DNA from: Amycolatopsis sacchari
Lineage (GTDB): Bacteria > Actinomycetota > Actinomycetes > Mycobacteriales > Pseudonocardiaceae
Assembly: GCF_900114035.1 (NCBI RefSeq)
Contig: NZ_FORP01000018.1
Location: 62,001-126,000 of the forward strand
DNA length: 64,000 nucleotides
Direction of reading: 5' to 3'
Every line of letters starts with the position of its first letter. Position 1 is the first letter of the stretch. The position numbers and the translations under genes are program-made. The notes beneath the pieces were generated by a model. That model worked only from the letters and a program-made list of their open reading frames with translations, was not told the origin of the DNA and did not search any database. Below, piece by piece: positions 1 to 64,000 of the stretch.

Positions 1-78
1 GAGGCCCGTGACTACGGCTTCGTCGACCACGTGCTGAGCCGGGAGAACCAGCTTCCCTCGCCCAACGGCAGCCACTGA
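1..78 (+). CDS. clpP1: ATP-dependent Clp protease proteolytic subunit ClpP1, C-terminal end (partial)
   Basis: Only the last 25 codons and a TGA stop are inside the window. The peptide [20 protein letters not shown] resembles the end of ClpP, where the segment after the catalytic Asp reads 'A..YG.VD.V'. The gene ends 26 nt before the second clpP, the tandem clpP1-clpP2 layout usual in actinobacteria, where the two proteins form a mixed heptameric-ring peptidase. The catalytic residues lie outside the window, so the assignment rests on this tail and on the neighbour. Confidence 0.85.
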
Positions 79-104
79 CCGGGCGTGGACAAGGAGACAA
101 GAAA

Positions 105-728
105 ATGAGCAACTTCCAGCTTCCGCAATCCCGGTACATCCTGCCGTCCTACGTCGAGCGCACCAGCTACGGCGTCAAGGAGTCGAACCCGTACAACAAG
201 CTGTACGAGGAGCGGCAGATCATGCTCGGCGTGCAGGTGGACGACGCGTCGGCCAACGACGTGATGGCCCAGCTGCTGCACCTCGAGCACGAGGACCCGG
301 ACCGCGACATCACGATCTACATCAACTCGCCCGGTGGCTCGTTCACCGCGCTGATGGCGATCTACGACACGATGCAGTTCGTGCGCCCGGAGATCCAGAC
401 CGTCGTGCTGGGCCAGGCGGCCTCCGCGGCGGCCGTGCTGCTGGCCGCGGGCACCAAGGGCAAGCGGCTCGCGCTGCCCAACGCCCGCGTGCTGATCCAC
501 CAGCCCGCCACCGAGGGCACGTACGGCCAGGTGTCGGACCTGGAGATCCAGGCCAACGAGATCCAGCGCGTGCGCCGCCTCATGGAGAGCACGCTGGCCA
601 AGCACACCGGCAAGAGCGAGGAAGAGGTCCGCCGCGACGTCGAGCGCGACAAGATCCTCACCGCCGAGCAGGCCAAGGAGTACGGGATCATCGACGAGGT
701 GCTGTCGTACCGCAAGCTCGCCAACTGA
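105..728 (+). CDS. clpP2: ATP-dependent Clp protease proteolytic subunit ClpP2
   Basis: Cytoplasmic serine peptidase subunit that pairs with ClpP1 and is fed by ClpX or ClpC. At 207 residues it has normal family length. The triad is visible as Ser107 (GQAASAAA), His132 (VLIHQPA) and Asp182 (ERDKILTA); the substrate-binding INSPGGS segment is at about 73-79. ATG at 105 follows an AAGGAG ribosome site at 91-96. The gap to clpP1 is 26 nt, so the pair is probably co-transcribed. A strong hairpin follows the stop and separates it from clpX. Confidence 0.97.
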
Positions 729-733
729 ACCAC

Positions 734-779
734 CGGGGGACCGGGCGCGTGTCGGGACGGACGCGTGCCCGGTCCCCCG
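734..779 (+). terminator. Hairpin terminator between clpP2 and clpX
   Basis: A perfect 13-bp stem pairs 734-746 (CGGGGGACCGGGC) with 767-779 around a 20-nt loop that can pair further. It starts 6 nt after the clpP2 stop and lacks a U tract, as is common in high-GC actinobacteria. A TAGGCT hexamer at 782-787 directly behind it could be the -10 element of a separate clpX promoter, giving a leader of about 180 nt. Confidence 0.75.
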
Positions 780-975
780 ATTAGGCTGCGACCGCCGCGG
801 TCGGGAGCGGTGGTCGGGCCTTCCGGGCATTCCCCGGGGACTGATGGTCCTCCCGCACCGGGCTCCGGGCGGGTACCGTCAGAGGCGAGGTTCGCATCCG
901 CTGTCTCGGCGGCGAGGGCAGGTAGACGATCAGGTGCGCCGATCCGGCGCTCCGGAGGGGAACAGGTCAACGGTC

Positions 976-2271
976 ATGGCACGGATCGGCGACGGCGGAG
1001 ACCTGCTGAAGTGTTCTTTCTGCGGGAAGAGCCAGAAACAGGTGAAGAAGCTCATCGCCGGCCCCGGCGTGTACATCTGCGATGAGTGCATCGATCTGTG
1101 CAACGAGATCATCGAGGAAGAGCTGGCCGAAGCCGGCGACGTGAAGCTCGACGAGCTGCCGAAGCCGCTGGACATCCACGAGTTCCTCGACCAGTACGTG
1201 ATCGGCCAGTCGGACGCGAAGCGGACGCTCGCGGTGGCGGTGTACAACCACTACAAGCGCATCCAGTCCGACGACAAGACCGGCCCCAAGGACTCGAAGG
1301 ACGAGCCGGTCGAGCTCGCCAAGTCCAACATCCTGCTGCTGGGCCCCACCGGCTGCGGCAAGACCTACCTCGCGCAGACGCTGGCGAAGATGCTGAACGT
1401 GCCGTTCGCCATCGCCGACGCCACCGCGCTGACCGAGGCCGGGTACGTCGGCGAGGACGTCGAGAACATCCTCCTCAAGCTCATCCAGGCCGCCGACTAC
1501 GACGTGAAGCGCGCCGAGACCGGCATCATCTACATCGACGAGGTCGACAAGATCGCCCGCAAGTCGGAGAACCCGTCGATCACGCGGGACGTCTCGGGCG
1601 AGGGCGTGCAGCAGGCGCTGCTGAAGATCCTGGAGGGCACCACCGCCTCGGTGCCGCCGCAGGGCGGGCGCAAGCACCCGCACCAGGAGTTCATCCAGAT
1701 CGACACGACGAACGTGCTGTTCATCGTGGCCGGTGCCTTCGCGGGCCTGGAGAAGATCATCAACGACCGCATCGGCAAGCGCGGCATCGGGTTCGGCGCG
1801 GACATCCGCACCAGGACCGAGATCGAGGAGAGCGACATCTTCTCCGAGACGATGCCCGAGGACCTGATCAAGTTCGGGCTGATCCCCGAGTTCATCGGCC
1901 GCCTGCCGATCGTGGCGAACGTGACCCACCTCGACAAGGACTCGCTCGTGCGGATCCTGACCGAGCCGCGGAACGCGCTGGTCAAGCAGTACAAGAAGCT
2001 GTTCGAGATGGACAACGTCGAGCTGGAGTTCACGAAGACGGCGCTCGAGGCGATCGCGGACCAGGCGGTGCTGCGCGGCACCGGTGCCCGCGGGCTGCGC
2101 GCCATCATGGAGGAGGTCCTGCAGCCGGTGATGTACGACATCCCGAGCCGCAACGACGTCGCCAAGGTGGTCATCACCGAGCAGACCGTCCGCGAGAACG
2201 TCAACCCGACGATCGTGTCCCGGCAGCCTTCCCGCCGCCGCAGCACCGAGCGCGGCGAGAAGACCGCCTAG
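976..2271 (+). CDS. clpX: ATP-dependent Clp protease ATP-binding subunit ClpX
   Basis: AAA+ unfoldase that recognises and threads substrates into the ClpP1P2 chamber. 431 residues. The N-terminal C4 zinc-binding domain shows Cys13, Cys16, Cys35 and Cys38; Walker A is GPTGCGKT at 123-130, Walker B IYIDEVD near 185-191, the pore loop GYVGED, the ClpP-docking loop within KRGIGFGA, and sensor 2 in GTGARGLR. I start at ATG 976 ([14 protein letters not shown], the family N-terminus); the open frame continues upstream to 844 but that stretch resembles nothing. A GGAGGGG lies 15 nt upstream. A small hairpin follows the stop. Confidence 0.97.
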
Positions 2272-2272
2272 T

Positions 2273-2289
2273 CAGCGGCGGGGCCGCTG
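2273..2289 (+). terminator. Short hairpin after clpX
   Basis: CAGCGGC (2273-2279) pairs with GCCGCTG (2283-2289) across a GGG loop, 2 nt after the clpX stop. No U tract follows, so this is only a possible terminator or mRNA-end stabiliser. Confidence 0.4.
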
Positions 2290-2373
2290 TACTACCCGGG
2301 CGACCGAGAAGAGTCCCGCTTTCGTCGCCGTGGGTAAGGGGCCATTGCCCGAACGGGTCGGGGACGGGGCGGA

Positions 2374-2379
2374 TAAGCT
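2374..2379 (+). promoter_or_regulatory. -10 element (TAAGCT), leaderless promoter
   Basis: TAAGCT fits the actinobacterial TANNNT consensus and ends 6 nt before the ATG at 2386, which puts transcription start at or next to the start codon. No ribosome-binding site precedes the gene, in line with a leaderless mRNA. Confidence 0.55.
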
Positions 2380-2385
2380 ACGCGA

Positions 2386-2787
2386 ATGAGCGTCGAGGGG
2401 GCAGGTCCCGCTCAGGGGACCGAAACCGCCACGACCGGTACCGCGGACACGGAAACCGTCGTCCCGGAGGGCCGGGGCGATGTGCGTGGGATCAGCGATC
2501 TGACGTACCGGATCATCACGCCGTACCTGAGCCACCGGCACGTGCACCGCGGCGTCCTGGTGGTGCTGATCGCCCTCACCGCCGTGTGCCTGGTCGCCAC
2601 GCTCGTGCGCCTGTCCCCGCTGCCGCTGCTGCCGGTCCCGCTGTTCGTCGCGGGCTGGTTCACGCTCCGCAAGGTCCGCGCCACCACCGACGACGACCGC
2701 CGCCTGCTGTTCTGGTCGTCCCTGACCCTGGCCGCCATCTTCGTCGGCTTCTGGGCCCTGTCCCGCGTGTCCAGCTGGATGCACTAG
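2386..2787 (+). CDS. Small integral membrane protein of unknown function
   Basis: 133 residues. I do not recognise a named family. The first 45 residues are polar and Thr/Gly/Glu-rich; three hydrophobic stretches follow, at about 56-77 (VLVVLIALTAVCLVATLV), 80-93 (PLLPVPLFVAGWF) and 108-128 (FWSSLTLAAIFVGFWALS), separated by short basic loops (LRKVRATTDDDRR). This predicts a cytosolic N-terminus and a three-helix inner-membrane protein. The gene follows clpX but has its own predicted leaderless promoter, so it need not belong to the Clp operon. Codon use matches its neighbours. Confidence 0.7.
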   Translation: MSVEGAGPAQGTETATTGTADTETVVPEGRGDVRGISDLTYRIITPYLSHRHVHRGVLVVLIALTAVCLVATLVRLSPLPLLPVPLFVAGWFTLRKVRATTDDDRRLLFWSSLTLAAIFVGFWALSRVSSWMH

Positions 2788-2827
2788 CGCCGCATCAGAA
2801 AGCCTTCCCCCCGCGGGTTCCCGCTCA

Positions 2828-3325
2828 TCACGGCAGGCGGGCGTGTTCGGCCCGGCTGGCGGAGATCCGCTGACGCGCGAGCGCGCGGGCCTGCTTGGTG
2901 TCGTTGCCGGTGAGCCGGGCGAGGATGGTTGCCAGCGGCCTGATCCGGCCCCAGCCGCCCCAGTGACCCTCGGGGATTTCGGTGGGGAACACCCAGATCC
3001 GGCTGGCGTCACGCGGCCAGGCGCCGTTTTCCGCGTCGAGGATCGCCTCGGTGACCTCGGCGATGACGTTCGCACGCTGCTGCTCGTCGAGCTGCCCCTC
3101 GGGGACGGACGGGACGATCTTGTAGCGCGGTGCGCCCGCGGGTTGACCGCCGACGTAGACGCCGGCGGGCCGGTGCAGCCAGAGCCAGGAGACGGAACGG
3201 CTCACCGGGTCGGCGGGGTCGAACCCCTCGTTGCGGATGAGGATCTCGGTGATGCGGTTCAGCAGCGCCGCCTCGGCGTCCGGCTGGAGCGCACCCTCGG
3301 GGATGTAGACGTCGAGCATGGGCAC
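2828..3325 (-). CDS. Tautomerase family protein (4-oxalocrotonate tautomerase-like)
   Basis: 165 residues with two similar halves, as in longer tautomerase-superfamily members. The protein begins MPMLDVYIPEG: this superfamily uses the N-terminal proline exposed after Met removal as general base. That requirement decides the start. GTG at 3325 gives Pro at position 2, whereas the internal ATG two codons on would lose it. An AAGGAGG site (3332-3338) lies 6 nt upstream and agrees. It is transcribed divergently from an HxlR regulator with shared repeats between them, so it is probably the regulator's target. The substrate is unknown. Confidence 0.75.
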   Translation of the reverse strand: MPMLDVYIPEGALQPDAEAALLNRITEILIRNEGFDPADPVSRSVSWLWLHRPAGVYVGGQPAGAPRYKIVPSVPEGQLDEQQRANVIAEVTEAILDAENGAWPRDASRIWVFPTEIPEGHWGGWGRIRPLATILARLTGNDTKQARALARQRISASRAEHARLP

Positions 3326-3337
3326 GGTCGGCCTCCT

Positions 3338-3401
3338 TGTAAGTTCAGTTCTTAAACTCAGGCCGGAGCCTACAAGTGCTCAGTACAACTTGTAAACTCA
3401 G
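3338..3401. promoter_or_regulatory. Candidate HxlR operator: three related 11-mers
   Basis: The divergent tautomerase/hxlR gap holds TGTAAGTTCAG (3338-3348), CTTAAACTCAG (3351-3361) and TGTAAACTCAG (3391-3401). The last two share TAAACTCAG exactly, 40 bp apart, or about four helical turns. The third copy sits 5 bp before the hxlR -10 element. Binding by the adjacent regulator is inference. Confidence 0.5.
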
Positions 3402-3406
3402 ATGGG

Positions 3407-3412
3407 TACACT
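3407..3412 (+). promoter_or_regulatory. -10 element (TACACT) of hxlR, leaderless
   Basis: TACACT followed by 6 nt and the ATG at 3419. No ribosome-binding site is present, so transcription probably begins at the start codon. Confidence 0.6.
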
Positions 3413-3418
3413 CGCCCC

Positions 3419-3910
3419 ATGGAGACGCGGCGGATCGACCCGGTGAACTGCTCGGTGGCGCGCGCACTCTCGGTGGTGGGGGAGCGCTGGTCTCTGCTGA
3501 TCGTCCGTGAAGCGCTGGACGGCGCGCGCCGGTTCGGCGAGTTCCACTCCCGCCTCGGGATCGCCAAGAACCTCCTGGCGACCCGGCTCGAAACCCTGGT
3601 GACCGCGGGAGTGATGCGGCGCGTGCCCTACCAGGACCCCGGGGACCGGCGGCGCTTCGCCTACGAGCTCACCGAGCAGGGCCTGGCGTTGCGCCCCACG
3701 CTCGTGGCGCTCCTGGAATGGGGCGACAGGTACCTCGCCGACCCGCAGGGCCCGTCGGTCATCGTCCGGCACCGGCCCGCCGACGGTGCGAGCTCCTGCG
3801 ACGAGCCGGTCAAGATCGTCCTCGAATGCGCTGCGGGGCACAGCCACCTCGCCCCGGAGGACATCAGCCGCACGCCAGGGCCGGGCGCGCGCTTCGTGGA
3901 AAGCTCCTGA
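3419..3910 (+). CDS. HxlR family winged-helix transcriptional regulator
   Basis: 163 residues. The N-terminal 110 residues carry the HxlR pattern: a conserved Cys near the start (PVNCSVARAL, Cys11), VVGERWSLLIVREAL, then FGEFHSRLGIAKNLLATRLETLVTAGVMRRVPY for the recognition helix and wing. The last 50 residues include three more Cys (SSCDEP, LECAAG) and could be a small metal or redox module, though no clear motif is visible. HxlR proteins usually regulate a divergent neighbour, here the tautomerase, in response to reactive electrophiles or a thiol switch; that role is inferred. Confidence 0.85.
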   Translation: METRRIDPVNCSVARALSVVGERWSLLIVREALDGARRFGEFHSRLGIAKNLLATRLETLVTAGVMRRVPYQDPGDRRRFAYELTEQGLALRPTLVALLEWGDRYLADPQGPSVIVRHRPADGASSCDEPVKIVLECAAGHSHLAPEDISRTPGPGARFVESS

Positions 3911-4023
3911 GCATCGTCCCGGACTATGCTGATCGACAGTGGCTGACCGGTGACGGTCAGCCGCGCCAGGGTCCACGCCATCGAGTCACCCGAGCACCTC
4001 AAGCCCGAAACGGTCCAGCACAG

Positions 4024-4917
4024 CTAGACCAGGGGTACGTGCCGCCCGAGGAAGCCGATCACGCTGGGCACCACGGTGCGGTTGAACGAGTCGCCGTGCT
4101 TGCCGCGTGCCGTGAACGCGACGGCGGGGTGCGTCGCCGCGATGAACTTCCGCACGCCCTCGATGAACGGGTCCTCGGTGCCGCACCACACGCCGGTCGG
4201 CACGCTGCCGGTCGCCGTGAGGTGCTTCAGCGGGTCCATCGACGCCCAGTCGGCGGCGTCGCGGAACGCGCCGCGCTTGGCCATCTCCGGCCAGGACAGG
4301 ATGAGCGCCGGGGCGAGCAACGCCAGCGCGTCCAGCGGCTGGCGCCGCTCGGCCCGGCGCCGCGCGTACAGCAGCCCGCCGAACCCGCCCATCGACATCC
4401 CCAGCACCGCGAACGGCCGCCCGGCCGCGCCGCCCAGACCACGGCGGCGCAGCCACTGCGGCACCTCGTCCAGCAGCATCCGCATCGGGTCGTCGCCCGG
4501 GTGGTGCTGGTGCCAGTAGTTGTCCCCGCCGTCGACCGCGACCAACCCGAACGGCGGCACCGAACGCCGCGCGACGCGGCCGGCCAGCTCGTTGAGGGTG
4601 CCCGTCGGCGCGGCGGTGCGGGCGCGGCCGTGCAGGCCGTGCAGCACCAGCACCATCGGCAGGTCCCGCGGCGGCGACTTGCTCGGCAGCAACGTCACGA
4701 AGTCGACCTCACGACCGCGCGCGGCCGACCAGACGCGCTCCACCCGCGCGAACCCCAGCTGGCTCACCGGGGTCGAGGACGTCACGCCGAGCGCCCGCTG
4801 CACCGCCTCGTCCACGGGCAGCACGCCGGTCGCGGTACCGGCGGTGAACGCGGCCACGCCCAGCCCGGAGGCGCCGGCGATCAAGAGCGATCGGCGGCTG
4901 AAGCGCAGTCTGTCCAC
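4024..4917 (-). CDS. Exported alpha/beta-hydrolase esterase with Tat-type signal
   Basis: 297 residues from the GTG at 4917. The N-terminus reads RLRFSRRSLLIAGASGLGVAA, a twin-arginine signal followed by a hydrophobic core and a likely cleavage site near residue 26. The mature part has VLVLHGLHG (oxyanion strand), the nucleophile elbow GMSMGGFGG, an acid in GTEDPF and the catalytic His in GKHGDSF, as in the esterase-D/antigen-85-like group of secreted acyl hydrolases. A TTG at 4929 is in frame but overlaps a TACGCT -10-like hexamer (4929-4934), so I prefer GTG 4917. The substrate is unknown. It lies 38 nt after fdhD on the same strand. Confidence 0.8.
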   Translation of the reverse strand: MDRLRFSRRSLLIAGASGLGVAAFTAGTATGVLPVDEAVQRALGVTSSTPVSQLGFARVERVWSAARGREVDFVTLLPSKSPPRDLPMVLVLHGLHGRARTAAPTGTLNELAGRVARRSVPPFGLVAVDGGDNYWHQHHPGDDPMRMLLDEVPQWLRRRGLGGAAGRPFAVLGMSMGGFGGLLYARRRAERRQPLDALALLAPALILSWPEMAKRGAFRDAADWASMDPLKHLTATGSVPTGVWCGTEDPFIEGVRKFIAATHPAVAFTARGKHGDSFNRTVVPSVIGFLGRHVPLV

Positions 4918-4955
4918 CGGACCATTCAAGCGTATGCACGGGCCCCGGAAAACGG

Positions 4956-5798
4956 TCAGGACGCGGCGGCGGCCTTTTCGAGCACGCGCTGTTCCCCGGT
5001 GTAGAGGTTCATGCTCGCGCCGCGCAGGAAGCCGACGAGCGTCATGCCGTTCTCCTCGGCCAGCTCGACCGCCAGCGACGACGGTGCCGACACCGCCGCC
5101 AGCAGCGGGATCCCGGCCATCGCGGCCTTCTGCACCAGCTCGAACGAGGCCCGCCCGGACACCAGCAGCCCGGTGTCGCCGAGCGGCACCCGGCCCGCCA
5201 GCAGCGCCCAGCCCAGCACCTTGTCCACGGCGTTGTGCCTGCCCACGTCCTCACGGACCGCGAGCAGGGTGCCGTCGGCGGTGAACAGGCCAGCCGCATG
5301 CAGCCCGCCCGTGCTCGCGAAGACCTTCTGCTGCTCGCGCAGCGCGTCCGGCAGCTTCGCCAGGACCTCCGGCGTGACCGCGAACGGGGACTGCCCCGGC
5401 GCGAACCGCGTCTTGAGCTTGACCGCGTCGAGCGCCGCCTTCCCGCACACGCCGCACGAGGACGTGGTGTAGAAGTTGCGCTCCACCCCGGTCTCCGGCG
5501 GCGCCACGCCCTCGGCGAGCGTCACGTCCAGCACGTTGTAGGTGTTGCGGCCCTGATCGTCGACACCGTCGCAGTAGCGCGCGGCGAAGACGTCGTCCGG
5601 CGAGCCGAGCACCCCCTCGGACAGCAGGAAGCCGTGGGCGAGTTCGACGTCGTGCCCGGGGGTGCGCATGGTCACCGCGAGCGCCTTCCCGCCGACGCGG
5701 ATCTCCAGCGGTTCCTCGGCGGCGAGCGAATCCGGCCGCCGCCGCTGCCCCGTCTCGGACAGCACCCGCACCGGCCGCCGCACGGTCACCCTGCCCAT
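4956..5798 (-). CDS. fdhD: Formate dehydrogenase accessory sulfurtransferase FdhD
   Basis: 280 residues. FdhD moves sulfur from a cysteine desulfurase to the molybdenum cofactor of formate dehydrogenase. The paired active-site cysteines are in SCGVCGK (Cys115 and Cys118), and the family segments [20 protein letters not shown] and [16 protein letters not shown] are clear. I start at ATG 5798 (MGRVTVRR), which has a GGGGAG site 10 nt upstream; the frame extends 13 codons further without family similarity. It is divergent from an OFA transporter, and an FdhF-like molybdoenzyme follows 4 kb away, so the three may serve formate oxidation. Confidence 0.93.
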
Positions 5799-5905
5799 GG
5801 TCGTCACTCCCCGCCGCTCTGCCCGAAAGTTCCACAACCCGTTGGTGCGGCGACACGCTTTCGGTACTAGATTGCTGTCACCATCCAGCCTAGGGGAGCA
5901 GCACT

Positions 5906-7273
5906 GTGGCCGTCACTTTCCTGGACCGTTCCCACACGGTCGCGCCCGCCAACTGGAGTCGCTGGCTGATCCCGCCCGCCGCGTTGTCGGTGCACCTGTC
6001 CATCGGGCAGGCCTACGCGTGGAGCGTGTTCAAGCCGCCGCTGGAGAAGGCGCTGCACCTGTCGGGCACGCTCAGCGCGCTGCCGTTCCAGCTGGGCATC
6101 GTCATGCTGGGGCTGTCGGCGGCGTTCGGCGGCACGCTCGTCGAGCGCAACGGCCCGCGCTGGGCGATGTTCGTGTCGATGACGTGCTTCTCGACCGGGT
6201 TCCTGATCTCGGCGCTGGGGGCGGCGACGTCGCAGTACTGGCTCGTGGTGCTGGGTTACGGGCTGGTCGGCGGCATCGGGCTCGGGATCGGCTACATCTC
6301 GCCGGTGTCGACGCTGATCAAGTGGTTCCCCGACCGGCCGGGCATGGCGACGGGGATCGCGATCATGGGCTTCGGCGGTGGCGCGCTCATCGCGTCGCCG
6401 TGGTCGAGCCAGATGCTGGAGACGTTCGGCAGCACGCCGGGCGGTATCGGCGCGGCGTTCCTCGTGCACGGGCTGGTGTACGCGGTGTTCATGTCGCTGG
6501 GCGTGTTCCTGATCCGCGTGCCCGCGGACGACTGGAAGCCGAAGGGCTGGGAGCGGCCGAAGGCGAACGGCAACGCGCTGATCACGACGGCGAACGTCTC
6601 GGCGGCGAACGCGATCAAGACACCGCAGTTCTGGTGCCTGTGGATCGTGCTGTGCTTCAACGTGACCGCGGGCATCGGCATCCTGGAGAAGGCGTCGCCG
6701 ATGATCACCGACTTCTTCCGCGGCACGTCGGTGCCGGTGGGCGCGGCGGCCGCGGCCGGGTTCGTGGCGCTGCTGTCGCTGACGAACATGCTGGGCCGGT
6801 TCGTGTGGTCGTCCACGTCGGACCTGGTGGGGCGCAAGAACATCTACCGCGGCTACCTCGGGATCGGCGCGGTGCTGTACCTGGTCATCGCGCTGACGGG
6901 GAACTCGTCGAAGGTCGTGTTCATCCTGTGCGCGATGGTGATCCTGTCGTTCTACGGCGCGGGTTTCGCGACGCTGCCCGCGTACCTCAAGGACCTGTTC
7001 GGCACGTACCAGGTGGGCGCCATCCACGGGCGGCTGCTGACCGCGTGGTCGGTGGCGGGCGTCGTCGGCCCGCTCATCGTCAACGCGATCGCGGACAGCG
7101 AGAAGCAGGCGGGCAAGCAGGGGCCGGACCTGTACACGACGTCGTTCTACATCATGATCGCGCTGCTGGTCGTGGGCTTCGTGGCCAACGAGTTCGTGCG
7201 GCCGGTGAAGGAGAAGTACCACGAGCCGGCGGCGGGGCGGCCGGGCGTGCCCGCGGGGAAGGAAGCGGAATGA
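5906..7273 (+). CDS. OFA family MFS transporter (oxalate/formate antiporter type)
   Basis: 455 residues, about 12 transmembrane helices. OFA hallmarks are seen: [15 protein letters not shown] in helix 1, [61 protein letters not shown], and [34 protein letters not shown] at 5906 has an AGGGGAG site 9 nt upstream. It is divergent from fdhD and overlaps a 38-residue partner gene by 4 nt, so formate or oxalate exchange is plausible, although many OFA members carry other carboxylates. Confidence 0.88.
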
Positions 7274-7386
7274 ACGAGGGCAGGCGTCCGTGGCTGTTGA
7301 CCCTGGCGTGGCTGTGGGTCGGGCTGCCGTTCGCGTACGGGGTCTACGAGCTGATCCGCAAGGTGGTCCAGCTCTTCGGGGGCTGA
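7270..7386 (+). CDS. MFS transporter small subunit (single-helix partner of OFA transporter)
   Basis: A 38-residue gene whose ATG overlaps the transporter stop (ATGA), so translation is coupled. It starts [20 protein letters not shown], contains one hydrophobic helix at about 8-26, and ends in an amphipathic LIRKVVQLFGG tail. Proteins of this size immediately after OFA-type MFS genes are annotated in databases as 'MFS transporter small subunit'; the length, position and W/P-rich helix fit that family. How it helps the transporter is not known to me. Confidence 0.75.
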   Translation: MNEGRRPWLLTLAWLWVGLPFAYGVYELIRKVVQLFGG

Positions 7387-7617
7387 GTTCCCCGGGGTTT
7401 CGGGGGGCCGAGGCCGGTGGCCTGGCGAAACCGGGCGCCCGGGCGGTTACTTGGGTGGCCGGGCTGGGGTTTTCGGCGGTGGACGCCGGGCGCTCGGGCG
7501 GTGGTCGGCGGCAGGCGGGGCGGCTTCTGTCGGCGGAGTTCGGTTTCCCGGACCACGCCCACTCTGGTTGCCCAGGAAACCGGCGGCGGTCCCGTGAAGG
7601 ATTCGCGTCTGGCGCCC

Positions 7618-8298
7618 TCAGCCCTTCGACCCCGCTGATTGCCTCCTTGGGGGCCGCGCCAGCTTCTCGACCAGTGCCCGGCGGGCTGAGTGCACGTGTT
7701 CCTCCGCCACCTCCGCGAGCCGGGCGGTGTCGCGGGCGCGGATGAGCTTCGCGAGTTCCCGGTGTTCGCCCCAGGCGGCGGCGCGGTACCGGTCGTGGCC
7801 GAGGCGCACGCGGTGGGACTGGAACAGCCGCACCTGCGAACGCACCGCTCGCCACGCGTCGAGCAGCCGCCGGTTGCCTGCCGCGTCGTAGATCCTCTCG
7901 TGGAACTCCAGGTCCAGCGCCAGCATCCGCATCCCGTCGGTCTCCCTGACCATCCGGTCCACCAGGCGGTCCAGCTCGTCGAGCTGCTCGGGCGTGGCGC
8001 GCTCCGCTGCGGTGACCGAGGCGAGCCGGTCCAGGGCCGCCCGCACGGCGTACACCTCCTCGACGTCGGCCTCGGTCAGCCCGATGACGTGGGTGCCCTT
8101 GTGCCACACGCTCTGCACGAGCCCCTCACGCTCCAGCACCGCCAGCCCTTCACGCACCGAACCGCGGCTGACCTGCAGCAGCGCCGCGAGCTCCACCTCG
8201 CGCAGCGCGCTGCCGGGGGTGATCCGCCCCCCGAAGATCTCCTCACGGATGCGGTCGGCCGCCTCGCCCGCGAGACCCCGCCGCTGAACCGGTTCCAT
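7618..8298 (-). CDS. GntR family transcriptional regulator (FadR/FCD subfamily)
   Basis: 226 residues. An N-terminal winged helix spans about 8-70 (EEIFGGRITPGSALREVELAALLQVSRGSVREGLAVLEREGLV) and an FCD effector domain with metal-ligand-type residues follows (LDLEFHERIYDAAGNRRL, EHRELAKLI, EEHVHSARRAL). Of two in-frame ATGs, 8322 and 8298, I choose 8298: a TTGACC/CAACAT promoter (18-nt spacer) ends 6 nt before it, predicting a leaderless mRNA. Both ATGs sit at the ends of a 12+2+12 palindrome, so the protein probably represses itself and the divergent VOC/SDR operon. Confidence 0.88.
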   Translation of the reverse strand: MEPVQRRGLAGEAADRIREEIFGGRITPGSALREVELAALLQVSRGSVREGLAVLEREGLVQSVWHKGTHVIGLTEADVEEVYAVRAALDRLASVTAAERATPEQLDELDRLVDRMVRETDGMRMLALDLEFHERIYDAAGNRRLLDAWRAVRSQVRLFQSHRVRLGHDRYRAAAWGEHRELAKLIRARDTARLAEVAEEHVHSARRALVEKLARPPRRQSAGSKG

Positions 8299-8322
8299 GT
8301 CCGAATGTTGACATTCGGACAT
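8297..8322. promoter_or_regulatory. Palindromic operator between gntR and VOC gene
   Basis: ATGTCCGAATGT (8297-8308) and ACATTCGGACAT (8311-8322) are exact reverse complements separated by TG. The centre supplies TTGACA (8308-8313), a consensus -35 for the rightward VOC/SDR operon, with CAAGCT 18 nt downstream as a weak -10. On the other strand CAACAT (8305-8310) is a -10 for gntR. One bound dimer would therefore block both promoters. Confidence 0.7.
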
Positions 8323-8367
8323 CCGGAAGGTCAAGCTGAGGACAAGCCGACCTGAGGAGCAGCCGAA

Positions 8368-8787
8368 ATGACCCGACCCGGATTCCACCTCGCCATCCCG
8401 GTGGACGACCTGGCACGTGCCCGCGAGTTCTACGGCGGCGTGCTCGGCCTGCCCGAGGGGCGGTCGGACACGGCGTGGGTGGACTGGAACTTCCACGGGC
8501 ACCAGGTGGTGACGCACGTCGTCCCCGGCGCCCGCACCGAATCGGGCCGCAACCCCGTCGACGGGCACGACGTGCCGGTGCCGCACTTCGGGCTGATCCT
8601 GTCCGTCGAGGACTTCCACGAGCTCGCCGACAAGCTGCGCGCCGCGGGCACCGAGTTCGTCATCGAGCCCTACCAGCGGTTCGCGGGCGAGCCGGGGGAG
8701 CAGTGGACGATGTTCCTGCACGACCCGGCGGGCAACGCGCTGGAGTTCAAGGCGTTCCGCGACGAGTCCCAGCTGTTCGCCAAATGA
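8368..8787 (+). CDS. VOC superfamily protein (glyoxalase/dioxygenase fold)
   Basis: 139 residues, the usual length of a single two-module VOC protein. Each half has the betaalphabetabetabeta pattern: [26 protein letters not shown], and [25 protein letters not shown] with [14 protein letters not shown] at the end. His7, His in QVVTHVV and Glu in ALEFKAF are at the positions of metal ligands in this superfamily. A TGAGGAG site precedes the ATG. The next gene overlaps by 4 nt. The substrate cannot be read from the sequence; enzyme plus SDR plus FadR-like regulator suggests catabolism of a small acid or aldehyde. Confidence 0.8.
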
Positions 8788-9542
8788 GCCGCGGCATCCT
8801 CGTCACGGGTGCGGCGTCCGGGCTCGGGCGGGCGGTCGCGCACGCCTTCGCCGACCGGGGCGACCGCGTGGCCGTGCACTACAACTCGAACCGGGCCGAC
8901 GCCGAGACGACCCTGAAAGCCTTGCCGGGCAAGGGACACACACTCGTCCAGGGTGACATCACCACCGCACCCCAGCGGATCGCCGACACCGCGGAAGAGG
9001 CGCTCGGCGGCGTCGACGTGCTCGTCAACAACGCCGCCGTCGTCACCACGAACGCCACCGCGCACCCGCTCGCCGACACGTCTTTCGAGCACTGGCAACG
9101 GATGTGGCGCGAATCGGTCGCGGTGAACCTGCTCGGCGCGGCCGACCTGACGTACTGCGTCGCCCGGCACATGATCGCCCGAGACGTACCCGGACACATC
9201 GTGAACGTCGGCTCGCGTGGCGCGTTCCGCGGCGAACCGGACCACCCGGCGTACGGCGCGACGAAGGCCGCGCTGCACTCGATGGGCCAGTCACTCGCGG
9301 TTTCCCTTGCACCACACGGCATTTCGGTCGCCTCGGTGGCGCCGGGCTTCATCGCGACGGAACGCGTCGCCGACTGGCTCACCGGCGAGCGGGGCGAGGC
9401 GCTGCGGGCGCAGAGCCCGTTCGGCCGGGTCGCGGAGCCGGGCGAGATCGCCGAAGCGATCGTCTACCTCGCCTCGCCGGGCTCCACGTGGGCGTCGGGC
9501 GCGATCCTCGACCTGAACGGGGCGTCCTACCTGCGGACGTGA
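8784..9542 (+). CDS. Short-chain dehydrogenase/reductase (SDR)
   Basis: 252 residues. Classical SDR: cofactor motif [10 protein letters not shown] at about 8-17, NNAAV near 80, and catalytic Ser-Tyr-Lys in [22 protein letters not shown]. The stretch [10 protein letters not shown] after the second strand favours NADP(H) over NAD(H) because a basic residue follows the glycine-rich turn region; this is weak evidence. It starts inside the VOC stop codon (ATGA), so the two are translationally coupled. It ends with the usual SDR tail ([28 protein letters not shown]). Confidence 0.9.
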
Positions 9543-9587
9543 TTGGTCCATCGGGGTGAAGCCTGGCGGATTTCCTCCACCGGACCC

Positions 9588-9612
9588 GCCGGGATACGTG
9601 AGTATCCCCGGC
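9588..9612 (+). terminator. Hairpin after SDR gene
   Basis: GCCGGGATAC (9588-9597) pairs with GTATCCCCGGC (9602-9612) across a GTGA loop with one bulged C, 46 nt after the SDR stop. It lies between convergent genes and has no U tract. Confidence 0.5.
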
Positions 9613-9691
9613 AGAGTCCGCAGGAAGGCTGGCCGATGACGACAGGCGGCCGACTTCTGGGCCGACTGGGACAAGGCGCTCGCGCAGGTGC

Positions 9692-12004
9692 TCAGGACGC
9701 TCGGGCCGCCTTCTCCAGCCTGATCACGACCGCCTTCGACACCGGCGTGTTCGACTTCTTCGCCACGGAACCCAGAGGTACCAACGCGTTCGCCTCGGGG
9801 AAGTACGCGGCGGCGCAGCCGCGGGCCGTCGGGTAGGCGACCAGGCGGAAACGCTCGGCGCGGCGTTCGCCGTCCTCCCACTCCGACACCAGGTCCACGA
9901 CCTCGCCGTCGGCGAAGCCGAGTGCCGCGATGTCCTGCGCGTGCACCAGCACCACGCGCCGCGCGTCCTCGATGCCGCGGTAGCGGTCGGACAGGCCGTA
10001 GATCGTGGTGTTGTACTGGTCGTGGCTGCGCAGCGTCTGCAGCAGCAGCCGCCCCTCCGGCACGCGCGGGAACTCCAGCTCGCTGACCGTGAAGTTCGCC
10101 TTGCCCGTGTCCGTGCGGAACTCGCGCGCGTCACGCGGCGGGTGGGGGAGTACGAACCCGTCCGGCTGCCGCACGCGCGCGTTGTAGTCCGCGCAGCCCG
10201 GCACGACGCGCGCGATGCGGTCGCGGATCAGGTCGTAGTCGCCCTCGAACTCAGCCCACGGCACGGCGTGGTCCGGCCCGAACAGGGCCCGCGCGAGGCG
10301 GCACACGATGGCCACTTCGGACAGCAGGTGCTCGCTCGCGGGGCGCAGGCGGCCGTGGGAGGCGTGCACGCACGACATCGAGTCCTCGACCGTGACGAAC
10401 TGCGGCCCGCTCGCCTGCACGTCCCGCTCGGTGCGGCCCAGTGTGGGCAGGATCAGCGCGGTCTTCCCGTGCACCACGTGCGACCGGTTGAGCTTCGTGG
10501 AGACGTGCACGGTCAGCTCGCACGCCCGCAGCGCGCGCTCGGTCGCCTCGGAATCCGGTGTGGCGGCGGCGAAGTTGCCGCCCATGCCGAAGAAGACCTT
10601 GCCCTTCCCGTCCCGCATCGCGCGGATCGCGGCGACCGTGTCGAAGCCGTGCTCGCGCGGCACCGGGATGCCGAACTCCGCCTCCAGCGCCAGCAGGAAC
10701 TTCTCGGGCATCTTCTCCCAGACACCCATCGTCCGGTCGCCTTGCACGTTCGAGTGGCCGCGCACCGGGCACAGGCCCGCCCCGGGCTTGCCGATCATGC
10801 CGCGCAGCAGCGCGACGTTGGTGATCTCCTGGATCGTCGCGACGGCGTGCCGGTGCTGCGTCACGCCCATCGCCCAGCAGTACACGGTGCGCTCGGACTC
10901 GGCGATCATCCGCGCGATCCGGGTGATCTGCTCGCGGGGCAGGCCGGTCGCGGCGTCGATCGCCGCCCAGTCGAGCTCCCGCAGGTGCTTGGCGTAGGCG
11001 TCGAAGCCGTGTGCCGAGGAACCCACGAAGTCGTGGTCGACGACCGTGCCGGGCGCCGCCTCCTCCCACGACAGCAGCAGGTGCCCGATCGCCTGGAACA
11101 ACGCGAGGTCACCGCCGAGCCGGATCTGCGCGAACTCGTCCGCCAGCGCGGTGCCCTTGCCCAGCACGCCACGCGGCGTCTGGGGGTTCTTGAACCGCAT
11201 CAGCCCGGCCTCGGGCAGCGGGTTCACGGCGATCACGCGGGCACCGGCGGCCTTGGCCTCCTCCAGCGCCGAAAGCATGCGGGGGTGGTTGGTGCCCGGG
11301 TTCTGCCCGACCACGACGACCAGGTCGGCGCGGTGGATGTCGGCGAGGCTCACCGAGCCCTTGCCGATCCCGGTCGACTCGGTCAGCGCCGCGCCCGAGG
11401 ACTCGTGGCACATGTTGCTGCAGTCCGGCAGGTTGTTGGTGCCGAACGAACGCACGAGCAGCTGGTAGAGGAACGCGGCCTCGTTGCTGGTGCGGCCGGA
11501 GGTGTAGAAGACGGCTTCGTTCGGCGAGGAAAGCGCTTGCAGCTTCGACGCGACGAGCGCGAACGCGTCGTCCCAGGAGATCGGCTCGTAGTGCGTGGCG
11601 CCCTCGCGCAGCACCATCGGGTGCGTCAGGCGGCCCTGCTGGCCCAGCCAGTAGTCCGTCCTGCCGGCCAGCTCGGACACGGGGTGCGCGGCGAAGAACT
11701 CCGGGCCGACACGGCGTTTCGTGGCCTCCTCGGCGACCGCCTTCGCCCCGTTCTCGCAGAACTCGGCGAGCTTGCGGTGCTCCCCGTCGGCCTGCTGCGG
11801 CTCCGGCCACGCGCAGCCCGGGCAGTCGAAGCCCTGGCGCTGGTTGAGCAGGCGCAGCGCGCGGACCGTCCGGCCGGCGCCCATCTGCTCCACGCTCCGC
11901 AGCAGCGAGACCGCCACCCCGGGCACGCCCGCGGCCCAGTCCTTCGGCTTCGAGACTTCCAGCTGGGCCTCGTCGATGTCGGCCCTCGGCGCGTTCCGTG
12001 TCAC
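9692..12004 (-). CDS. FdhF/YdeP family molybdopterin oxidoreductase (formate dehydrogenase-like alpha subunit)
   Basis: 770 residues. Mo-bisMGD enzyme of the FdhF/YdeP group, cytoplasmic (no signal). The N-terminus holds Cys61 and Cys64 (GFDCPGCAWPEP) and Cys83 (EFCENG), a reduced iron-sulfur ligand set typical of this group. Cys199 (SNMCHESSG) is at the Mo-ligand position, encoded by TGC, so no selenocysteine is needed. MGD-binding segments include VVVVGQNPGTNHPRML and VRGHSNVQGDRTMG. It starts at GTG 12004, 4 nt after the MFS stop, with no clear ribosome site, so it probably relies on the marR-MFS transcript. Formate is one possible substrate; fdhD nearby would supply its cofactor sulfuration. 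Confidence 0.87.
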   Translation of the reverse strand: MTRNAPRADIDEAQLEVSKPKDWAAGVPGVAVSLLRSVEQMGAGRTVRALRLLNQRQGFDCPGCAWPEPQQADGEHRKLAEFCENGAKAVAEEATKRRVGPEFFAAHPVSELAGRTDYWLGQQGRLTHPMVLREGATHYEPISWDDAFALVASKLQALSSPNEAVFYTSGRTSNEAAFLYQLLVRSFGTNNLPDCSNMCHESSGAALTESTGIGKGSVSLADIHRADLVVVVGQNPGTNHPRMLSALEEAKAAGARVIAVNPLPEAGLMRFKNPQTPRGVLGKGTALADEFAQIRLGGDLALFQAIGHLLLSWEEAAPGTVVDHDFVGSSAHGFDAYAKHLRELDWAAIDAATGLPREQITRIARMIAESERTVYCWAMGVTQHRHAVATIQEITNVALLRGMIGKPGAGLCPVRGHSNVQGDRTMGVWEKMPEKFLLALEAEFGIPVPREHGFDTVAAIRAMRDGKGKVFFGMGGNFAAATPDSEATERALRACELTVHVSTKLNRSHVVHGKTALILPTLGRTERDVQASGPQFVTVEDSMSCVHASHGRLRPASEHLLSEVAIVCRLARALFGPDHAVPWAEFEGDYDLIRDRIARVVPGCADYNARVRQPDGFVLPHPPRDAREFRTDTGKANFTVSELEFPRVPEGRLLLQTLRSHDQYNTTIYGLSDRYRGIEDARRVVLVHAQDIAALGFADGEVVDLVSEWEDGERRAERFRLVAYPTARGCAAAYFPEANALVPLGSVAKKSNTPVSKAVVIRLEKAARAS

Positions 12005-12008
12005 ACCG

Positions 12009-13415
12009 TCATTTTCCGTTCTCGACCGGCTCCTGACGAGACCGGGTCGCCCGCAGCCCGCGGTCGAAGGCGGTCACGGCGAACAACACGACGCCGACCC
12101 CGACGAGCGCCCATGCCAGGTGGTGCAGCCCCGCCGACGTCGTCTGCTCGCCGAAACACAGCGCTATCAGCGTCGATGCGGCGATGGCGCCGAGGTACTG
12201 TGCGGTGCGGAACAGGCCGCTGGCGGTGCCCATCTGCTCGGCGGGCGCCTGCCCGTAGAGCGCTGTCTGGTTCGTCACACTCGTCAGCCCCTGGCCCAGC
12301 CCGAACACGGCGGTCATGCCGACGAGCACCACGAACCACGTGCCGGTGTCCACGAACAGCAGCAGCGCGGACCCGGCGAGCAGCGCGAGCGAGTTCGTGA
12401 TCAGCCGGGCGTAGAGGCCGGTCGGCCTGCCCGAGGCCGCGGCCGCGAGCACCGCGACCGCCGACATCGGCAGCAGCAGGGCACCCGCGCGTTCCTCGCT
12501 CAGCCCGCGTGCCGCCTCCAGCCACTGCACGTAGCCGAACATGATCGAGTACACGATGAGGAAGGCCAGCGACTGGCGCAGGTAGGTGCGCAGCAGCGGC
12601 GCGTTGCCCGCGAGCATCCGCAGGTCGATGAACGGACGTCGGGCACGCAGCTCGGTGCGTGCGAAGACGGCGGCGAGCACGACGGCGATGCCCAGCAGGT
12701 ACAGGTCGTCGAGCGCCGGTGCCATCACGAACAGCAGCACCACCAGCAGCGCGGCGGAGAACAGCACGATGCCCGGCACGTCGATGCGCTCGCGCTTGAG
12801 CCCGGCGCGGTCGTCCTTGGGCACCCAGAACAACGCCAGCAGCAGGGAGATCCCGGCCAGCGGGATGTTCACCGCGAAGATCGCGGGCCAGCCGAACAGG
12901 CCGATCAGCACCCCGCCGAGGGTCGGGCCGATCACCATGATCGTCTGCGCGGACATCGCCAGCACGGACAGGATCCGGCTCGGCACGCCCTGCCCCGCCG
13001 CGTCCGCGCGTTTACGCAGCACCGCCATCGCGGCCGGGAAACCCGCGCACGTCCCGATCCCCAGTACCGCCCGCACCGCGATCAGCCAGCCCAGCGAGAA
13101 CGCCAGCAGCCCGCCGATCCCGGCGAGCATCACGATGACCGCGCCGGTCAGCAGCACGCGCCGCGCGCCGAACCGGTCGACGAACAGGCCGACCACCGGC
13201 TGCCCGACGGCGGTCGCGAGGTACAGCGACGTGATCAGCCACGCCGTCTGCTCCGGGCGGGCGCCGAAGGTGTGCGCGATGGGCACCAGCGCCACCGCGA
13301 TCAACGTCGAGTTGATGGGGTTGAGGACCGCGCTGGCCACCAGCGGGGTGACCAGCTTCGGGCCGAACAGGCCGGGTGCCCTCGTCGCGGTGCGCTGTGC
13401 CGTCGTCGTTCTCAC
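12009..13415 (-). CDS. MFS transporter, DHA2-like drug efflux type
   Basis: 468 residues with 12-14 hydrophobic segments. The helix 2-3 loop reads QPVVGLFVDRFGARRVLLTGA, the MFS motif A, and the helix-4/5 region AVLGIGTCAGFPAAMAVLRKRAD with SRILSVLAMSAQTIMVIGPTLGGVLIGLFGWPAIFAVNIP matches the motif C and 'W..IF.VN.P' pattern of DHA2 exporters. It sits 12 nt after marR and 4 nt before the FdhF-like gene, forming one operon. The drug or metabolite is unknown. Confidence 0.85.
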   Translation of the reverse strand: MRTTTAQRTATRAPGLFGPKLVTPLVASAVLNPINSTLIAVALVPIAHTFGARPEQTAWLITSLYLATAVGQPVVGLFVDRFGARRVLLTGAVIVMLAGIGGLLAFSLGWLIAVRAVLGIGTCAGFPAAMAVLRKRADAAGQGVPSRILSVLAMSAQTIMVIGPTLGGVLIGLFGWPAIFAVNIPLAGISLLLALFWVPKDDRAGLKRERIDVPGIVLFSAALLVVLLFVMAPALDDLYLLGIAVVLAAVFARTELRARRPFIDLRMLAGNAPLLRTYLRQSLAFLIVYSIMFGYVQWLEAARGLSEERAGALLLPMSAVAVLAAAASGRPTGLYARLITNSLALLAGSALLLFVDTGTWFVVLVGMTAVFGLGQGLTSVTNQTALYGQAPAEQMGTASGLFRTAQYLGAIAASTLIALCFGEQTTSAGLHHLAWALVGVGVVLFAVTAFDRGLRATRSRQEPVENGK

Positions 13416-13427
13416 TCCTGGGTCGGA

Positions 13428-13874
13428 TCAGGCCGGGTTCTGGTTCTGCGCCAGGCGTTCCAGCAGCGGCAGCGCCGTGGCTACGGCCTCGCGTTCCTCC
13501 GCCGTGAAGCCCGCCAGTGACGTGGCCAGCCACTCCTCGCGGTGCTGGTGCACGCCCCGCACGGTCTTGCTCCCCAGCTCCGACAGGGAGATCACGGTCC
13601 GCCTGCCGTCGCGGGGGTCACGGGTGCGGTCGAGGTAGCCCAGCTCGTCGAGCACGGCGAGCGTGGCGGCCATGGACTGCTGCCGCACGTGTTCCGCCGC
13701 GGCGAGCTGCGCCTGGGTGGCGGGCCCGTCGCGGTGCAGCCGCGAGAGCACGGCCGACTGCGAGGGCGTGAGCACCCCGGCGTTGTCCACCTGGCGCAGC
13801 CGCCGGTGCAGCTGCCCCACCACGCCGCGCAGCGCTCCCGCGAGCCGCGCGACCTCGTTCGGAACGCGGGTCAT
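13428..13874 (-). CDS. MarR family transcriptional regulator
   Basis: 148 residues. MarR winged helix: LTPSQSAVLSRLHRDGPATQAQLAAAEHVRQQSMAATLAVLDELGYLDRTRDPRDGRRTVISLSELG, with the DPRDGRR wing typical of the family. I choose ATG 13874 because a TAGACT -10 ends 6 nt upstream (leaderless); a GTG two codons earlier would start right on the -10 edge. Tandem 14-bp repeats cover the promoter and are likely its own operator. It heads the marR-MFS-FdhF operon. Confidence 0.87.
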   Translation of the reverse strand: MTRVPNEVARLAGALRGVVGQLHRRLRQVDNAGVLTPSQSAVLSRLHRDGPATQAQLAAAEHVRQQSMAATLAVLDELGYLDRTRDPRDGRRTVISLSELGSKTVRGVHQHREEWLATSLAGFTAEEREAVATALPLLERLAQNQNPA

Positions 13875-13880
13875 ATGCAC

Positions 13881-13908
13881 AGTCTAGCCTGTTGAGTCTG
13901 ACCTGTGG
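13881..13908. promoter_or_regulatory. Tandem 14-bp repeat over the marR promoter
   Basis: AGTCTAGCCTGTTG (13881-13894) is followed directly by AGTCTGACCTGTGG (13895-13908), 11 of 14 positions equal. The first copy contains the complement of the marR -10 hexamer TAGACT (13881-13886). Head-to-tail repeats abutting the start suggest an autorepressor site, although MarR proteins more often use inverted repeats. Confidence 0.5.
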
Positions 13909-14023
13909 AAAGGAGCGCGGTCTCCAGGCACCTGCGACGGGACAGCGCCGAGGAGCCCGGAACCTGAAGAACAGCCCGTTCGAAACGGCGCGTTCGCCGA
14001 TCCCGCCGACGTGGACCAAAGCG

Positions 14024-14058
14024 GGGCGCGGGCACGGGGCCTTCCCGTGCCCGCGCCC
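14024..14058 (-). terminator. Strong hairpin terminator
   Basis: A perfect 15-bp stem pairs 14024-14038 with 14044-14058 around a 5-nt loop, 4 nt past the stop of the leftward 322-residue gene. On the minus strand CGCTTTGG follows, a short T-rich tail. Confidence 0.8.
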
Positions 14059-14062
14059 TCCG

Positions 14063-15031
14063 TCAGCCGCAGTTGTCCTCGGTGGGCAGCGGCTTCGTCG
14101 GGTCGTACTGGCCCGGTTCCTGCGTCAGCGACGGGCCCGCGAAGTCCGGCTCCGTGAACGAGGGGGCGATCAGGTTCCGCTTCGACGCCTCGCAGGCGAT
14201 GTTCGAGTAGTACCCGCCGCGGTTCTCCAGGTACAGGTACTTCTCACCCCGCTCGGCCACGAAGTCGGCCTGCACGCGGATGAACGGCTCCATGTCGCCC
14301 GGGCTGGTGATCGTGCGGCTCCCGGGGTCGAAGGCGTACGCGGTCACGTAGTCGACGTGGAGCACGAGTTCCTGCTGCCCCCGCGGGGTCATCGTGACGG
14401 CACCCGACATGCGAGCGGGCACGGGCAGCAGCGGGGGATCGATGGTGAGGTATGTGAGGTAGCGGTCCGCGTCCGTCCGCACCTGGTCGCGGATGTCCGG
14501 AGCGAGGAGGGCGAGGAACTTGTCCGGCCGGTGTCCCTGGAGCACGTCCGCGTCGAGCGAGGTCAGGACGATGGCCTGCTTGACCTGGTCGAGCGCGGTG
14601 GCGACCTGCTTCTCGGAGAACCCGCCGACCTTCACCGCCGCGGGGAAGGTCACCCCCTCGATCCCCTCCCGCCAGTTCTGCGCGGGCGTCTTGTCGAACG
14701 GGTGGGACAGGTCCACGCGCGCGAACTCCGGGATCACGGACGGCGCCGTGGTCGTGCTCGTGCCGCCGCCGCTGGTCGCGTCCGCGGCGGTTTCCGCGTG
14801 CGTCTTGCCCCAGTAGTAGAACGCGACCCCCGCTCCGGCCAGCACGACGGCCACCACGGCGGTGATGGCCAGCCGCTTGCCCAGCTTCGCCCGGCGCCGG
14901 TCGCGCCGGTAGTCGACCCAGGCCTCCTTCACCGCGTGCCGCTGCCAGTCCGGATCTCTCAGATCCGGGTGGTTCTCGATGTCCTGCTCGTCCACTCGTC
15001 CCGCCTCGTCGGTCAGCTCAACAACCGGCAA
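14063..15031 (-). CDS. Membrane-anchored protein of unknown function
   Basis: 322 residues; I do not recognise a family. Residues 1-50 are charged and cytosolic (DWQRHAVKEAWVDYRRDRRRAKLGKR), one membrane helix covers about 53-74 (LAITAVVAVVLAGAGVAFYYW), then a Gly/Thr/Ser linker, and an extracellular domain of some 225 residues containing two Cys (IACEAS, EDNCG-end) that could form a disulfide. The layout resembles actinobacterial cell-envelope proteins of unknown role. The start is TTG 15031 with a GGAG about 10 nt upstream; an in-frame GTG at 14995 with GAGGCGGG is a fair alternative. Confidence 0.65.
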   Translation of the reverse strand: MPVVELTDEAGRVDEQDIENHPDLRDPDWQRHAVKEAWVDYRRDRRRAKLGKRLAITAVVAVVLAGAGVAFYYWGKTHAETAADATSGGGTSTTTAPSVIPEFARVDLSHPFDKTPAQNWREGIEGVTFPAAVKVGGFSEKQVATALDQVKQAIVLTSLDADVLQGHRPDKFLALLAPDIRDQVRTDADRYLTYLTIDPPLLPVPARMSGAVTMTPRGQQELVLHVDYVTAYAFDPGSRTITSPGDMEPFIRVQADFVAERGEKYLYLENRGGYYSNIACEASKRNLIAPSFTEPDFAGPSLTQEPGQYDPTKPLPTEDNCG

Positions 15032-15095
15032 TCGGGACGTGCTCCGTTTCGTTACGCCGACACCGCGTTCGCAACCGTTTCGGAACCTGGAGCGA

Positions 15096-15962
15096 TCAGC
15101 GCACCGCGCGCTCGACGATCGCCGCCAGGCCGGTCATCCCGGCGAAGTTCGGGTGGTACGGCGCGGCGGTGAGCTTGAGGTCCTTGCCGTTGATCCACGC
15201 CGCCGCGCCCGCGCACGCGTCGTGCCCGAGCGACGGGGTGAAGGTGTCCACATAGGACGCTCCACCATCGGCGGCGGCACCGGAAACCGCCGCGTTGAGC
15301 GCTTCCTCCACGCTGTTGAGCCACGCGTAGTCACCGTCGGCGAAGGGCAGGACGTCCGGGCACGTGCCGCTCGGCGGCGCGATCCGCGGGTAGCCGACCG
15401 CGAGCACCTTCGCCTGCGGCGAGCGCCGGTGGATCTCCGCGAGCACGGCGGTGATGTTCGCCCGCGTCTGGGGCAGCTTCGCCTTGATCGTGTCGACCCC
15501 GTCGACCGTGAACTGCCGCTGGCACGGGTTGCCGGTCGGATCGCTCGCCCGCAATCCGGGGCAAGTGCCCACCAGCGTGCCGAACACGCTGTAGTCGTTG
15601 CCGCCGATGCCGAGGGTGACCAGGTCGGTGTCGGGGCGCAGCGCGTCGAGCTGCGGCGGGTTCGTGCCCAGCGGCACCGACTGCGGCGCCGTCATGTCGC
15701 CGGTGTCGGCACCGCTGCAGCTGACGTCGGTGTACGACGACACCAGCAGCCGCAGCGCCAGCTGAGCCGGGTAGTTCGACGTGGACCGCAGGCACCCCAG
15801 GGGATCCACGCGCTGCAACGGGATCAGGGGGCCCGCGGTGTAGGAGTCACCGAGCGCGACGTACCGCGAAAGCCGCGCCGGTTGTGCCGAAGCGGTCAAC
15901 GCGGAGGCGAGCACGGTGCAGACGGCGAGAACGGCGACGATGAGGCCCCGGCGAGCACGCAT
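15096..15962 (-). CDS. Secreted SGNH-hydrolase family lipase/esterase
   Basis: 288 residues. A Sec signal peptide (MRARRGLIVAVLAVCTVLASALTASAQ) with likely cleavage after ASA near residue 26. The mature enzyme shows block I GDSYT (catalytic Ser), block III GIGGND, and a C-terminal block in which Asp and His of DLKLTAAPYHPN complete the site. Six Cys suggest disulfides, as in Streptomyces secreted SGNH lipases. It lies upstream of the membrane-anchored protein on the same strand with a 64-nt gap. Confidence 0.88.
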   Translation of the reverse strand: MRARRGLIVAVLAVCTVLASALTASAQPARLSRYVALGDSYTAGPLIPLQRVDPLGCLRSTSNYPAQLALRLLVSSYTDVSCSGADTGDMTAPQSVPLGTNPPQLDALRPDTDLVTLGIGGNDYSVFGTLVGTCPGLRASDPTGNPCQRQFTVDGVDTIKAKLPQTRANITAVLAEIHRRSPQAKVLAVGYPRIAPPSGTCPDVLPFADGDYAWLNSVEEALNAAVSGAAADGGASYVDTFTPSLGHDACAGAAAWINGKDLKLTAAPYHPNFAGMTGLAAIVERAVR

Positions 15963-16033
15963 GCTTCTTTCCTAGCCCTCGCCGGGGCCGGGCGGCGCCG
16001 CCGAAGGGGTGGTCTCGCCCGAAGTCACCCCAT

Positions 16034-17200
16034 TCAGCGGTACGCGGACTGTCCCGTGAGCAGCTGCCCGAGCACCAGCGTGTGGATCTCCTCGGTGCCC
16101 TCGTACGTCAGCACCGACTCCAGGTTGTTCGCGTGCCGGATCACCGGGTACTCGAGGCTGATCCCGTTGGCCGCCAGGATGGTCCGCGCGGTGCGGGCGA
16201 TGTCGATCGCCGTGCGCACGTTGGTGAGCTTGCCGAAGCTGACCAGTTCCGGCGGCAGCTCACCGGCATCCTTGCGGCGGCCGAGGTGCAGCGCGAGCAG
16301 CAGGCCCTTGTTGAGCTCCAGCGCCATCTGCACGAGCTTCTGCTGCGTCAGCTGGAAACCCCCGATGGGCCTGCCGAACTGCTCGCGGCTTGTCGCGTAG
16401 TCCAGCGCGGCCTCGTAGCAGGAGCGGCCCGCGCCCAGCGCGCCCCACAGGATCCCGTACCGCGCTTCGGCGAGGCACGACAGCGGGCCGCGCAGGCCGG
16501 TCACCCCCGGCAGCACCGCGGACTCCGGCAGCCGCACGTCCTCCAGCACCAGCTCGGCGGTGGCGGACATGCGCAGCGACAGCTTGTGCTTGATCTCCCG
16601 CGCGGTGAACCCCGGCGTGTCCGTGGGCACGACGAACCCGCGGACGCCTTCCTCGGCCCGCGCCCACACGACGGCGACGTCCGCGATCGTGCCGTTCGTG
16701 ATCCACATCTTCGCGCCGTTGAGCACCCAGTCCGAGCCGTCGCGCTTCGCGGTCGTGCGCATGTCGCCCGGGTCGGAGCCGCGGTCGGGCTCGGTGAGGC
16801 CGAAACAGCCGATCTTCTCGCCGCGCGCCATCGCGGGCAGCCACTGCTCCTTCTGCTCGTCGGAGCCGTACTTCCAGATCGGGAACATCGCCAGCGAGCC
16901 CTGCACGGACACGAAACTGCGCAGCCCCGAGTCCCCGGCCTCCAGCTCCAGGCAGGCCAGCCCGTACGACGTCGCGTTCGTCCCGGCGCAGCCGTAGCCG
17001 GTCAGGTGCATGCCCAGCAGGCCCATCTCGCCGATCGCGCCGACGAGGTGCCGCGGGAACTCCGCGTCCTCGAACCACTGACCGGCGTGCTCGGCGACCT
17101 CCTTGCGCACGAACGCCCGCACGGTGTCGGCTATCCCGCGCTCCTCGTCGGTGAGCAGTTCGCGGATGCCCAGCAGGTCACGGGGGTCTGGTTTGCTCAT
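16034..17200 (-). CDS. Acyl-CoA dehydrogenase, glutaryl-CoA dehydrogenase-like
   Basis: 388 residues. FAD flavoprotein; segments IGCFGLTEPDRGSDPGDMRT and NGAKMWITNGTIADVAVVWAR are standard for acyl-CoA dehydrogenases. The C-terminal run CLAEARYGILWGALGAGRSC, NGISLEYPVIRHANNLESVLTYEGTEEIHTLVLGQ is specifically GCDH-like, with the catalytic base Glu in YEGTEEIH. This points to glutaryl-CoA oxidation in lysine or tryptophan breakdown, though substrate range is inferred. The ATG at 17200 overlaps the end of the upstream methyltransferase by 4 nt. Confidence 0.85.
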   Translation of the reverse strand: MSKPDPRDLLGIRELLTDEERGIADTVRAFVRKEVAEHAGQWFEDAEFPRHLVGAIGEMGLLGMHLTGYGCAGTNATSYGLACLELEAGDSGLRSFVSVQGSLAMFPIWKYGSDEQKEQWLPAMARGEKIGCFGLTEPDRGSDPGDMRTTAKRDGSDWVLNGAKMWITNGTIADVAVVWARAEEGVRGFVVPTDTPGFTAREIKHKLSLRMSATAELVLEDVRLPESAVLPGVTGLRGPLSCLAEARYGILWGALGAGRSCYEAALDYATSREQFGRPIGGFQLTQQKLVQMALELNKGLLLALHLGRRKDAGELPPELVSFGKLTNVRTAIDIARTARTILAANGISLEYPVIRHANNLESVLTYEGTEEIHTLVLGQLLTGQSAYR

Positions 17201-17802
17201 GCCGACCACCCTAAGCGGTACACCAGCAGGTAGCGCCAGAACAGCACTGGGCGCACCGTGCTCCCCGGCAGCAGCCGCGCCGACTCGCGGCGCACCTGCG
17301 TCATCGTCATGGTCCAGTCCCGCACGCGGGGTGCGATGGTGTGGTCCGGACCGCCGTTGAGCCGCTCGCCAGCGGCGACGACCGCCCGCGCGAGGAGGTT
17401 GAGCGGCGGCGAGAGCACGTGCCACTGCGCGAAGTCGGCGGCCGAGCGCGGCTTCGCCAGGCCCAGCACCACGAGCACCCCGCCGGGGTTGAGCGCGTCC
17501 CGCAGCTTCGTCACCGTCTCGAACGGCATGTGGTGCAGCGAGGCCAGGCAGCTGATGAAGTCGTAGCGGCCGAGTTCGGCCTCGGTCACGTCCTCCTGCC
17601 GGTAGCAGATGCCACCACCCAGGGCACGGGCCGCCGCGATGACGTCGGCGTCCGGATCGACGGCGTCCACCTCGAGCCCGGCCTCGGCGAGCCGCCGTGC
17701 GAACCGACCCGTTCCGCACCCGACGTCCAGCGCCCGACGTGCGCCCGGGGGGACGTGGCGGAGCAACAACGGGTGGTAGTGGGAGTTGTGGTCGAAGGGC
17801 AT
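17197..17802 (-). CDS. Class I SAM-dependent methyltransferase
   Basis: 201 residues. SAM-binding motif I ALDVGCGTGRFARRLAEAG, motif II VDAVDPDAD, then YDFISCLASLHHMPF and LRDALNPGGVLVVLGL, the usual order of a class I fold; the last 60 residues form a cap. The methyl acceptor is unknown. ATG 17802 has CAGTTT (17809-17814 on the complement) 6 nt upstream, a possible leaderless -10. It is divergent from folC, with only 43 bp between the starts, and coupled to the acyl-CoA dehydrogenase. Confidence 0.82.
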   Translation of the reverse strand: MPFDHNSHYHPLLLRHVPPGARRALDVGCGTGRFARRLAEAGLEVDAVDPDADVIAAARALGGGICYRQEDVTEAELGRYDFISCLASLHHMPFETVTKLRDALNPGGVLVVLGLAKPRSAADFAQWHVLSPPLNLLARAVVAAGERLNGGPDHTIAPRVRDWTMTMTQVRRESARLLPGSTVRPVLFWRYLLVYRLGWSA

Positions 17803-17831
17803 GGGCCCAAACTGCCAGAACGTCGGCGCCC

Positions 17832-17837
17832 TAGACT
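17832..17837 (+). promoter_or_regulatory. -10 element (TAGACT) of folC, leaderless
   Basis: TAGACT with 8 nt to the GTG at 17846 and no ribosome-binding site. This supports GTG 17846 as the folC start rather than the upstream in-frame ATGs at 17786 or 17801. Confidence 0.6.
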
Positions 17838-17845
17838 TGACAACT

Positions 17846-19300
17846 GTGGAAGAGGAGTACCCCGCCGAGCTGTCCAGCGGCGACAACTTCGTGGCCGGGC
17901 CTCTGCCCGACGACCCCGCGGACGTCGACCCCGTCGACCTCGAGGAGACCGAGCGGCAGGCCCGCCAGGAGCTGCTGAAGGTCGAGGCCGAGCTGAACAC
18001 GCGCTGGCCGGAGACGAAGATCGAGCCCTCGCTCGACCGCATCCGCGCGCTCGCGACCGTCCTGGGCGACCCGCAGAAGTCCTACCCGGTGCTGCACGTG
18101 GCGGGCACCAACGGCAAGGGCTCCACGGTCCGCATGATCGACGCGCTGCTCACCAGGATGGGCCTGCGCGTAGGCCGGTACACGAGCCCCCACCTGCAGC
18201 TCGTCACCGAGCGCATCGCGCTGGACGGCGTCCCGATCCCGGCGTCGAAGTACGTCGACATCTACCACGACATCGCGCCGTACATCGCGATGGTGGACGG
18301 GGCCGGCGGGCCGCCGATGAGCAAGTTCGAGGTGCTCACCGGCATGGCCTTCGCCGCGTTCGCCGACGCGCCGGTCGAGGCCGCGGTGATCGAAACCGGC
18401 ATGGGCGGCCGCTGGGACGCCACGAACATCGCCGACGGCCAGGTCGCCGTGATCACCCCGGTCGGCATCGACCACGTCGAGTACCTGGGCGGTGACCTCG
18501 CGGGCATCGCGGGGGAGAAGGCCGGGATCATCAAGCCCGGCAGCGTCGCGGTGCTCGCCGAGCAGGACCCGGTGGCGCAGCGCGTGCTGCTGGAGCAGGT
18601 GGTCGAGGTCGACGCGACGGTCGCGCGCGCGGGCAGCGAGTTCGCCGTGCTGCGCCGGGAGATCGCCGTCGGCGGCCAGCTGCTCACGCTGCAGGGGCTC
18701 GGCGGGATCTACGACGAGATCTTCCTGCCGCTGCACGGTGCCCACCAGGCGCAGAACGCGGTGCTCGCGCTGGCCGCCGTCGAGGCGTTCTTCGGGGCGG
18801 GCAAGGACAGGCAGCTCGTGATCGAGGCGGTGCGCGAGGCGTTCGCCGAGGTCCAGACGCCGGGACGGCTGGAGCGCGTGCGTGCCGCGCCGACGGTGCT
18901 GATCGACGCCGCGCACAACCCGCACGGCGCCCGCGCCCTGGCCGCCACGATCAGCGAGGAGTTCGCCTTCCGGCGGCTGGCCGCGGTCGTCAGCGTGATG
19001 GGGGACAAGGACGCGCGGGGCATCCTCGAAGCGCTGGAACCGGTGGTTTCCGAGATCGTGGTGACCCGCAACAACTCCGAGCGCGCGATGCCGCTGGACG
19101 AGCTGAACGACCTCGCGTTGTCGATCTTCGGCGAGGACCGGGTCGTCGCCGAGCCCAGCCTGGACGCGGCCATCGAGACGGCCGTCGCGCTGGTCGAGGA
19201 GACCGACGACGAGCCGCTGGCCGGTGGCGGCGTGCTGGTGACCGGTTCGGTCGTGACCGCGGGTGAGGCGAGGACTTTGTTCGGAAAGGAACCCGCGTGA
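17846..19300 (+). CDS. folC: Bifunctional folylpolyglutamate synthase/dihydrofolate synthase
   Basis: 484 residues. Adds glutamates to (dihydro)folate; Mur-ligase-like fold. The P-loop is HVAGTNGKGSTVRM, followed by RVGRYTSPHLQLVTERIALDG, the catalytic block GMGGRWDATNIADGQVAVITPVGIDHVEYLG, EKAGIIKPG, and the C-terminal domain start LIDAAHNPHGARALA. The first 45 residues are an acidic extension seen in actinobacterial FolC. DUF4233 follows with a 4-nt overlap, as in Mycobacterium, but valS is not upstream here. Confidence 0.95.
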   Translation: MEEEYPAELSSGDNFVAGPLPDDPADVDPVDLEETERQARQELLKVEAELNTRWPETKIEPSLDRIRALATVLGDPQKSYPVLHVAGTNGKGSTVRMIDALLTRMGLRVGRYTSPHLQLVTERIALDGVPIPASKYVDIYHDIAPYIAMVDGAGGPPMSKFEVLTGMAFAAFADAPVEAAVIETGMGGRWDATNIADGQVAVITPVGIDHVEYLGGDLAGIAGEKAGIIKPGSVAVLAEQDPVAQRVLLEQVVEVDATVARAGSEFAVLRREIAVGGQLLTLQGLGGIYDEIFLPLHGAHQAQNAVLALAAVEAFFGAGKDRQLVIEAVREAFAEVQTPGRLERVRAAPTVLIDAAHNPHGARALAATISEEFAFRRLAAVVSVMGDKDARGILEALEPVVSEIVVTRNNSERAMPLDELNDLALSIFGEDRVVAEPSLDAAIETAVALVEETDDEPLAGGGVLVTGSVVTAGEARTLFGKEPA

Positions 19301-19701
19301 GCGACGCACCGCAGGAGGGCGCCGTCAAGCCGCCCGCGAAGGACCCGATGAAGTCCTTCCGCGGGGTGATGGCCGGCACGCTCGTGTGCGAGGCCATCAC
19401 CGTCGGACTGGCGCTGCCGGTCGTCGCGCGGCTCGGCGGTGGTGTCGGCACGGTCAAGGGCTGGGCGGTGATCGCCATCGCGATCCTGCTGCTGGTGGCC
19501 TGCGGGTTCGTCCGGCGGCCGTGGATCGGCGCGGTGATCGTGGTGCTGCAGCTGGCGTTGATCGCGTTCCTGTTCTCCATCACCGCGATCGGCGTGATCG
19601 GCCTGCTGTTCCTCGCGTTCTGGCTGTGGGCGTTCTGGCTGCGCCGCGACGTGGCCCGGCGCATGGCGGCCGGGACCTTGCCTAGCCAGCAACAGCGGTG
19701 A
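19297..19701 (+). CDS. DUF4233 domain-containing membrane protein
   Basis: 134 residues, four hydrophobic helices at about 26-46, 55-72, 76-95 and 97-115. The motif KSFRGVMAGTLVCEAITVGLALPVVARLGGG near the N-terminus is the DUF4233 signature. In mycobacteria the homologue lies between folC and ndk; here it overlaps folC (GTGA) but ndk is 3.8 kb away. Its 3' end overlaps the convergent monooxygenase by 20 nt. Function unknown. Confidence 0.85.
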   Translation: MSDAPQEGAVKPPAKDPMKSFRGVMAGTLVCEAITVGLALPVVARLGGGVGTVKGWAVIAIAILLLVACGFVRRPWIGAVIVVLQLALIAFLFSITAIGVIGLLFLAFWLWAFWLRRDVARRMAAGTLPSQQQR

Positions 19702-21184
19702 CGGCGCCGAACCACGTCCGCAACGCCTCGTCGAGCCCGCTCCCGCCGGCCCACGCCACGTAGCCGTCGGGACGCACGAGCACCGCGGGCGCGGGCGGCT
19801 CGGGGGTCTCGGCGCGCAGGTGGTCCACGCGGTCCCGCCACGGCTCGACCGCTTCACCGAACTCACCGGTGAAGTCCAGCAGCACCGCGCGCCCGGCCCG
19901 CATCACCTCGCCGACCCGCGTCGTGCCCAGCGGCAGGTCGGGCATCCACCGGCCGAGCAGCGGATGCGGGGCCGCGGACATCTCGTACCGCACGTCGGCG
20001 CCCGCAAGGAGTTCCGCGATCCGGCGCCGCACGACGTCCTCGTCGAGCAGCTCGCCGAAGATCTGCCGCACCGCGCGCACGTCCTCGCCGGGCGAGAGCA
20101 GCGCCACCTGCGCCACGGTGTGCAGCAGCACGCGGCGGCCGACCGGGTGCCGTTCGCGGTGGTAGGTGTCGAGCAGCCCGTCCGGGGCCCAGCCCCCCAG
20201 TTCCGCGGCGAGCTTCCAGGCCAGGTTCAGCCCGTCCTGCAGCCCCAGGTTCAGCCCCGGTCCGCCGAACGACGGGTGCACGTGCGCGGCGTCGCCGAAC
20301 AGCAGGACCCGGCCCTCGCGGTAGCGCTCCGCCTGCCGCGCGTTGCTGCCGGCCCGGCGCTTCCACTCCGCCGCGCCCGGCGCGGGTTCCACCACCACGT
20401 CCCGCCCGACGACCCGGCAGAAGGCGTCCCGCACCTCCTCGAACGTGACCGGCCCGTCGACCGCCGGCTGGTCCCATTCGGCGGAGCCGATGAAGTGCAC
20501 GCCCGGTTCGAACGACGCGAAGGCGAAGGCGCCGCGCGGAGTCCAGTGCCACTGGAGCGGCCGCACCCGTCCCTCGTCGGGCACCTCGAGCTCGCCGGTT
20601 TCCGGCACGAGCCCCGGGTCGCGGATCACCACCAGCCCGGTGCGCGTGACGAACCGGTCGTCGGTGCTGCCGGGGAACCCGATGCCCGCCTGCTTCCGGA
20701 CCGTGCTGTGCGCCCCGTCGGCTCCCACGAGGAACCGCGTGCGCAGGCGCTGCCTGCCGGCAGGCGTCCGGACTTCGAGCGTGACGCCGTCGTCGTCCTG
20801 CTCGAACGACTCCAGCTCCCAGCCCCGCCGCACCGCCACGCCGAGTTCGGCGGCGTACGCGTCCAGGCGTTCCTCCAGCACCCGCTGCGGGATCGGCAAC
20901 GTGTAGAGCGGATTGCCCGCCACCGCACGCAGGTCGAGGCCGAACCCGGCGAACTGGTAGACCGGGGTCGGCGTGGGCGGGCCCGGTCGCCCCGAAAGCC
21001 GTTCGTACAGCCCGCGGTAGTCCATGGCCTGCACGACCCTGCCGACGAGCCCGTTGGCCTTCGGCTGGGTGCTGATCTCCGCAAGGCGTTCCAGGACGAG
21101 GGGTGTCACCCCGGCCCGGCGCAGTTCGCAAGCCAGGAACAGGCCGTTCGGCCCTCCGCCCGCGATGACGACGTCCGCGTTCAC
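19682..21184 (-). CDS. FAD-dependent aromatic/polyketide monooxygenase (group A)
   Basis: 500 residues. Dinucleotide-binding GXGXXG near the N-terminus (VVIAGGGPNGLFLACEL), the DG motif FLVGADGAHSTVRK and the GD motif VLLFGDAAHVHPSFGGPGLNLGLQDGLNLAWKL are all present. A thioredoxin-like C-terminal domain follows, as in PheA/TfdB, polyketide hydroxylases and rifampicin monooxygenase. It overlaps the tetR stop by 4 nt, so substrate-induced expression is likely. The role could be antibiotic inactivation or aromatic catabolism; the sequence alone does not decide. Confidence 0.87.
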   Translation of the reverse strand: MNADVVIAGGGPNGLFLACELRRAGVTPLVLERLAEISTQPKANGLVGRVVQAMDYRGLYERLSGRPGPPTPTPVYQFAGFGLDLRAVAGNPLYTLPIPQRVLEERLDAYAAELGVAVRRGWELESFEQDDDGVTLEVRTPAGRQRLRTRFLVGADGAHSTVRKQAGIGFPGSTDDRFVTRTGLVVIRDPGLVPETGELEVPDEGRVRPLQWHWTPRGAFAFASFEPGVHFIGSAEWDQPAVDGPVTFEEVRDAFCRVVGRDVVVEPAPGAAEWKRRAGSNARQAERYREGRVLLFGDAAHVHPSFGGPGLNLGLQDGLNLAWKLAAELGGWAPDGLLDTYHRERHPVGRRVLLHTVAQVALLSPGEDVRAVRQIFGELLDEDVVRRRIAELLAGADVRYEMSAAPHPLLGRWMPDLPLGTTRVGEVMRAGRAVLLDFTGEFGEAVEPWRDRVDHLRAETPEPPAPAVLVRPDGYVAWAGGSGLDEALRTWFGAVTAVAG

Positions 21185-21774
21185 GCTGTCTCCTTCCGCA
21201 GGCCCTCACGCAGTCCGGCGAGGGCCTCTCGCAGCAGCTCTTCGATGGATGAGGGCGGTTCGGCGCGCAGCCAGTGGTCGAGCGCGACCCGGGTGGCCAG
21301 GCTGACCGCGCCCGCGAGGAGCCTCGGGTACATGTCCCGCTCGGCGTCGGTGCCGGTCCGCTCCGCGATCGCCGCCGCCAGCTCCAGCTCGGCGGCCTGG
21401 TGGCTGCTGAGGAACTCCCCTTGCAGCGCCGGGTTCCGCAGGATCCGCTGGACCCCGGCGAGCCACGCGTCGGTGGGCGCGCCCGCGCCCGCGAACTGGG
21501 CCAGCACGGCGTTGCTCACCGCGTCCCACACCGGCTCGTCCGCGGGGCGCTCGCGCAGCAGTTCGGCCGCCCGGGTGGTGCGCTGCACGGCCCGCCAGAC
21601 GATCGCCTCTTGTTTGCTGCGGAAGTAATTGTTGAAGGTGCGCGGCGAGACGTTCGCCGCTGCGGCGATGTCCTCGACGAGCACGTGCTCCAACCCCCGT
21701 TCCACGGCCAGGCGCAGCGCCGCGTCGGACAGCGCCTGCCGGGTCTGCTGCTTCTTCTGCTCCCGCAACCCCAT
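21181..21774 (-). CDS. TetR family transcriptional regulator
   Basis: 197 residues. HTH in EDIAAAANVSPRTFNNYFRSKQEAI at about 34-58, a variable C-terminal ligand domain, and a C-terminal segment typical of the AcrR-like group. I choose ATG 21774 (MGLREQKKQQTRQAL): a promoter with TTGCGT, a 17-nt spacer and TACGGT (21782-21787) ends 7 nt upstream. The longer frame from 21810 would begin inside the operator. It is the first gene of an operon with the monooxygenase. Confidence 0.88.
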   Translation of the reverse strand: MGLREQKKQQTRQALSDAALRLAVERGLEHVLVEDIAAAANVSPRTFNNYFRSKQEAIVWRAVQRTTRAAELLRERPADEPVWDAVSNAVLAQFAGAGAPTDAWLAGVQRILRNPALQGEFLSSHQAAELELAAAIAERTGTDAERDMYPRLLAGAVSLATRVALDHWLRAEPPSSIEELLREALAGLREGLRKETA

Positions 21775-21795
21775 GACGCCCACCGTACCCAAAAC

Positions 21796-21810
21796 TTGCG
21801 TGACACGCAA
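21796..21810. promoter_or_regulatory. Perfect 15-bp palindrome, tetR operator
   Basis: TTGCGTG A CACGCAA: 7-bp arms around one base. The minus-strand TTGCGT is also the -35 of tetR, 17 nt before TACGGT. Occupancy would block tetR-monooxygenase transcription. The PhoD gene starts 86 bp to the right and might be affected too. Confidence 0.7.
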
Positions 21811-21895
21811 AATTGCTGATCACGAAAGTTTCTCGTTCATCCGGGGGACAGCGGGAGTTGGCCCGCGCGCCCCCGGCGCCGGATAGAAACCGGGC

Positions 21896-23443
21896 ATGAC
21901 CGAACAGACCCGCCGTTCCCTGCTCAGAACCGGCGCGCTCACCGCCGGCGCGCTGGCGGCCGGTGCGCTCGCCGCCCCGCAGGCGTTCGCCGCCGCCCCG
22001 CTCGTCCGCCGCGACCGGCCCGTGCTGACCCACGGCATCCAGTCCGGTGACGTCACCGCCGACTCCGCCATCGTCTGGACCCGCGCCGACCGCCCGTCCC
22101 GCATGGTCGTCGAGATCTCCCGCGACCCGTCCTTCCGCAACGCGCGCACGTACCGCGGCCCGCTGCTCACCCCCGACACCGGCGGCACGGGCAAGCTGCG
22201 CGTCAGCGGTCTGCCCGCGGGCACCGAGCTGCACTACCGCGTCACCGCCGAGGACGGCCGCGCCACGAGCGAGCCGCTGACCGGCCGGTTCCGCACGGTC
22301 CCGCTCGGCCGGTCCGACACGCGGATCCTGTGGTCCGGCGACGTCGTCGGCCAGGGCTGGGGGATCAACCCGGACATCGGCGGGATGACGCCGTACGCCG
22401 CGATGGCCGCCCGCCGGCCGGACCTGTTCCTGCACAGCGGCGACACCGTCTACTCCGACGGCCCGCTCACGGAGTCCGTCACGCTCCCCGACGGGCGGGT
22501 GTGGCACAACATCGTCACGCCGGAGAAGTCGAAGGTCGCCGAGACGCTCGACGAGTACCGCGGCCAGTTCGCGTACAACCTCCTCGACGAGAACGTGAAG
22601 GCGTTCGCGGCCGCCGTGCCCAGCTACGTGCAGTGGGACGACCACGAGGTCACCAACAACTGGTACCCCGGCGAGATCCTCGACCTGCCGCAGTACACCG
22701 AGAAGCGCGTCGACGTGCTCAAGCAGCGGGCGTTCCAGGCGTTCCACGAGTGGCAGCCGATCGACGCCAAGCGGGCCGTCGACGGGCGCGTGTACCGCAG
22801 CTTCCGCTACGGCAGGCACGTCGAGATCTTCGTGCTGGACATGCGGACCTACAAGGACGCCAACACCGCGGACCAGACCAGGCCGGGGCACATCCTGGGG
22901 GACCGGCAGGCGCGGTGGCTCGTCGACGGGCTCAACCGCAGCACGGCGACGTGGAAGATCGTGCAGGCCGACCTGCCCATCGGCCTGGTCGTGCCGGACG
23001 GCAGCGGGATCGAGGGCGTCGCGAACGCGCTGCCGGGCGCGCCCGCCGGCCGGGAGGCCGAGCTGGCCTGGGTGCTGCACCGGATCAGGAACGTGGTGAA
23101 CGTCGTGTGGCTGACCGCCGACGTGCACTACACCGCGGCACACCACTATTCGCCCGACCGCGCGGCGTTCGCCGATTTCTCGCCGTTCTGGGAATTCGTT
23201 TCCGGTCCGCTGCACGCCGGCGCGTTCGGCCCGAACACGCTCGATCCGACGTTCGGCCCGGAGGCGGTTTTCGTCCACGCCCCGCCCGCCGCGAACACTT
23301 CGCCGCTGGAGGGTTTCCAGCATTTCGGGGAGCTGAACGTGGACGGCGCCAGCGGCGCGCTGACCGTCGATCTCCGGGACGGGAAGGGCAGTTCACTGTG
23401 GTCGAAGACCCTCCGGCCCGAGCGGCCGGGACGGCATCAGTAG
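21896..23443 (+). CDS. PhoD-type alkaline phosphatase/phosphodiesterase, Tat-exported
   Basis: 515 residues. Twin-arginine signal TRRSLLRTGALTAGALAAGA with an AFA-type cleavage site near 31. A PhoD N-terminal domain follows (THGIQSGDVTADSAIVWTRAD), then the metal-binding core: WSGDVVGQ, LHSGDTVYSDG, WDDHEVTNN and, late, WLTADVHYTAAHHY. Enzymes of this family use Ca/Fe to hydrolyse phosphomono- and diesters outside the cell. A TAGAAA hexamer 6 nt before the ATG may be a leaderless -10. No Pho box was recognised. It separates the tetR operon from ndk. Confidence 0.9.
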   Translation: MTEQTRRSLLRTGALTAGALAAGALAAPQAFAAAPLVRRDRPVLTHGIQSGDVTADSAIVWTRADRPSRMVVEISRDPSFRNARTYRGPLLTPDTGGTGKLRVSGLPAGTELHYRVTAEDGRATSEPLTGRFRTVPLGRSDTRILWSGDVVGQGWGINPDIGGMTPYAAMAARRPDLFLHSGDTVYSDGPLTESVTLPDGRVWHNIVTPEKSKVAETLDEYRGQFAYNLLDENVKAFAAAVPSYVQWDDHEVTNNWYPGEILDLPQYTEKRVDVLKQRAFQAFHEWQPIDAKRAVDGRVYRSFRYGRHVEIFVLDMRTYKDANTADQTRPGHILGDRQARWLVDGLNRSTATWKIVQADLPIGLVVPDGSGIEGVANALPGAPAGREAELAWVLHRIRNVVNVVWLTADVHYTAAHHYSPDRAAFADFSPFWEFVSGPLHAGAFGPNTLDPTFGPEAVFVHAPPAANTSPLEGFQHFGELNVDGASGALTVDLRDGKGSSLWSKTLRPERPGRHQ

Positions 23444-23484
23444 GCTGCGCACACCGAGACAATTGATAAAGGAGCAACAGAGTC

Positions 23485-23895
23485 GTGAGTGAGCGCACGC
23501 TGGTCCTGGTCAAGCCCGATGGCGTGAAGCGCGGCCTCGTCGGTGAGGTCATTTCGCGGATCGAGCGGAAGGGCCTGACGCTGGCCGCACTGGAACTGCG
23601 CACCGTCGAGCGTTCGGTCGCCGAGGAGCACTACGCCGAGCACAAGGAGAAGCCGTTCTTCGGCGAGCTGCTGGAGTTCATCACCTCCGGGCCGGTCGTG
23701 GCGATCGCCGTCGAGGGGCCGCGGGCGATCACCGCCTTCCGCCAGCTCGCGGGCGGCACCGACCCCGTCGAGAAGGCCACCCCCGGCACCCTGCGCGGCG
23801 ACTTCGCGCTGGAGACCCAGTTCAACCTGGTGCACGGCTCGGACTCGCCGGAGTCGGCGGAGCGCGAGCTCAAGCTCTGGTTCCCCGACCTGTGA
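23485..23895 (+). CDS. ndk: Nucleoside-diphosphate kinase
   Basis: 136 residues, full length. Transfers the gamma phosphate between NTPs and NDPs through phospho-His117 (NLVHGSDS); N-terminal [17 protein letters not shown] and ALEGP-type AVEGPRAI segments are conserved. GTG 23485 is preceded by AAAGGAG at 23468-23474. A TAGGCT at 23441-23446, overlapping the PhoD stop, could be the -10 with a short leader. A strong hairpin terminates the gene. Confidence 0.97.
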
Positions 23896-23904
23896 GCCGC
23901 TAGG

Positions 23905-23936
23905 ACCGGCCCGGGGCCGTTGCGCCCCGGGCCGGT
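23905..23936 (+). terminator. ndk terminator hairpin
   Basis: ACCGGCCCGGGGC (23905-23917) pairs perfectly with 23924-23936 around a 6-nt loop, 9 nt after the ndk stop. No U tract. Confidence 0.8.
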
Positions 23937-23955
23937 TCCGGCCACCATTCCTCCC

Positions 23956-24708
23956 ATGACCGCCAGCGCCGGCGCCTCGCCCCGATCGGTGCTCGCCCGT
24001 GGGCTGTCGCTCCTCGACGCGTTCGAGGCGACCGACACCGAGCTGACGCTCGCGGAACTGGCCGAGCGCACGGGGTTGCCGAAGGCCACCGCGCACCGGC
24101 TGGCCGCCGAACTCGTCCGCTGGGGCGGCCTGGAGCGCGCGGGCCAGGGCTACCGCCTCGGCGTCAAGCTCTTCGAACTCGGCCAGCGCGCACCCCGCCG
24201 CCGTGACCTGCGGGAGGCCGCGCTGCCGTACCTGCAGGACCTGTACGAGTCCACGCACGAGAACATCCACCTCGCCGTTCCCGCGGGGCCGCACACGCTG
24301 TTCCTGGAGAAGGTGACGGGCCACCGCTCGACGCCCATCCTGTCGCGGGTCGGTTCACGCATGCCCGTGCACTGCACGGCCACCGGCAAGCTCTTCCTCG
24401 CGCTCGGGCCGCCCGGCTACTTCGCGAGGGTCGCCGCCGCGGGCCTGGCACGCAGGACACCCCGCACGATCGTCGCGCCGGGCCTGCTGCGCCGGGAGCT
24501 GGACCGCGTCTGCGAACGCGGCTACGGCGTCAACCGCGAGGAGTCCGAGGCGGGGGTCGCGGCGGTCGCCGCCCCGGTGTACGACGCGCGGCGCCACCTC
24601 CTCGCGGCCATCTCGATCACGGGCAGCGTGGAGCGCCTGGACCTCGACCGCCTGGCACCGGCGGTGCGCACGGCGGCCTTCGCGCTGTCGAGGGAGCTGG
24701 CGGGCTGA
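23956..24708 (+). CDS. IclR family transcriptional regulator
   Basis: 250 residues. Winged helix at about 10-70 (LARGLSLLDAFEATDTELTLAELAERTGLPKATAHRLAAELVRWGGLER) and the IclR effector domain after it (LHTLFLEKVTGHRST, PVHCTATGKLFLA, GYGVNREESEAGVAAVAAPVYD, the conserved end ISITG). ATG 23956 begins MTASAGASPRSVLARGL; the frame opens earlier but inside the ndk terminator. It is followed directly by remains of an alpha/beta hydrolase, which may once have been its target. Confidence 0.9.
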   Translation: MTASAGASPRSVLARGLSLLDAFEATDTELTLAELAERTGLPKATAHRLAAELVRWGGLERAGQGYRLGVKLFELGQRAPRRRDLREAALPYLQDLYESTHENIHLAVPAGPHTLFLEKVTGHRSTPILSRVGSRMPVHCTATGKLFLALGPPGYFARVAAAGLARRTPRTIVAPGLLRRELDRVCERGYGVNREESEAGVAAVAAPVYDARRHLLAAISITGSVERLDLDRLAPAVRTAAFALSRELAG

Positions 24709-25036
24709 CACCGCCTTCGTCAACGGCGGGAGCCGGTCCAGCCGCGTGTGGGACCCCCTGTGCGCCGAACTCGCCAGAACCGACGGCGTCCGGTTGTCCC
24801 CGCCCGGGTTCGGCGGGGACGTTCCCCCGGATGGCGCCGGGTGAACCGGTCGACCTCGTCGGGCCCGGCTTGGCCGCGGGCTGCCCGTCGCCGCGGCCCG
24901 TCCCGGCCTGGTGATCCTCGGCACCGAGGACCGGTTCGTCGATTCGGTCGGCATGCGGCGCCGCTTCGCCGCCCGCGCGGGAGCCGGTCCCGCGGCCCGG
25001 AAAACCTTGACCGCTTTCCGGGCAGCGATCCGGTAA
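24709..25036 (+). pseudogene. Decayed alpha/beta hydrolase remnant
   Basis: In one frame the strand reads FVNGGSRSSRVWDPLCAELA, then LSPPGFGGDVPPDGAG, a TGA stop at 24842-24844, about 20 unrelated-looking residues, then PGLVILGTEDRFVDS and a TAA at 25034-25036. The first part is the HGG/SxxVWDPL/PPGFG start of an alpha/beta hydrolase and the second is the strand with the acid residue (GTED). Some 150 residues, including the nucleophile serine, are missing, and there is no start codon. It follows iclR without a gap. Confidence 0.65.
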
Positions 25037-25064
25037 ACGGTTCGAAACTGTCGGTGCCTGCCCG

Positions 25065-25070
25065 TACTGT
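25065..25070 (+). promoter_or_regulatory. -10 element (TACTGT), leaderless promoter of ABC operon
   Basis: TACTGT, 7 nt before the GTG at 25078; TTCGAA (25041-25046) lies 18 nt upstream as a weak -35. No ribosome-binding site precedes the GTG. Confidence 0.55.
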
Positions 25071-25077
25071 GCTCGGC

Positions 25078-26007
25078 GTGGACGAAGCACCGAACATGGT
25101 CCAGGCCAAAGCGCTCGTGAAGCGCTTCGGCGGGTTCGAGGCCGTCCGGGGGATCGACGTCGAGGTGCGCCGCGGCGAGGCGTTCGGTTTCCTCGGCCCG
25201 AACGGCGCCGGCAAGTCCTCGACCATGCGCATGATCGCGTGCGTTTCGCCGCGCTCGGACGGGGATCTGCGGGTGCTGGGCATGGACCCGGACGTCGAGG
25301 GCCCGCGGATCCGCGCGCGGCTCGGCGTGGTGCCGCAGCAGGACAACCTGGACACGGAGCTGACGGTCCGGCAGAACCTCCAGGTGTACGCGCGTTACTT
25401 CGGGCTGTCGCGGGCGCGGGCGCGGAGCAAGGCCGACGAGCTGCTGGAGTTCGCGCAGCTGTCCGACCGGGCCGACGCGGAGGTCGATCCGTTGTCGGGC
25501 GGCATGAAACGGCGCCTGACCATCGCGCGCTCGCTGGTCAACGAGCCGGAGCTGCTGCTGCTCGACGAGCCGACGACGGGGCTGGACCCGCAGGCCCGCC
25601 ACCTGTTGTGGGACAGGCTGTTCCGGCTCAAGGCGCAGGGCGTCACGCTGATCGTCACGACGCACTACATGGATGAGGCCGAGCAGCTGTGCGACCGGCT
25701 CGTCGTCATGGACGCCGGGCGCATCGTCGCCGAGGGCTCGCCCGCCGAGCTGATCGCGCGGTACTCCACCCGTGAGGTGCTGGAGCTGCGTTTCCCGCCG
25801 GGGCAGGAGGTTCCGGCGGAGACGTTCGCCGATCTCGCCGAGCGGGTGGAAGCCCTGCCCGACCGCGTGCTGCTCTACACCGCGGCAGGGGAGTCGGCGC
25901 TGGAGCAGGTGCACGCACGGGGCTGGCGGCCGCTGTCGAGCCTGGTGCGGCGCAGCACGCTGGAGGACGTGTTCCTCCGGCTCACCGGCCGGACGTTGGT
26001 GGACTGA
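25078..26007 (+). CDS. ABC transporter ATP-binding protein (ABC-2 exporter, NodI/DrrA-like)
   Basis: 309 residues. Walker A GPNGAGKSS, Q-loop VVPQQDNLD, signature LSGGMKRRL, Walker B LLLLDEPTTGLD and the H-loop VTTHYMDEAE are intact. The C-terminal 80 residues (EVLELRFPPGQE to the end) form the accessory domain of the drug-exporter group, ending LEDVFLRLTGRTL. GTG 25078 gives MDEAPNMVQAKALVKRFGG and fits the leaderless promoter. Two permease genes follow with a 1-nt overlap and a 1-nt gap, so the three form a heterodimeric-permease exporter of unknown substrate. Confidence 0.92.
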   Translation: MDEAPNMVQAKALVKRFGGFEAVRGIDVEVRRGEAFGFLGPNGAGKSSTMRMIACVSPRSDGDLRVLGMDPDVEGPRIRARLGVVPQQDNLDTELTVRQNLQVYARYFGLSRARARSKADELLEFAQLSDRADAEVDPLSGGMKRRLTIARSLVNEPELLLLDEPTTGLDPQARHLLWDRLFRLKAQGVTLIVTTHYMDEAEQLCDRLVVMDAGRIVAEGSPAELIARYSTREVLELRFPPGQEVPAETFADLAERVEALPDRVLLYTAAGESALEQVHARGWRPLSSLVRRSTLEDVFLRLTGRTLVD

Positions 26008-26807
26008 TGGTCGTTTCCACGGGCCGGGTCGTCGGGTCCTGGCGGGCGGCGTGGCTGCGCGTCGAGGGCAGCTGGACGTGGTACCGCCGGTACTGGAAGT
26101 CCAACCTGTACTCGTCCGGGCTGCAGCCGCTGCTGTTCCTGATCGCGATGGGGCTGGGCTTCGGTTCCCAGGTGCGCGCCGGGCCCGCCACGGGCGGGCT
26201 GCCGTACGTGCAGTACATCGCGCCGGCGTTGCTGGTGTCCGCCGCGATGCAGAACGCGGTCGGCGAGTCGACGTACCCGGTGCTGTCGGGGTTCAAGTGG
26301 CAGAAGGACTACCTGGCGGTCACGGCCACGCCGATCACCGCCGGGCAGCTGCTGGGCGGGCACTTCGCGTGGGTCGCGCTGCGGTTGACGCTGGCGAGCA
26401 CGGTGTACGCGGTGATCGCGCTGCCGTTCGGGGCGTGGCTCAACGCGGGCGCGCTCCTCGTGGTGCTGACGGGCGTGGTCACCGGGCTGGCCTGCGCGGC
26501 ACCGGTCACGGCGTTCGCGGCGAGCACCTTCGACGAGGGCGTTCGCTTCACCGCGTTGTTCCGGTTCGTCGTGATGCCGATGACGTTGTTCGCGGGCACG
26601 TTCTTCCCGATCGAGCAGATCCCGCTCGCGCTGCGCTGGCTCGCGTGGATTTCCCCGCTGTGGCACGGGAACCAGCTCGCCCGCGGCGTGACGCTGGGCG
26701 GGGTGCCGTGGCCGGCGATGCTCGGTCACCTGGCGTTCCTGGCCGCGTTGTTCGCGGTCGGCGCAGTCCTGGCGCGCCACTACTTCTACCGCAGGCTGGT
26801 GGTGTGA
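26007..26807 (+). CDS. ABC-2 type transporter permease (first of pair)
   Basis: 266 residues, about six membrane helices, ABC2 membrane domain. Landmarks: WTWYRRYWKSNLYSSGLQPLLFLIAMGLGFG at the N-terminus, YIAPALLVSAAMQNAVGESTYPVLSGFKWQKDY, and the C-terminal RFVVMPMTLFAGTFFPIEQIPLALRWLAWISPLWHGNQLARG, the NodJ/DrrB-type signature. The ATG shares its A with the ATPase stop codon (TGATG), so translation is coupled. Confidence 0.88.
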   Translation: MVVSTGRVVGSWRAAWLRVEGSWTWYRRYWKSNLYSSGLQPLLFLIAMGLGFGSQVRAGPATGGLPYVQYIAPALLVSAAMQNAVGESTYPVLSGFKWQKDYLAVTATPITAGQLLGGHFAWVALRLTLASTVYAVIALPFGAWLNAGALLVVLTGVVTGLACAAPVTAFAASTFDEGVRFTALFRFVVMPMTLFAGTFFPIEQIPLALRWLAWISPLWHGNQLARGVTLGGVPWPAMLGHLAFLAALFAVGAVLARHYFYRRLVV

Positions 26808-26808
26808 C

Positions 26809-27630
26809 GTGACCGTGCTGGAACCCCGGCCCGGCGTCCTGCTGCGGGTCCTGCCGCCCAGCCTGTACGCGGGCCGCGCGAGCAAGGTAGTCGAACGCTC
26901 GATGCTCGCGTACTCGCGGATGTGGCTCGTCTTCGTCTCCGGCGTGTTCGAGCCGCTGTTCTACCTGCTGGCGTTCCAGGTCGGCTTCGGCAGGCTGGTC
27001 GACGACGTCGTCGGCCCGGGCGGCCAGCCGATGAGCTACGTGGCGTTCGTGGCGCCCGCGCTGCTCGCGTCCTCGGCGATGAACGGCGCGGTGCTCGACA
27101 GCACGTACAACGTGTTCTTCAAGTTCCGCTACGCGAAGACGTACGACGCGATGCTGGCCACCCCGATCGGGCCGCTGGACGTCGCGCTCGGCGAGATCTC
27201 CTGGTGCGTGCTGCGGGGCGGCCTCTACGCCGTCGCGTTCTTCGCGGTGATGCTCGGCATGGGCCTGGTGACGTCGGCGTGGGCCGTGCTGCTGGTCCCG
27301 GTCGCGCTGCTGATCGCGTTCGCGTTCGCGGCGGTCGGCATGACGTGCGCGACCTTCCTGCGCTCGCCCTCGCAGTTCGACTACATCCAGCTCGCCGTGA
27401 TGCCGATGTTCCTGTTCTCCACCACCTTCTACCCGCTGACGGTGTACCCGGCGGCGCTGCGGGTCGTGGTCCAGTGCTTCCCGCTGTACCACGGGATCGA
27501 GCTGATGCGGAAGCTGTCGGTGGGCGTGTTCGACGTCGCGATGCTGGGGCACCTGGCGTACCTGCTCGCGCTGGCGGCGCTCGGCCTGTGGGGCGTGTCG
27601 AGGCGGCTCAGCCGGCTGCTACTGAGCTGA
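26809..27630 (+). CDS. ABC-2 type transporter permease (second of pair)
   Basis: 273 residues, about six helices, paralogous to the previous gene: MWLVFVSGVFEPLFYLLAFQVGFG, VAPALLASSAMNGAVLDSTYNVFFKFRYAKTYDAMLATPI and LAVMPMFLFSTTFYPLTVYPAALRVVVQCFPLYHGIELMR align in order. GTG 26809 follows the first permease stop after one base. The 3' end overlaps the convergent subtilase by 12 nt. Confidence 0.88.
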   Translation: MTVLEPRPGVLLRVLPPSLYAGRASKVVERSMLAYSRMWLVFVSGVFEPLFYLLAFQVGFGRLVDDVVGPGGQPMSYVAFVAPALLASSAMNGAVLDSTYNVFFKFRYAKTYDAMLATPIGPLDVALGEISWCVLRGGLYAVAFFAVMLGMGLVTSAWAVLLVPVALLIAFAFAAVGMTCATFLRSPSQFDYIQLAVMPMFLFSTTFYPLTVYPAALRVVVQCFPLYHGIELMRKLSVGVFDVAMLGHLAYLLALAALGLWGVSRRLSRLLLS

Positions 27631-28986
27631 CAGCGCCCCGGCCGCGTCCACCATGCCGTGGCCGTAGAAGCCGTTGTAGCCGGTGTACCCGGTGCAGAAC
27701 GCGTCCTGGTGCCCGTCGCCGGTGAGGTCGTAGTCGTCGGGGCAGGCGAGCGGCCGCGCGCCCCGGTACAGGGCGGCGCTGAGCTGGCGCGGGCCGAACC
27801 CGGGGTGTGCCGACGCGACGAGCGCGGCCACCCCGGCGACGTGCGGCGCGGCCATCGACGTCCCGCACATCGGCGCGTAGCCACCCGGCACGGTCGACAG
27901 CACGCAGTCGCCGTGAGTGCCGCCCGGCGCGGCGAGGTCCACGACGCCGAGCCCGTACGAGCTGTATCCCGCCTTCACCTCGTCACGCCCCACGGCGGAC
28001 ACCGTCACGGCGTCCCGCAGCCCGGCGGGCAGTTCCTCGCAGCCCGAGGGCGCGGCGTCCGGCCGCACGGGGGTGAGGTCGGCGGCTTCGTTCGTCGCGG
28101 CGGTCACGGTGAGCGTGCCCTGCGCCGTCGAGTACCGCACGGCACGCGCGATCGCCTCGCGCACCACCGCGAACCCGCGCCGCTGCGAGCACGACACGCC
28201 CCACGGATCGACCGCGAAGCTCGCGTTGACCACCCGCAGGTGCCGTTCCGCCGCCCACATCAGCCCGCACACCGCGGCCTCGGGATCGACGTAGCCGCGG
28301 TCGTTGAGCACCTTCACCGACGCCACCCGCACCCCCGGCGCCACGCCGGTGATGCCCTTCCCGTCGTCCGCGGCGGCGATGATCCCGGCCACGTGCGTGC
28401 CGTGCGCCGAGGTCGTCGGCTGCCACGCCGCGGGTGAGCGGTCGGGCACGCCGGTGAGGCAGCCTGCCGAGTCGTCCGCGTCGACGGCTTTCGCGAGATC
28501 CGGCTGGCTCGGGTCGATCCCGGAGTCGAGCACGCCGACCACGACGTCCGGGCTGCCCGCACGCGGTCCGGCGTCGATGGCGGCGAGGTTCCACTGCTCA
28601 CCGGTGCGGTCCTCGCCCGACACGCCCGCGGCGTCCGGGAGTTCCGCGCGCACCGCGGCCCCGCCCCGCCGCACCTGCTGTGCGCTGAAGGCCCGGTCCG
28701 GCCCGAACTTCGCCGCGAACCCCGGATCGGCCGAGCGCACCACGCCCACGCCGATCTCGGGGTAGTAGACCGAGGTGGCGCCACACGCCGCCGCGACCTG
28801 CCCCGCGGCGACGTCCTCCGCCGTACCCTGGTCGAAGACGACCAGGTAGCGCACGCTGCGCCCGTCGTCGCCGCAGCCGGGGTCGCGCTGGTCCGCGACG
28901 GCCGCCGGGGCGGTGGCCGCGACCAGCAGCGCGGCGGACGCGCCGAGCACAAGGGACCGTCCCAACCCGGACAACCGAACCTCCAC
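27619..28986 (-). CDS. Secreted S8 family serine peptidase (subtilisin-like)
   Basis: 455 residues from GTG 28986, which opens a signal peptide (RLSGLGRSLVLGASAALLVAA, cut near AVA-DQ). A propeptide of the I9 type follows (RYLVVFDQGTAEDV), then the catalytic domain with Asp in VLDSGIDPS, His in HGTHVAGI, the oxyanion Asn in TAATNEAAD and Ser in GTSMAAPHVAG. Several Cys suggest disulfides. No C-terminal membrane anchor is present, unlike mycosins, so it should be released. The frame extends 56 codons upstream without signal character. It is divergent from rne across 470 bp. Confidence 0.9.
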   Translation of the reverse strand: MEVRLSGLGRSLVLGASAALLVAATAPAAVADQRDPGCGDDGRSVRYLVVFDQGTAEDVAAGQVAAACGATSVYYPEIGVGVVRSADPGFAAKFGPDRAFSAQQVRRGGAAVRAELPDAAGVSGEDRTGEQWNLAAIDAGPRAGSPDVVVGVLDSGIDPSQPDLAKAVDADDSAGCLTGVPDRSPAAWQPTTSAHGTHVAGIIAAADDGKGITGVAPGVRVASVKVLNDRGYVDPEAAVCGLMWAAERHLRVVNASFAVDPWGVSCSQRRGFAVVREAIARAVRYSTAQGTLTVTAATNEAADLTPVRPDAAPSGCEELPAGLRDAVTVSAVGRDEVKAGYSSYGLGVVDLAAPGGTHGDCVLSTVPGGYAPMCGTSMAAPHVAGVAALVASAHPGFGPRQLSAALYRGARPLACPDDYDLTGDGHQDAFCTGYTGYNGFYGHGMVDAAGALSAQ

Positions 28987-29456
28987 CGGACCTGCGGTAC
29001 CAGGCGACGCTAGGCCACCGCCGGACGGGCGGACAAGCGGAACGGGCAAGTTCGCCCGGCCGGGCGGGCACGGCGCCCGCGACAGGGAAGCGCGCGGCTC
29101 CGGCGGTCCGGTGTGGGATACTCGGGGTGGCCGCCGAGCCGGGACGCCCGTCAACCGCGGTGCGAACCGGCGCCGATGGCCCGGTGACGTGCGGGAAGAG
29201 CGCCGGTCGTCGCCACCTGATCAGGTGGCTCGACGAACGTGGAAGGCGGAGCGGGAAGCCGCCGGCCCGGCCGGTACGTGATCGAGCAGAGCTGCCTCCG
29301 GCGGCTGCCGGACCTCCGGTGCGGTCGGAGCTTGAGAGGCACAGGATTCCCGTCGGCGGTGACCACCGCGGCGGAACAGGACAGGAAGGGGCCCCTGCGC
29401 GGCCGCGTCCTTCCAGCGTGAGCGCTGGCAGACGCGCCCGGGGGCGGAGGAGACAG
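28987..29456. other. Intergenic region between subtilase and rne with 18-bp palindrome and leader hairpin
   Basis: 470 bp without a convincing gene. It holds a perfect 18-bp palindrome GCCACCTGATCAGGTGGC (29212-29229), and a hairpin CCAGCG-TGAG-CGCTGG (29413-29428) about 18 nt before the rne ribosome site. The region probably contains both divergent promoters and a long rne leader; no clear -10/-35 pair was found. Confidence 0.6.
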
Positions 29457-32400
29457 ATGACGAACGCGGAAACACCCGCCGAGAACACCGGCGGGGACAC
29501 CGCCACACCCACCGGCCCGCTGGGCGAGCTGCCCGCCAGGGTCCGGGTGCACGCACTGGCCAAGCTGCTCGGGTCGAACAGCAGGGACGTGCTGGCGAAA
29601 CTGACCGAACTGGGCGAGACCGTCCGCAGCGCGCAGTCGAGCGTGCCGAAGGACGTCGCCATCCGGGTGGCCGAGGCGTTCGCCGCCCCGGCCGAGGAGG
29701 TCGTCCCGGAAGCGCCGGAGGCCCCGCAGCCCGAGGCGGCCGAGTCCGACACCACCGAGCTGACCGCCCCGCCCGAGGTGGAGGCGGCCGAGGAGGCCGA
29801 GCCCGAGCCGGTGCGCCCGCTGGCCCACGTGCCGGTGTTCGCGGCGCCGTCGCCGGTGTTCCTGCCGCCGGAGCCGCCCGTGGCGCGGCCGGAGCCGAAG
29901 CCGCAGGAGGAGGAGCCCGCCGAGGACGAGCAGGCGGAGGCTCCCGAGCGCGACGAGCGTGACAAGGACGACGACGGTGAGGACCGGAGCGCCCGTCGCC
30001 GTCGGCGTCGCGGCCGCCGTGGTCGCGGCCGGGGCAAGGGCGGCGAGGACAGCGCCGGCGGCGAGGACGAGTCGGCCGAGCAGCCGGAGCAGGCCGAGGA
30101 GGCCCGGGCCGAGGACGAGGCGAAGCCCGAGGCCGAAGCCGAGAGCGAGGACGACGACGCCGACGAGGCGGAGACCGGCACGAGCCGTCGCCGTCGTCGC
30201 CGTCGTCGCCGGAAGGCCTCCGACGACGACGGTGCCGAGGCCACGAGCGACGACCCGCCGAACACGGTCGTCCACGTCCGCGACAGCAAGCCCGAGGCGG
30301 ACAAGAGCGCCAAGGAGCCCAAGGACAAGGGCGACGGCGTCCGCAGCGTCCGTGGTTCGACGCGGCTGGAGGCCAAGCGCCAGCGCCGCCGGGACGGCCG
30401 CGAGGCGGGCCGCCGCCGCGCGCCGATCCTGTCCGAGGCCGAGTTCCTGGCGCGCCGCGAGGCCGTCGAGCGCACGATGGTCGTGGCAGAGCGCGGCGAC
30501 CACACGCAGATCGGCGTCCTCGAGGACGGTGTGCTGGTCGAGCACTTCGTGACGTCGCACGGCAGCGGCTCGATCGTGGGCAACGTCTACCTGGGCCGCG
30601 TGCAGAACGTGCTGCCGTCGATGGAGGCGGCGTTCGTCGACATCGGCCGCGGCCGCAACGCGGTGCTCTACGCAGGTGAGGTTGACTGGGACGCCGCCGG
30701 CCTGGAGGGCAAGTCCCGCAAGATCGAGCAGGCGCTGTCCACCGGTGACAACGTGCTGGTGCAGGTCACGAAGGACCCGGTCGGCCACAAGGGCGCCCGG
30801 CTCACCACGCAGATCTCGCTGCCCGGCCGGTTCCTGGTGTACGTGCCCTCCGGTGGTGCCACCGGTATTTCGCGGAAGCTGCCGGAGAACGAGCGCCGCC
30901 GCCTGAAGGACATCCTCAAGCGCATCGTCCCCGAGGACGCGGGCGTGATCATCCGCACCGCCTCGGAGGGCATCAGCGAGGAGGAGCTGGAGCGCGACGT
31001 CCGCCGCCTGAAGGCCCAGTGGGAGGTCATCAAGGAGAAGGCGGACGCGGCGGGCGGCGGCAAGAAGTCCGCCGCGCCGACGATGCTCTACGAGGAGCCG
31101 GACCTGCTGGTCAAGGTCGTCCGCGACCTGTTCACCGAGGACTTCGCGAAGCTGGAGGTCCAGGGCGACACGGCCTGGGAGACGATCAACGCCTACGTCA
31201 ACCACGTGGCGCCGGACCTCGCCGGGCGGCTCAAGCGGTACGTGGGCACGGGCGACGTGTTCACCGACTACCGCATCGACGAGCAGATCACGAAGGCGCT
31301 GGACCGCAAGGTGTGGCTGCCCTCGGGCGGGTACCTGGTCATCGACCGCACCGAGGCGATGACCGTGATCGACGTCAACACGGGCAAGTTCACCGGGTCG
31401 GGTGGCAACCTCGAGGAGACGGTGACCAGGAACAACCTGGAGTCCGCCGAGGAGATCGTCCGCCAGCTGCGGCTGCGCGACATCGGCGGCATCATCGTGA
31501 TCGACTTCATCGACATGGTGCTGGAGTCCAACCGCGAGCTGGTGCTGCGGCGGCTGACCGAGTGCCTCGGCCGTGACCGCACCCGGCACCAGGTGGCGGA
31601 GGTGACGTCGCTGGGTCTGGTGCAGATGACCAGGAAGAAGGTCGGCACCGGGCTGCTGGAGGCGTTCTCCACCACGTGCGAGCACTGCAAGGGCCGCGGC
31701 GTGGTGATCTCGACGGAGCCGCAGCGCGCCGGGAACGGCGGCGGTTCGAACGGCAACGGCAACCAGCACGGGGGCGGCGGTTCGCGCCGTGCGCGGGGGC
31801 GCGGCAAGGGCGCGGAGGAGCCGCAGCAGGCCGAGGCCGGCGGCAAGAACGTGCAGCGGGAGTCCGTGGTGTCGGCCGTGCAGGCGATGGCCCACGCCGC
31901 GAAGCTCGCGTCGTCGGGCAAGCCGGAGGACGAGGCCGAGCAGGCGGCCGAGGAGACCGCGGAGCAGGTGGTGACCGCCGCGCTGAACGGCCGCCACGAA
32001 GCGCCGGGCGAGCCGGTCCACGAGCAGACGGACACGGTGCCGGAGGCGGAAACCAGCGCGGCCGACCGTCCCACCACCCGACGCGCCCACCGCAGGGCCC
32101 GCGCCGCGGAGCGGAACGCCCAGGCCGCTACGAGCGCTTCGGACGCTTCGAGCGGTTCTGGCGGTTCGGGCGGTTCGGGTGCCGAGGCCGCGGCCGCTGG
32201 GTCGGCTGCTGGGGCGGAGGCGGGCGCCGAGGCCGCTGGGCAGGGCAGCCAGGCTGCCGAGTCCGGTGCCGATGCCGGGCAGGGTGCTCAGGCCGCTGAG
32301 TCGGGTGCTGCGGCCGTCGGGTCGGCGGCCGCGGGCGCCGCAGCCGCTGAACCAGGTGCCGAAGTTCCCCAGTCCGCCGAGCCGCGCACCGGGGCAGCCG

Positions 32401-33053
32401 AGTCGGTTTCGCCGGCCGGCCAGCCCGCTGCCACCGCGGAGCCGGGCGCCCAGCCCGCTGCTGAGTCCTCGGCCCCCACCGAGCCGACTCCGCCGGTCAG
32501 CGAGCCCGCCACCGAGTCCAGCACCCGCCCCACCGGGCAGGAGCCGGACGAGGCCCAGCAGGCCGCCACCGAGCCGGGCGAGGCCCAGCCCACGACCGCC
32601 GAGCCGACCGGGCACCAGCCTGGCACCGCCTCGTCGAACGAGGGCCGGCCCAGCCCGTCGGGCGAGGGCCAGGAGCCCGCTGCCTCGGCCGCCAGCGAGC
32701 CGCAGCAGCCCGCCACCTCGGCGCCGGGCGAGGGCCACCCCGCCCCGGCATCGGGCGAGCAGGCCTCCGGCGAGCCGCAGCGCCCCGCCGCAGAGTCGAA
32801 CGGCGCCGAGCGGCCCGCTCCCGCGGCCCAGGCCGCGCAGGAGCCGGGCCAGCCCGCGCAGGAGTCGGCCAGGGCTGCGCAGGAGCCGGGCCAGCACGCC
32901 ACCGAGCAGCCCGCGGCGCAGGAGCCCACCGGCGCCACCGAGCAGCCCGAGGTCGACGTGCCGACCCCGGCCGTGCGCACCGCCCGCAGGCGTCCGCGCC
33001 GTGCGGCCTCGCGCCCGGCCGGCCCGCCGGTGCACGCCTCGGACCAGAGCTGA
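29457..33053 (+). CDS. rne: Ribonuclease E/G family endoribonuclease
   Basis: 1198 residues. Single-strand endoribonuclease for rRNA maturation and mRNA decay. Layout: residues 1-345 acidic and disordered with two Arg-rich tracts ([16 protein letters not shown] near 182, nine Arg near 245); S1 domain from about 369 (GSIVGNVYLGRVQNVLPSME); DNase-I-like site with VIDVNTGKFTG (about 637) and IIVIDFIDM (about 680), which supply the metal-binding Asp; zinc-link Cys741 and Cys744 (TTCEHCKGRG). From about 790 to the end lies some 400 residues of Ala/Pro/Glu/Gln-rich low complexity. ATG 29457 has GGAGGAGA just upstream. Catalytic core in the middle with disordered arms on both sides is the actinobacterial arrangement. 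Confidence 0.95.
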   Translation: MTNAETPAENTGGDTATPTGPLGELPARVRVHALAKLLGSNSRDVLAKLTELGETVRSAQSSVPKDVAIRVAEAFAAPAEEVVPEAPEAPQPEAAESDTTELTAPPEVEAAEEAEPEPVRPLAHVPVFAAPSPVFLPPEPPVARPEPKPQEEEPAEDEQAEAPERDERDKDDDGEDRSARRRRRRGRRGRGRGKGGEDSAGGEDESAEQPEQAEEARAEDEAKPEAEAESEDDDADEAETGTSRRRRRRRRRKASDDDGAEATSDDPPNTVVHVRDSKPEADKSAKEPKDKGDGVRSVRGSTRLEAKRQRRRDGREAGRRRAPILSEAEFLARREAVERTMVVAERGDHTQIGVLEDGVLVEHFVTSHGSGSIVGNVYLGRVQNVLPSMEAAFVDIGRGRNAVLYAGEVDWDAAGLEGKSRKIEQALSTGDNVLVQVTKDPVGHKGARLTTQISLPGRFLVYVPSGGATGISRKLPENERRRLKDILKRIVPEDAGVIIRTASEGISEEELERDVRRLKAQWEVIKEKADAAGGGKKSAAPTMLYEEPDLLVKVVRDLFTEDFAKLEVQGDTAWETINAYVNHVAPDLAGRLKRYVGTGDVFTDYRIDEQITKALDRKVWLPSGGYLVIDRTEAMTVIDVNTGKFTGSGGNLEETVTRNNLESAEEIVRQLRLRDIGGIIVIDFIDMVLESNRELVLRRLTECLGRDRTRHQVAEVTSLGLVQMTRKKVGTGLLEAFSTTCEHCKGRGVVISTEPQRAGNGGGSNGNGNQHGGGGSRRARGRGKGAEEPQQAEAGGKNVQRESVVSAVQAMAHAAKLASSGKPEDEAEQAAEETAEQVVTAALNGRHEAPGEPVHEQTDTVPEAETSAADRPTTRRAHRRARAAERNAQAATSASDASSGSGGSGGSGAEAAAAGSAAGAEAGAEAAGQGSQAAESGADAGQGAQAAESGAAAVGSAAAGAAAAEPGAEVPQSAEPRTGAAESVSPAGQPAATAEPGAQPAAESSAPTEPTPPVSEPATESSTRPTGQEPDEAQQAATEPGEAQPTTAEPTGHQPGTASSNEGRPSPSGEGQEPAASAASEPQQPATSAPGEGHPAPASGEQASGEPQRPAAESNGAERPAPAAQAAQEPGQPAQESARAAQEPGQHATEQPAAQEPTGATEQPEVDVPTPAVRTARRRPRRAASRPAGPPVHASDQS

Positions 33054-33064
33054 CCGGGTAAGAC

Positions 33065-33094
33065 GCCCCCCGGTGTTCACCAGCACCGGGGGGC
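33065..33094 (+). terminator. rne terminator hairpin
   Basis: An 11-bp perfect stem, GCCCCCCGGTG (33065-33075) with CACCGGGGGGC (33084-33094), 8-nt loop, 12 nt after the rne stop. A TATAGG at 33104-33109 behind it may belong to the rplU promoter, and a second hairpin GGCCCGC/GCGGGCC (33112-33131) lies in the rplU leader. Confidence 0.75.
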
Positions 33095-33207
33095 CACGTA
33101 ACCTATAGGACGGCCCGCCAGCGTGCGGGCCATGGCGCGATCACCGGGCCGCCCGAGCGGGCCGTGTCGCAAGCCCTCACCCATTGTCGAGTAAGCAGGA
33201 GACTTCC

Positions 33208-33522
33208 GTGTCGGCGTACGCGATCGTCAAGACCGGCGGCAAGCAGTACAAGGTGGCCGTCGGCGACGTCGTCGAGGTCGAAAAGCTCGAGGGCGAGCCG
33301 GGCACCGAGCACACTTTCCCCGCCGTGCTGTATGTCGATGGCGGCGAGGTCACCACGGACGCCGACGCGTTGGCGAAGGTCTCGGTCACCGGCAAGGTCG
33401 TCGAGCAGACCAAGGGTCCGAAGATCCGGATCCACAAGTTCAAGAACAAGACCGGCTACCACAAGCGCCAGGGTCACCGGCAGAAGCTGACCCGCGTCGA
33501 GGTCACCGGAATCAGCAAGTAA
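33208..33522 (+). CDS. rplU: 50S ribosomal protein L21
   Basis: 104 residues from GTG 33208 ([20 protein letters not shown]), with GCAGGAG at 33196-33202. The family motif [26 protein letters not shown] closes the protein. Start choice follows the conserved '[11 protein letters not shown]' beginning; the frame opens 8 codons earlier with no similarity. First gene of the rplU-rpmA unit. Confidence 0.97.
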
Positions 33523-33537
33523 AGGAGCTGAGTAAGC

Positions 33538-33795
33538 ATGGCACACAAGAAGGGTGCTTCCAGCTCCCGCAACGGGCGTGACTCCAACCCGCAGTACCTC
33601 GGCGTCAAGCGCTACGGCGGCCAGGTCGTCAAGGCGGGCGAGATCCTCGTCCGGCAGCGGGGCACCAAGTTCCACCCCGGCGTGAACGTCGGCCGCGGCG
33701 GTGACGACACGCTGTTCGCGCTGGCCGCCGGTGCGGTCGAGTTCGGTGCGAAGCGTGGCCGCAAGACGGTCAACATCGTCCCGGTCGAGGCCTGA
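33538..33795 (+). CDS. rpmA: 50S ribosomal protein L27
   Basis: 85 residues. [48 protein letters not shown] is the classical bacterial L27. The N-terminus lacks the cleavable Firmicutes extension, so it can reach the peptidyl-transferase centre unprocessed. It is 15 nt after rplU with AAAGGAG as ribosome site and is closed by an intrinsic terminator. Confidence 0.98.
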
Positions 33796-33827
33796 GGCCC
33801 GCCGAGACACGCTGTAGCTCTTCTGAC

Positions 33828-33870
33828 GAGGGGCGGGCCCGGAACAAATTCGGGTCCGCCCCTCGTTTTT
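33828..33870 (+). terminator. Canonical intrinsic terminator after rpmA
   Basis: A 14-bp stem (33828-33841 with 33851-33864, one G-U pair) and a 9-nt A/T-rich loop, followed by GTTTTT (33865-33870). This is the only site in the window that looks like a textbook Rho-independent terminator with a U run. It separates rplU-rpmA from obg. Confidence 0.9.
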
Positions 33871-33906
33871 GTCTGAAGTGGTCCTGAATAGACGGAAAGG
33901 CAAGAC

Positions 33907-35361
33907 ATGGCGTCCCGGTTCGTTGACCGTGCGGTGATCCAGGTGGCCGCCGGCGACGGCGGGAACGGCTGCGCCTCGGTGCACCGCGAGAAGTTCAAGC
34001 CGCTCGGCGGCCCCGACGGGGGCAACGGTGGTCACGGTGGCGACGTCCTGCTGGTCGTCGACCAGAACGTGCACACGCTGCTCGACTTCCACTTCCGCCC
34101 GCACGCCACCGCAGGCAACGGCAGGCAGGGGCAGGGCAGCCACCGCGCCGGTGCGGCCGGGGAGACGCTGGAGCTGAAGGTCCCGGCGGGCACGGTCGTG
34201 CTGACCGAGGACGGCGAGGTGCTCGCGGACCTCACCACGCCCGGCACCACTTTCGTCGCCGCTCAGGGCGGTCGCGGTGGCCTCGGTAACGCGGCGCTCG
34301 CGTCGAAGGCCCGCAAGGCGCCCGGTTTCGCGTTGCTCGGCGAGCCGGGGGAGGCGCGCACGCTCGTCCTGGAGCTGCGCTCGGTCGCGGACGTCGGGCT
34401 GGTCGGGTTTCCGTCGGCGGGCAAGTCGTCGCTGATCTCGGTGCTGTCGGCCGCGAAGCCGAAGATCGCGGACTACCCGTTCACCACGCTGGTGCCGAAC
34501 CTCGGCGTCGTGACGGCGGGCGAGACGGTGTTCACGATGGCCGACGTGCCGGGGCTGATCCCGGGCGCCAGCGAGGGCAAGGGCCTCGGTCTGGACTTCC
34601 TGCGGCACATCGAGCGGTGTGCGGTGCTGGTGCACGTCGTCGACTGCGCGACGTACGACCCGGGCCGCGACCCGCTGTCCGATGTGGACGCACTGGAGGA
34701 GGAGCTCGCCCGGTACACGCCGGGGCTCGGGGGCGAGCTGGCCGACCGGCCGCGTGTGGTGGTGCTGAACAAGATCGACGTGCCCGAGGCGGCGGAGCTG
34801 GCGGAGATGGTGCGCCCGGAGCTGGAGGCGCGTGGGATGCCGGTGTTCGAGGTGTCCACAGCGACGCGGCAGGGCCTGCGTGAGCTGACGTACGCGCTCG
34901 GCGGCATCGTCGAGCAGTACCGGGCGGAGCAGCCGAGCCCGGAGGCGGAGCGGATCGTGCTGCGCCCGCAGGCGATCGACGACGCCGGTTTCACCGTGGA
35001 GCCGGACCCGGAGGAGTCGGGCGGCTTCATCGTGCGGGGTGCGCGTCCCGAGCGCTGGATCCGGCAGACCAACTTCAGCAACGACGAGGCCGTCGGCTAC
35101 CTCGCCGACCGCCTCAACCGCCTGGGTGTCGAGGACGAGCTGGCGCGCCAGGGTGCGCGGCCGGGGTGCCCGGTCACCATCGGTGGCGTCACGTTCGACT
35201 GGCAGCCGTCGACGCCGGGTGTGGTCACGCACCTGGCCGGGCGCGGCACTGACGTGCGGCTCGAGGACCGCAGCCGGGTCACGGCGGCGCAGCGCAAGGA
35301 AGCGCGTCGTATCCGGCGTGAGGGCGTGCCCGAGGACGACGACGAGCTGGACGAAGAGTGA
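33907..35361 (+). CDS. obg: GTPase Obg/CgtA
   Basis: 484 residues. Large-subunit assembly and (p)ppGpp-linked GTPase. The N-terminal glycine-rich Obg fold is at 1-158 ([24 protein letters not shown]-type [19 protein letters not shown]); G1 GFPSAGKSS, switch I/G2 PFTT, G3 [11 protein letters not shown]4 NKID; and a C-terminal OCT domain ([44 protein letters not shown]) with an acidic tail. An AAGG precedes the ATG. proB overlaps the stop by 4 nt. Confidence 0.97.
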
Positions 35362-36467
35362 GCGTCACCCGGAAGGCTGTGGCGGGCGCGGAACGGCTGG
35401 TCGTGAAGGTCGGTTCTTCGGCGCTGACCACGGCTGGGAGCGGTCTGGACGTCGAGAGGCTGAACGCGCTGGTGGACGCTCTGGCGGCCCGGATCGCGCA
35501 GGGCAGTCAGCTCGTCCTGGTGTCGTCGGGCGCCATCGGTGCCGGTCTCGCGCCGCTGGCGCTGGGCAAGCGCCCGAAGGACCTGGCGACGCAGCAGGCC
35601 GCGGCGAGCGTGGGGCAGTTGCAGCTGGCGCACGCGTACGCGGAGTCGTTCGGCCGGTATGCGCTCACGGTCGGCCAGGTGCTGCTCACGTCCGATGACG
35701 TGGTGCGACGGTCGCACTACCGCAACGCGCAGCGCACGTTTTCGCGGTTGCTCGCGCTGGGCGCGGTGCCGGTGGTGAACGAGAACGACACCGTCGCCAC
35801 GGAGGAGATCCGCTTCGGCGACAACGACCGGCTCGCGGCGCTGGTGGCACACCTCATCGGTGCCGACGCGCTGGTCCTGCTGTCCGATGTGGACGGTCTG
35901 TACGACGGCGACCCGCGCGACGGTGCGACGCGCAAGATCGCCGAGGTCGCGGATGACTCGGACGTCGAGGGCATCACGGTGGGCATGTCCAGTTCTGGAT
36001 TGGGCACGGGTGGCATGGTCTCCAAACTGGCCGCGGCGAGGACAGCCGCGGCGGCGGGGATCCCGGTTCTGCTTGCCGCGGCGAGCGAGGCGTCACGGGC
36101 GCTGAGCACGGCAGAGGTCGGCACAGCCTTCGCGGCGGCCGATTCGCGCCTGTCCGCGCGCCGGTTCTGGCTCGGCTACGCGGCAGGCCCAACGGGACGG
36201 CTCCAGCTCGACGACGGTGCGGTCGCCGCGGTCGTCCGCCGCCGCCGGTCGTTGTTGGCAGCGGGCATCACAGGCGTCAGCGGAGATTTCCAGGCCGGCG
36301 ACGTCGTTGAGCTGGTCGATCCGGCGCAGCGCGTAGTCGCCCGGGGTGTGGTGGCATTCGACGCCACCGAACTGCCCGAGCTCATCGGCCGCTCCAGCCA
36401 CGAACTGCCCGCGGAACAACGCCGAGAGGTCGTCCACGCGGACGATCTCGTGCCGCTGCGCCGCTGA
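35358..36467 (+). CDS. proB: Glutamate 5-kinase
   Basis: 369 residues. First step of proline synthesis. An amino-acid kinase domain covers about 1-255 ([69 protein letters not shown]) and a PUA domain the last 90 ([16 protein letters not shown]). GTG 35358 overlaps the obg stop (GTGA), the obg-proB order conserved in actinobacteria. proA is not next to it. Confidence 0.96.
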
Positions 36468-36608
36468 GGCCGCGTCGTCGGTGGGCCGCTCGGGCCGACC
36501 GTGGTGGTGGCGTGCTGAGGTTGCCCGTGGTGGTGGTGCTGCTCCGGGCGCCGCCGTCGCTGCCTTGCTGAGGCCGCCTCCCGCCGCGAGCTGGCGGGGG
36601 TGCGGGCA

Positions 36609-36651
36609 GTGGGGCAGACGCTCGCTGTGGGGCAGACGCTCGCTGTGGGGC
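36609..36651 (+). repeat. Tandem 18-bp repeat downstream of proB
   Basis: GTGGGGCAGACGCTCGCT occurs at 36609-36626 and 36627-36644, followed by a partial third copy GTGGGGC. The surrounding 249-bp gap (36468-36716) also carries GCTGAGG four times (36463, 36514, 36567, 36681) and GTGGTGGTGG runs. No gene was recognised in it. Confidence 0.8.
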
Positions 36652-36716
36652 GGCACGGGGGCACCGCCCGCGGCTGCGCTGCTGAGGCCGAGCCCGGCGT
36701 GGGGGCCGCCAAGCCG

Positions 36717-38006
36717 TTAGCGCAGCTCGCTACCCCGCGTCTCCGGCAGCGTCAGGAGCACGAGGAACGTGATCACGGCGGCCACGGCCACGTACCAGAA
36801 GAACACCGTCGACAGGTTCGCCGCGGAAAGGGCGCTGATCACCAGCGGCGCGGTGCCGCCGAACACCGCGACCGTGAGGTTGTACCAGGCACCGATCCCC
36901 AGACCCCGCAGCGCCGTCGGGAACAGCTCGCTCATGATCGCCGGTGCGAGCGAGGACAACGCCGCGTACAGCCCGAGCCCCACGCAGAACACCACGAGCA
37001 GCCCTCCGAGCCCTGGCCGCACCAAAGCGGACAGTGGCACGATCAGGACGGCGGTCAGGCCGGACCAGACGTAGAGTTGCGGCTTGCGCCCGATCCGGTC
37101 GGAGAGCATCCCGTAGGGGTACTGCAGCATGACGAACAACGCGGTGCCCACCGACAACGCCAGGAACACGTCGACGTCGCTCGCGTGCCGGGTCTTCACG
37201 GCGAACGGTGTCAAGGCGCTGAAGAACGTGTAGTAGCACAGCGTCGACAGCATCGTGATCCCGATGAGTTGCCCGACGGCCTTCGGGTGCTGCCGCAACG
37301 TCGCCAGCAGCGGCCGTTCCACGCGACGCGCGGTCGCCTTGTTCTCCTCGAACTGCGTGGTCTCCACCAGACTGCGGCGCAGCCACAGGCCGATGGCGCC
37401 CAGTACCCCGCCCAGCAGGAACGGGATGCGCCAGCCGAACGAGTACAGGTCGGCTTTGTCCATCGTCCGCGCCAGCACGAAACCGAGCACCGAAGCGAGC
37501 AACACAGCCGATCCCGTCGAGATGTAGAAGAACGACGAGTAGCGGCCACGCCACCGCGTGGGCGCGATTTCGCCCAGGTACGCCGACGCGTTCGACACCT
37601 CACCGCCCAGCGACAGCCCCTGCGCGATCCGGGCCAGCAGGAGCAGGACCGGGGCCAGCCAGCCGACGAGGGAGAACGTCGGCAGGATGCCGATGACCAC
37701 CGAGCCGCCCGCCATCAGGCTGATGGTCAGGATCATGGCCGGCTTCCGCCCCCGCACGTCGGCGAACCTGCCGAGCAGGAACCCGCCCAGCGGCCGGAAG
37801 AAGAACGCCAGCGCGTAGGTGGCGAAGGTGTTGATCTGTGCCAGTGTCTCGTTGCCGGATGGGAAAAACGCCGTGGCGAAGTAGATGCTGAAGGTCGCGT
37901 AGATGGTCCAGTCGAACCACTCGAGGGCGTTGCCGACGCTGGCCGCGAACAGCTTGCGGAGCGGCAACCGGTGCCGGACCTCGGACTCGATCTTCGACTC
38001 GGCCAT
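36717..38006 (-). CDS. MFS metabolite:H+ symporter (MHS family)
   Basis: 429 residues, 12 helices. MHS hallmarks: GNALEWFDWTIYATFSIYFATAFFPSG in helix 1, FFFRPLGGFLLGRFADVRGRKPAMI (motif A), ARIAQGLSLGGEVSNASAYLGEIAP and SELFPTALRGLGIGAWYNLTVAVFGGTAPL. Relatives import alpha-ketoglutarate, citrate, proline/betaine or similar solutes; the substrate is not defined here. ATG 38006 has GGAGG 5 nt upstream and is preferred to the GTG four codons before it. Confidence 0.87.
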   Translation of the reverse strand: MAESKIESEVRHRLPLRKLFAASVGNALEWFDWTIYATFSIYFATAFFPSGNETLAQINTFATYALAFFFRPLGGFLLGRFADVRGRKPAMILTISLMAGGSVVIGILPTFSLVGWLAPVLLLLARIAQGLSLGGEVSNASAYLGEIAPTRWRGRYSSFFYISTGSAVLLASVLGFVLARTMDKADLYSFGWRIPFLLGGVLGAIGLWLRRSLVETTQFEENKATARRVERPLLATLRQHPKAVGQLIGITMLSTLCYYTFFSALTPFAVKTRHASDVDVFLALSVGTALFVMLQYPYGMLSDRIGRKPQLYVWSGLTAVLIVPLSALVRPGLGGLLVVFCVGLGLYAALSSLAPAIMSELFPTALRGLGIGAWYNLTVAVFGGTAPLVISALSAANLSTVFFWYVAVAAVITFLVLLTLPETRGSELR

Positions 38007-38075
38007 CAGTGCCTCCACCGCATCGCCCGATTGATGGAGATTGCCACACCGTCGGCTGTTTCGGAAGACTCCGTC

Positions 38076-40181
38076 CTAGTTCACCGCTGCGAGCGCGAAC
38101 GGCAGGACCGCGGGCGCACCTCCCTTCCGCAGCAGGCGCGCTGCCATCGTCATCGTCCACCCCGTGTCCACCAGATCGTCCACGAGCAGGACAGGCCCCT
38201 CTACAGTGGACAGTTCTGCGGCCAGGTCCTCCGGCAGGACAAGGCGTTGCCACAGGTCCGCCACCCGTTGCGCACTGTTCGCCCGCCGGGGTGCCGGCCC
38301 GTGCGCCTCGAGCGTGCCGAGGAGCCGTAACCTGCCCACCTCGGCGAACCGCGCCGCGAGGCTCTGCGTGAGGGTTGGCCTGGTGGCGGAGGCCATGGCT
38401 ACCACCGCAACGGGCCGCTGTGCCCAGTCCCATGCGGCGAGTACCGACACACAGGCCTGGAACACCGCTGCCGGTACCTCGGTGTCCGGGGCCGTAGGTC
38501 CGACCAGTTCCCGCAACCGGTTGCCCCAGCCCACATCGGTGAGCCGTCCGAGCGTCCGGCCCGGCTTGGCCTGCTCCTCCTCCGGGATCCGGCCGGACAA
38601 GGGCACGTCGAGAGTGCGCATCCCGGTGGGCCACTGCCGCCGCGGGCTCAGCTCGACACCCGGCTGCCGCAGCAGGCTCCCCGTTGTTTCGACGACGTTG
38701 GCGGAAACCCTTGCTTCCCGCCGGTTTCCCGTGCAGTTGTCACAGCGCCCGCAGGGTTGGGCGTACGGATCGTCCAACTGGCGTAACAGGAACTCCATCC
38801 GGCACCCGTCGGTCGCCTGGTACTCCAGCATGGCTCGCTGCTCCGCGCCGCGTGCCTCGCTCACGCGGCGGTAGCGTTCGGCTTCGTACTCCCAGCGCTG
38901 CCCGGTCGACTCCCAGCCACCGCGCACCCGCCGCACGGCGCCGTCGACATCGAGCACCTTGAGCACCATCTCCAGCCGCGACCGGGACAGCTCCACCTTC
39001 GGCTCCAGTGCCGCTGTCGACAGTGGACGGTCGGCTTCCGCCAGCGCGTCGAGCACCTGCGTGACCCGCCGCTCATCGGGAAACGCCAGTGAGCTGAAGT
39101 AGTTCCAGATCTCCCGGTCCTCCGCGCCGGGCAGCAGGATCGCCTCCGCCTTGCGCACGCCACGGCCCGCGCGGCCGACCTGCTGGTAGTAGGCGATCGG
39201 GGACGAGGGAGCGCCCAGGTGCACGACGAACCCGAGGTCCGGTTTGTCGAACCCCATGCCGAGCGCCGAGGTCGCCACCAGTGCCTTGACCCGGTTGCCC
39301 AGCAGGTCGTCCTCCGCTGCCTCCCGCTCCGCGGGATCCGTCTTGCCGGTGTACGACGCCACCTCGTACCCGTGCTCACGCAGCAGCCTCGCCACGTCGT
39401 CCGCCGCGGCGACCGTCAGGGTGTAGATGATCCCCGACCCCGGCAGCTCCGCCAGCTGTTCGGCGAGCCACGCGATCCGTGCCTCCGCCGTCGGCAGTTC
39501 CACGACAGACAGGTGCAGGCTCTCCCTGTCGAGCGGACCACGCAGCACCAGCGTGTCCGAACTGGTGCCCAGCCCCAGCTGCTCCGTCACGTCGGTGACC
39601 ACCCTGTCGTTGGCCGTCGCCGTGGTCGCGAGCACGGGCACTCCGGCGGGCAGCTCCGCCAGCAACGTCCGCAGCCGCCGGTAGTCCGGCCGGAAGTCGT
39701 GCCCCCAGTCGGAGATGCAGTGCGCCTCGTCGACCACGAGCAGCCCGGCCGAGGACGTCAGCTTCGGCAGGACCGCGTCCCGGAAATCGGGGTTGTTGAG
39801 CCGTTCCGGGCTGACGAGCAGGACGTCGACCTCCCCGGCCGCGATCCTGGCCTGCACCTCGTCCCACTCGTGGGGGTTCGCCGAGTTCACCGTGGCCGCC
39901 GCGATACCCGCGCGGGAGGCCGCCGCGATCTGGTTGCGCATCAGGGCGAGCAGCGGCGAGATGATGACCGTCGGCCCTGCTCCCTGTTGTCGCAGCAGCG
40001 CCGTGGCCAGGAAGTACACGGCCGACTTGCCCCAGCCGGTGCGCTGCACGACGAGCGCGCGCCGGTGCTCGGCGACCAGTGCTCTGATCGCCGTCCACTG
40101 GTCGTCGCGCAGCGTGGCACCGTCACCGGCCAGCGCCCGCAGCAGTGTGTCGGCTCGTTCTCGCAATTCCTGGATCTGCAC
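38076..40181 (-). CDS. recQ: RecQ family DNA helicase with C-terminal phosphoribosyltransferase-like domain
   Basis: 701 residues. Superfamily 2 3'-5' DNA helicase: Walker [12 protein letters not shown] (about 47-57), DEAH box [22 protein letters not shown] (about 147), helicase C domain ([35 protein letters not shown]) and zinc-binding Cys in CRMEFLLRQ and [10 protein letters not shown]. No HRDC domain follows; instead the last 170 residues end in [13 protein letters not shown] at about 664-676, the PRPP-binding motif of type I phosphoribosyltransferases. GTG 40181 has AGAGGTGG upstream. It is divergent from nadD. Confidence 0.88.
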
Positions 40182-40374
40182 GGGTCCACCTCTACCGGAT
40201 GCGGACGACGAAGACCGAATCCAAACCGTGCGAGTGGACCACTCATGCGTTTGTGAGCAGGAACACCACCCGGAAGGTGTCATGAGCGGGTTCCCCGGCC
40301 GTTCCACCGCTGTTCCGGCTCAGGGGAGGGGCCGGGCGCCTCCGGAGGTTCCCCTCGGACCGCCGGCGGCGGCA

Positions 40375-40413
40375 CCGCGCGTGGGCCGCGCTCCGGCTCC
40401 GGCCCACGCGCGG
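40375..40413. repeat. Perfect 14-bp-stem hairpin between recQ and nadD
   Basis: CCGCGCGTGGGCCG (40375-40388) and CGGCCCACGCGCGG (40400-40413) are exact reverse complements with an 11-nt loop. It lies just upstream of the nadD -10 region, between divergent genes, so a simple terminator role is unlikely. Confidence 0.8.
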
Positions 40414-40437
40414 ACCGAAGATCTATACGCTGCGGTT

Positions 40438-41031
40438 ATGTCAGCACGGCGTCTCGGGGTCATGGGCGGCACCTTCGATCCCATCCACCACGGTCACCTC
40501 GTCGCGGCCAGCGAGGTCCAGTCCCGGTTCGATCTCGACGAAGTGATCTTCGTACCGACGGGGCAGCCGTGGCAGAAGACCGGCCGCACCGTCACGAAGG
40601 CCGAGGACCGGTACCTGATGACGGTCATCGCCACGGCGTCGAACCCGAAGTTCTCCGTCAGCCGCGTGGACATCGACCGCGGCGGTGAGACCTACACCGT
40701 GGACACGCTGCGCGACCTGCACAGCGAGTACCCCGACGACGAGCTGTTCTTCATCACCGGCGCCGACGCCCTCGAACAGATCCTGACCTGGCACAACGCG
40801 GACGAGCTGTTCGACTACGCGCACTTCATCGGTGTCACCAGGCCCGGCTACCGGCTCAACGACCACCACCTGCCCAGCGGCAAGGTCACGCTTGTCGAGG
40901 TCACCGCGATGGCGATTTCGTCCACGGGGTGCCGGGAACGCGTGGAGCGGGGTGAGCCGATCTGGTACCTCGTGTCGGACGGTGTGGTGCGCTACATCGA
41001 CAAGAGACGGCTGTACCGCAAGCAGGAGTGA
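40438..41031 (+). CDS. nadD: Nicotinate-nucleotide adenylyltransferase
   Basis: 197 residues. Forms NaAD from NaMN and ATP in NAD synthesis. Nucleotidyltransferase motif [12 protein letters not shown] at about 10-21 and the C-terminal [13 protein letters not shown] (ISSTxxR). I start at ATG 40438 ([13 protein letters not shown]); TATACG/TACGCT (40424-40431) lies 6-8 nt upstream, so the mRNA may be leaderless. rsfS, gpgP and octT follow in the order seen in mycobacteria. Confidence 0.96.
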
Positions 41032-41090
41032 GCCGGGCCTCCCAGGTACCCTCGATGAGCCGACAGATGCCCAGTCAAGAGGGAGCAGGA

Positions 41091-41471
41091 GTGGCAGCGA
41101 CGTCCCAAGCACGGGAGATGGCGACCGTGGCCGCGCACGCGGCGGCCGACAAGAAGGCCACCGACGTCGTGGTGCTGGACGTCTCCGACCAGCTCGTGAT
41201 CACCGACGTGTTCGTGATCGCGTCCGCGCCGAACGAGCGCCAGGTCGGCGCGATCGTCGACAGCGTCGAGGAGAAGCTGCGGCTGGCCGGTCACAAGCCG
41301 GTGCGCCGCGAAGGCGCCCGTGAGGGCCGGTGGGTGCTGCTCGACTACGTGGACCTCGTGGTGCACGTCCAGCACGACGAGGAGCGCGCCTTCTACGGCC
41401 TGGAACGGCTGTGGAAGGACTGCCCGCGGATCGAGGTCGCCGGGTTGACCGGCGGCGAGGGCGCCGAGTGA
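41091..41471 (+). CDS. rsfS: Ribosome silencing factor RsfS
   Basis: 126 residues. Binds L14 and blocks subunit joining under nutrient stress. Conserved DVVVLDVSDQLVITDVFVIASAPNERQVGAIVDSVE and WVLLDYVDLVVHVQHDEERAFYGLERLW. GTG 41091 follows GAGGGAGCAGGA; the frame is open back to 41028 but without similarity. It overlaps the next gene by 4 nt. Confidence 0.95.
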   Translation: MAATSQAREMATVAAHAAADKKATDVVVLDVSDQLVITDVFVIASAPNERQVGAIVDSVEEKLRLAGHKPVRREGAREGRWVLLDYVDLVVHVQHDEERAFYGLERLWKDCPRIEVAGLTGGEGAE

Positions 41472-42079
41472 GCTTGCGGCGCCTCGTGCTCTGGCGGCAC
41501 GGGGAGACCGATTACAACGCGGCCGGCCGCATGCAGGGCCACCTCGACTCGGCCCTGACCGAGGTGGGCTGGAACCAGGCGCGGTTCGCCGTGCCGGCGC
41601 TGGCCCGCTTCGAACCGGACCTGGTGATCGCCTCCGACCTGCGCCGCGCCACCGACACCGCCACCGTGCTGACGGAGGCGATCGGGGTGCCGCTGCGGAT
41701 CGACAAGCGGCTGCGGGAGACCCACCTCGGCGAGTGGCAGGGCAGGACCGGGGCCGAGGTCGACGTCGACTACCCGGGTGACCGGGCGCGCTGGCGGGTG
41801 GACGCGACCTGGGCGCCTCCGGGTGGCGAGTCGCGTGTCGAGGTGGCGGCCCGCGCTGCGGAGGTCGTGAACGACCTGCTGTCCGGTGACGAACCGCTGG
41901 AGACCGTGCTGCTCGCCGCGCACGGCGGCCTCATCACGGCGCTGACCGCCGGGTTGCTGGCGCTGCCCGTGGAGGCGTGGCCGCAGCTCGGGGGCATCCA
42001 CAACTGCCACTGGGTGGAGCTGAGCCGCCGGGACGGCGTCTGGCGGCTCAACGCCTACAACGCCGGCATGTACGGCTGA
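41468..42079 (+). CDS. gpgP: Histidine phosphatase, probable glucosyl-3-phosphoglycerate phosphatase
   Basis: 203 residues. Phosphoglycerate-mutase fold with LWRHGETDYN (phospho-His11), the second Arg in SDLRRATDTA, Glu in RLRETHLGEWQG and the distal His in LLAAHGGLITA. The mycobacterial protein at this exact position (after rsfS, before octT) is GpgP, which dephosphorylates glucosyl-3-phosphoglycerate in methylglucose lipopolysaccharide synthesis. Position supports that function; the fold alone does not. GTG overlaps rsfS (GTGA). Confidence 0.8.
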   Translation: MSLRRLVLWRHGETDYNAAGRMQGHLDSALTEVGWNQARFAVPALARFEPDLVIASDLRRATDTATVLTEAIGVPLRIDKRLRETHLGEWQGRTGAEVDVDYPGDRARWRVDATWAPPGGESRVEVAARAAEVVNDLLSGDEPLETVLLAAHGGLITALTAGLLALPVEAWPQLGGIHNCHWVELSRRDGVWRLNAYNAGMYG

Positions 42080-42080
42080 C

Positions 42081-42803
42081 GTGCCCCGCCTCCTGGTCTT
42101 CGGCGACTCGCTGAGCTTCCACGGCCCCGAAGGGCCCTGCGCCGCGGACGAACCGCGGCTGTGGCCGAACGTGACCGCCGCGGCACTGGGCGGGAGCGCG
42201 GACCTGGTGGCCGGCGCCGGCTGGAACGCGCGCGACCTCTGGTGGTCCCTCATCGGCGACCCCCGCGTGTGGGCCGACCTGCACAAGGTCGACGTCGTGG
42301 TGCTCGCCGTCGGCAGCATGGACACGCTGCCCTCGCCGTTGCCCACCTACCTGCGCACGGGGCTGCGCTACCTCCGTCCGGACGGGTTGCGCCGCGTCGC
42401 CCGTAAGGCCTACCTCGCTGCTCAGCCGCGGCTCGCGGTGGCGCTGCGAGGGCGGCCGACGGTGCTGCCCACGCGGCTCACCATCCACTACCTCGACACG
42501 GCCGTCGGAGCCCTGCGCATCCTCCGGCCGACACTGCCCATCGTCGGCGTACTGCCCAGCGTGCACAGGGCGGATTCCTACGGCGGGGTGCACACGGCGC
42601 GCGGGCCCGCTGAGGCGGCGATGCGCGAGTGGGGGCAGCGGGTGGGGGTTCCGCTGCTCGACCTGCCCGCCGTGGTCGGTGAGCACGTGCTCAGCGGGCG
42701 GGGCAACCCGGACGGCATGCACTGGGGCTGGGAGGGCCACGCCTCGGTCGGCAAGGCCATGGCCGCGCTCATCGGACCGTTGCTGGCCCCGGAAGCCCCG
42801 TAG
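42081..42803 (+). CDS. octT: SGNH-fold diglucosylglycerate octanoyltransferase-like protein
   Basis: 240 residues, no signal peptide, so cytosolic. Block I LLVFGDSLSFHG with Ser10, block III-like VVLAVGSMDTLPS, and a C-terminal DGMHWGWEGH with Asp and His. Length and neighbours match mycobacterial OctT, which adds octanoate to diglucosylglycerate. It begins at GTG 42081, one base after gpgP. Its TAG stop overlaps the degV -10 element. Confidence 0.78.
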   Translation: MPRLLVFGDSLSFHGPEGPCAADEPRLWPNVTAAALGGSADLVAGAGWNARDLWWSLIGDPRVWADLHKVDVVVLAVGSMDTLPSPLPTYLRTGLRYLRPDGLRRVARKAYLAAQPRLAVALRGRPTVLPTRLTIHYLDTAVGALRILRPTLPIVGVLPSVHRADSYGGVHTARGPAEAAMREWGQRVGVPLLDLPAVVGEHVLSGRGNPDGMHWGWEGHASVGKAMAALIGPLLAPEAP

Positions 42804-42806
42804 GCT
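42801..42806 (+). promoter_or_regulatory. -10 element (TAGGCT) of degV, leaderless
   Basis: TAGGCT begins with the octT stop codon and ends 6 nt before the GTG at 42813. Confidence 0.55.
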
Positions 42807-42812
42807 GGCGGC

Positions 42813-43670
42813 GTGCCGGTCGCCGTCATCACCGACTCCACCGCCCACCTGCCCGAAGGGTTCGCCGAGCGGTTCGCCATCCGGGTGGTGCCGCTGCACG
42901 TCCTCGTCGACGGCGAGTCGGCGCTGGACGGCGTCGACGTCGGGCCCGCGGCACTCGCGGAGGCGCTGGGGCAGCGGCGGATCGTGACCACGTCGCGGCC
43001 CACCCCGGGGGAGTTCGCGGCGGCGTTCCGCGCGGCGCTGGACGAGGGCGCGGACGCGGTCGTCTCGCTGCACCTGTCGAGCGAGATCTCCGGCACCTGG
43101 GAGTCGGCGGTGCTGGCCGCTCAGGAGGTCGGCCCTGACGTGGTGCGGGTGGTCGATTCGCGGGGGACGGCGATGGGGCTGGGGTTCGCCGCTCTGCACG
43201 CGGCGCAGGCGGCGGCGAAGGGGGCGTCTCCGGAGGAAGTCGAAAAAGCGGCCGTAGCGGCTGTGCGGGCGTCGAAGACGTTGTTCGCCGTGGAGACCCT
43301 GGAGTACCTGCGCCGGGGTGGCCGGATCGGGGCCGCGGCCGCGCTACTGGGGACGGCGCTGGCCGTGAAACCGGTGCTGCACATCGACGACGGGCGCATC
43401 AAGCCGCTCGAAAAGGTGCGGACGATGCACCGCGCCGTGGGACGGTTGGTGGATCTGGCGGCCGAGACGGCGGCGGGCGAGCCGGTCGAGGTGGCGGTGC
43501 ACCACCTCGCGTCGGCGGAACGGGCAGCCGAGCTGGCGAACCTCCTGGAGGAGCGGCTGACGGTGCCGGAGGGCTGTCTGGTGTCCGAACTGGGCGCGGT
43601 GATCGGTGCCCACACCGGGCCCGGCGTGATCGGCGTCGTGGTGCAGCGGAATCCGATCGGGTACCGCTGA
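42813..43670 (+). CDS. DegV family fatty-acid-binding protein
   Basis: 285 residues. DegV fold: VAVITDSTAHLPEGF at the N-terminus, TTSRPTPGEFAAAF, VSLHLSSEISGTWESAVLAA, VDSRGTAMGLGFAA and YLRRGGRIGAAAALLGTALAVKPVLHIDDGRI. These proteins bind a fatty acid and, in Firmicutes, act as FakB partners; no kinase is nearby here. It is in the mycobacterial position, after octT and before comEA. Confidence 0.92.
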   Translation: MPVAVITDSTAHLPEGFAERFAIRVVPLHVLVDGESALDGVDVGPAALAEALGQRRIVTTSRPTPGEFAAAFRAALDEGADAVVSLHLSSEISGTWESAVLAAQEVGPDVVRVVDSRGTAMGLGFAALHAAQAAAKGASPEEVEKAAVAAVRASKTLFAVETLEYLRRGGRIGAAAALLGTALAVKPVLHIDDGRIKPLEKVRTMHRAVGRLVDLAAETAAGEPVEVAVHHLASAERAAELANLLEERLTVPEGCLVSELGAVIGAHTGPGVIGVVVQRNPIGYR

Positions 43671-43793
43671 CCTTCCCGCTTTCACTCCACGGGCGGATCC
43701 GAGGCTGTTTCCGCGCCACAATCCGGTCCTTTTCCTGCCCGGTTTCCCCTCATCGGGGGTTCGGCGCAATTCCCCTGCGTCCATGATCGGCAG

Positions 43794-43820
43794 TTGTCCA
43801 CATACCCCCACTTGTCCACA
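43794..43820 (+). promoter_or_regulatory. Two DnaA boxes upstream of comEA
   Basis: TTGTCCACA occurs at 43794-43802 and 43812-43820, same strand, 18 bp apart. This is the high-affinity DnaA box of actinobacteria. The pair lies 42-68 bp upstream of the comEA -10 element in an otherwise featureless gap (43671-43874). Confidence 0.7.
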
Positions 43821-43861
43821 GCCACCTCATTTCCCACTTTCCCACCCCGCACCATTCCTCC

Positions 43862-43867
43862 TAGCGT
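43862..43867 (+). promoter_or_regulatory. -10 element (TAGCGT) of comEA, leaderless
   Basis: TAGCGT, 7 nt before the GTG at 43875, no ribosome-binding site. It argues against the earlier in-frame ATG at 43794, which falls on a DnaA box. Confidence 0.5.
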
Positions 43868-43874
43868 CGAAAGC

Positions 43875-44615
43875 GTGTTCGAACAACCTCTACCCCGGCA
43901 ACCGGCCTCCGCCGCCCGCAACCGGCTCCGCCAGCTCGCCGACCAGGCGCTGAGAGCGGAGCGTGAACCGCCCCTGGTGGGCAGGCTCGTCGAACGGTGG
44001 GTGCCTCCCGGGCTCACGCGAAGTCCGGCTCGCCGCCGACTCACCGCGATCCTCGCCGTGCTCACCGGAGTGCTGCTCCTCGTGGGCGGATCCATCATGG
44101 TGCTCGGAGGCGGTCCGTCGCCGGAACGGCCACCGCTGCTGCCGGCCGCGCACGACAGCCCGCCCGTGCCCGCTGGGTCGCCGTCGAAGGCCGCGGACGC
44201 CGCGCTCGTGATCAGCGTGGTCGGCAAGGTGCGCTCGCCCGGGCTCGTGACCGTGCCGAGCGGTGCCAGGGTCGCCGACGCGCTGAGCGCTGCGGGTGGT
44301 GCTCTCGACGGCACGGACATCACGGCGCTGAACCTCGCCCGCAAGCTCGCCGACGGCGAGCAGCTGTACGTGGGCATCGCCGCGCCGCCCGCGGCCGTGC
44401 CGGCCGATCCCGCGTCCGCGCCAGCCAAGATCAACCTGAATACGGCGTCGGCGGAGCAGCTCGACTCCCTGCCGGGAGTCGGTGCGGTGACCGCCAAACG
44501 GATCATCGAGTGGCGGACCCAGCACGGCGCCTTCGGGTCCATCAACCAGCTGCAGGAAGTCGACGGGATCGGCACGGCGAAGTTCGCCAAGCTCCGGGAC
44601 CAGGTGACGGTGTGA
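43875..44615 (+). CDS. comEA: ComEA family DNA-binding protein
   Basis: 246 residues. A cytosolic N-terminus, one membrane helix at about 56-76, an SLBB-type domain at 110-168 (VISVVGKVRSPGLVTVPSGARVADALSAAGG) and tandem helix-hairpin-helix motifs at 185-246 (INLNTASAEQLDSLPGVGAVTAKRIIEWR). It binds incoming double-stranded DNA at the membrane. GTG 43875 is chosen from the leaderless promoter. comEC follows with overlap. Confidence 0.9.
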   Translation: MFEQPLPRQPASAARNRLRQLADQALRAEREPPLVGRLVERWVPPGLTRSPARRRLTAILAVLTGVLLLVGGSIMVLGGGPSPERPPLLPAAHDSPPVPAGSPSKAADAALVISVVGKVRSPGLVTVPSGARVADALSAAGGALDGTDITALNLARKLADGEQLYVGIAAPPAAVPADPASAPAKINLNTASAEQLDSLPGVGAVTAKRIIEWRTQHGAFGSINQLQEVDGIGTAKFAKLRDQVTV

Positions 44616-46981
44616 TGCTCACCGAGGTCACCACGTCCGAAAGGCATGACTACCGCCTCGTGCCTCCCGCGGTGGTCCTCTGGCTCGGTGTGCTCGCCGG
44701 GCTGCTCTGGACCTGGTGGGCTGCGCTGGTCGGAGGTCTGGCGGCCGCTGGAGTCGCCGGCGCTCTGCTGTGGCGTTGGCGGCGCAGCCGGCCACAGTGG
44801 TTCTCCGGCATCGCCGCACTGCTGCTGGCAGCGGTCCTCCTGGCCGGTCCGCTGGCCGTGCGGCTGCACGACGCCCAGCACGACCCGCTGCGTGCTCTGG
44901 CCGACCGGGCGGCCCCGGCAGTGCTGCACATGGTCGCTGAGGAGCGGCCAAAGCCCGTTCAGTCGGCGGGCTATGCGGGGCAGCAGGCAGGGGCCCGGCT
45001 CGTCGTCATCCCGGCCACCGTGCGTTGGGCGAAAGCGTCCGGTGCTGCCGTCGAGACGACCGGCCGGGTGGTGCTGCTGGCGCCCGTCCAGGGCTGGGCC
45101 GGGCTGTTGCCGGGCCAGGAAGTCACGGCGGGTGGCAGGCTCGCACCGCCCCGGGACGCCGATCTCACGGTTGCCGCCGTCTACGTTCGCGGTCCGCCGA
45201 CCGATCTGGGGCCGGTTTCGTGGTGGCAGCGGGCCGCCGAAGCCACGCGGGCAGCCCTGCGGGGAGCCTGTTCCGTCCTCTCCGAGGACGCCGCGGGTCT
45301 TCTGCCGGGCCTTGTGGTCGGAGACACCAGCGGGATCTCACCCCAGGTGCAGCGGGAGTTCACCGACGCCGGGCTGTCCCACTTGACGGCGGTCAGCGGG
45401 AGCAACCTGGCGGTGGTGGCCGGGGCCGTGTTGCTGCTCCTGCGAGCACTGCGGGTCGGTCCACGGCTGTCGGCGGTGGTGGCGGGTTCCGCGCTCGTCG
45501 GTTTCGTGGTCCTCACGGGCGGCGAGCCGAGCGTCCTGCGGGCCGGTGTCATGGGCGCGGTCGCGCTGCTCGCGCTGGCACTCGGACGCCGCAGGTCGGT
45601 GCTGCCCGCGCTGGCCATCGCGGTGAGCGTCCTGGTGGTCTACGACCCAGCGATGGCCGTGAACTTCGGTTTCGCGCTGTCGGTGCTCGCCACGGCTGGG
45701 CTGGTGCTGCTCGCCCCGCGCTGGGTCGAGGCCATGAGCACGCGCGGGGTGCCGCCGGGCATCGCGGAGGGCCTGGCCGTTCCGCTCGCCGCGTTCCTGG
45801 TCACCGCGCCTGTGCTCGCGGGCATGGCGGGGCAGGTGAGCGTCGTCTCGATCGCCGCGAACGTGCTCGCCGCACCGGTGGTCGCTCCGGCGACGGTGCT
45901 GGGGGTGGTGACGGCGGTGCTGGCGACGTTCTGGCCGGCGGCGGCGCGGCTACCGGCGCTCGCGGCGGGGCCGGAGGCCCACTGGCTCCTGGCGGTCGCA
46001 CGGCACGCCTCGCGGGTACCGGGAGCGGTGCTGCCGTGGCCCGGCGGCTGGTGGGGTGGCGTGCTCGCGCTGGTTGCCGTGGGAGTGCTGGTGGTGCTGC
46101 TGCGTCGGCCCCGGCTGCGAGTGGGGCTCGCGCTCGTCCTGGTGTGCGTGCTGCTGGTGGTCGTGCCGGTCCGCGTGATCGCGCCGGGGTGGCCGCCACG
46201 GAACTGGTCGATGGTGGCCTGTGACGTGGGGCAGGGGGACGCCGAGGTGCTGTCGACGGCCGAACCCGGGCGCGCCGTGGTCGTGGACACGGGGCCCGAA
46301 CCGGGGCCGGTGGACGAATGCCTGGCGAGGCTCGGTGTCGACAGGGTTCCGCTGGTCGTGCTCAGCCACTTGCACGCCGACCACATCAGCGGCCTGGAGT
46401 CCGTCTTCGACGGCCGGTCCGTCGGGGCGGTCGCGGTGGGGCCGGGCCGGATGCCGGCGTGGGCGTGGCGCCAGGTGGCGCAGATCGCCGGGCGCCACGG
46501 GGTGCCCCTGCTCGAACTGGAACTCGGCCGTCGGCTCGACTGGCCCGGACTGTCCTTGGAGGTGATCGGACCGCGTTACCCCGGTCCGCAACAGGAAGGA
46601 GATGACGCGGACGGCACGAACATCAACAACGCCTCGGTCGTGCTGCGGGCTGTCACGCCCGCCGGGCGCGTCCTGCTGACCGGCGACGTGGAGCTGCTGG
46701 CTCAGGGGGATCTGCTCGCCGCGGGCACCGACCTGCACGCGGACGTGCTCAAGGTGCCCCACCACGGCAGCAGGTTCTCGTTGCCGGCATTCCTCTCGGC
46801 CGTCTCGCCGCGGCTTGCGCTCATCAGTGTCGGCGCGGGGAACAGCTACGGCCACCCGAGCAGGTCCACAGTGGACTCACTCGTCGCGGGTGGTGCGCTG
46901 GTCGCCCGCACCGACACCGACGGCGACGCTGCCGTGGTGACGGACAACGGAGGATTGGCGGTGGTGCGCAGGGGAAAGTGA
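44615..46981 (+). CDS. comEC: ComEC/Rec2 family competence protein
   Basis: 788 residues. DNA-uptake channel: an N-terminal DUF4131 segment (helices 1-3), the Competence domain with LPGLVVGDTSGISPQVQREFTDAGLSHLTAVSGSNLAVVAGA and further helices, then a metallo-beta-lactamase domain with SHLHADHISGLE near 585 and LKVPHHGSRFS. The MBL metal ligands are intact, suggesting nuclease activity on the non-transported strand. ATG 44615 shares one base with the comEA stop; GTG 44612 is equally possible. Confidence 0.93.
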   Translation: MLTEVTTSERHDYRLVPPAVVLWLGVLAGLLWTWWAALVGGLAAAGVAGALLWRWRRSRPQWFSGIAALLLAAVLLAGPLAVRLHDAQHDPLRALADRAAPAVLHMVAEERPKPVQSAGYAGQQAGARLVVIPATVRWAKASGAAVETTGRVVLLAPVQGWAGLLPGQEVTAGGRLAPPRDADLTVAAVYVRGPPTDLGPVSWWQRAAEATRAALRGACSVLSEDAAGLLPGLVVGDTSGISPQVQREFTDAGLSHLTAVSGSNLAVVAGAVLLLLRALRVGPRLSAVVAGSALVGFVVLTGGEPSVLRAGVMGAVALLALALGRRRSVLPALAIAVSVLVVYDPAMAVNFGFALSVLATAGLVLLAPRWVEAMSTRGVPPGIAEGLAVPLAAFLVTAPVLAGMAGQVSVVSIAANVLAAPVVAPATVLGVVTAVLATFWPAAARLPALAAGPEAHWLLAVARHASRVPGAVLPWPGGWWGGVLALVAVGVLVVLLRRPRLRVGLALVLVCVLLVVVPVRVIAPGWPPRNWSMVACDVGQGDAEVLSTAEPGRAVVVDTGPEPGPVDECLARLGVDRVPLVVLSHLHADHISGLESVFDGRSVGAVAVGPGRMPAWAWRQVAQIAGRHGVPLLELELGRRLDWPGLSLEVIGPRYPGPQQEGDDADGTNINNASVVLRAVTPAGRVLLTGDVELLAQGDLLAAGTDLHADVLKVPHHGSRFSLPAFLSAVSPRLALISVGAGNSYGHPSRSTVDSLVAGGALVARTDTDGDAAVVTDNGGLAVVRRGK

Positions 46982-46983
46982 AC

Positions 46984-48249
46984 TCAGCTCTGCAGAGCGG
47001 CACGGACCGCGTCGGCCGACGGCGGGACCGTCGCCTTAGGACCGATCCGGCCTTCGACGGCGTCGAGCGTCTTCAGGCCGTCACCGGTGATGAGCAGGAC
47101 GGTCTCCGCCTCGGGGTCGAGCTTGCCGGTCTCGATGAGCTTCTTCGTCGTCGCGACGGTGACCCCGCCCGCGGTCTCGGTGAAGATGCCTTCGGTGCGG
47201 GCCAGCAGCCGGATGCCCTCGACGACCTCCTCGTCGGAGACGTCCTCGATCGCGCCGCCGGTGCGGTTGACGGTGTCGAGCACGTAGGGGCCGTCCGCCG
47301 GGTTGCCGATCGCGAGGGAGCGGGCAATGGTGTTCGGCTTCACCGGCTGGACCACGTCGTGGCCGTTGCGGAACGCCGTCGAAACGGGGGAGCAGCCGGT
47401 GGCCTGGGCGCCGAAGACCTTGTACGGGGTCTCCTCGACCAGGCCGAGCGACCCCAGCTCGCGGAAGCCCTTGTCCACCTTGGTGAGCTGGGAGCCCGAG
47501 GCGATCGGCACGACGATCTGCTCCGGCAGCCGCCAGCCCAGCTGCTCGGCGACCTCGAAGGCCAGCGTCTTCGAACCCTCCGAGTAGTACGGCCGGACGT
47601 TGACGTTGACGAACGCCCACGTCTCGTTCTCGGCGGCGAGCTGCGTCGCGAGCCGGTTGACGTCGTCGTAGTTGCCGTCGACCGCGATGAGGTTGCCGTC
47701 GTAGACGGCGGTGGTGAGGATCTTGGCGCGTTCGAGGGAGGAGGGGATCAGCACGACGGACTGCCAGCCCGCGCGGGCTGCGGCCGCAGCGACGGCGTTG
47801 GCCAGGTTGCCGGTCGACGGGCAGGCGAGGGTGTCGAACCCGAACTCGCGGGCCGCGGCCAGCGCGACGGCGACGACGCGGTCCTTGAACGAGTGGGTGG
47901 GGTTGCCGGTGTCGTCCTTGACCCAGACCCGCTTGAGGCCCAAGGCCTTCGCGAGCCGGTCGGCGCGCACCAGCCGCGTACAGCCCGGCTCGGTGTTGGG
48001 GATCTCCTCGACGTTCGAGGGCACCGGCAGCAGCTTCTTGTAGCGCCAGATGTTGCGGGGGCCGGACTCGATGTCCTCGCGGCGGACCCGGCCGAAGTCG
48101 TAGGCGACCTCGAGGGGCGAGAAGTCCTCCGCGGAGACGAACTCGGGCGCGAGCGGCTGGCGGTGGCCCTCCTCCTTCGACACCAGCTCCACGGCGGGGC
48201 CGAGGTCGACGGTGCGCTGGGTGGAGGTCGAGCTGAGGGCTGCGGTCAT
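46984..48249 (-). CDS. Threonine synthase-like PLP enzyme under SAM riboswitch control
   Basis: 421 residues. Fold-type II PLP enzyme: lysine Schiff base Lys122 in GNPTHSFKDR, the phosphate cup SGSQ- and STGNLANA-type segments, and CSPVSTAFRNG. It looks like threonine synthase (acts on O-phosphohomoserine) but is longer than mycobacterial ThrC and is not with thrA/thrB. A SAM-I riboswitch precedes it, a methionine-pathway signal. From memory, Streptomyces has a related enzyme (MetM) making homocysteine from O-phosphohomoserine with a sulfur-carrier protein; this gene may be its counterpart. ATG 48249 has AAAGGA 8 nt upstream. Its stop is 2 nt from the comEC stop. Confidence 0.85.
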   Translation of the reverse strand: MTAALSSTSTQRTVDLGPAVELVSKEEGHRQPLAPEFVSAEDFSPLEVAYDFGRVRREDIESGPRNIWRYKKLLPVPSNVEEIPNTEPGCTRLVRADRLAKALGLKRVWVKDDTGNPTHSFKDRVVAVALAAAREFGFDTLACPSTGNLANAVAAAAARAGWQSVVLIPSSLERAKILTTAVYDGNLIAVDGNYDDVNRLATQLAAENETWAFVNVNVRPYYSEGSKTLAFEVAEQLGWRLPEQIVVPIASGSQLTKVDKGFRELGSLGLVEETPYKVFGAQATGCSPVSTAFRNGHDVVQPVKPNTIARSLAIGNPADGPYVLDTVNRTGGAIEDVSDEEVVEGIRLLARTEGIFTETAGGVTVATTKKLIETGKLDPEAETVLLITGDGLKTLDAVEGRIGPKATVPPSADAVRAALQS

Positions 48250-48264
48250 CGCGAGGTTCCTTTC

Positions 48265-48393
48265 CTCATCTGTCCCGCTGACGCGGGCCGGAATTGGCAC
48301 CGTGGTCGTCAGCTACCTCGCGGAATCGAGATGACAGGCTGACGCCGGTTGCCGGGGCTTCATCGGGCCGTTCCCTCTGCCCCTCTGGATGAG
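48265..48393 (-). promoter_or_regulatory. SAM-I (S-box) riboswitch
   Basis: Read on the minus strand: P1 5' strand CTCATC (48393-48388), then CAGAGGGGCAGAGGGAACGG, CCCGATGAAGCCCCGGCAACC (the S-box core), a long P3 (GTCAGC...GCTGAC), GGTGCCAATTCC, a P4 hairpin CCCGC-GTCA-GCGGG, and P1 3' strand GATGAG (48270-48265). All parts are in the S-box order; P4 argues against the SAM-IV class. P1 ends one base before the AAAGGA ribosome site and there is no terminator hairpin, so control is probably translational. Confidence 0.9.
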
Positions 48394-48508
48394 CGGTATT
48401 CGGTTGTCAGGGCCGCGGCGCGTGCAACGCGGCCGTTACAAACATACGACACCGTCGGCTGCCGACGCCATGCCCCTGCGGGCTTCGTCACCGTGGCAGG
48501 ATCGTGAG

Positions 48509-49489
48509 GTGACCTCGCCAGCCACCACCACGTCGCCGCTGCACCTCGTCCTCGGCGAAGAGGAACTGCTCGTCGAGCGCGCGATCAGGGCCGCGCTCGA
48601 CTCGGCCCGCCTGGTCGACCCGACCACCGACATGACGCGGACCAAGGTGTCGGACCTCACCGCGCCCGCGCTGGCCGAGCTGGTCAGCCCGTCGCTGTTC
48701 AGCGAGGGCAGGGTGATCGTGCTCGACGCCGCGCAGGACATCTCGCAGGAGCTGGCGGACGCGGTGCTGTCGTACGTGAAATCCCCTGCCGACGGGGTGG
48801 TCCTCGTCGTCGTGCACACCGGTGGCGGCCGCAGCAAGGCCGCCAAGGCGCTGCCCGCGGCGCTCCGGAAGGCGGGGGCGCAGGTCACGGAGTGCCCGAA
48901 GATCACCAAGCCCGCCGAACGGGAGGCGTTCGTCCGCAACGAGATCCGGCAGGCGGGCGGCCGGATCGACGCGACCGCCGTCGCCGCGCTGATCGACGCG
49001 GTGGGTTCGGACCTGCGGGAGCTCGCCTCTGCGGCGGCCCAGCTGGTCGCGGACTCGGGCGGCAAGGTCGACGAGGACGCGGTGCGCCGCTACCACCGGG
49101 GCCGCGCCGACGTCACGGGCTTCGCGGTCGCGGAGAAGGCCGTCGCGGGGGATCGGGCGGCGGCGCTGGAGTCGATGCGCTGGGCGATGCAGATCGGTGT
49201 TCCGCACGTGCTGGTGGCCGACGCCCTCGCCGACGCCGTGCGTACGATCGCGCGCGTGTCGGCTGCCGGTCGCGGCAACCCGAACCAGATGGCCGGTGCG
49301 CTGGGCATGCCGCCGTGGAAGATTCGCAAAGCCCAAGGTCAGGCGCGCGGCTGGGGCGCGGAGGGCCTGAACAAGGCGATGGCGATCGTCGCGCGCGTCA
49401 ACGCCGAGGTGAAGGGCGCCGCCGCCGACCCGTCCTACGCGCTCGAACGAGCGGTCCTGGACCTCGTCGAAGCCCGCGACCTGCGCTGA
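48509..49489 (+). CDS. holA: DNA polymerase III subunit delta
   Basis: 326 residues. Clamp-loader wrench subunit. N-terminal LHLVLGEEELLVERAIRAAL, SLFSEGRVIVLDAAQ, the KSPADGVVLVVVH segment, and the collar domain ending AEVKGAAADPSYALERAVLDLV. GTG 48509 (MTSPATTTSPLHLVLGEEE) fits the family; the frame opens 40 codons earlier over the riboswitch promoter region. Position after comEC and before rpsT matches mycobacteria apart from the inserted PLP gene. Confidence 0.93.
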   Translation: MTSPATTTSPLHLVLGEEELLVERAIRAALDSARLVDPTTDMTRTKVSDLTAPALAELVSPSLFSEGRVIVLDAAQDISQELADAVLSYVKSPADGVVLVVVHTGGGRSKAAKALPAALRKAGAQVTECPKITKPAEREAFVRNEIRQAGGRIDATAVAALIDAVGSDLRELASAAAQLVADSGGKVDEDAVRRYHRGRADVTGFAVAEKAVAGDRAAALESMRWAMQIGVPHVLVADALADAVRTIARVSAAGRGNPNQMAGALGMPPWKIRKAQGQARGWGAEGLNKAMAIVARVNAEVKGAAADPSYALERAVLDLVEARDLR

Positions 49490-49832
49490 CGCGGCATGGA
49501 GACGGGGCGGCTCGCGAGGGCGGTGACGCAGCCGTGGCGCCACAGGTCGCGGTGAGGCCTGCGCGATGGTGACGATCGCTCGCGACGTGAGGTCAAGCCC
49601 GCGATTTGCAGGAATGGCGGCCGCAGCACGACGGCAGCGGCATGCGGCGACGCCATGACCTGGCTGATGCTCCCCAGGTGAGCTGAGCCGGGGCGCCGCT
49701 GCGAACGGCCGCGACCCGCGCGAAACCGTAGCCGCCTCTGTTCACGCTCCCGGTCGCCACTGCCCCCGAAAACGCGGAAGCCCGCCACGCATGACGCATG
49801 GCGGGCTTCCGGGAAAGAAAGCGGCAGGCAGC
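49490..49832. other. Intergenic stretch between holA and rpsT
   Basis: 343 bp between convergent genes. Apart from the rpsT terminator at its right end I see no gene, RNA or repeat in it; reading frames on both strands are short and unlike known proteins. Confidence 0.6.
49775..49811 (-). terminator. rpsT terminator
   Basis: A perfect 13-bp stem (49775-49787 with 49799-49811) around an 11-nt loop. On the minus strand it is followed by GCGTTTTCGG, a short T run, 21 nt after the rpsT stop. Confidence 0.85.
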
Positions 49833-50093
49833 TCAGAGCTGGTTGGCGCGCTTCGCGATCGCGGACTTCTTGTTCGCGGCCTGGTTCGGGTGGATGACAC
49901 CCTTGCTGGCGGCCTTGTCCAGCTTCTTCGCGGCGGCCTTCTGCAGCTCGATCGCCTTTTCCTTGTCGCCGGCCTCGGCGGCCTCGCGGAACTTGCGGAT
50001 CGCGGTCTTCACCGAGGACTTGATCGACTGGTTGCGCTGGCGCGCCTTCTCGTTGGTCTGGATACGCTTGATCTGGGACTTGATGTTGGCCAC
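49833..50093 (-). CDS. rpsT: 30S ribosomal protein S20
   Basis: 86 residues, from GTG 50093 ([20 protein letters not shown]), with AAGGAG 9 nt upstream. Ends [25 protein letters not shown], the S20 signature. The frame runs 50 codons further upstream without similarity. Lies convergent to holA as in mycobacteria. Confidence 0.97.
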
Positions 50094-50319
50094 GCTGGCG
50101 CTCCTTGATCTTTTCGGCGGATCTCGCTGCCGCGTCTCAGTGGCCCCGGCGGACCGGGTTTCCTCCCTGGCGGAATGCCACACGGCAACGGTCGTCAAGG
50201 CTACCAGCCGGCCCGCGGACGCCCACGTGGTGCCCCGGGCCACTCAGCGCCCGATCCCGCACCGCGGTCGGCCCGGCCGCCTGATCTACTCGGGAGGCCT
50301 GTGAAAGGGGGAAGGCTCG

Positions 50320-51183
50320 GTGAACGGTACTGCCCTCGCGCTCGTCCTGGTCGCCGCCGTGGTGCACGCCGGGTGGAACCTCGCGGCCAAGCGCGTCGCG
50401 GGCGGGGGTGCCGCCTTCGTCTTCCTCTACTACACCGTGAGCGCTGTCGTGTGCGTGCCGGTCGCCGTCGTCGCGCTCGTCGTCGAGGCCGGGCGGCCCC
50501 AGTGGACCTGGCTGCTCGCCGCCGTGCTCACCGCGGTCTTCCACGTCGCCTACGGCACCGTCCTGCAACGCGGCTACGCCGTCGGCGACCTGTCCGTCGT
50601 CTACCCCCTCGCCCGCGGCAGCGGCCCGCTGCTGTCCGTGTTCGCGGCCGTCGTCCTGCTCGGCGAACGGCCCGGGGTGCTGGGCCTGATCGGCGCACTG
50701 CTCGTCGTCGCCGGGGTGCTGCTCATCGGCAGCGGACGCGGGGAGACCCACCTCGACCCGCGGGCTCGGCGTGCCGGGATCTTCTACGGCCTGCTCACCG
50801 GCGCCACGATCGCCGCGTACACGCTTTGGGACGACCACTCCGTCAACGCGCTCGGCGTCCCGCCACTGGTCTACTTCAGCACCGGCGCCCTCCTGCAGAG
50901 CGCACTGCTCGCCCCGCTCGCCGCCCGCGGGGACGTGCGTGGGCTGTGGCGCGCGCACCGCCGGGAAGTGCTGCTCGTCGGCGTGCTGTCACCCGTCGCG
51001 TACCTGCTCGTCCTCTACGCGATGCGGCTCGCGCCGGTCAGCCTCGTCGCGCCGGCCCGCGAGGTCAGCATCGTGCTGGGCGGGCTCGCCGGGTGGCTCG
51101 TGCTGGGCGAGGCCGACCCCGGGCGCCGCCTCGTGGGCTCGGTCGTCGTACTGGCCGGGATTGCGGCGATTGCCGCTTCCTGA
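50320..51183 (+). CDS. EamA/DMT family transporter
   Basis: 287 residues, ten helices in two EamA repeats: ALVLVAAVVHAGWNLAAKRVAGGGAAFVFLYY opens repeat 1, YPLARGSGPLLSVFAAVVLLGERPGVLGLIGALLVVAGVLLI closes it, and LYAMRLAPVSLVAPAREVSIVLGGLAGWLVLGEAD closes repeat 2. Metabolite exporter of unknown substrate. GTG 50320 has AAAGGGGGAAGG upstream. A VOC gene follows 13 nt later. Confidence 0.87.
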   Translation: MNGTALALVLVAAVVHAGWNLAAKRVAGGGAAFVFLYYTVSAVVCVPVAVVALVVEAGRPQWTWLLAAVLTAVFHVAYGTVLQRGYAVGDLSVVYPLARGSGPLLSVFAAVVLLGERPGVLGLIGALLVVAGVLLIGSGRGETHLDPRARRAGIFYGLLTGATIAAYTLWDDHSVNALGVPPLVYFSTGALLQSALLAPLAARGDVRGLWRAHRREVLLVGVLSPVAYLLVLYAMRLAPVSLVAPAREVSIVLGGLAGWLVLGEADPGRRLVGSVVVLAGIAAIAAS

Positions 51184-51196
51184 TGGAGTGCTATGC

Positions 51197-51577
51197 ATGG
51201 AGGTGCTGAGCAGCCGCGTCCTGCTGCGGCCCGCGGACCCGGAGAAGTCCACCGCGTTCTACCGCGACGCACTGGGCTTGGCGATCTACCGGACCTTCCC
51301 CGGCGGCACGGTGTTCTTCCTCGGCCAGGGGCTGCTCGAAGTGTCCGAGCACGGCGACGGTGGCCCCGCCGGACCGGCCGGGCTGTGGCTGCAGGTCCGC
51401 GACCTCGACGCCACCCTCGCGGAACTCGCCGCGCGTGGCGTGACCCCCGACCGGGAGCCCCGGCTGGAGCCGTGGGGCCTGCGCGAGGCGTGGCTCTCCG
51501 ACCCGGACGGCATCCGCATCGTGCTCGTCGAGGTCCCCGCCGACCACCCCATCCGGACCGACGTGCGGGCGCAGTGA
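51197..51577 (+). CDS. VOC family protein (glyoxalase/bleomycin-resistance fold)
   Basis: 126 residues, two VOC modules: [30 protein letters not shown] and [52 protein letters not shown]. The pattern [15 protein letters not shown] is common in antibiotic-binding and dioxygenase members; the ligand is unknown. ATG 51197 is 13 nt after the EamA stop, so it may be expressed with it. Confidence 0.8.
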
Positions 51578-51587
51578 GCTTCCTGCG

Positions 51588-52187
51588 CTAAGAAGCAGCC
51601 GCGGCACGCAGTTCCGCCGCGGGGCCACCGAAACCGGGCGCGTCCCACGTCCAGGTCTGCAGGTCCGTGAACCCGGCGACGGCGACCTCGGCGGCCAGCT
51701 GGTGCCGGGGCACGGGCAGGACCTGCTCGTGCACGGACAGCACGAGGCGGCCGCCGGGGCGCAGGACGCGGTGCAGCTCCGCGAGCGCGGTGGCGCGGTT
51801 TTCCCACAGCTGCACGTTGTTGACGCTCACGACGACGTCCACCGACGCGTCCGGCTGCCCCGTGCCCGCCGCGGTCCCGTTCCGGAGTTCCGCGTCGGGA
51901 CACCGGGCGCGGCAGGACGCGAGCATCTCCTCCGACGGGTCCACGCCGATCACCTTCGCGGCGCGCTCGGCGGCGGCGGCCAGGCCCACGCCGGGACCGG
52001 GCCCGACGACGAGGACGGTTTCGGACTTCGTGACGCCCGCCACTTCGACGACGTGGCGTTCCGTCGCCGCGTTGCCCCAGGCCATCACGGCGCCACCCAC
52101 TCTGCCCAGCGCGCCACGGGGGTGGCCGAAGGCCCTGTCCAGCAGTTTGCCGAGGAAACCGGTGCGGGGAGCGATCGCAGTACTCAT
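51588..52187 (-). CDS. Class I SAM-dependent methyltransferase
   Basis: 199 residues. Motif [21 protein letters not shown], motif [20 protein letters not shown], then [40 protein letters not shown]. The first 45 residues form a helical cap ([23 protein letters not shown]). Substrate unknown. A GGAGG lies very close to the ATG. Convergent with the VOC gene, divergent from lepA. Confidence 0.82.
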
Positions 52188-52298
52188 ACCTCCAGGTCAG
52201 CACGCGCGGCGCCGGGTGGCATCGGGGATGACCCGGAAATGCCCCCGCACCGGGCATGGGAGACTGGAGGAGCACCCACGACCGAGCCGAGGATTTCA

Positions 52299-54146
52299 GT
52301 GACCTTCGCCGACACCACGTTCACGCCACCGGAGCTGATCCGGAACTTCTGCATCATCGCGCACATCGACCACGGGAAGTCGACCCTGGCCGACCGCATG
52401 CTGCAGCTCACGGGCGTCGTCGAGGAACGGGCCATGCGGGCCCAGTACCTCGACCGGATGGACATCGAGCGCGAGCGCGGCATCACGATCAAGGCCCAGA
52501 ACGTCCGCCTGCCGTGGCAGGTGGCGGGGCAAGACCACGTCCTGCACCTGATCGACACGCCGGGGCACGTCGACTTCACCTACGAGGTCTCCCGCGCGCT
52601 GGAGGCCTGCGAGGGCGCGATCCTGCTGGTCGACGCCGCGCAGGGGATCGAGGCGCAGACGCTGGCGAACCTCTACCTCGCGCTGGACAAGGACCTGCAC
52701 ATCATCCCGGTCCTCAACAAGATCGACCTGCCCGCGGCCGACCCGGACAAGTACGCCGCCGAGCTCGCGCACATCATCGGCTGCGACCCGGGTGACGTGC
52801 TGCGCGTGTCCGCCAAGACCGGGCAGGGCGTGCGGGAGCTGCTCGACGAGGTGGTGCGCCAGGTGCCGCCGCCGCAGGGCGACGCCGACGCGCCGGCCCG
52901 TGCGATGATCTTCGACTCGGTGTACGACACCTACCGCGGCGTCGTCACCTACATCCGCGTCGTGGACGGCAAGATCACGCCGCGCGAGCGGATCCGGATG
53001 ATGTCCACCGGCGCCACGCACGAGCTGCTGGAGGTCGGGATCATCTCGCCGGAGCCGAAGCCCAGCGCGGGTCTCGGGGTCGGCGAGGTGGGCTACCTGA
53101 TCACCGGTGTGAAGGACGTGCGCCAGTCGCGGGTCGGTGACACCGTGACCAGCGAGCGCAAGGGCGCGACGCAGCCGCTGACGGGGTACCGCGAGCCGAA
53201 GCCGATGGTGTACTCGGGGCTGTACCCGGTGGACGGTTCGGACTACCCGGAGCTGCGTGAGGCGCTGGAGAAGCTGCAGCTCAACGACGCCGCGCTGACG
53301 TTCGAGCCGGAGACGTCCGTGGCGCTGGGCTTCGGGTTCCGCTGCGGCTTCCTCGGCCTGCTGCACCTGGAGATCACGCGGGACCGGCTGGAGCGCGAGT
53401 TCGGCCTCGACCTGATCTCCACCGCACCGAACGTGGTGTACCGCGTCGTGCTGGAGGACGGCAGCGAGCACACGGTCACGAACCCGTCGGACTGGCCGAC
53501 CGGGTACAAGATCGCCGAGGTGCACGAGCCGCTGTCGAAGGTCACGGTCATCGCGCCCGCCGAGTTCATCGGCGCGATCATGGAGCTGTGCCAGAGCAAG
53601 CGCGGTCAGCTGCTGGGCATGGACTACCTGTCCGAGGACCGCGTCGAGCTGCGGTACAACCTGCCGCTCGCGGAGATCATCTTCGACTTCTTCGACTCGC
53701 TGAAGTCCCGCACCCGCGGGTACGCCTCGCTGGACTACGAGGAGGCGGGCGAGCAGGCCGCCGACCTGGTCAAGGTGGACATCCTGCTGCAGGGCGAGCC
53801 GGTGGACGCGTTCTCCGCGATCGTCCACAAGGACGCGGCGTTCAGCTACGGCAACCGGATGGCGACGCGGCTGCGTGAGCTGATCCCGCGGCAGCAGTTC
53901 GAGGTGCCGATCCAGGCGGCGGTCGGCTCGCGGATCATCGCGCGCGAGACGATCAGGGCGATCCGCAAGGACGTGCTGGCGAAGTGCTACGGCGGTGACA
54001 TCTCGCGGAAGCGGAAGCTGCTGGAGAAGCAGAAGGAAGGCAAGAAGCGGATGAAGAGCATCGGGCGGGTCGAGGTCCCGCAGGAGGCCTTCGTCGCGGC
54101 GTTGTCGACCACCGAGCCCGCCGAGAAGGGCAAGGGCAAGAAGTAG
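52299..54146 (+). CDS. lepA: Elongation factor 4 (LepA)
   Basis: 615 residues. Ribosomal back-translocase-type GTPase. P-loop AHIDHGKST at 21-29, G2 [10 protein letters not shown]3 [13 protein letters not shown]4 NKIDLPAAD; then domain II, EF-G-like domains and the LepA-specific C-terminus ([37 protein letters not shown]). GTG 52299 with GAGGA 5 nt upstream gives a normal N-terminus; longer frames cover the methyltransferase complement. Confidence 0.97.
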
Positions 54147-54152
54147 CGGGGT

Positions 54153-54596
54153 TCACGAGTTGCCGTAGAGGCGCTCGGCCTCGATGAACACCGCGCAGCG
54201 GCGTTCGGCGGCCATGACCCTGTCGTACTCCTCCCAGTCGTCGTGGGTGCCGGTCGCCGCGAGGAACACGTCACGGAGCAGGCGCGGCAGGCCGGCGAGG
54301 TCGAAGCCGGGGTCGGGGTCGTCGGGGCCGATCAGGCGGGCCGGGCCCTGCACGGACGCCCACTCCCAGCCGCGGCGGAACACCACCGTGCCCTGGCCCC
54401 GCTCCCGCAGCAGGGTGAGCTTGCGCGTGCCGCCGCGGGCCACGAACCCGGCGCTGATCCGGCCCGTCACCGGATCGGGGAGGATGCCGGCGTTGACCAC
54501 GGAGGCGTGCACGCTGCCGTCGGCCCGCGCGACCGCGATGGTGGCGAGGCCGTGCTCGGCGAACGCGAGTTTGCGCACACGATCCAAGTCGATCAT
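54153..54596 (-). CDS. PPOX-class (pyridoxamine 5'-phosphate oxidase-like) flavin/F420-binding protein
   Basis: 147 residues. Split-barrel fold: HGLATIAVARADGSVHASVVNAGI, FVARGGTRKLTLLRERGQGTVVFRRGWEWASVQGPARLIGPDD, and the C-terminal AAERRCAVFIEAERLYG. Members of this size in actinobacteria bind F420, FMN or haem; which one cannot be told. ATG 54596 has TACCGT 6 nt upstream (54603-54608 on the complement), so leaderless. Divergent from the nitronate monooxygenase. Confidence 0.8.
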   Translation of the reverse strand: MIDLDRVRKLAFAEHGLATIAVARADGSVHASVVNAGILPDPVTGRISAGFVARGGTRKLTLLRERGQGTVVFRRGWEWASVQGPARLIGPDDPDPGFDLAGLPRLLRDVFLAATGTHDDWEEYDRVMAAERRCAVFIEAERLYGNS

Positions 54597-54602
54597 GACG
54601 GC

Positions 54603-54623
54603 ACGGTATCCCGATTCTAGGCT
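54603..54623. promoter_or_regulatory. Divergent leaderless -10 elements
   Basis: Minus strand TACCGT (54608-54603) is 6 nt before ATG 54596. Plus strand TAGGCT (54618-54623) is 6 nt before ATG 54630. The two starts are only 33 bp apart, so the promoters overlap and each -35 must lie over the other gene's -10. Confidence 0.55.
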
Positions 54624-54629
54624 GAGTAC

Positions 54630-55676
54630 ATGTTCGAAGACTTGCGCTTTCCGGTGATCGTCGCGCCGATGGCGGGCGGGCCCACCACTCCGGAACTGGT
54701 GGCGGCGGTGGTCGAGGCGGGCGGCTCCGGCTTCCTCGCCGCGGGGTACCTCAAGGCGGACGCGCTGGCGGAGCGCATCGCGAAGACCCGGGAGCTGACG
54801 CGGGGCACCTTCGGCGTGAACCTGTTCGTGCCCGGCGCGCCGTCCACTGTGGAGCTGGACGGCTACGCGCGGCGGATGGAAGCCGAGGCGCGGCGGTACG
54901 GCACCGAGCCCGGCGAGCCGCGCTGGGATGACGACGACTACCCGGCGAAGCTGGATCTCGTGGTGCGCGAACGGATCCCGTTCGTTTCGTTCACCTTCGG
55001 GCTGCCGTCGCGAGAGGCGGTGGACCGGCTGCACGACGTCGGCAGCCGCGTGATCGCCACCGTCACGAACCCGGACGAGGCGGCGCGGGCGGCCGAGGTG
55101 GGTGCCGATGCCTTGTGCGTCCAGGGTTTCGAGGCCGGCGCGCACCGGGGCCTGCTCACCGACGACCCGGCGCGCCCGGACGGCGGCCCCGCCTACGGCC
55201 TGCTCGCGTTGCTGCGCCTGGCGTCCGCCCGCACCGGGCTGCCGCTGGTCGCGGCGGGTGGCCTGGTCCACGGCGCGGACGTCGCCGCGGTGCTGACCGC
55301 CGGTGCCGTCGCCGCGCAGCTGGGCACCGCGTTCCTGCGGGCCGACGAGGCGGGCACACAGCCGACCCACCGGCGTGCGCTGGCCGAGGACGACCGCGAG
55401 ACAGGGTTCACGCGAGCGTTCAGCGGACGCACGGCGCGCGGCATAGTCAACCGCTTCTTCGCCGAGCACTCGGCGGACGCGCCCGCAGCGTACCCCGAGG
55501 TGCACCACCTGACCCGGCCGGTCCGGGCCGCCGCGGGCAAGTCGGGCGACGCGGAGGGGCTGCACCTGTGGGCAGGGCAGACCTACCCCGTCGCGTCCGA
55601 GGGCCCGGCGGCGGAGATCTTCGCGCGCATCGAGGACGAGGCACGGGCCGCGGTGCGGCGGGTGTGGCTGGACTGA
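54630..55676 (+). CDS. Nitronate monooxygenase family flavoprotein (2-nitropropane dioxygenase-like)
   Basis: 348 residues. TIM-barrel FMN enzyme: FPVIVAPMAGGPTTPELVAAVVEAGGSGFLAAGY at the N-terminus, the FMN phosphate motif VAAGGLVHGADVAAVLTAGAVAAQLGTAFL, and QGFEAGAHRG with the catalytic His region. Detoxifies alkyl nitronates such as 3-nitropropionate, or acts on related carbon acids. Leaderless start at ATG 54630. Confidence 0.88.
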   Translation: MFEDLRFPVIVAPMAGGPTTPELVAAVVEAGGSGFLAAGYLKADALAERIAKTRELTRGTFGVNLFVPGAPSTVELDGYARRMEAEARRYGTEPGEPRWDDDDYPAKLDLVVRERIPFVSFTFGLPSREAVDRLHDVGSRVIATVTNPDEAARAAEVGADALCVQGFEAGAHRGLLTDDPARPDGGPAYGLLALLRLASARTGLPLVAAGGLVHGADVAAVLTAGAVAAQLGTAFLRADEAGTQPTHRRALAEDDRETGFTRAFSGRTARGIVNRFFAEHSADAPAAYPEVHHLTRPVRAAAGKSGDAEGLHLWAGQTYPVASEGPAAEIFARIEDEARAAVRRVWLD

Positions 55677-55680
55677 CGCC

Positions 55681-56655
55681 TCAGCCCGCCGCGGCGACCT
55701 CCGTGGTCTGGACGACCTTCTGCCTGCGGCCCTTGCGCTTGCGCGTGGCGCCCGCGGTGAAGTAGCTCATCAGCTCCGCGACGGCCGACGGGTCGTCGAG
55801 CTGCGGGCAGTGGCCCCAGTCCTCGCGGATGAGCAGGCGGCTGTGCGGTACGAGCGAGTGCAGCCGCCTGCCCGACGCCGCGTCCACCAGCCTGTCCTTG
55901 CCGCACGCGACGACGAGCAGCGGCACCTCGATGGCGTCCAGCCCCTCGTACGCCTCCGCGAGTTCCTCCACCAGCTGACGGGCCTGCTCCAGGCGTGTCT
56001 TCGTGGAGCGGTAGTCCGGGAACAGGTCGGTGAAGCGCCGCACGTGCTCCTTCGCCGCCACGCCGTGGTCGGCGTAGAGCAGGCGCGGCACGACGTACTC
56101 GGCGATGGTCCGGACCAGGAAACCGGGCACCGGCAACGGCAGCGCCGCCCACAGCCGCAGCGGGGTGGTGCCGATCGCGCGCACCAGCCACGAGTCCACG
56201 AAACCCGGTGCGGCGATGGAGATCACGCCCGCGATGGGGTGCCTTCCGGTGGCGGCGGCCCGCAGGCTCATCGTGCCGCCCAGCGAGTTCCCGGCGAGCA
56301 CGACCCTGCCGTGCCTGGTCTGTTCCTTGAGCACGGCGTCGACGAACCGGTCGAGCTGCGGCAGCATCGCGCCGGAGCGCAGCGCCTCGGCGCTGCCGAA
56401 CCCGGGCAGATCGACCGCGACGGCGCAGATGCCCGCGTTGGCCAGCTGCTCGAGCACCGGGCGCCAGGTGTCGGCGCTGTCGCAGTACCCGTGCAACAGG
56501 ACGAGCCGGGGCGCACCCCGGAGCAACCGCTTGGGACCGACTTCGAGCACGCGCGTACGGACGCCGGCATAGGTGCGTTCCCCGACCCGGATCGGCTCCG
56601 GGCCGGTGCGTAGTGACGGCGGCGTCTCCCGCTTTCCCCGCTCCATTGCGGTCAT
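55681..56655 (-). CDS. Alpha/beta fold hydrolase
   Basis: 324 residues. LVLLHGYCDSADTWRPVLEQLANAG (oxyanion), AVDLPGFGSAEAL, nucleophile elbow VLAGNSLGGTMSLRAAA, acid in VVACGKDRLVDAASGRRL and His in EDWGHCPQLDDP. The C-terminus ends in a basic stretch (TRKRKGRRQKV). Likely cytosolic; substrate unknown. ATG 56655 has TAATCT 6 nt upstream; ATG 56646 (MERGK) is an alternative. Confidence 0.85.
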   Translation of the reverse strand: MTAMERGKRETPPSLRTGPEPIRVGERTYAGVRTRVLEVGPKRLLRGAPRLVLLHGYCDSADTWRPVLEQLANAGICAVAVDLPGFGSAEALRSGAMLPQLDRFVDAVLKEQTRHGRVVLAGNSLGGTMSLRAAATGRHPIAGVISIAAPGFVDSWLVRAIGTTPLRLWAALPLPVPGFLVRTIAEYVVPRLLYADHGVAAKEHVRRFTDLFPDYRSTKTRLEQARQLVEELAEAYEGLDAIEVPLLVVACGKDRLVDAASGRRLHSLVPHSRLLIREDWGHCPQLDDPSAVAELMSYFTAGATRKRKGRRQKVVQTTEVAAAG

Positions 56656-56661
56656 ATACCC

Positions 56662-56688
56662 AGATTAGCGAGAAAGACTCGCTTTCTC
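56662..56688 (-). promoter_or_regulatory. Leaderless -10 (TAATCT) with adjacent inverted repeat
   Basis: TAATCT on the minus strand (56667-56662) ends 6 nt before the hydrolase ATG. Just upstream, GAGAAAG-ACTCG-CTTTCTC (56670-56688) is an exact 7-bp inverted repeat over the spacer/-35 region, a possible repressor site. No regulator gene is adjacent. Confidence 0.5.
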
Positions 56689-56768
56689 CGGGTCAGTGCT
56701 CGGTCACGAAGCGGTGTCGGGGTGGTGTCGGAGTGTGTCTGCGCAGCTCAGCGGCCGAATCGGGCGTG

Positions 56769-57734
56769 TTAACGAGTGAAAACGATTTTGCCGGCGGTGT
56801 CCCCTTCGAGCATCGCGCGGAAGCCCTGCTCCGCGTCGGTCAGGGGGAGCTCGGTGCCGATCTGCGGCTTGATCCCGGCCAGGTCGACGTACTCCAGCAG
56901 GTTCTGCAGCTCGTCGCGGGTGCCCATGGTGGACCCGACGACCCGCAGCTGCAGGAAGAACACCCGCTGCAGGTCGGCGCTGGGGTCGGGGCCGCTGGTC
57001 GAGCCGGACACCACGACGACGCCACCCGGCTTCAGCGACTTCAGCGAGTGGCCCCAGGTCGCCTTGCCGACGGTCTCGAACACCGCGTCCACGCGCTCGG
57101 GCAGCCGCGCACCGCTCTCGAAGGTCGCGTGCGCACCCAGCCGCTCGGCCAGCGCCCGCTTCTCCTCGGTCCGCCCGGTCACCCAGACGCGCATCCCGGC
57201 GGCGCGGCCCAGCTGCACCAGCGCGGTCGACACGCCGCCCGACGCGCCCTGCACGAGCATGGTCTGCCCGGGGCGCAGCCCCGACTTGACGAACAGCATC
57301 CGGTACGCCGTCAGCCACGCGGTGCCCATGATCGCGGCCTCGGAGAACGACATGTTCTTCGGCTTCGGCACGGCGTTGCGGGCGGGCACGACCACGTAGT
57401 CGGCGAAGGTGCCCTGGTACTTCTCCGTGAGGAGGGTGCGCTTCGGGTCGAGGGTGTCGTCGCCCTGCCAGCCGGGCGCGTTGACGACCGAGTGCAGCAC
57501 CACCTCGGTGCCGTCGTCCAGCACGCCGGCGCCGTCGCAGCCGACGATCATCGGGAACTGCTCGGCCTTGATGCCCACGCCGCGCAACGTCCAGATGTCG
57601 TGCATGTTCAGGCTCGCGGCCCGCACCGCGACCCTGACCCAGCCCTCGGGCACCTCGGGCTCGGGCCGCTCGCCCACGACGAGTGCGTCCAGCGGGTTGT
57701 CGTAGTTGGCTTCGTTGGCATACACGGCGAACAT
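56769..57734 (-). CDS. Zinc-type alcohol dehydrogenase/quinone oxidoreductase-like MDR protein
   Basis: 321 residues. MDR superfamily: LNMHDIWTLRGVG, FPMIVGCDGAGVLDDG, the nucleotide motif MLVQGASGGVSTALVQLGRAAG, then VWVTGRTEEKRALAERLGAHATF and GKATWGHSLKSLKPGGVVVVSGSTSG. Both the structural Cys cluster and a clear catalytic Cys-His pair are missing, so it is probably a zinc-free NADPH oxidoreductase. ATG 57734 has TAGTTT 6 nt upstream. Confidence 0.85.
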   Translation of the reverse strand: MFAVYANEANYDNPLDALVVGERPEPEVPEGWVRVAVRAASLNMHDIWTLRGVGIKAEQFPMIVGCDGAGVLDDGTEVVLHSVVNAPGWQGDDTLDPKRTLLTEKYQGTFADYVVVPARNAVPKPKNMSFSEAAIMGTAWLTAYRMLFVKSGLRPGQTMLVQGASGGVSTALVQLGRAAGMRVWVTGRTEEKRALAERLGAHATFESGARLPERVDAVFETVGKATWGHSLKSLKPGGVVVVSGSTSGPDPSADLQRVFFLQLRVVGSTMGTRDELQNLLEYVDLAGIKPQIGTELPLTDAEQGFRAMLEGDTAGKIVFTR

Positions 57735-57740
57735 GGGTGC

Positions 57741-57770
57741 AAACTACCGCGCCGGCACCCCGCGTAGGCT
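57741..57770. promoter_or_regulatory. Divergent leaderless -10 elements
   Basis: Minus strand TAGTTT (57746-57741) is 6 nt before the MDR ATG at 57734. Plus strand TAGGCT (57765-57770) is 6 nt before GTG 57777 of the small membrane protein; a GTG at 57771 touches the hexamer and is therefore less likely. Confidence 0.55.
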
Positions 57771-57776
57771 GTGACC

Positions 57777-57977
57777 GTGTTCGCAGGACTGGCAGGCTGG
57801 TGGGACAACGCCGAGCTGTGGCTCGCGCAGTTGTGGTTCCCGTTGCAGTTCCTGCTGGTCATCGCCGTGCTCGGGCCGCTGTGCCTCGGCGCGGCCTGGC
57901 TGATCGACCGGATCGTGGACCGCGTGGCGGCGTGGCTGCGGCCCTCCAGGGACGAGGACTGCGAACCCCGCGCCTGA
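57777..57977 (+). CDS. Small membrane protein of unknown function
   Basis: 66 residues: MFAGLAGWWDNAELWLAQLW, then a hydrophobic helix at about 21-44 (FPLQFLLVIAVLGPLCLGAAWLI), an amphipathic basic segment DRIVDRVAAWLRPSRDED and CEPRA. One helix with an N-terminal amphipathic part. I do not recognise the family. Its own leaderless promoter and normal codon use support a real gene. It lies 52 nt before the RNase gene. Confidence 0.6.
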   Translation: MFAGLAGWWDNAELWLAQLWFPLQFLLVIAVLGPLCLGAAWLIDRIVDRVAAWLRPSRDEDCEPRA

Positions 57978-58016
57978 GGTTGCGGCACCACTCCGCGACC
58001 CGGGTCAAGCCGTCAT

Positions 58017-58022
58017 TAGAGT
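58017..58022 (+). promoter_or_regulatory. -10 element (TAGAGT) of RNase gene, leaderless
   Basis: TAGAGT is 7 nt before GTG 58030. A GTG at 58021 overlaps it and is therefore unlikely to be the start. Confidence 0.5.
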
Positions 58023-58029
58023 GGCGCGG

Positions 58030-58416
58030 GTGTCTAGCAGAAGGCGGATCACGGTCGCGCTGGTCGGGCTGCTCGTGCTCGTCCTGGGTGGCTGGCTGAT
58101 CAGGGATCTCGGCAGCGATACCGGGCCGGGAACGTCCACGACGGCGTTGTCCGCACTGCCGCCCGAGGCCGCGCAGACGTGGCGGCTCATCCAGCGCGGC
58201 GGGCCCTTCCCGTACCCCCGCAACGACGGCGTGGTGTTCGAGAACCGGGAGAAACGCCTGCCGCAGCACCAGAGCGGTTACTACCATGAGTACACGGTGC
58301 CGACGCCGGGCAGCGCGGACCGGGGCCCAAGACGCCTGATCACCGGCGGGTCGCACGAGCTGTACTACACCGGTGATCATTACGCGTCCTTCGTCGTCGT
58401 CGATCCCTCGAAATAG
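58030..58416 (+). CDS. Exported or membrane-tethered guanyl-specific ribonuclease (RNase Sa family)
   Basis: 128 residues. Residues 1-6 are basic, 7-24 hydrophobic (ITVALVGLLVLVLGGWLI), then a Gly/Thr/Ser linker and the nuclease from about 40. LSALPPEAAQTWRLI, GPFPYPRNDGVVFENRE, GYYHEYTVPTPG and YYTGDHYASF match Streptomyces RNase Sa closely; Glu87, Arg102 and His117 are the catalytic residues. Unlike RNase Sa it has no cysteines, so the single disulfide is absent. No clear AXA cleavage site is visible, so it may stay anchored. The barstar gene starts 6 nt after the stop. Confidence 0.9.
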   Translation: MSSRRRITVALVGLLVLVLGGWLIRDLGSDTGPGTSTTALSALPPEAAQTWRLIQRGGPFPYPRNDGVVFENREKRLPQHQSGYYHEYTVPTPGSADRGPRRLITGGSHELYYTGDHYASFVVVDPSK

Positions 58417-58422
58417 AAGGCC

Positions 58423-58785
58423 ATGGAGCACCTCAGCATCAAGACCATCACCGACCGCGCGCGGGCGCGGGGCGCCTACCTGCACGCGATGGCGGGCCAC
58501 CCGGCGGACAAGCTGTCCACACTGGACGCGATCGCCGAGGCGCTGTCGTTCCCGGACTGGTTCGGCCGCAACCTCGACGCCCTGTACGACTGCCTCACCG
58601 ACCTGTCCTGGCTGCCCAGCGGAGAGCACGTGCTCGTGTGGAGCGGTTCGGACGCCCTCAAGCAGGCCGACCCGCGCGGGTACCTGGCGATCCGCAGCGT
58701 GCTGTCGGACGCCGAACGGGCCCTGGCCCCGGCCGGCGGACGGCCCGACAGCCGCCGCCTCACCCTCGCCCTCGCCGACGACTGA
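58423..58785 (+). CDS. Barstar family ribonuclease inhibitor
   Basis: 120 residues. Barstar fold: LSTLDAIAEALSFPDWFGRNLDALYDCLTDLSWL contains the inhibitory helix and loop with the D-W-FGRNLDAL-D signature; C-terminal RRLTLALADD. Cytosolic. It should neutralise the upstream RNase before export. ATG is 6 nt after the RNase stop, with GAAGG as a weak ribosome site inside the gap. Confidence 0.92.
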   Translation: MEHLSIKTITDRARARGAYLHAMAGHPADKLSTLDAIAEALSFPDWFGRNLDALYDCLTDLSWLPSGEHVLVWSGSDALKQADPRGYLAIRSVLSDAERALAPAGGRPDSRRLTLALADD

Positions 58786-58818
58786 AAACCAGGGCAGGCG
58801 CCACAAAATTTACTGTAG

Positions 58819-58847
58819 TTGATTTGCGCAGCGGATTGACTTAGAGT
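58819..58847 (+). promoter_or_regulatory. SigA-type promoter upstream of MFS gene
   Basis: TTGATT (58819-58824), a 17-nt spacer and TAGAGT (58842-58847) form a good -35/-10 pair in a locally A/T-rich patch. Transcription would begin near 58854, leaving a leader of about 150 nt before GTG 59008. Confidence 0.6.
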
Positions 58848-59007
58848 CGGCAATCAAATTCACCCAGAACACCAGTCTGCCCGAAGCGGGATTCGTCCTG
58901 GCGGAGTTCGGATCCGTTTTGTCCTGCTGAGGCACCGGACTTCGACGCAGCCGGCCTTCGGTGGAAGAAGAAGCGCAGGCACGGCACTTCTGAGGTGGAG
59001 GAATCTC

Positions 59008-60465
59008 GTGGGGACTCGCGGAGCGGGTAATTCATTCTCCCTTTCGGAGTGGACGGGCATCGCGGCGGTGACGCTGCTCTGCGCCATCGGCTTCATGGAC
59101 ATGATCGACGCCGTCATCGTCAACGTGGCGATGCCGGCGATCCAGCACCGGTTCGGCCTCCCGCAGCAGAGCCTGCAGTGGGTGGTGTCCGGCTACCTGC
59201 TGACCTACGGCGGCGGGATGCTCCTGGGCGGGCGCGCGGCAGACCTGGTGGGGCGACGGCCGGTCCTGGTGGTCGGCGTGACCGTGTTCGCCGCCGCGTC
59301 CCTGATCGGCGGGCTCGCCCCCACCCCGGGGGTGCTCATCGGTGCCCGGGTCGTGCAGGGGGCCGGGGCGGCGGCGATGATGCCCGCGGCGTTGTCGCTG
59401 GTCATGACCAGTTTCGGGACCGACCGGGTGCGGGCGGTCGGGATCTGGAGCGGCACCCTCGGCCTGGCCACGACGGCCGGGGTCCTGCTCGGTGGTGTCC
59501 TGACCGAGGTGTTCGGGTGGCGCTCGGTGCTGCTGATCAACCCGATCGTCTGCGTGGTGATCCTCGCCGGCGTCTTCCGGTTGCTGCCCGACGATCGGCG
59601 CCGCGCGACGTGGCGGACCGTCGACGTCGCCGGTGCCGTCTCCAGCACGGGGGGACTGGGGCTGCTGATCTGGGCCGTGGTCGAGGCGCCCCACGCGGGC
59701 TGGGGGGCGCTGAGCACGGTTGTCCGCCTGGCGGGCGCGGCGGTTCTCCTGGTCGTGTTCGTGTGGAACGAACGCCGTTGCGAACGGCGCGGCGGGAAGC
59801 CGCTGGTCCCGTTGTCCATCGTCCGGGTCCGGGGGCTCGTCGCCGCCAACGCGACCCAGGCCGTGGCGATCGGGGGCCTGTACGGCATGTTCTTCTTCGT
59901 CACCTTGTACATGCAGAACGTGCTGGGATACTCGGCGCTGCAAACGGGCCTCGCGTATTTGCCCGCCACGTCGGGCGTCGTACTCGGAGCCGGGGTCGCG
60001 ACCAAATTCCTGATCCCGTGGGCCGGAACCCTTCCCGTGATCGTGGGTGGTTTGGTGGTCGCCGCGGGCGGTGTGTGGTGGCTGTCCCTCCTGCCGGTGC
60101 ACGGGAGCTACCCCAGCGACATCCTCCCGGGCCTGCTCGGGTTTTCGCTGGGGCTGGGGCTCGTTTTCGTGGCCGTGATGAACGCGGCCACGGCGGAGGT
60201 CACGCCCGAACGTTCAGGACTTGCGTCGGCGTTGGTGCAGATCTCCACGCAGGTGGGCGGCGCGATCGGGATCGCGGTGCTGATCGCCTTCGCCGCGGCG
60301 CACACGACCGGTCTGCTCGCCGCCGGGGTGCCGGTGTCCGGTGCGCTGACGGGCGGATTTCGTCTCGCCCTGCGGGTGAGCAGCATCGCCGTTCTCGTCG
60401 CGGCGGTCCTGGGCCTGCGCACCGTCAACACCCGCGACACCACTTCCGGCATGATGGGCGGATGA
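59008..60465 (+). CDS. MFS transporter, DHA2 family (EmrB/QacA-type drug exporter)
   Basis: 485 residues, about 14 helices. LLCAIGFMDMIDAVIVNVAMPAIQHRFGLPQQSLQWVVSGYLLTYGGGMLLGGRAADLVGRRPVLVVG carries motif D1 and motif A; VQGAGAAAMMPAALSLVMTSF and TLGLATTAGVLLGGVLTEVFGWRSVLLINPIV are motif B and C regions. Proton-coupled drug efflux by family. GTG 59008 follows GGTGGAGGAAT. No regulator is adjacent, and the long leader may carry control elements, though I recognise none. Confidence 0.9.
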   Translation: MGTRGAGNSFSLSEWTGIAAVTLLCAIGFMDMIDAVIVNVAMPAIQHRFGLPQQSLQWVVSGYLLTYGGGMLLGGRAADLVGRRPVLVVGVTVFAAASLIGGLAPTPGVLIGARVVQGAGAAAMMPAALSLVMTSFGTDRVRAVGIWSGTLGLATTAGVLLGGVLTEVFGWRSVLLINPIVCVVILAGVFRLLPDDRRRATWRTVDVAGAVSSTGGLGLLIWAVVEAPHAGWGALSTVVRLAGAAVLLVVFVWNERRCERRGGKPLVPLSIVRVRGLVAANATQAVAIGGLYGMFFFVTLYMQNVLGYSALQTGLAYLPATSGVVLGAGVATKFLIPWAGTLPVIVGGLVVAAGGVWWLSLLPVHGSYPSDILPGLLGFSLGLGLVFVAVMNAATAEVTPERSGLASALVQISTQVGGAIGIAVLIAFAAAHTTGLLAAGVPVSGALTGGFRLALRVSSIAVLVAAVLGLRTVNTRDTTSGMMGG

Positions 60466-60532
60466 CAGCTGAGGACGGGAGAGCGGGCGCCGCTCCACGC
60501 CTCGCCCGCTTCGGCTGAGAGGACGTGAACCG

Positions 60533-61345
60533 ATGGCTGCACACGAAGTTCCTGCCGGGCCGTCGCGGACCCGGGCATCCGCGGCCGGGGTGTACGACTG
60601 GTGCCTGGGCGGCAGGCACCACCTGGACTGCGACGCCGAGGCGGGAATCGAGGCGCTGCGGCGGCTCCCCACGGCGACGCTGACCGCACGCTACAACCGG
60701 GAGTTCCTGCGGCGGGTCGTGCGGTGGATGGTCGAGCAGGGGATCCGCCAGTTCCTCGACCTGGGCTCGGGCTATCCGACCGTCGGGAACGTGCACGAGA
60801 TCGCCCAGGACCACGCGCGCGACGCCCGTGTCGTCTACGTCGACCTCGACCCGGACACCGTCGCGGTCAGCACCCGCCTGCTCGCGGACAACCCGCACGC
60901 CGTGTGCATACAGGGTGACGTGTGCGACCCGGACGCCGTCCTGCGGCACGAGGAGGTGCGGCGCCTGCTGGACTTCTCCCAGCCGGCGGGGCTGCTGATG
61001 ATCTCGGTGCTGCCGTTCGTGCCCGGCGACGCCGGGCCGGTGGTCCGCCACTACAAGTCGGCCCTGGCGCCGGGCAGCTACCTGGCGATCAGCCACGTGA
61101 CCCCGCCCGAGGACGACCGGGCGCGGGAGCAGCAGGCCGCACTCGCCGCCTCCTACAACAAGACCGTGGAGACGCCCGCCCGGCTGCGCACGCGGGAGGA
61201 GATCCTCGCACTGTTCGCCCGCACCGAGCTCGTGCCGCCCGGGCTGGGGCGCGCCACGGACTGGCGCCCGGCGCCGGGTCACCGCACCGAACGCGACGAT
61301 CAGGCCGCCGCGGTCCTGCTCGGCGGCGTGGCCCGCATCCCCTGA
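60533..61345 (+). CDS. SAM-dependent methyltransferase of the DUF574 (Methyltransf_19) family
   Basis: 270 residues. Actinobacteria-specific methyltransferase family: SAAGVYDWCLGGRHHLDCDAEAG at the N-terminus, REFLRRVVRWMVEQGIRQFLDLGSGYPTVGNVHEIAQ (SAM motif), VVYVDLDPDTVAVS, and LLMISVLPFVPGDAGPVVRHYKSALAPGSYLAISHVTPPED. The substrate of the family is not known to me. Often found near XRE regulators; here it is convergent with the XRE/ImmA/MAB_1171c operon, with 15 bp between stops. Confidence 0.9.
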   Translation: MAAHEVPAGPSRTRASAAGVYDWCLGGRHHLDCDAEAGIEALRRLPTATLTARYNREFLRRVVRWMVEQGIRQFLDLGSGYPTVGNVHEIAQDHARDARVVYVDLDPDTVAVSTRLLADNPHAVCIQGDVCDPDAVLRHEEVRRLLDFSQPAGLLMISVLPFVPGDAGPVVRHYKSALAPGSYLAISHVTPPEDDRAREQQAALAASYNKTVETPARLRTREEILALFARTELVPPGLGRATDWRPAPGHRTERDDQAAAVLLGGVARIP

Positions 61346-61360
61346 CAGGCCAGGGCGCCC

Positions 61361-62572
61361 TCAGTTCATTGACGAGGCATGTGCGCGTTCGGACAGACCG
61401 CGCACCAGACGGCGATGCGGGTCGGGCCACAGGCGGGCGTGCCAGCGCCCCATCCCGGTCAACCTCGCGACGTGCAGCAGAGTGCGGACCTGCACCCGCT
61501 GGGTCGCGGGTCGCTCGCTGGTGCGCTGACCGGCCCTTCGTGCGGACGCGGCGGCCACCGGGTGGACGATCCCGGCGGCCCGCCCCCGCAGCCCGGCCTC
61601 GATGGTCACCGCTGTGCTGATGGCCTCGGTCGTCTCCGCGTCCAGCCGGCGGTGCTCGGCGAGCTCCTCGACCCAGGCGCGGATGTCACGGTGCGCGTGC
61701 ACGCGCACCTGGTAGATCCAGTCGCTGATCTCGATCAGGTAGCGCTGCAGCCGGAGGCCGGGCGGTGCGCTGCGGATACCGAGCACGAGCCCGGGGTGGA
61801 CGACCCGCAACGCGCTCCACAGCGGTTTCAAGCGCCACAAGGACCAGGTCTCCCAGATCTCGGCGGCCTTCCTCGCGCAGACGAACCACACCGCGCCGAC
61901 CATCATCACCCCTACGCACGTCGAGGCCAGCAGGTCGACGAGCGCGGGGTGGTCGAGGAAGGTCTCCGCGTGGTAGGCGGCGGCCACCGCACGCGCGATG
62001 CCCCAGGTGGACCACAGCAGTCCCAGGGCTCCTCCAGCCATCTCCAGCCAGAGGCTGATGACGACCTGCCGGGCCGGGCGCGCGGTCTGGAGATAACGCA
62101 CGATGACGACCGCGAATTCGACGATCGCGGCGACGATGTACAAGTTGTAGACGAGGGAGAACAGGACAGCGCGCCAGTCCCGCCCGTAGACGCCGGTGAA
62201 GTCCACGGCGCTGGTGGGGCCGATGGCGGCCAGGAGCACCCCCATCGCGGCTCCCGACACCAGCAGCAACACCGGGTGCCGCAGGGTTCGCCGGGGCGCG
62301 GCGCCGGGCTCGGCCAGCGCGAAGGAGAGCATCGACAGCACGCACCAGGGCGCGGTGAGGGACGACCACGTACCCGCGAGGAAGACCAGTTGCGGGACCG
62401 GCGCGGGCAGTTGGTCGGCCAGCTGGAGCGTGAGCTGGGACGAGAGGGCGGCCGCCAGCGTGCCGACGAGGAAGACCGCCAGGAAGTAGGAGTGGGAACC
62501 GCCACGCCAGCCGCGGTGACGGGCGACGCCCGCCGCCGCGAGTGCGGCGAAGAACAGCAGCCACCCGATCAC
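61361..62572 (-). CDS. MAB_1171c family (DUF6545-type) seven-helix membrane protein
   Basis: 403 residues. About seven hydrophobic helices in the first 240 residues, then a soluble C-terminal part of about 160 residues opening SLWRLKPLWSALRVVHPGLVLGI and continuing ISDWIYQVRVHAHRDIRAW. This W..KPLW.AL..VHP pattern is the family mark. Databases call it a putative transporter, but the architecture (7 helices plus long cytosolic tail) could equally be a receptor. GTG 62572 is 15 nt after the metallopeptidase gene. Confidence 0.8.
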   Translation of the reverse strand: MIGWLLFFAALAAAGVARHRGWRGGSHSYFLAVFLVGTLAAALSSQLTLQLADQLPAPVPQLVFLAGTWSSLTAPWCVLSMLSFALAEPGAAPRRTLRHPVLLLVSGAAMGVLLAAIGPTSAVDFTGVYGRDWRAVLFSLVYNLYIVAAIVEFAVVIVRYLQTARPARQVVISLWLEMAGGALGLLWSTWGIARAVAAAYHAETFLDHPALVDLLASTCVGVMMVGAVWFVCARKAAEIWETWSLWRLKPLWSALRVVHPGLVLGIRSAPPGLRLQRYLIEISDWIYQVRVHAHRDIRAWVEELAEHRRLDAETTEAISTAVTIEAGLRGRAAGIVHPVAAASARRAGQRTSERPATQRVQVRTLLHVARLTGMGRWHARLWPDPHRRLVRGLSERAHASSMN

Positions 62573-62587
62573 AGCGCCGACTCCTGA

Positions 62588-63136
62588 TCAGCCGCGGCGG
62601 TCGTTGCCGAAGAGCTCGTGCAACGTGTCGCGGGAGCCGGAGGGGGCTGACAGCAGCTGCCCGCCGAGCTGACCGATCTCCGCGGTGAGCACCGAACCGA
62701 AAAGCTCGGCCTGCCACTCCGGCAGGGATTCGAAGCTGGTCCGTTTCCGCACTTCGATCCGGCCGGTGAAAGCCAGGTCGCCGGGCAGCAGCTCTTCGAG
62801 GACGCGGCGTTCTTCGCGTGAAATGTCGTCGCCGTGGTGGTCGAAGTGCAGGTGAGCGCCTTCATGGGCGGCGAACTGGGCGTCCTGGGCCGGCGAGACG
62901 CCGTGGCTCAACACCATGTAGTCGTTTCGCGCGTCGCTGAGCAGGAGGCACACGGGAGTAGCGGTATCCGCGGGCAGCCGCACCTTGACGATCGGGCGGC
63001 CGCGGAATGCGCTCAAGGCCTGGAGCCAGGATTCCACCGAATCCGGCCGCTCTCCACCGGTGATGCGGTAGATGCCCGCGCGGCATTTCGTCACGAATTC
63101 CGAGTCGTCACCGTCGCTCGTTCTTCGGCGGAACAT
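62588..63136 (-). CDS. ImmA/IrrE-type (ParH-like) metallopeptidase
   Basis: 182 residues. Zinc motif HEGAH (His91, Glu92, His95) in AQFAAHEGAHLHFDH, with Glu-rich sequence after it (DISREERRVLEELL) that may hold the third ligand. ImmA/IrrE peptidases cleave or inactivate an XRE repressor from the same operon. ATG 63136 shares a base with the XRE stop (TGATG). The longer frame upstream is Arg-rich shadow sequence. Confidence 0.85.
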   Translation of the reverse strand: MFRRRTSDGDDSEFVTKCRAGIYRITGGERPDSVESWLQALSAFRGRPIVKVRLPADTATPVCLLLSDARNDYMVLSHGVSPAQDAQFAAHEGAHLHFDHHGDDISREERRVLEELLPGDLAFTGRIEVRKRTSFESLPEWQAELFGSVLTAEIGQLGGQLLSAPSGSRDTLHELFGNDRRG

Positions 63137-63720
63137 CACTCTTCCTCCCCGCCGTCGAAGACCTCGACGTCGTACCCCTCGTCCCGCAGTTCGTCCAGGT
63201 TCCCGCGGGCGGCGGCGAACCGTTCCAGCTCGGGCAGCACCGCTCGCAGGCTCTCTTCGTCCAGCTGGTTGACCAGACGGCCGGCGCGGAGGCACAGCAC
63301 GTCCTGGGGGCGGGAGAAGAGGTTGGCGAGCTCCTCGTCGTCCAGGCCGTGGCTGTGCTTGAGCATCCGCTTCAGGATGTTCTCGTTCTGCCAGGGATGG
63401 GAACTGGAGAAGACGTTGATGTCGGTCTCGCCGAAGAAGTGCTGGTTGAGCCGCTCCAGAATGCCGGTCGACACGCTGTCGTAGGGCTGCTTGCCCGTGA
63501 TTATCTTGCTGATGTAGGCGGCGGTCACGTCGACAGCCGCCGTCAGTTCGCGTTGCCGCGGTTTACCCCGTTGCGCATTGCGCCGGGCGAGAGCCTCCGG
63601 GTCGAGCAGGATCGCCGGGTCCTCGTCAGGCGACAATTTGTGGCTCAGCAGCCACTTGAGCTTGTCCGTGAACGTCCTGGGTGTTCCCTCGCTGGTGCCA
63701 GGCGCCTGGTCCTGCGTCAT
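63136..63720 (-). CDS. XRE family helix-turn-helix regulator
   Basis: 194 residues. The HTH is at about 56-80 (QRELTAAVDVTAAYISKIITGK), preceded by a 50-residue region and followed by about 100 residues of helical, acidic sequence (ILKRMLKHSHGLDDEELANLFSRP, AVLPELERFAAARG) ending in EVFDGGEEE. ATG 63720 has AGGGAGA upstream; ten upstream codons have no support. First gene of the XRE-ImmA-membrane protein operon, so likely its regulator and a candidate substrate of the peptidase. Confidence 0.88.
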   Translation of the reverse strand: MTQDQAPGTSEGTPRTFTDKLKWLLSHKLSPDEDPAILLDPEALARRNAQRGKPRQRELTAAVDVTAAYISKIITGKQPYDSVSTGILERLNQHFFGETDINVFSSSHPWQNENILKRMLKHSHGLDDEELANLFSRPQDVLCLRAGRLVNQLDEESLRAVLPELERFAAARGNLDELRDEGYDVEVFDGGEEE

Positions 63721-63796
63721 GGATCTCCCTGGCTGTTGCCGGCGCCACATTCGCTGATCCGCGTCAACTAAAGCACAATTCCACCAGGCTGGGAAA

Positions 63797-64000
63797 CTAC
63801 TCCGCCGGCACCCAGTTCGGTTTGCGCTTCTGCGCGAAGGCGATGATGCCCTCCTGGCCTTCCTCGCTCGCGAAGAAGCGGGCGGACAGGGCGTTCATCG
63901 CCTGGAAGCCGGCGGATGGGGTCGGGGGCTTCGGGCTCGCGAGGAGTTCCTTCGTCGCCGCCAGGGCGTTCGGGCCGCCGAGGGTGAGGGCGCGGACGTA
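63797..64000 (-). CDS. Enoyl-CoA hydratase/isomerase family protein, C-terminal end (partial)
   Basis: 67 codons before the stop; the N-terminal part is outside the window. LTLGGPNALAATKELLASP followed by FQAMNALSARFFASEEGQEGI and FAQKRKPNWVPAE is the C-terminus of crotonase-fold enzymes (ALAATKELL and SEEGQEGI.AF..KR.P.W). It probably ends its own transcription unit before the XRE promoter in 63721-63796. Confidence 0.85.
   Translation of the reverse strand, partial: YVRALTLGGPNALAATKELLASPKPPTPSAGFQAMNALSARFFASEEGQEGIIAFAQKRKPNWVPAE

Follow-up and report, generated by a model that had tools for sequence, protein, structure and literature searches.

Genes and features at the locus

The window, by which we mean the whole 64 kb stretch of DNA analysed here, carries on its minus strand a gene for a PLP-dependent enzyme behind a SAM-I aptamer (Table 1). 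The full reading frame (46984-48300, minus strand) has 438 codons from a GTG, but the likely start is the ATG at 48249, which has an AAGGA before it. Upstream there is a divergent ORF for DNA polymerase III delta, whose longest frame starts at 48389, within the 5′ part of the aptamer; its true start probably lies later than this position. Downstream, a convergent comEC-like ORF ends at 46981. The metM-like gene, as we call it below, therefore stands alone, and neither hom nor thrB is found among its neighbours. The closest named relatives of the locus (95% in the best segment) come from A. acididurans and A. alkalitolerans.

Table 1. Features of the metM-like gene and its leader (window coordinates)
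Feature	Position	Strand	Details
SAM-I (S-box) aptamer, complete	48263..48395	minus	RF00162
P1 3′ strand	48270-48263	minus	can also pair with CCTCG
Shine-Dalgarno-like AAGGA	48262-48258	minus	precedes ATG at 48249
CCTCG	48256-48252	minus	able to pair with the same P1 strand
metM-like gene, 421 aa, PLP fold type II enzyme	46984..48249	minus	PALP, clade, residues
Zinc-ribbon remnant	48124..48180	minus	cysteines 24, 27, 39, 42 of relatives are S, E, S, D
Codon of Lys122 (SFKDR), predicted PLP lysine	47884..47886	minus	invariant in alignments
Codons R219 to Y222	47584..47595	minus	N and R are the end residues in ThrC

The SAM-I leader

An earlier note on this DNA, made from the sequence without database searches, had placed a SAM-I aptamer in front of a threonine-synthase-like gene and had suggested a search against the SAM clan of Rfam. 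That search returned a full-length match to RF00162 (model positions 1-108, 81.4 bits, gathering score 44.4, E 1.2e-17), which extends 2 nt past the end given in the note. It is also the sole above-threshold Rfam match of cmscan across the whole window.

The aptamer ends 13 nt from the ATG. In 60 Pseudonocardiaceae leaders, P1 forms 6 of 8 standard pairs in 57 cases and 7 of 8 in the other 3, and in every leader the stretch from the P1 3′ strand to the start codon contains a Shine-Dalgarno match of 4 or 5 nt. No terminator was found on the coding strand downstream of the aptamer: of three terminator-like sites, two precede the aptamer and the third is on the opposite strand. Given this result, and with the 3′ strand of P1 overlapping or directly adjoining the ribosome-binding site, control at the start of translation, by way of ribosome access, is the most likely mode of action. 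Folding of the window leader revealed no excess stability (z -0.75).

An alternative helix, UGAGG/CCUCG, shares the P1 strand in 48 of the 60 Pseudonocardiaceae leaders, and the two helices are mutually exclusive. A similar CCUC occurs downstream in 6 out of 6 leaders of the family f4, presumably Streptomyces. As the UGAGG/CCUCG helix also touches the ribosome-binding site, the sign of the switch was taken from the behaviour of the SAM-I family, from which we infer that SAM binding would turn the metM-like gene off. This conserved helix (48252-48270 in the window; leaders of L025-L090) competes with P1 and may have a part in switching.

The source genome has a second SAM-I element (59.3 bits, L002 1501-1592, contig C26), followed at 1754-2779 by an ABC ATPase with a NIL domain, a type that we take to belong to methionine importers; the gene behind this element is thus likely to serve methionine import. 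Rfam searches of nine other loci from the same genome, some with methionine or cysteine genes, found nothing beyond this second element.

Separation from canonical threonine synthase

The window protein contains a PALP domain (233 bits), and its Lys122 is predicted from the fold to be the lysine that holds PLP. It also scores 287 bits with the threonine synthase profile TIGR00260 (cut-off 167.1), close to the 294.5 bits of the genome's own ThrC. Since both proteins exceed the cut-off, the profile does not separate these two. Among solved structures, the AlphaFold model (40 sequences, mean pLDDT 83.8) comes closest in fold to threonine synthases, and the protein shares fold and PLP lysine with the ThrC structures 2d1f, 1uim, 1v7c and 6nmx. 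It differs from them in an extra N-terminal domain, visible both in the alignment and in the model.

The profile score and the nearest folds would both suit a second threonine synthase that is repressed by SAM, for example in order to save carbon, and that is linked to methionine indirectly. So would a finding reported in PMC12172450: a relative from the cyanobacterium Microcystis, with 51.6% identity to S. albulus MetM, acted as a threonine synthase in vitro, and the authors doubt that it fills the role of a full MetM in vivo. We consider a second threonine synthase very unlikely, as several lines of evidence speak against it.

First, the source genome already has a canonical ThrC (L004), encoded on contig C51 in the order hom-thrC-thrB (hom and thrB were named by eye from translations) and 36% identical to the window protein. 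This is the second thrC for which the earlier note had advised looking; the idea that the gene under study is the sole threonine synthase gene of the genome was rejected on this ground. Two further remarks of the note hold as well, namely that the gene lies apart from thrA/thrB and that its product is longer than mycobacterial ThrC (421 aa vs 360 residues in the M. tuberculosis PDB chain).

Second, the tree that the note had also called for places the window protein among the metM-type rows and the ThrC of the genome on the opposite side of a branch with 100/100 support. The tree has 88 rows, of which 66 are metM-type (18 of 61 Pseudonocardiaceae loci, 4 of 6 from f4 and 44 of 44 others) and 22 ThrC-type. 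The MetM of S. albulus is represented in it by stand-ins from genomes of the same class that have SAM-I, metM and a carrier gene in a row. Four ThrC-type sequences (L005, L139, L267 and L269) form long branches of unsure placement, and the ThrC-type locus L268 has no row.

Third, the residues of the pocket differ. Leaving out L131, L005, L139, L267 and L269, we found 26 positions that split 65 metM rows from 18 ThrC rows, and at 26 out of 26 the window protein has the metM residue. Among them, R219 and Y222 are present in all 65 metM rows, which argues against a second threonine synthase, whereas N and R occupy these places in all 18 ThrC rows. N217, R219 and Y222 of the window protein align with S155, N157 and R160 of T. 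thermophilus ThrC (numbers counted from the alignment), residues that we assume to bind phosphate. In place of the GNA loop of ThrC, which presumably binds the phosphate of PLP, the window protein has A250-S251-G252. At the position of K116 of the T. thermophilus enzyme it retains a lysine, K176. The pocket residues of ThrC were thus not found in the window protein, and its predicted substrate pocket is altered relative to ThrC.

A third threonine-synthase-like PLP enzyme of the source genome, encoded on contig C67 (L005 1423-2526; 367 aa), scores 99 bits with TIGR00260, below the cut-off.

Distribution of the switch and the gene

To the above evidence the distribution of the riboswitch can be added. 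In a sample of 148 genomes of Actinomycetota, each at least 95% complete, a metM-type row was found in 51 (E at most 5e-116). RF00162 lies no more than 500 nt upstream on the same strand in 37 of these 51 rows, one of the 37 (G149) being cut by a contig edge and below the gathering score. The other 14 rows have no upstream SAM-I; two of them (G076 and G190) are at a contig edge, and the misses may include weak elements, because the riboswitch search used strict filters. Among the matches listed, SAM-I was detected within 3 kb of 0 of the 99 ThrC-type rows, which again speaks against a second threonine synthase.

Within the Pseudonocardiaceae the association is complete: at a threshold of 1e-60, metM was found in all 60 genomes sampled, and in 60 out of 60 the primary copy has SAM-I immediately before it. 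The same holds for 16 out of 16 named loci that were tested, drawn from a set of 80 (one of them titled Nakamurella and a few assigned only to order or class). With the switch present throughout the family genomes and the tested loci, its association with the gene is not due to chance.

At least one further homologue was found at 1e-20 in 50 of the 51 metM genomes. The one exception, G144 (L127), has no second homologue at this threshold among the best 12 of 22 candidates; if that lack is real, MetM might also make threonine there. One genome (G048) has an extra metM copy, L091, which is 65% identical, keeps the zinc ribbon and groups with the f4 clade. Its SAM-I (1687-1776) lies about 730 nt upstream of the extra copy (about 2510 onward), with another ORF between them that resembles an acetyltransferase by eye.

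The association of SAM-I with a threonine-synthase-like gene is itself already published. In S. lividans TK24, Table 3 of PMC8079986 gives an RNA-seq-validated SAM-I (RF00162) before SLIV_16930-SLIV_16925, labelled as threonine biosynthesis. The likeness to the window lies in an RF00162 leader before genes with that label; the differences are that two genes follow there and one here, and that the label in the table is threonine, not methionine. SLIV_16930 and SLIV_16925 are putatively metM and metO. For S. albulus, PMC12172450 states that metM is preceded by a SAM riboswitch. That source, the one among the matches listed that we know to discuss the enzyme, presents MetM as a homocysteine synthase of Streptomyces that uses O-phosphohomoserine, and attributes it to Hasebe et al. 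2024 (Appl Environ Microbiol 90:e01247-24). No paper that joins Amycolatopsis, a SAM riboswitch and methionine was found in a literature search that had most subscription papers outside its reach.

The sulfur carrier

In Streptomyces, MetO is reported to be a thiocarboxylated sulfur carrier encoded downstream of metM. In our comparison, a ThiS-family carrier gene lies just downstream of metM in 6 of 6 f4 loci and in 31 of 44 others, that is, in 37 out of 50; the f4 carrier has about 91 residues and ends in PAVAGG. By contrast, no carrier gene lies beside metM in any of the 61 Pseudonocardiaceae loci (flanks of about 1.5-2.5 kb, shorter at contig ends). Likewise, a search of up to 4 kb around metM found a metO-like gene in 0 of the 80 named loci, while the positive control detected 7 of 7. 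The window itself holds no metM-metO pair; the comEC-like ORF sits downstream instead.

The earlier note had advised a search for ThiS/MoaD-like carriers elsewhere in the genome. The source genome has three ThiS-family matches, namely CysO, ThiS and a MoaD-like protein, and six f4 genomes have four each. CysO is encoded in mec-cysO-cysM, as it is in all 30 CysO loci compared (29 from Pseudonocardiaceae and 1 from f4). It is 57% identical to an f4 metO product and carries the same PAVAGG, with two extra residues after it. In a carrier tree of 30 cysO and 35 metO rows, which has few columns and from which two of the 37 metO loci are missing because the search pattern passed over them, the CysO of the source genome groups with f4 CysO (98/91) and adjoins the f4 metO clade. 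We therefore rejected the idea that metO had merely been relocated in the source genome, where the one CysO/MetO-like protein is encoded in mec-cysO-cysM and clusters with f4 CysO, not with f4 metO. A fourth ThiS-family match does occur in 17 of 43 Pseudonocardiaceae genomes, and six matches in one genome; there the extra match may be a relocated metO.

In many CysO proteins of the Pseudonocardiaceae (L009, L221-L248), two residues follow the GG (AR, MR or SR), whereas others end in GG. The former would therefore need trimming before activation.

The second difference from the two-gene systems lies in the N-terminal zinc ribbon that other MetM proteins have. Its CxxC..CxxC cysteines are kept in 42 of the 80 named loci and absent from 38, and they are lost in the clade of the window protein (S24, E27, S39 and D42). 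Ribbon-bearing named loci, however, are likewise without a nearby metO. The losses of metO and of the ribbon were thus separate events, and metO was probably lost first.

Other routes to homocysteine

The source genome encodes MetX (514 bits, NF047917) and MetY (826 bits, NF005872), both over the cut-off and adjacent on contig C58; neither this pair nor the lack of metO beside metM in Pseudonocardiaceae had been noticed in the earlier note. MetM as the only route to homocysteine was thus rejected for this genome, and it is not required there by elimination, because MetX-MetY is also present. A strong cystathionine gamma-synthase (657 bits) was found as well.

The relatives offer a different picture. 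At 1e-40, MetX had no match in 16 of the 43 Pseudonocardiaceae genomes tested; absence here refers to this threshold, since the curated cut-off of the model was passed by no surveyed genome or control, and in some genomes the best 33 candidates were scored. The HTS (MetA) and HcyBio domains were found in 0 of 21 Pseudonocardiaceae genomes tested, including all 16 that lack MetX, while among 14 control genomes HTS was found in 8 and HcyBio in 3. All 16 MetX-less genomes have metM and a strong ThiS-family match of the length of CysO, and the mec-cysO-cysM context was seen in 10 out of 10 examined. These results allow us to assume that MetM probably works as an orphan, as 16 of 43 genomes keep metM without the three other entry routes that were searched. 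The same retention is hard to reconcile with a second threonine synthase.

In such MetX-less strains, MetM would make homocysteine without a neighbouring MetO, unless the strains require methionine or use another route, such as cystathionine gamma-synthase with O-phosphohomoserine. Plants use cystathionine gamma-synthase in this way, and the strong match in the source genome agrees with a plant-like route that would make MetM dispensable in the MetX-less relatives. It would leave the switch and the retention of the gene in 60 out of 60 genomes unexplained, and we regard it as highly improbable.

Proposed function

Taken together, the clade, the switch and the context agree with the reading of the earlier note, which had named MetM and favoured a methionine gene; PMC12172450 backs the mention of MetM. 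On sequence evidence, the gene very probably encodes MetM, a predicted O-phosphohomoserine-dependent homocysteine synthase. With the MetM-MetO system of Streptomyces, as far as that source describes it, the locus shares a threonine-synthase homologue behind a SAM riboswitch, and the window protein falls into one clade with the f4 enzymes linked to SAM-I and a carrier. It departs from that system in the lack of an adjacent metO in Pseudonocardiaceae loci, in the lost ribbon cysteines of its clade and in the additional MetX-MetY of the source genome. On the grounds of clade, switch and gene context the enzyme would be a MetM, though one outside a metM-metO two-gene system. From ThrC it is set apart by the 26 clade-separating positions, by the lack of hom and thrB as neighbours and by the SAM-I leader.

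According to this proposal, MetM would take O-phosphohomoserine from the threonine pathway and swap its phosphate for sulfur, which would yield homocysteine, the precursor of methionine. When SAM is high, the SAM-I element in the leader would lower metM expression, most likely by controlling the access of ribosomes, and O-phosphohomoserine would be left to the separate ThrC for threonine. SAM control of MetM makes sense in these terms, since shutting MetM leaves the substrate to ThrC.

The sulfur donor is a matter of its own. Elsewhere in actinobacteria it would be the small carrier MetO, usually encoded beside metM; in Pseudonocardiaceae, CysO from mec-cysO-cysM would be the first candidate. 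The CysO of the source genome matches chain B of PDB 4n6e, a ThiS/MoaD chain, with 169 bits, and we take this entry to be the BexX complex.

Precedent comes from Amycolatopsis orientalis, whose BexX borrows the sulfur carriers of primary metabolism, as PMC4784017 and PMC11323500 state. With this borrowing and the match to the 4n6e chain, CysO is the natural donor to propose. The CysO-CysM system of mycobacteria and BexX (PDB 3dwg, 4n6e) have in common with this scheme that sulfur is passed from a ThiS/MoaD-like carrier; they differ in that the use of CysO by MetM is a proposal. We tentatively suggest, at a little under even chances, that Pseudonocardiaceae dropped MetO and that CysO feeds both CysM and MetM, with sulfur for cysteine as well as for methionine.

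A MetM that takes its sulfur from free sulfide or from a carrier other than CysO, such as ThiS or the MoaD-like protein, is possible but on balance doubtful. Under such a scheme the missing metO and the lost ribbon would mark a change of donor, and it would suit the complete lack of adjacent carriers in the 61 Pseudonocardiaceae loci, the total of only three ThiS-family matches in the source genome and the missing cysteines of the window's clade. With no nearby metO and the ribbon gone, the reaction may indeed differ from that of MetM-MetO. Nevertheless, the similarity of CysO to the f4 metO product, down to the shared PAVAGG, argues for CysO, and the ribbon-bearing loci without a nearby metO indicate that the two losses were different events.

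The assignment to MetM gives a methionine label to a gene that the threonine synthase profile claims, throughout a large family of antibiotic producers in which SAM supply matters. The family is a natural setting in which to test how a sulfur enzyme that depends on a carrier manages when its partner is missing. If CysO is shared, MetM would be the sole homocysteine route known to us in about a third (16/43) of the sampled genomes, and the ribbonless clade, which includes Amycolatopsis, would show an enzyme adapting to a new carrier. A CysO that supplied cysteine and methionine alike would extend the sharing of carriers to two core amino-acid pathways, and the genera that lack MetX and keep MetM make this directly testable.
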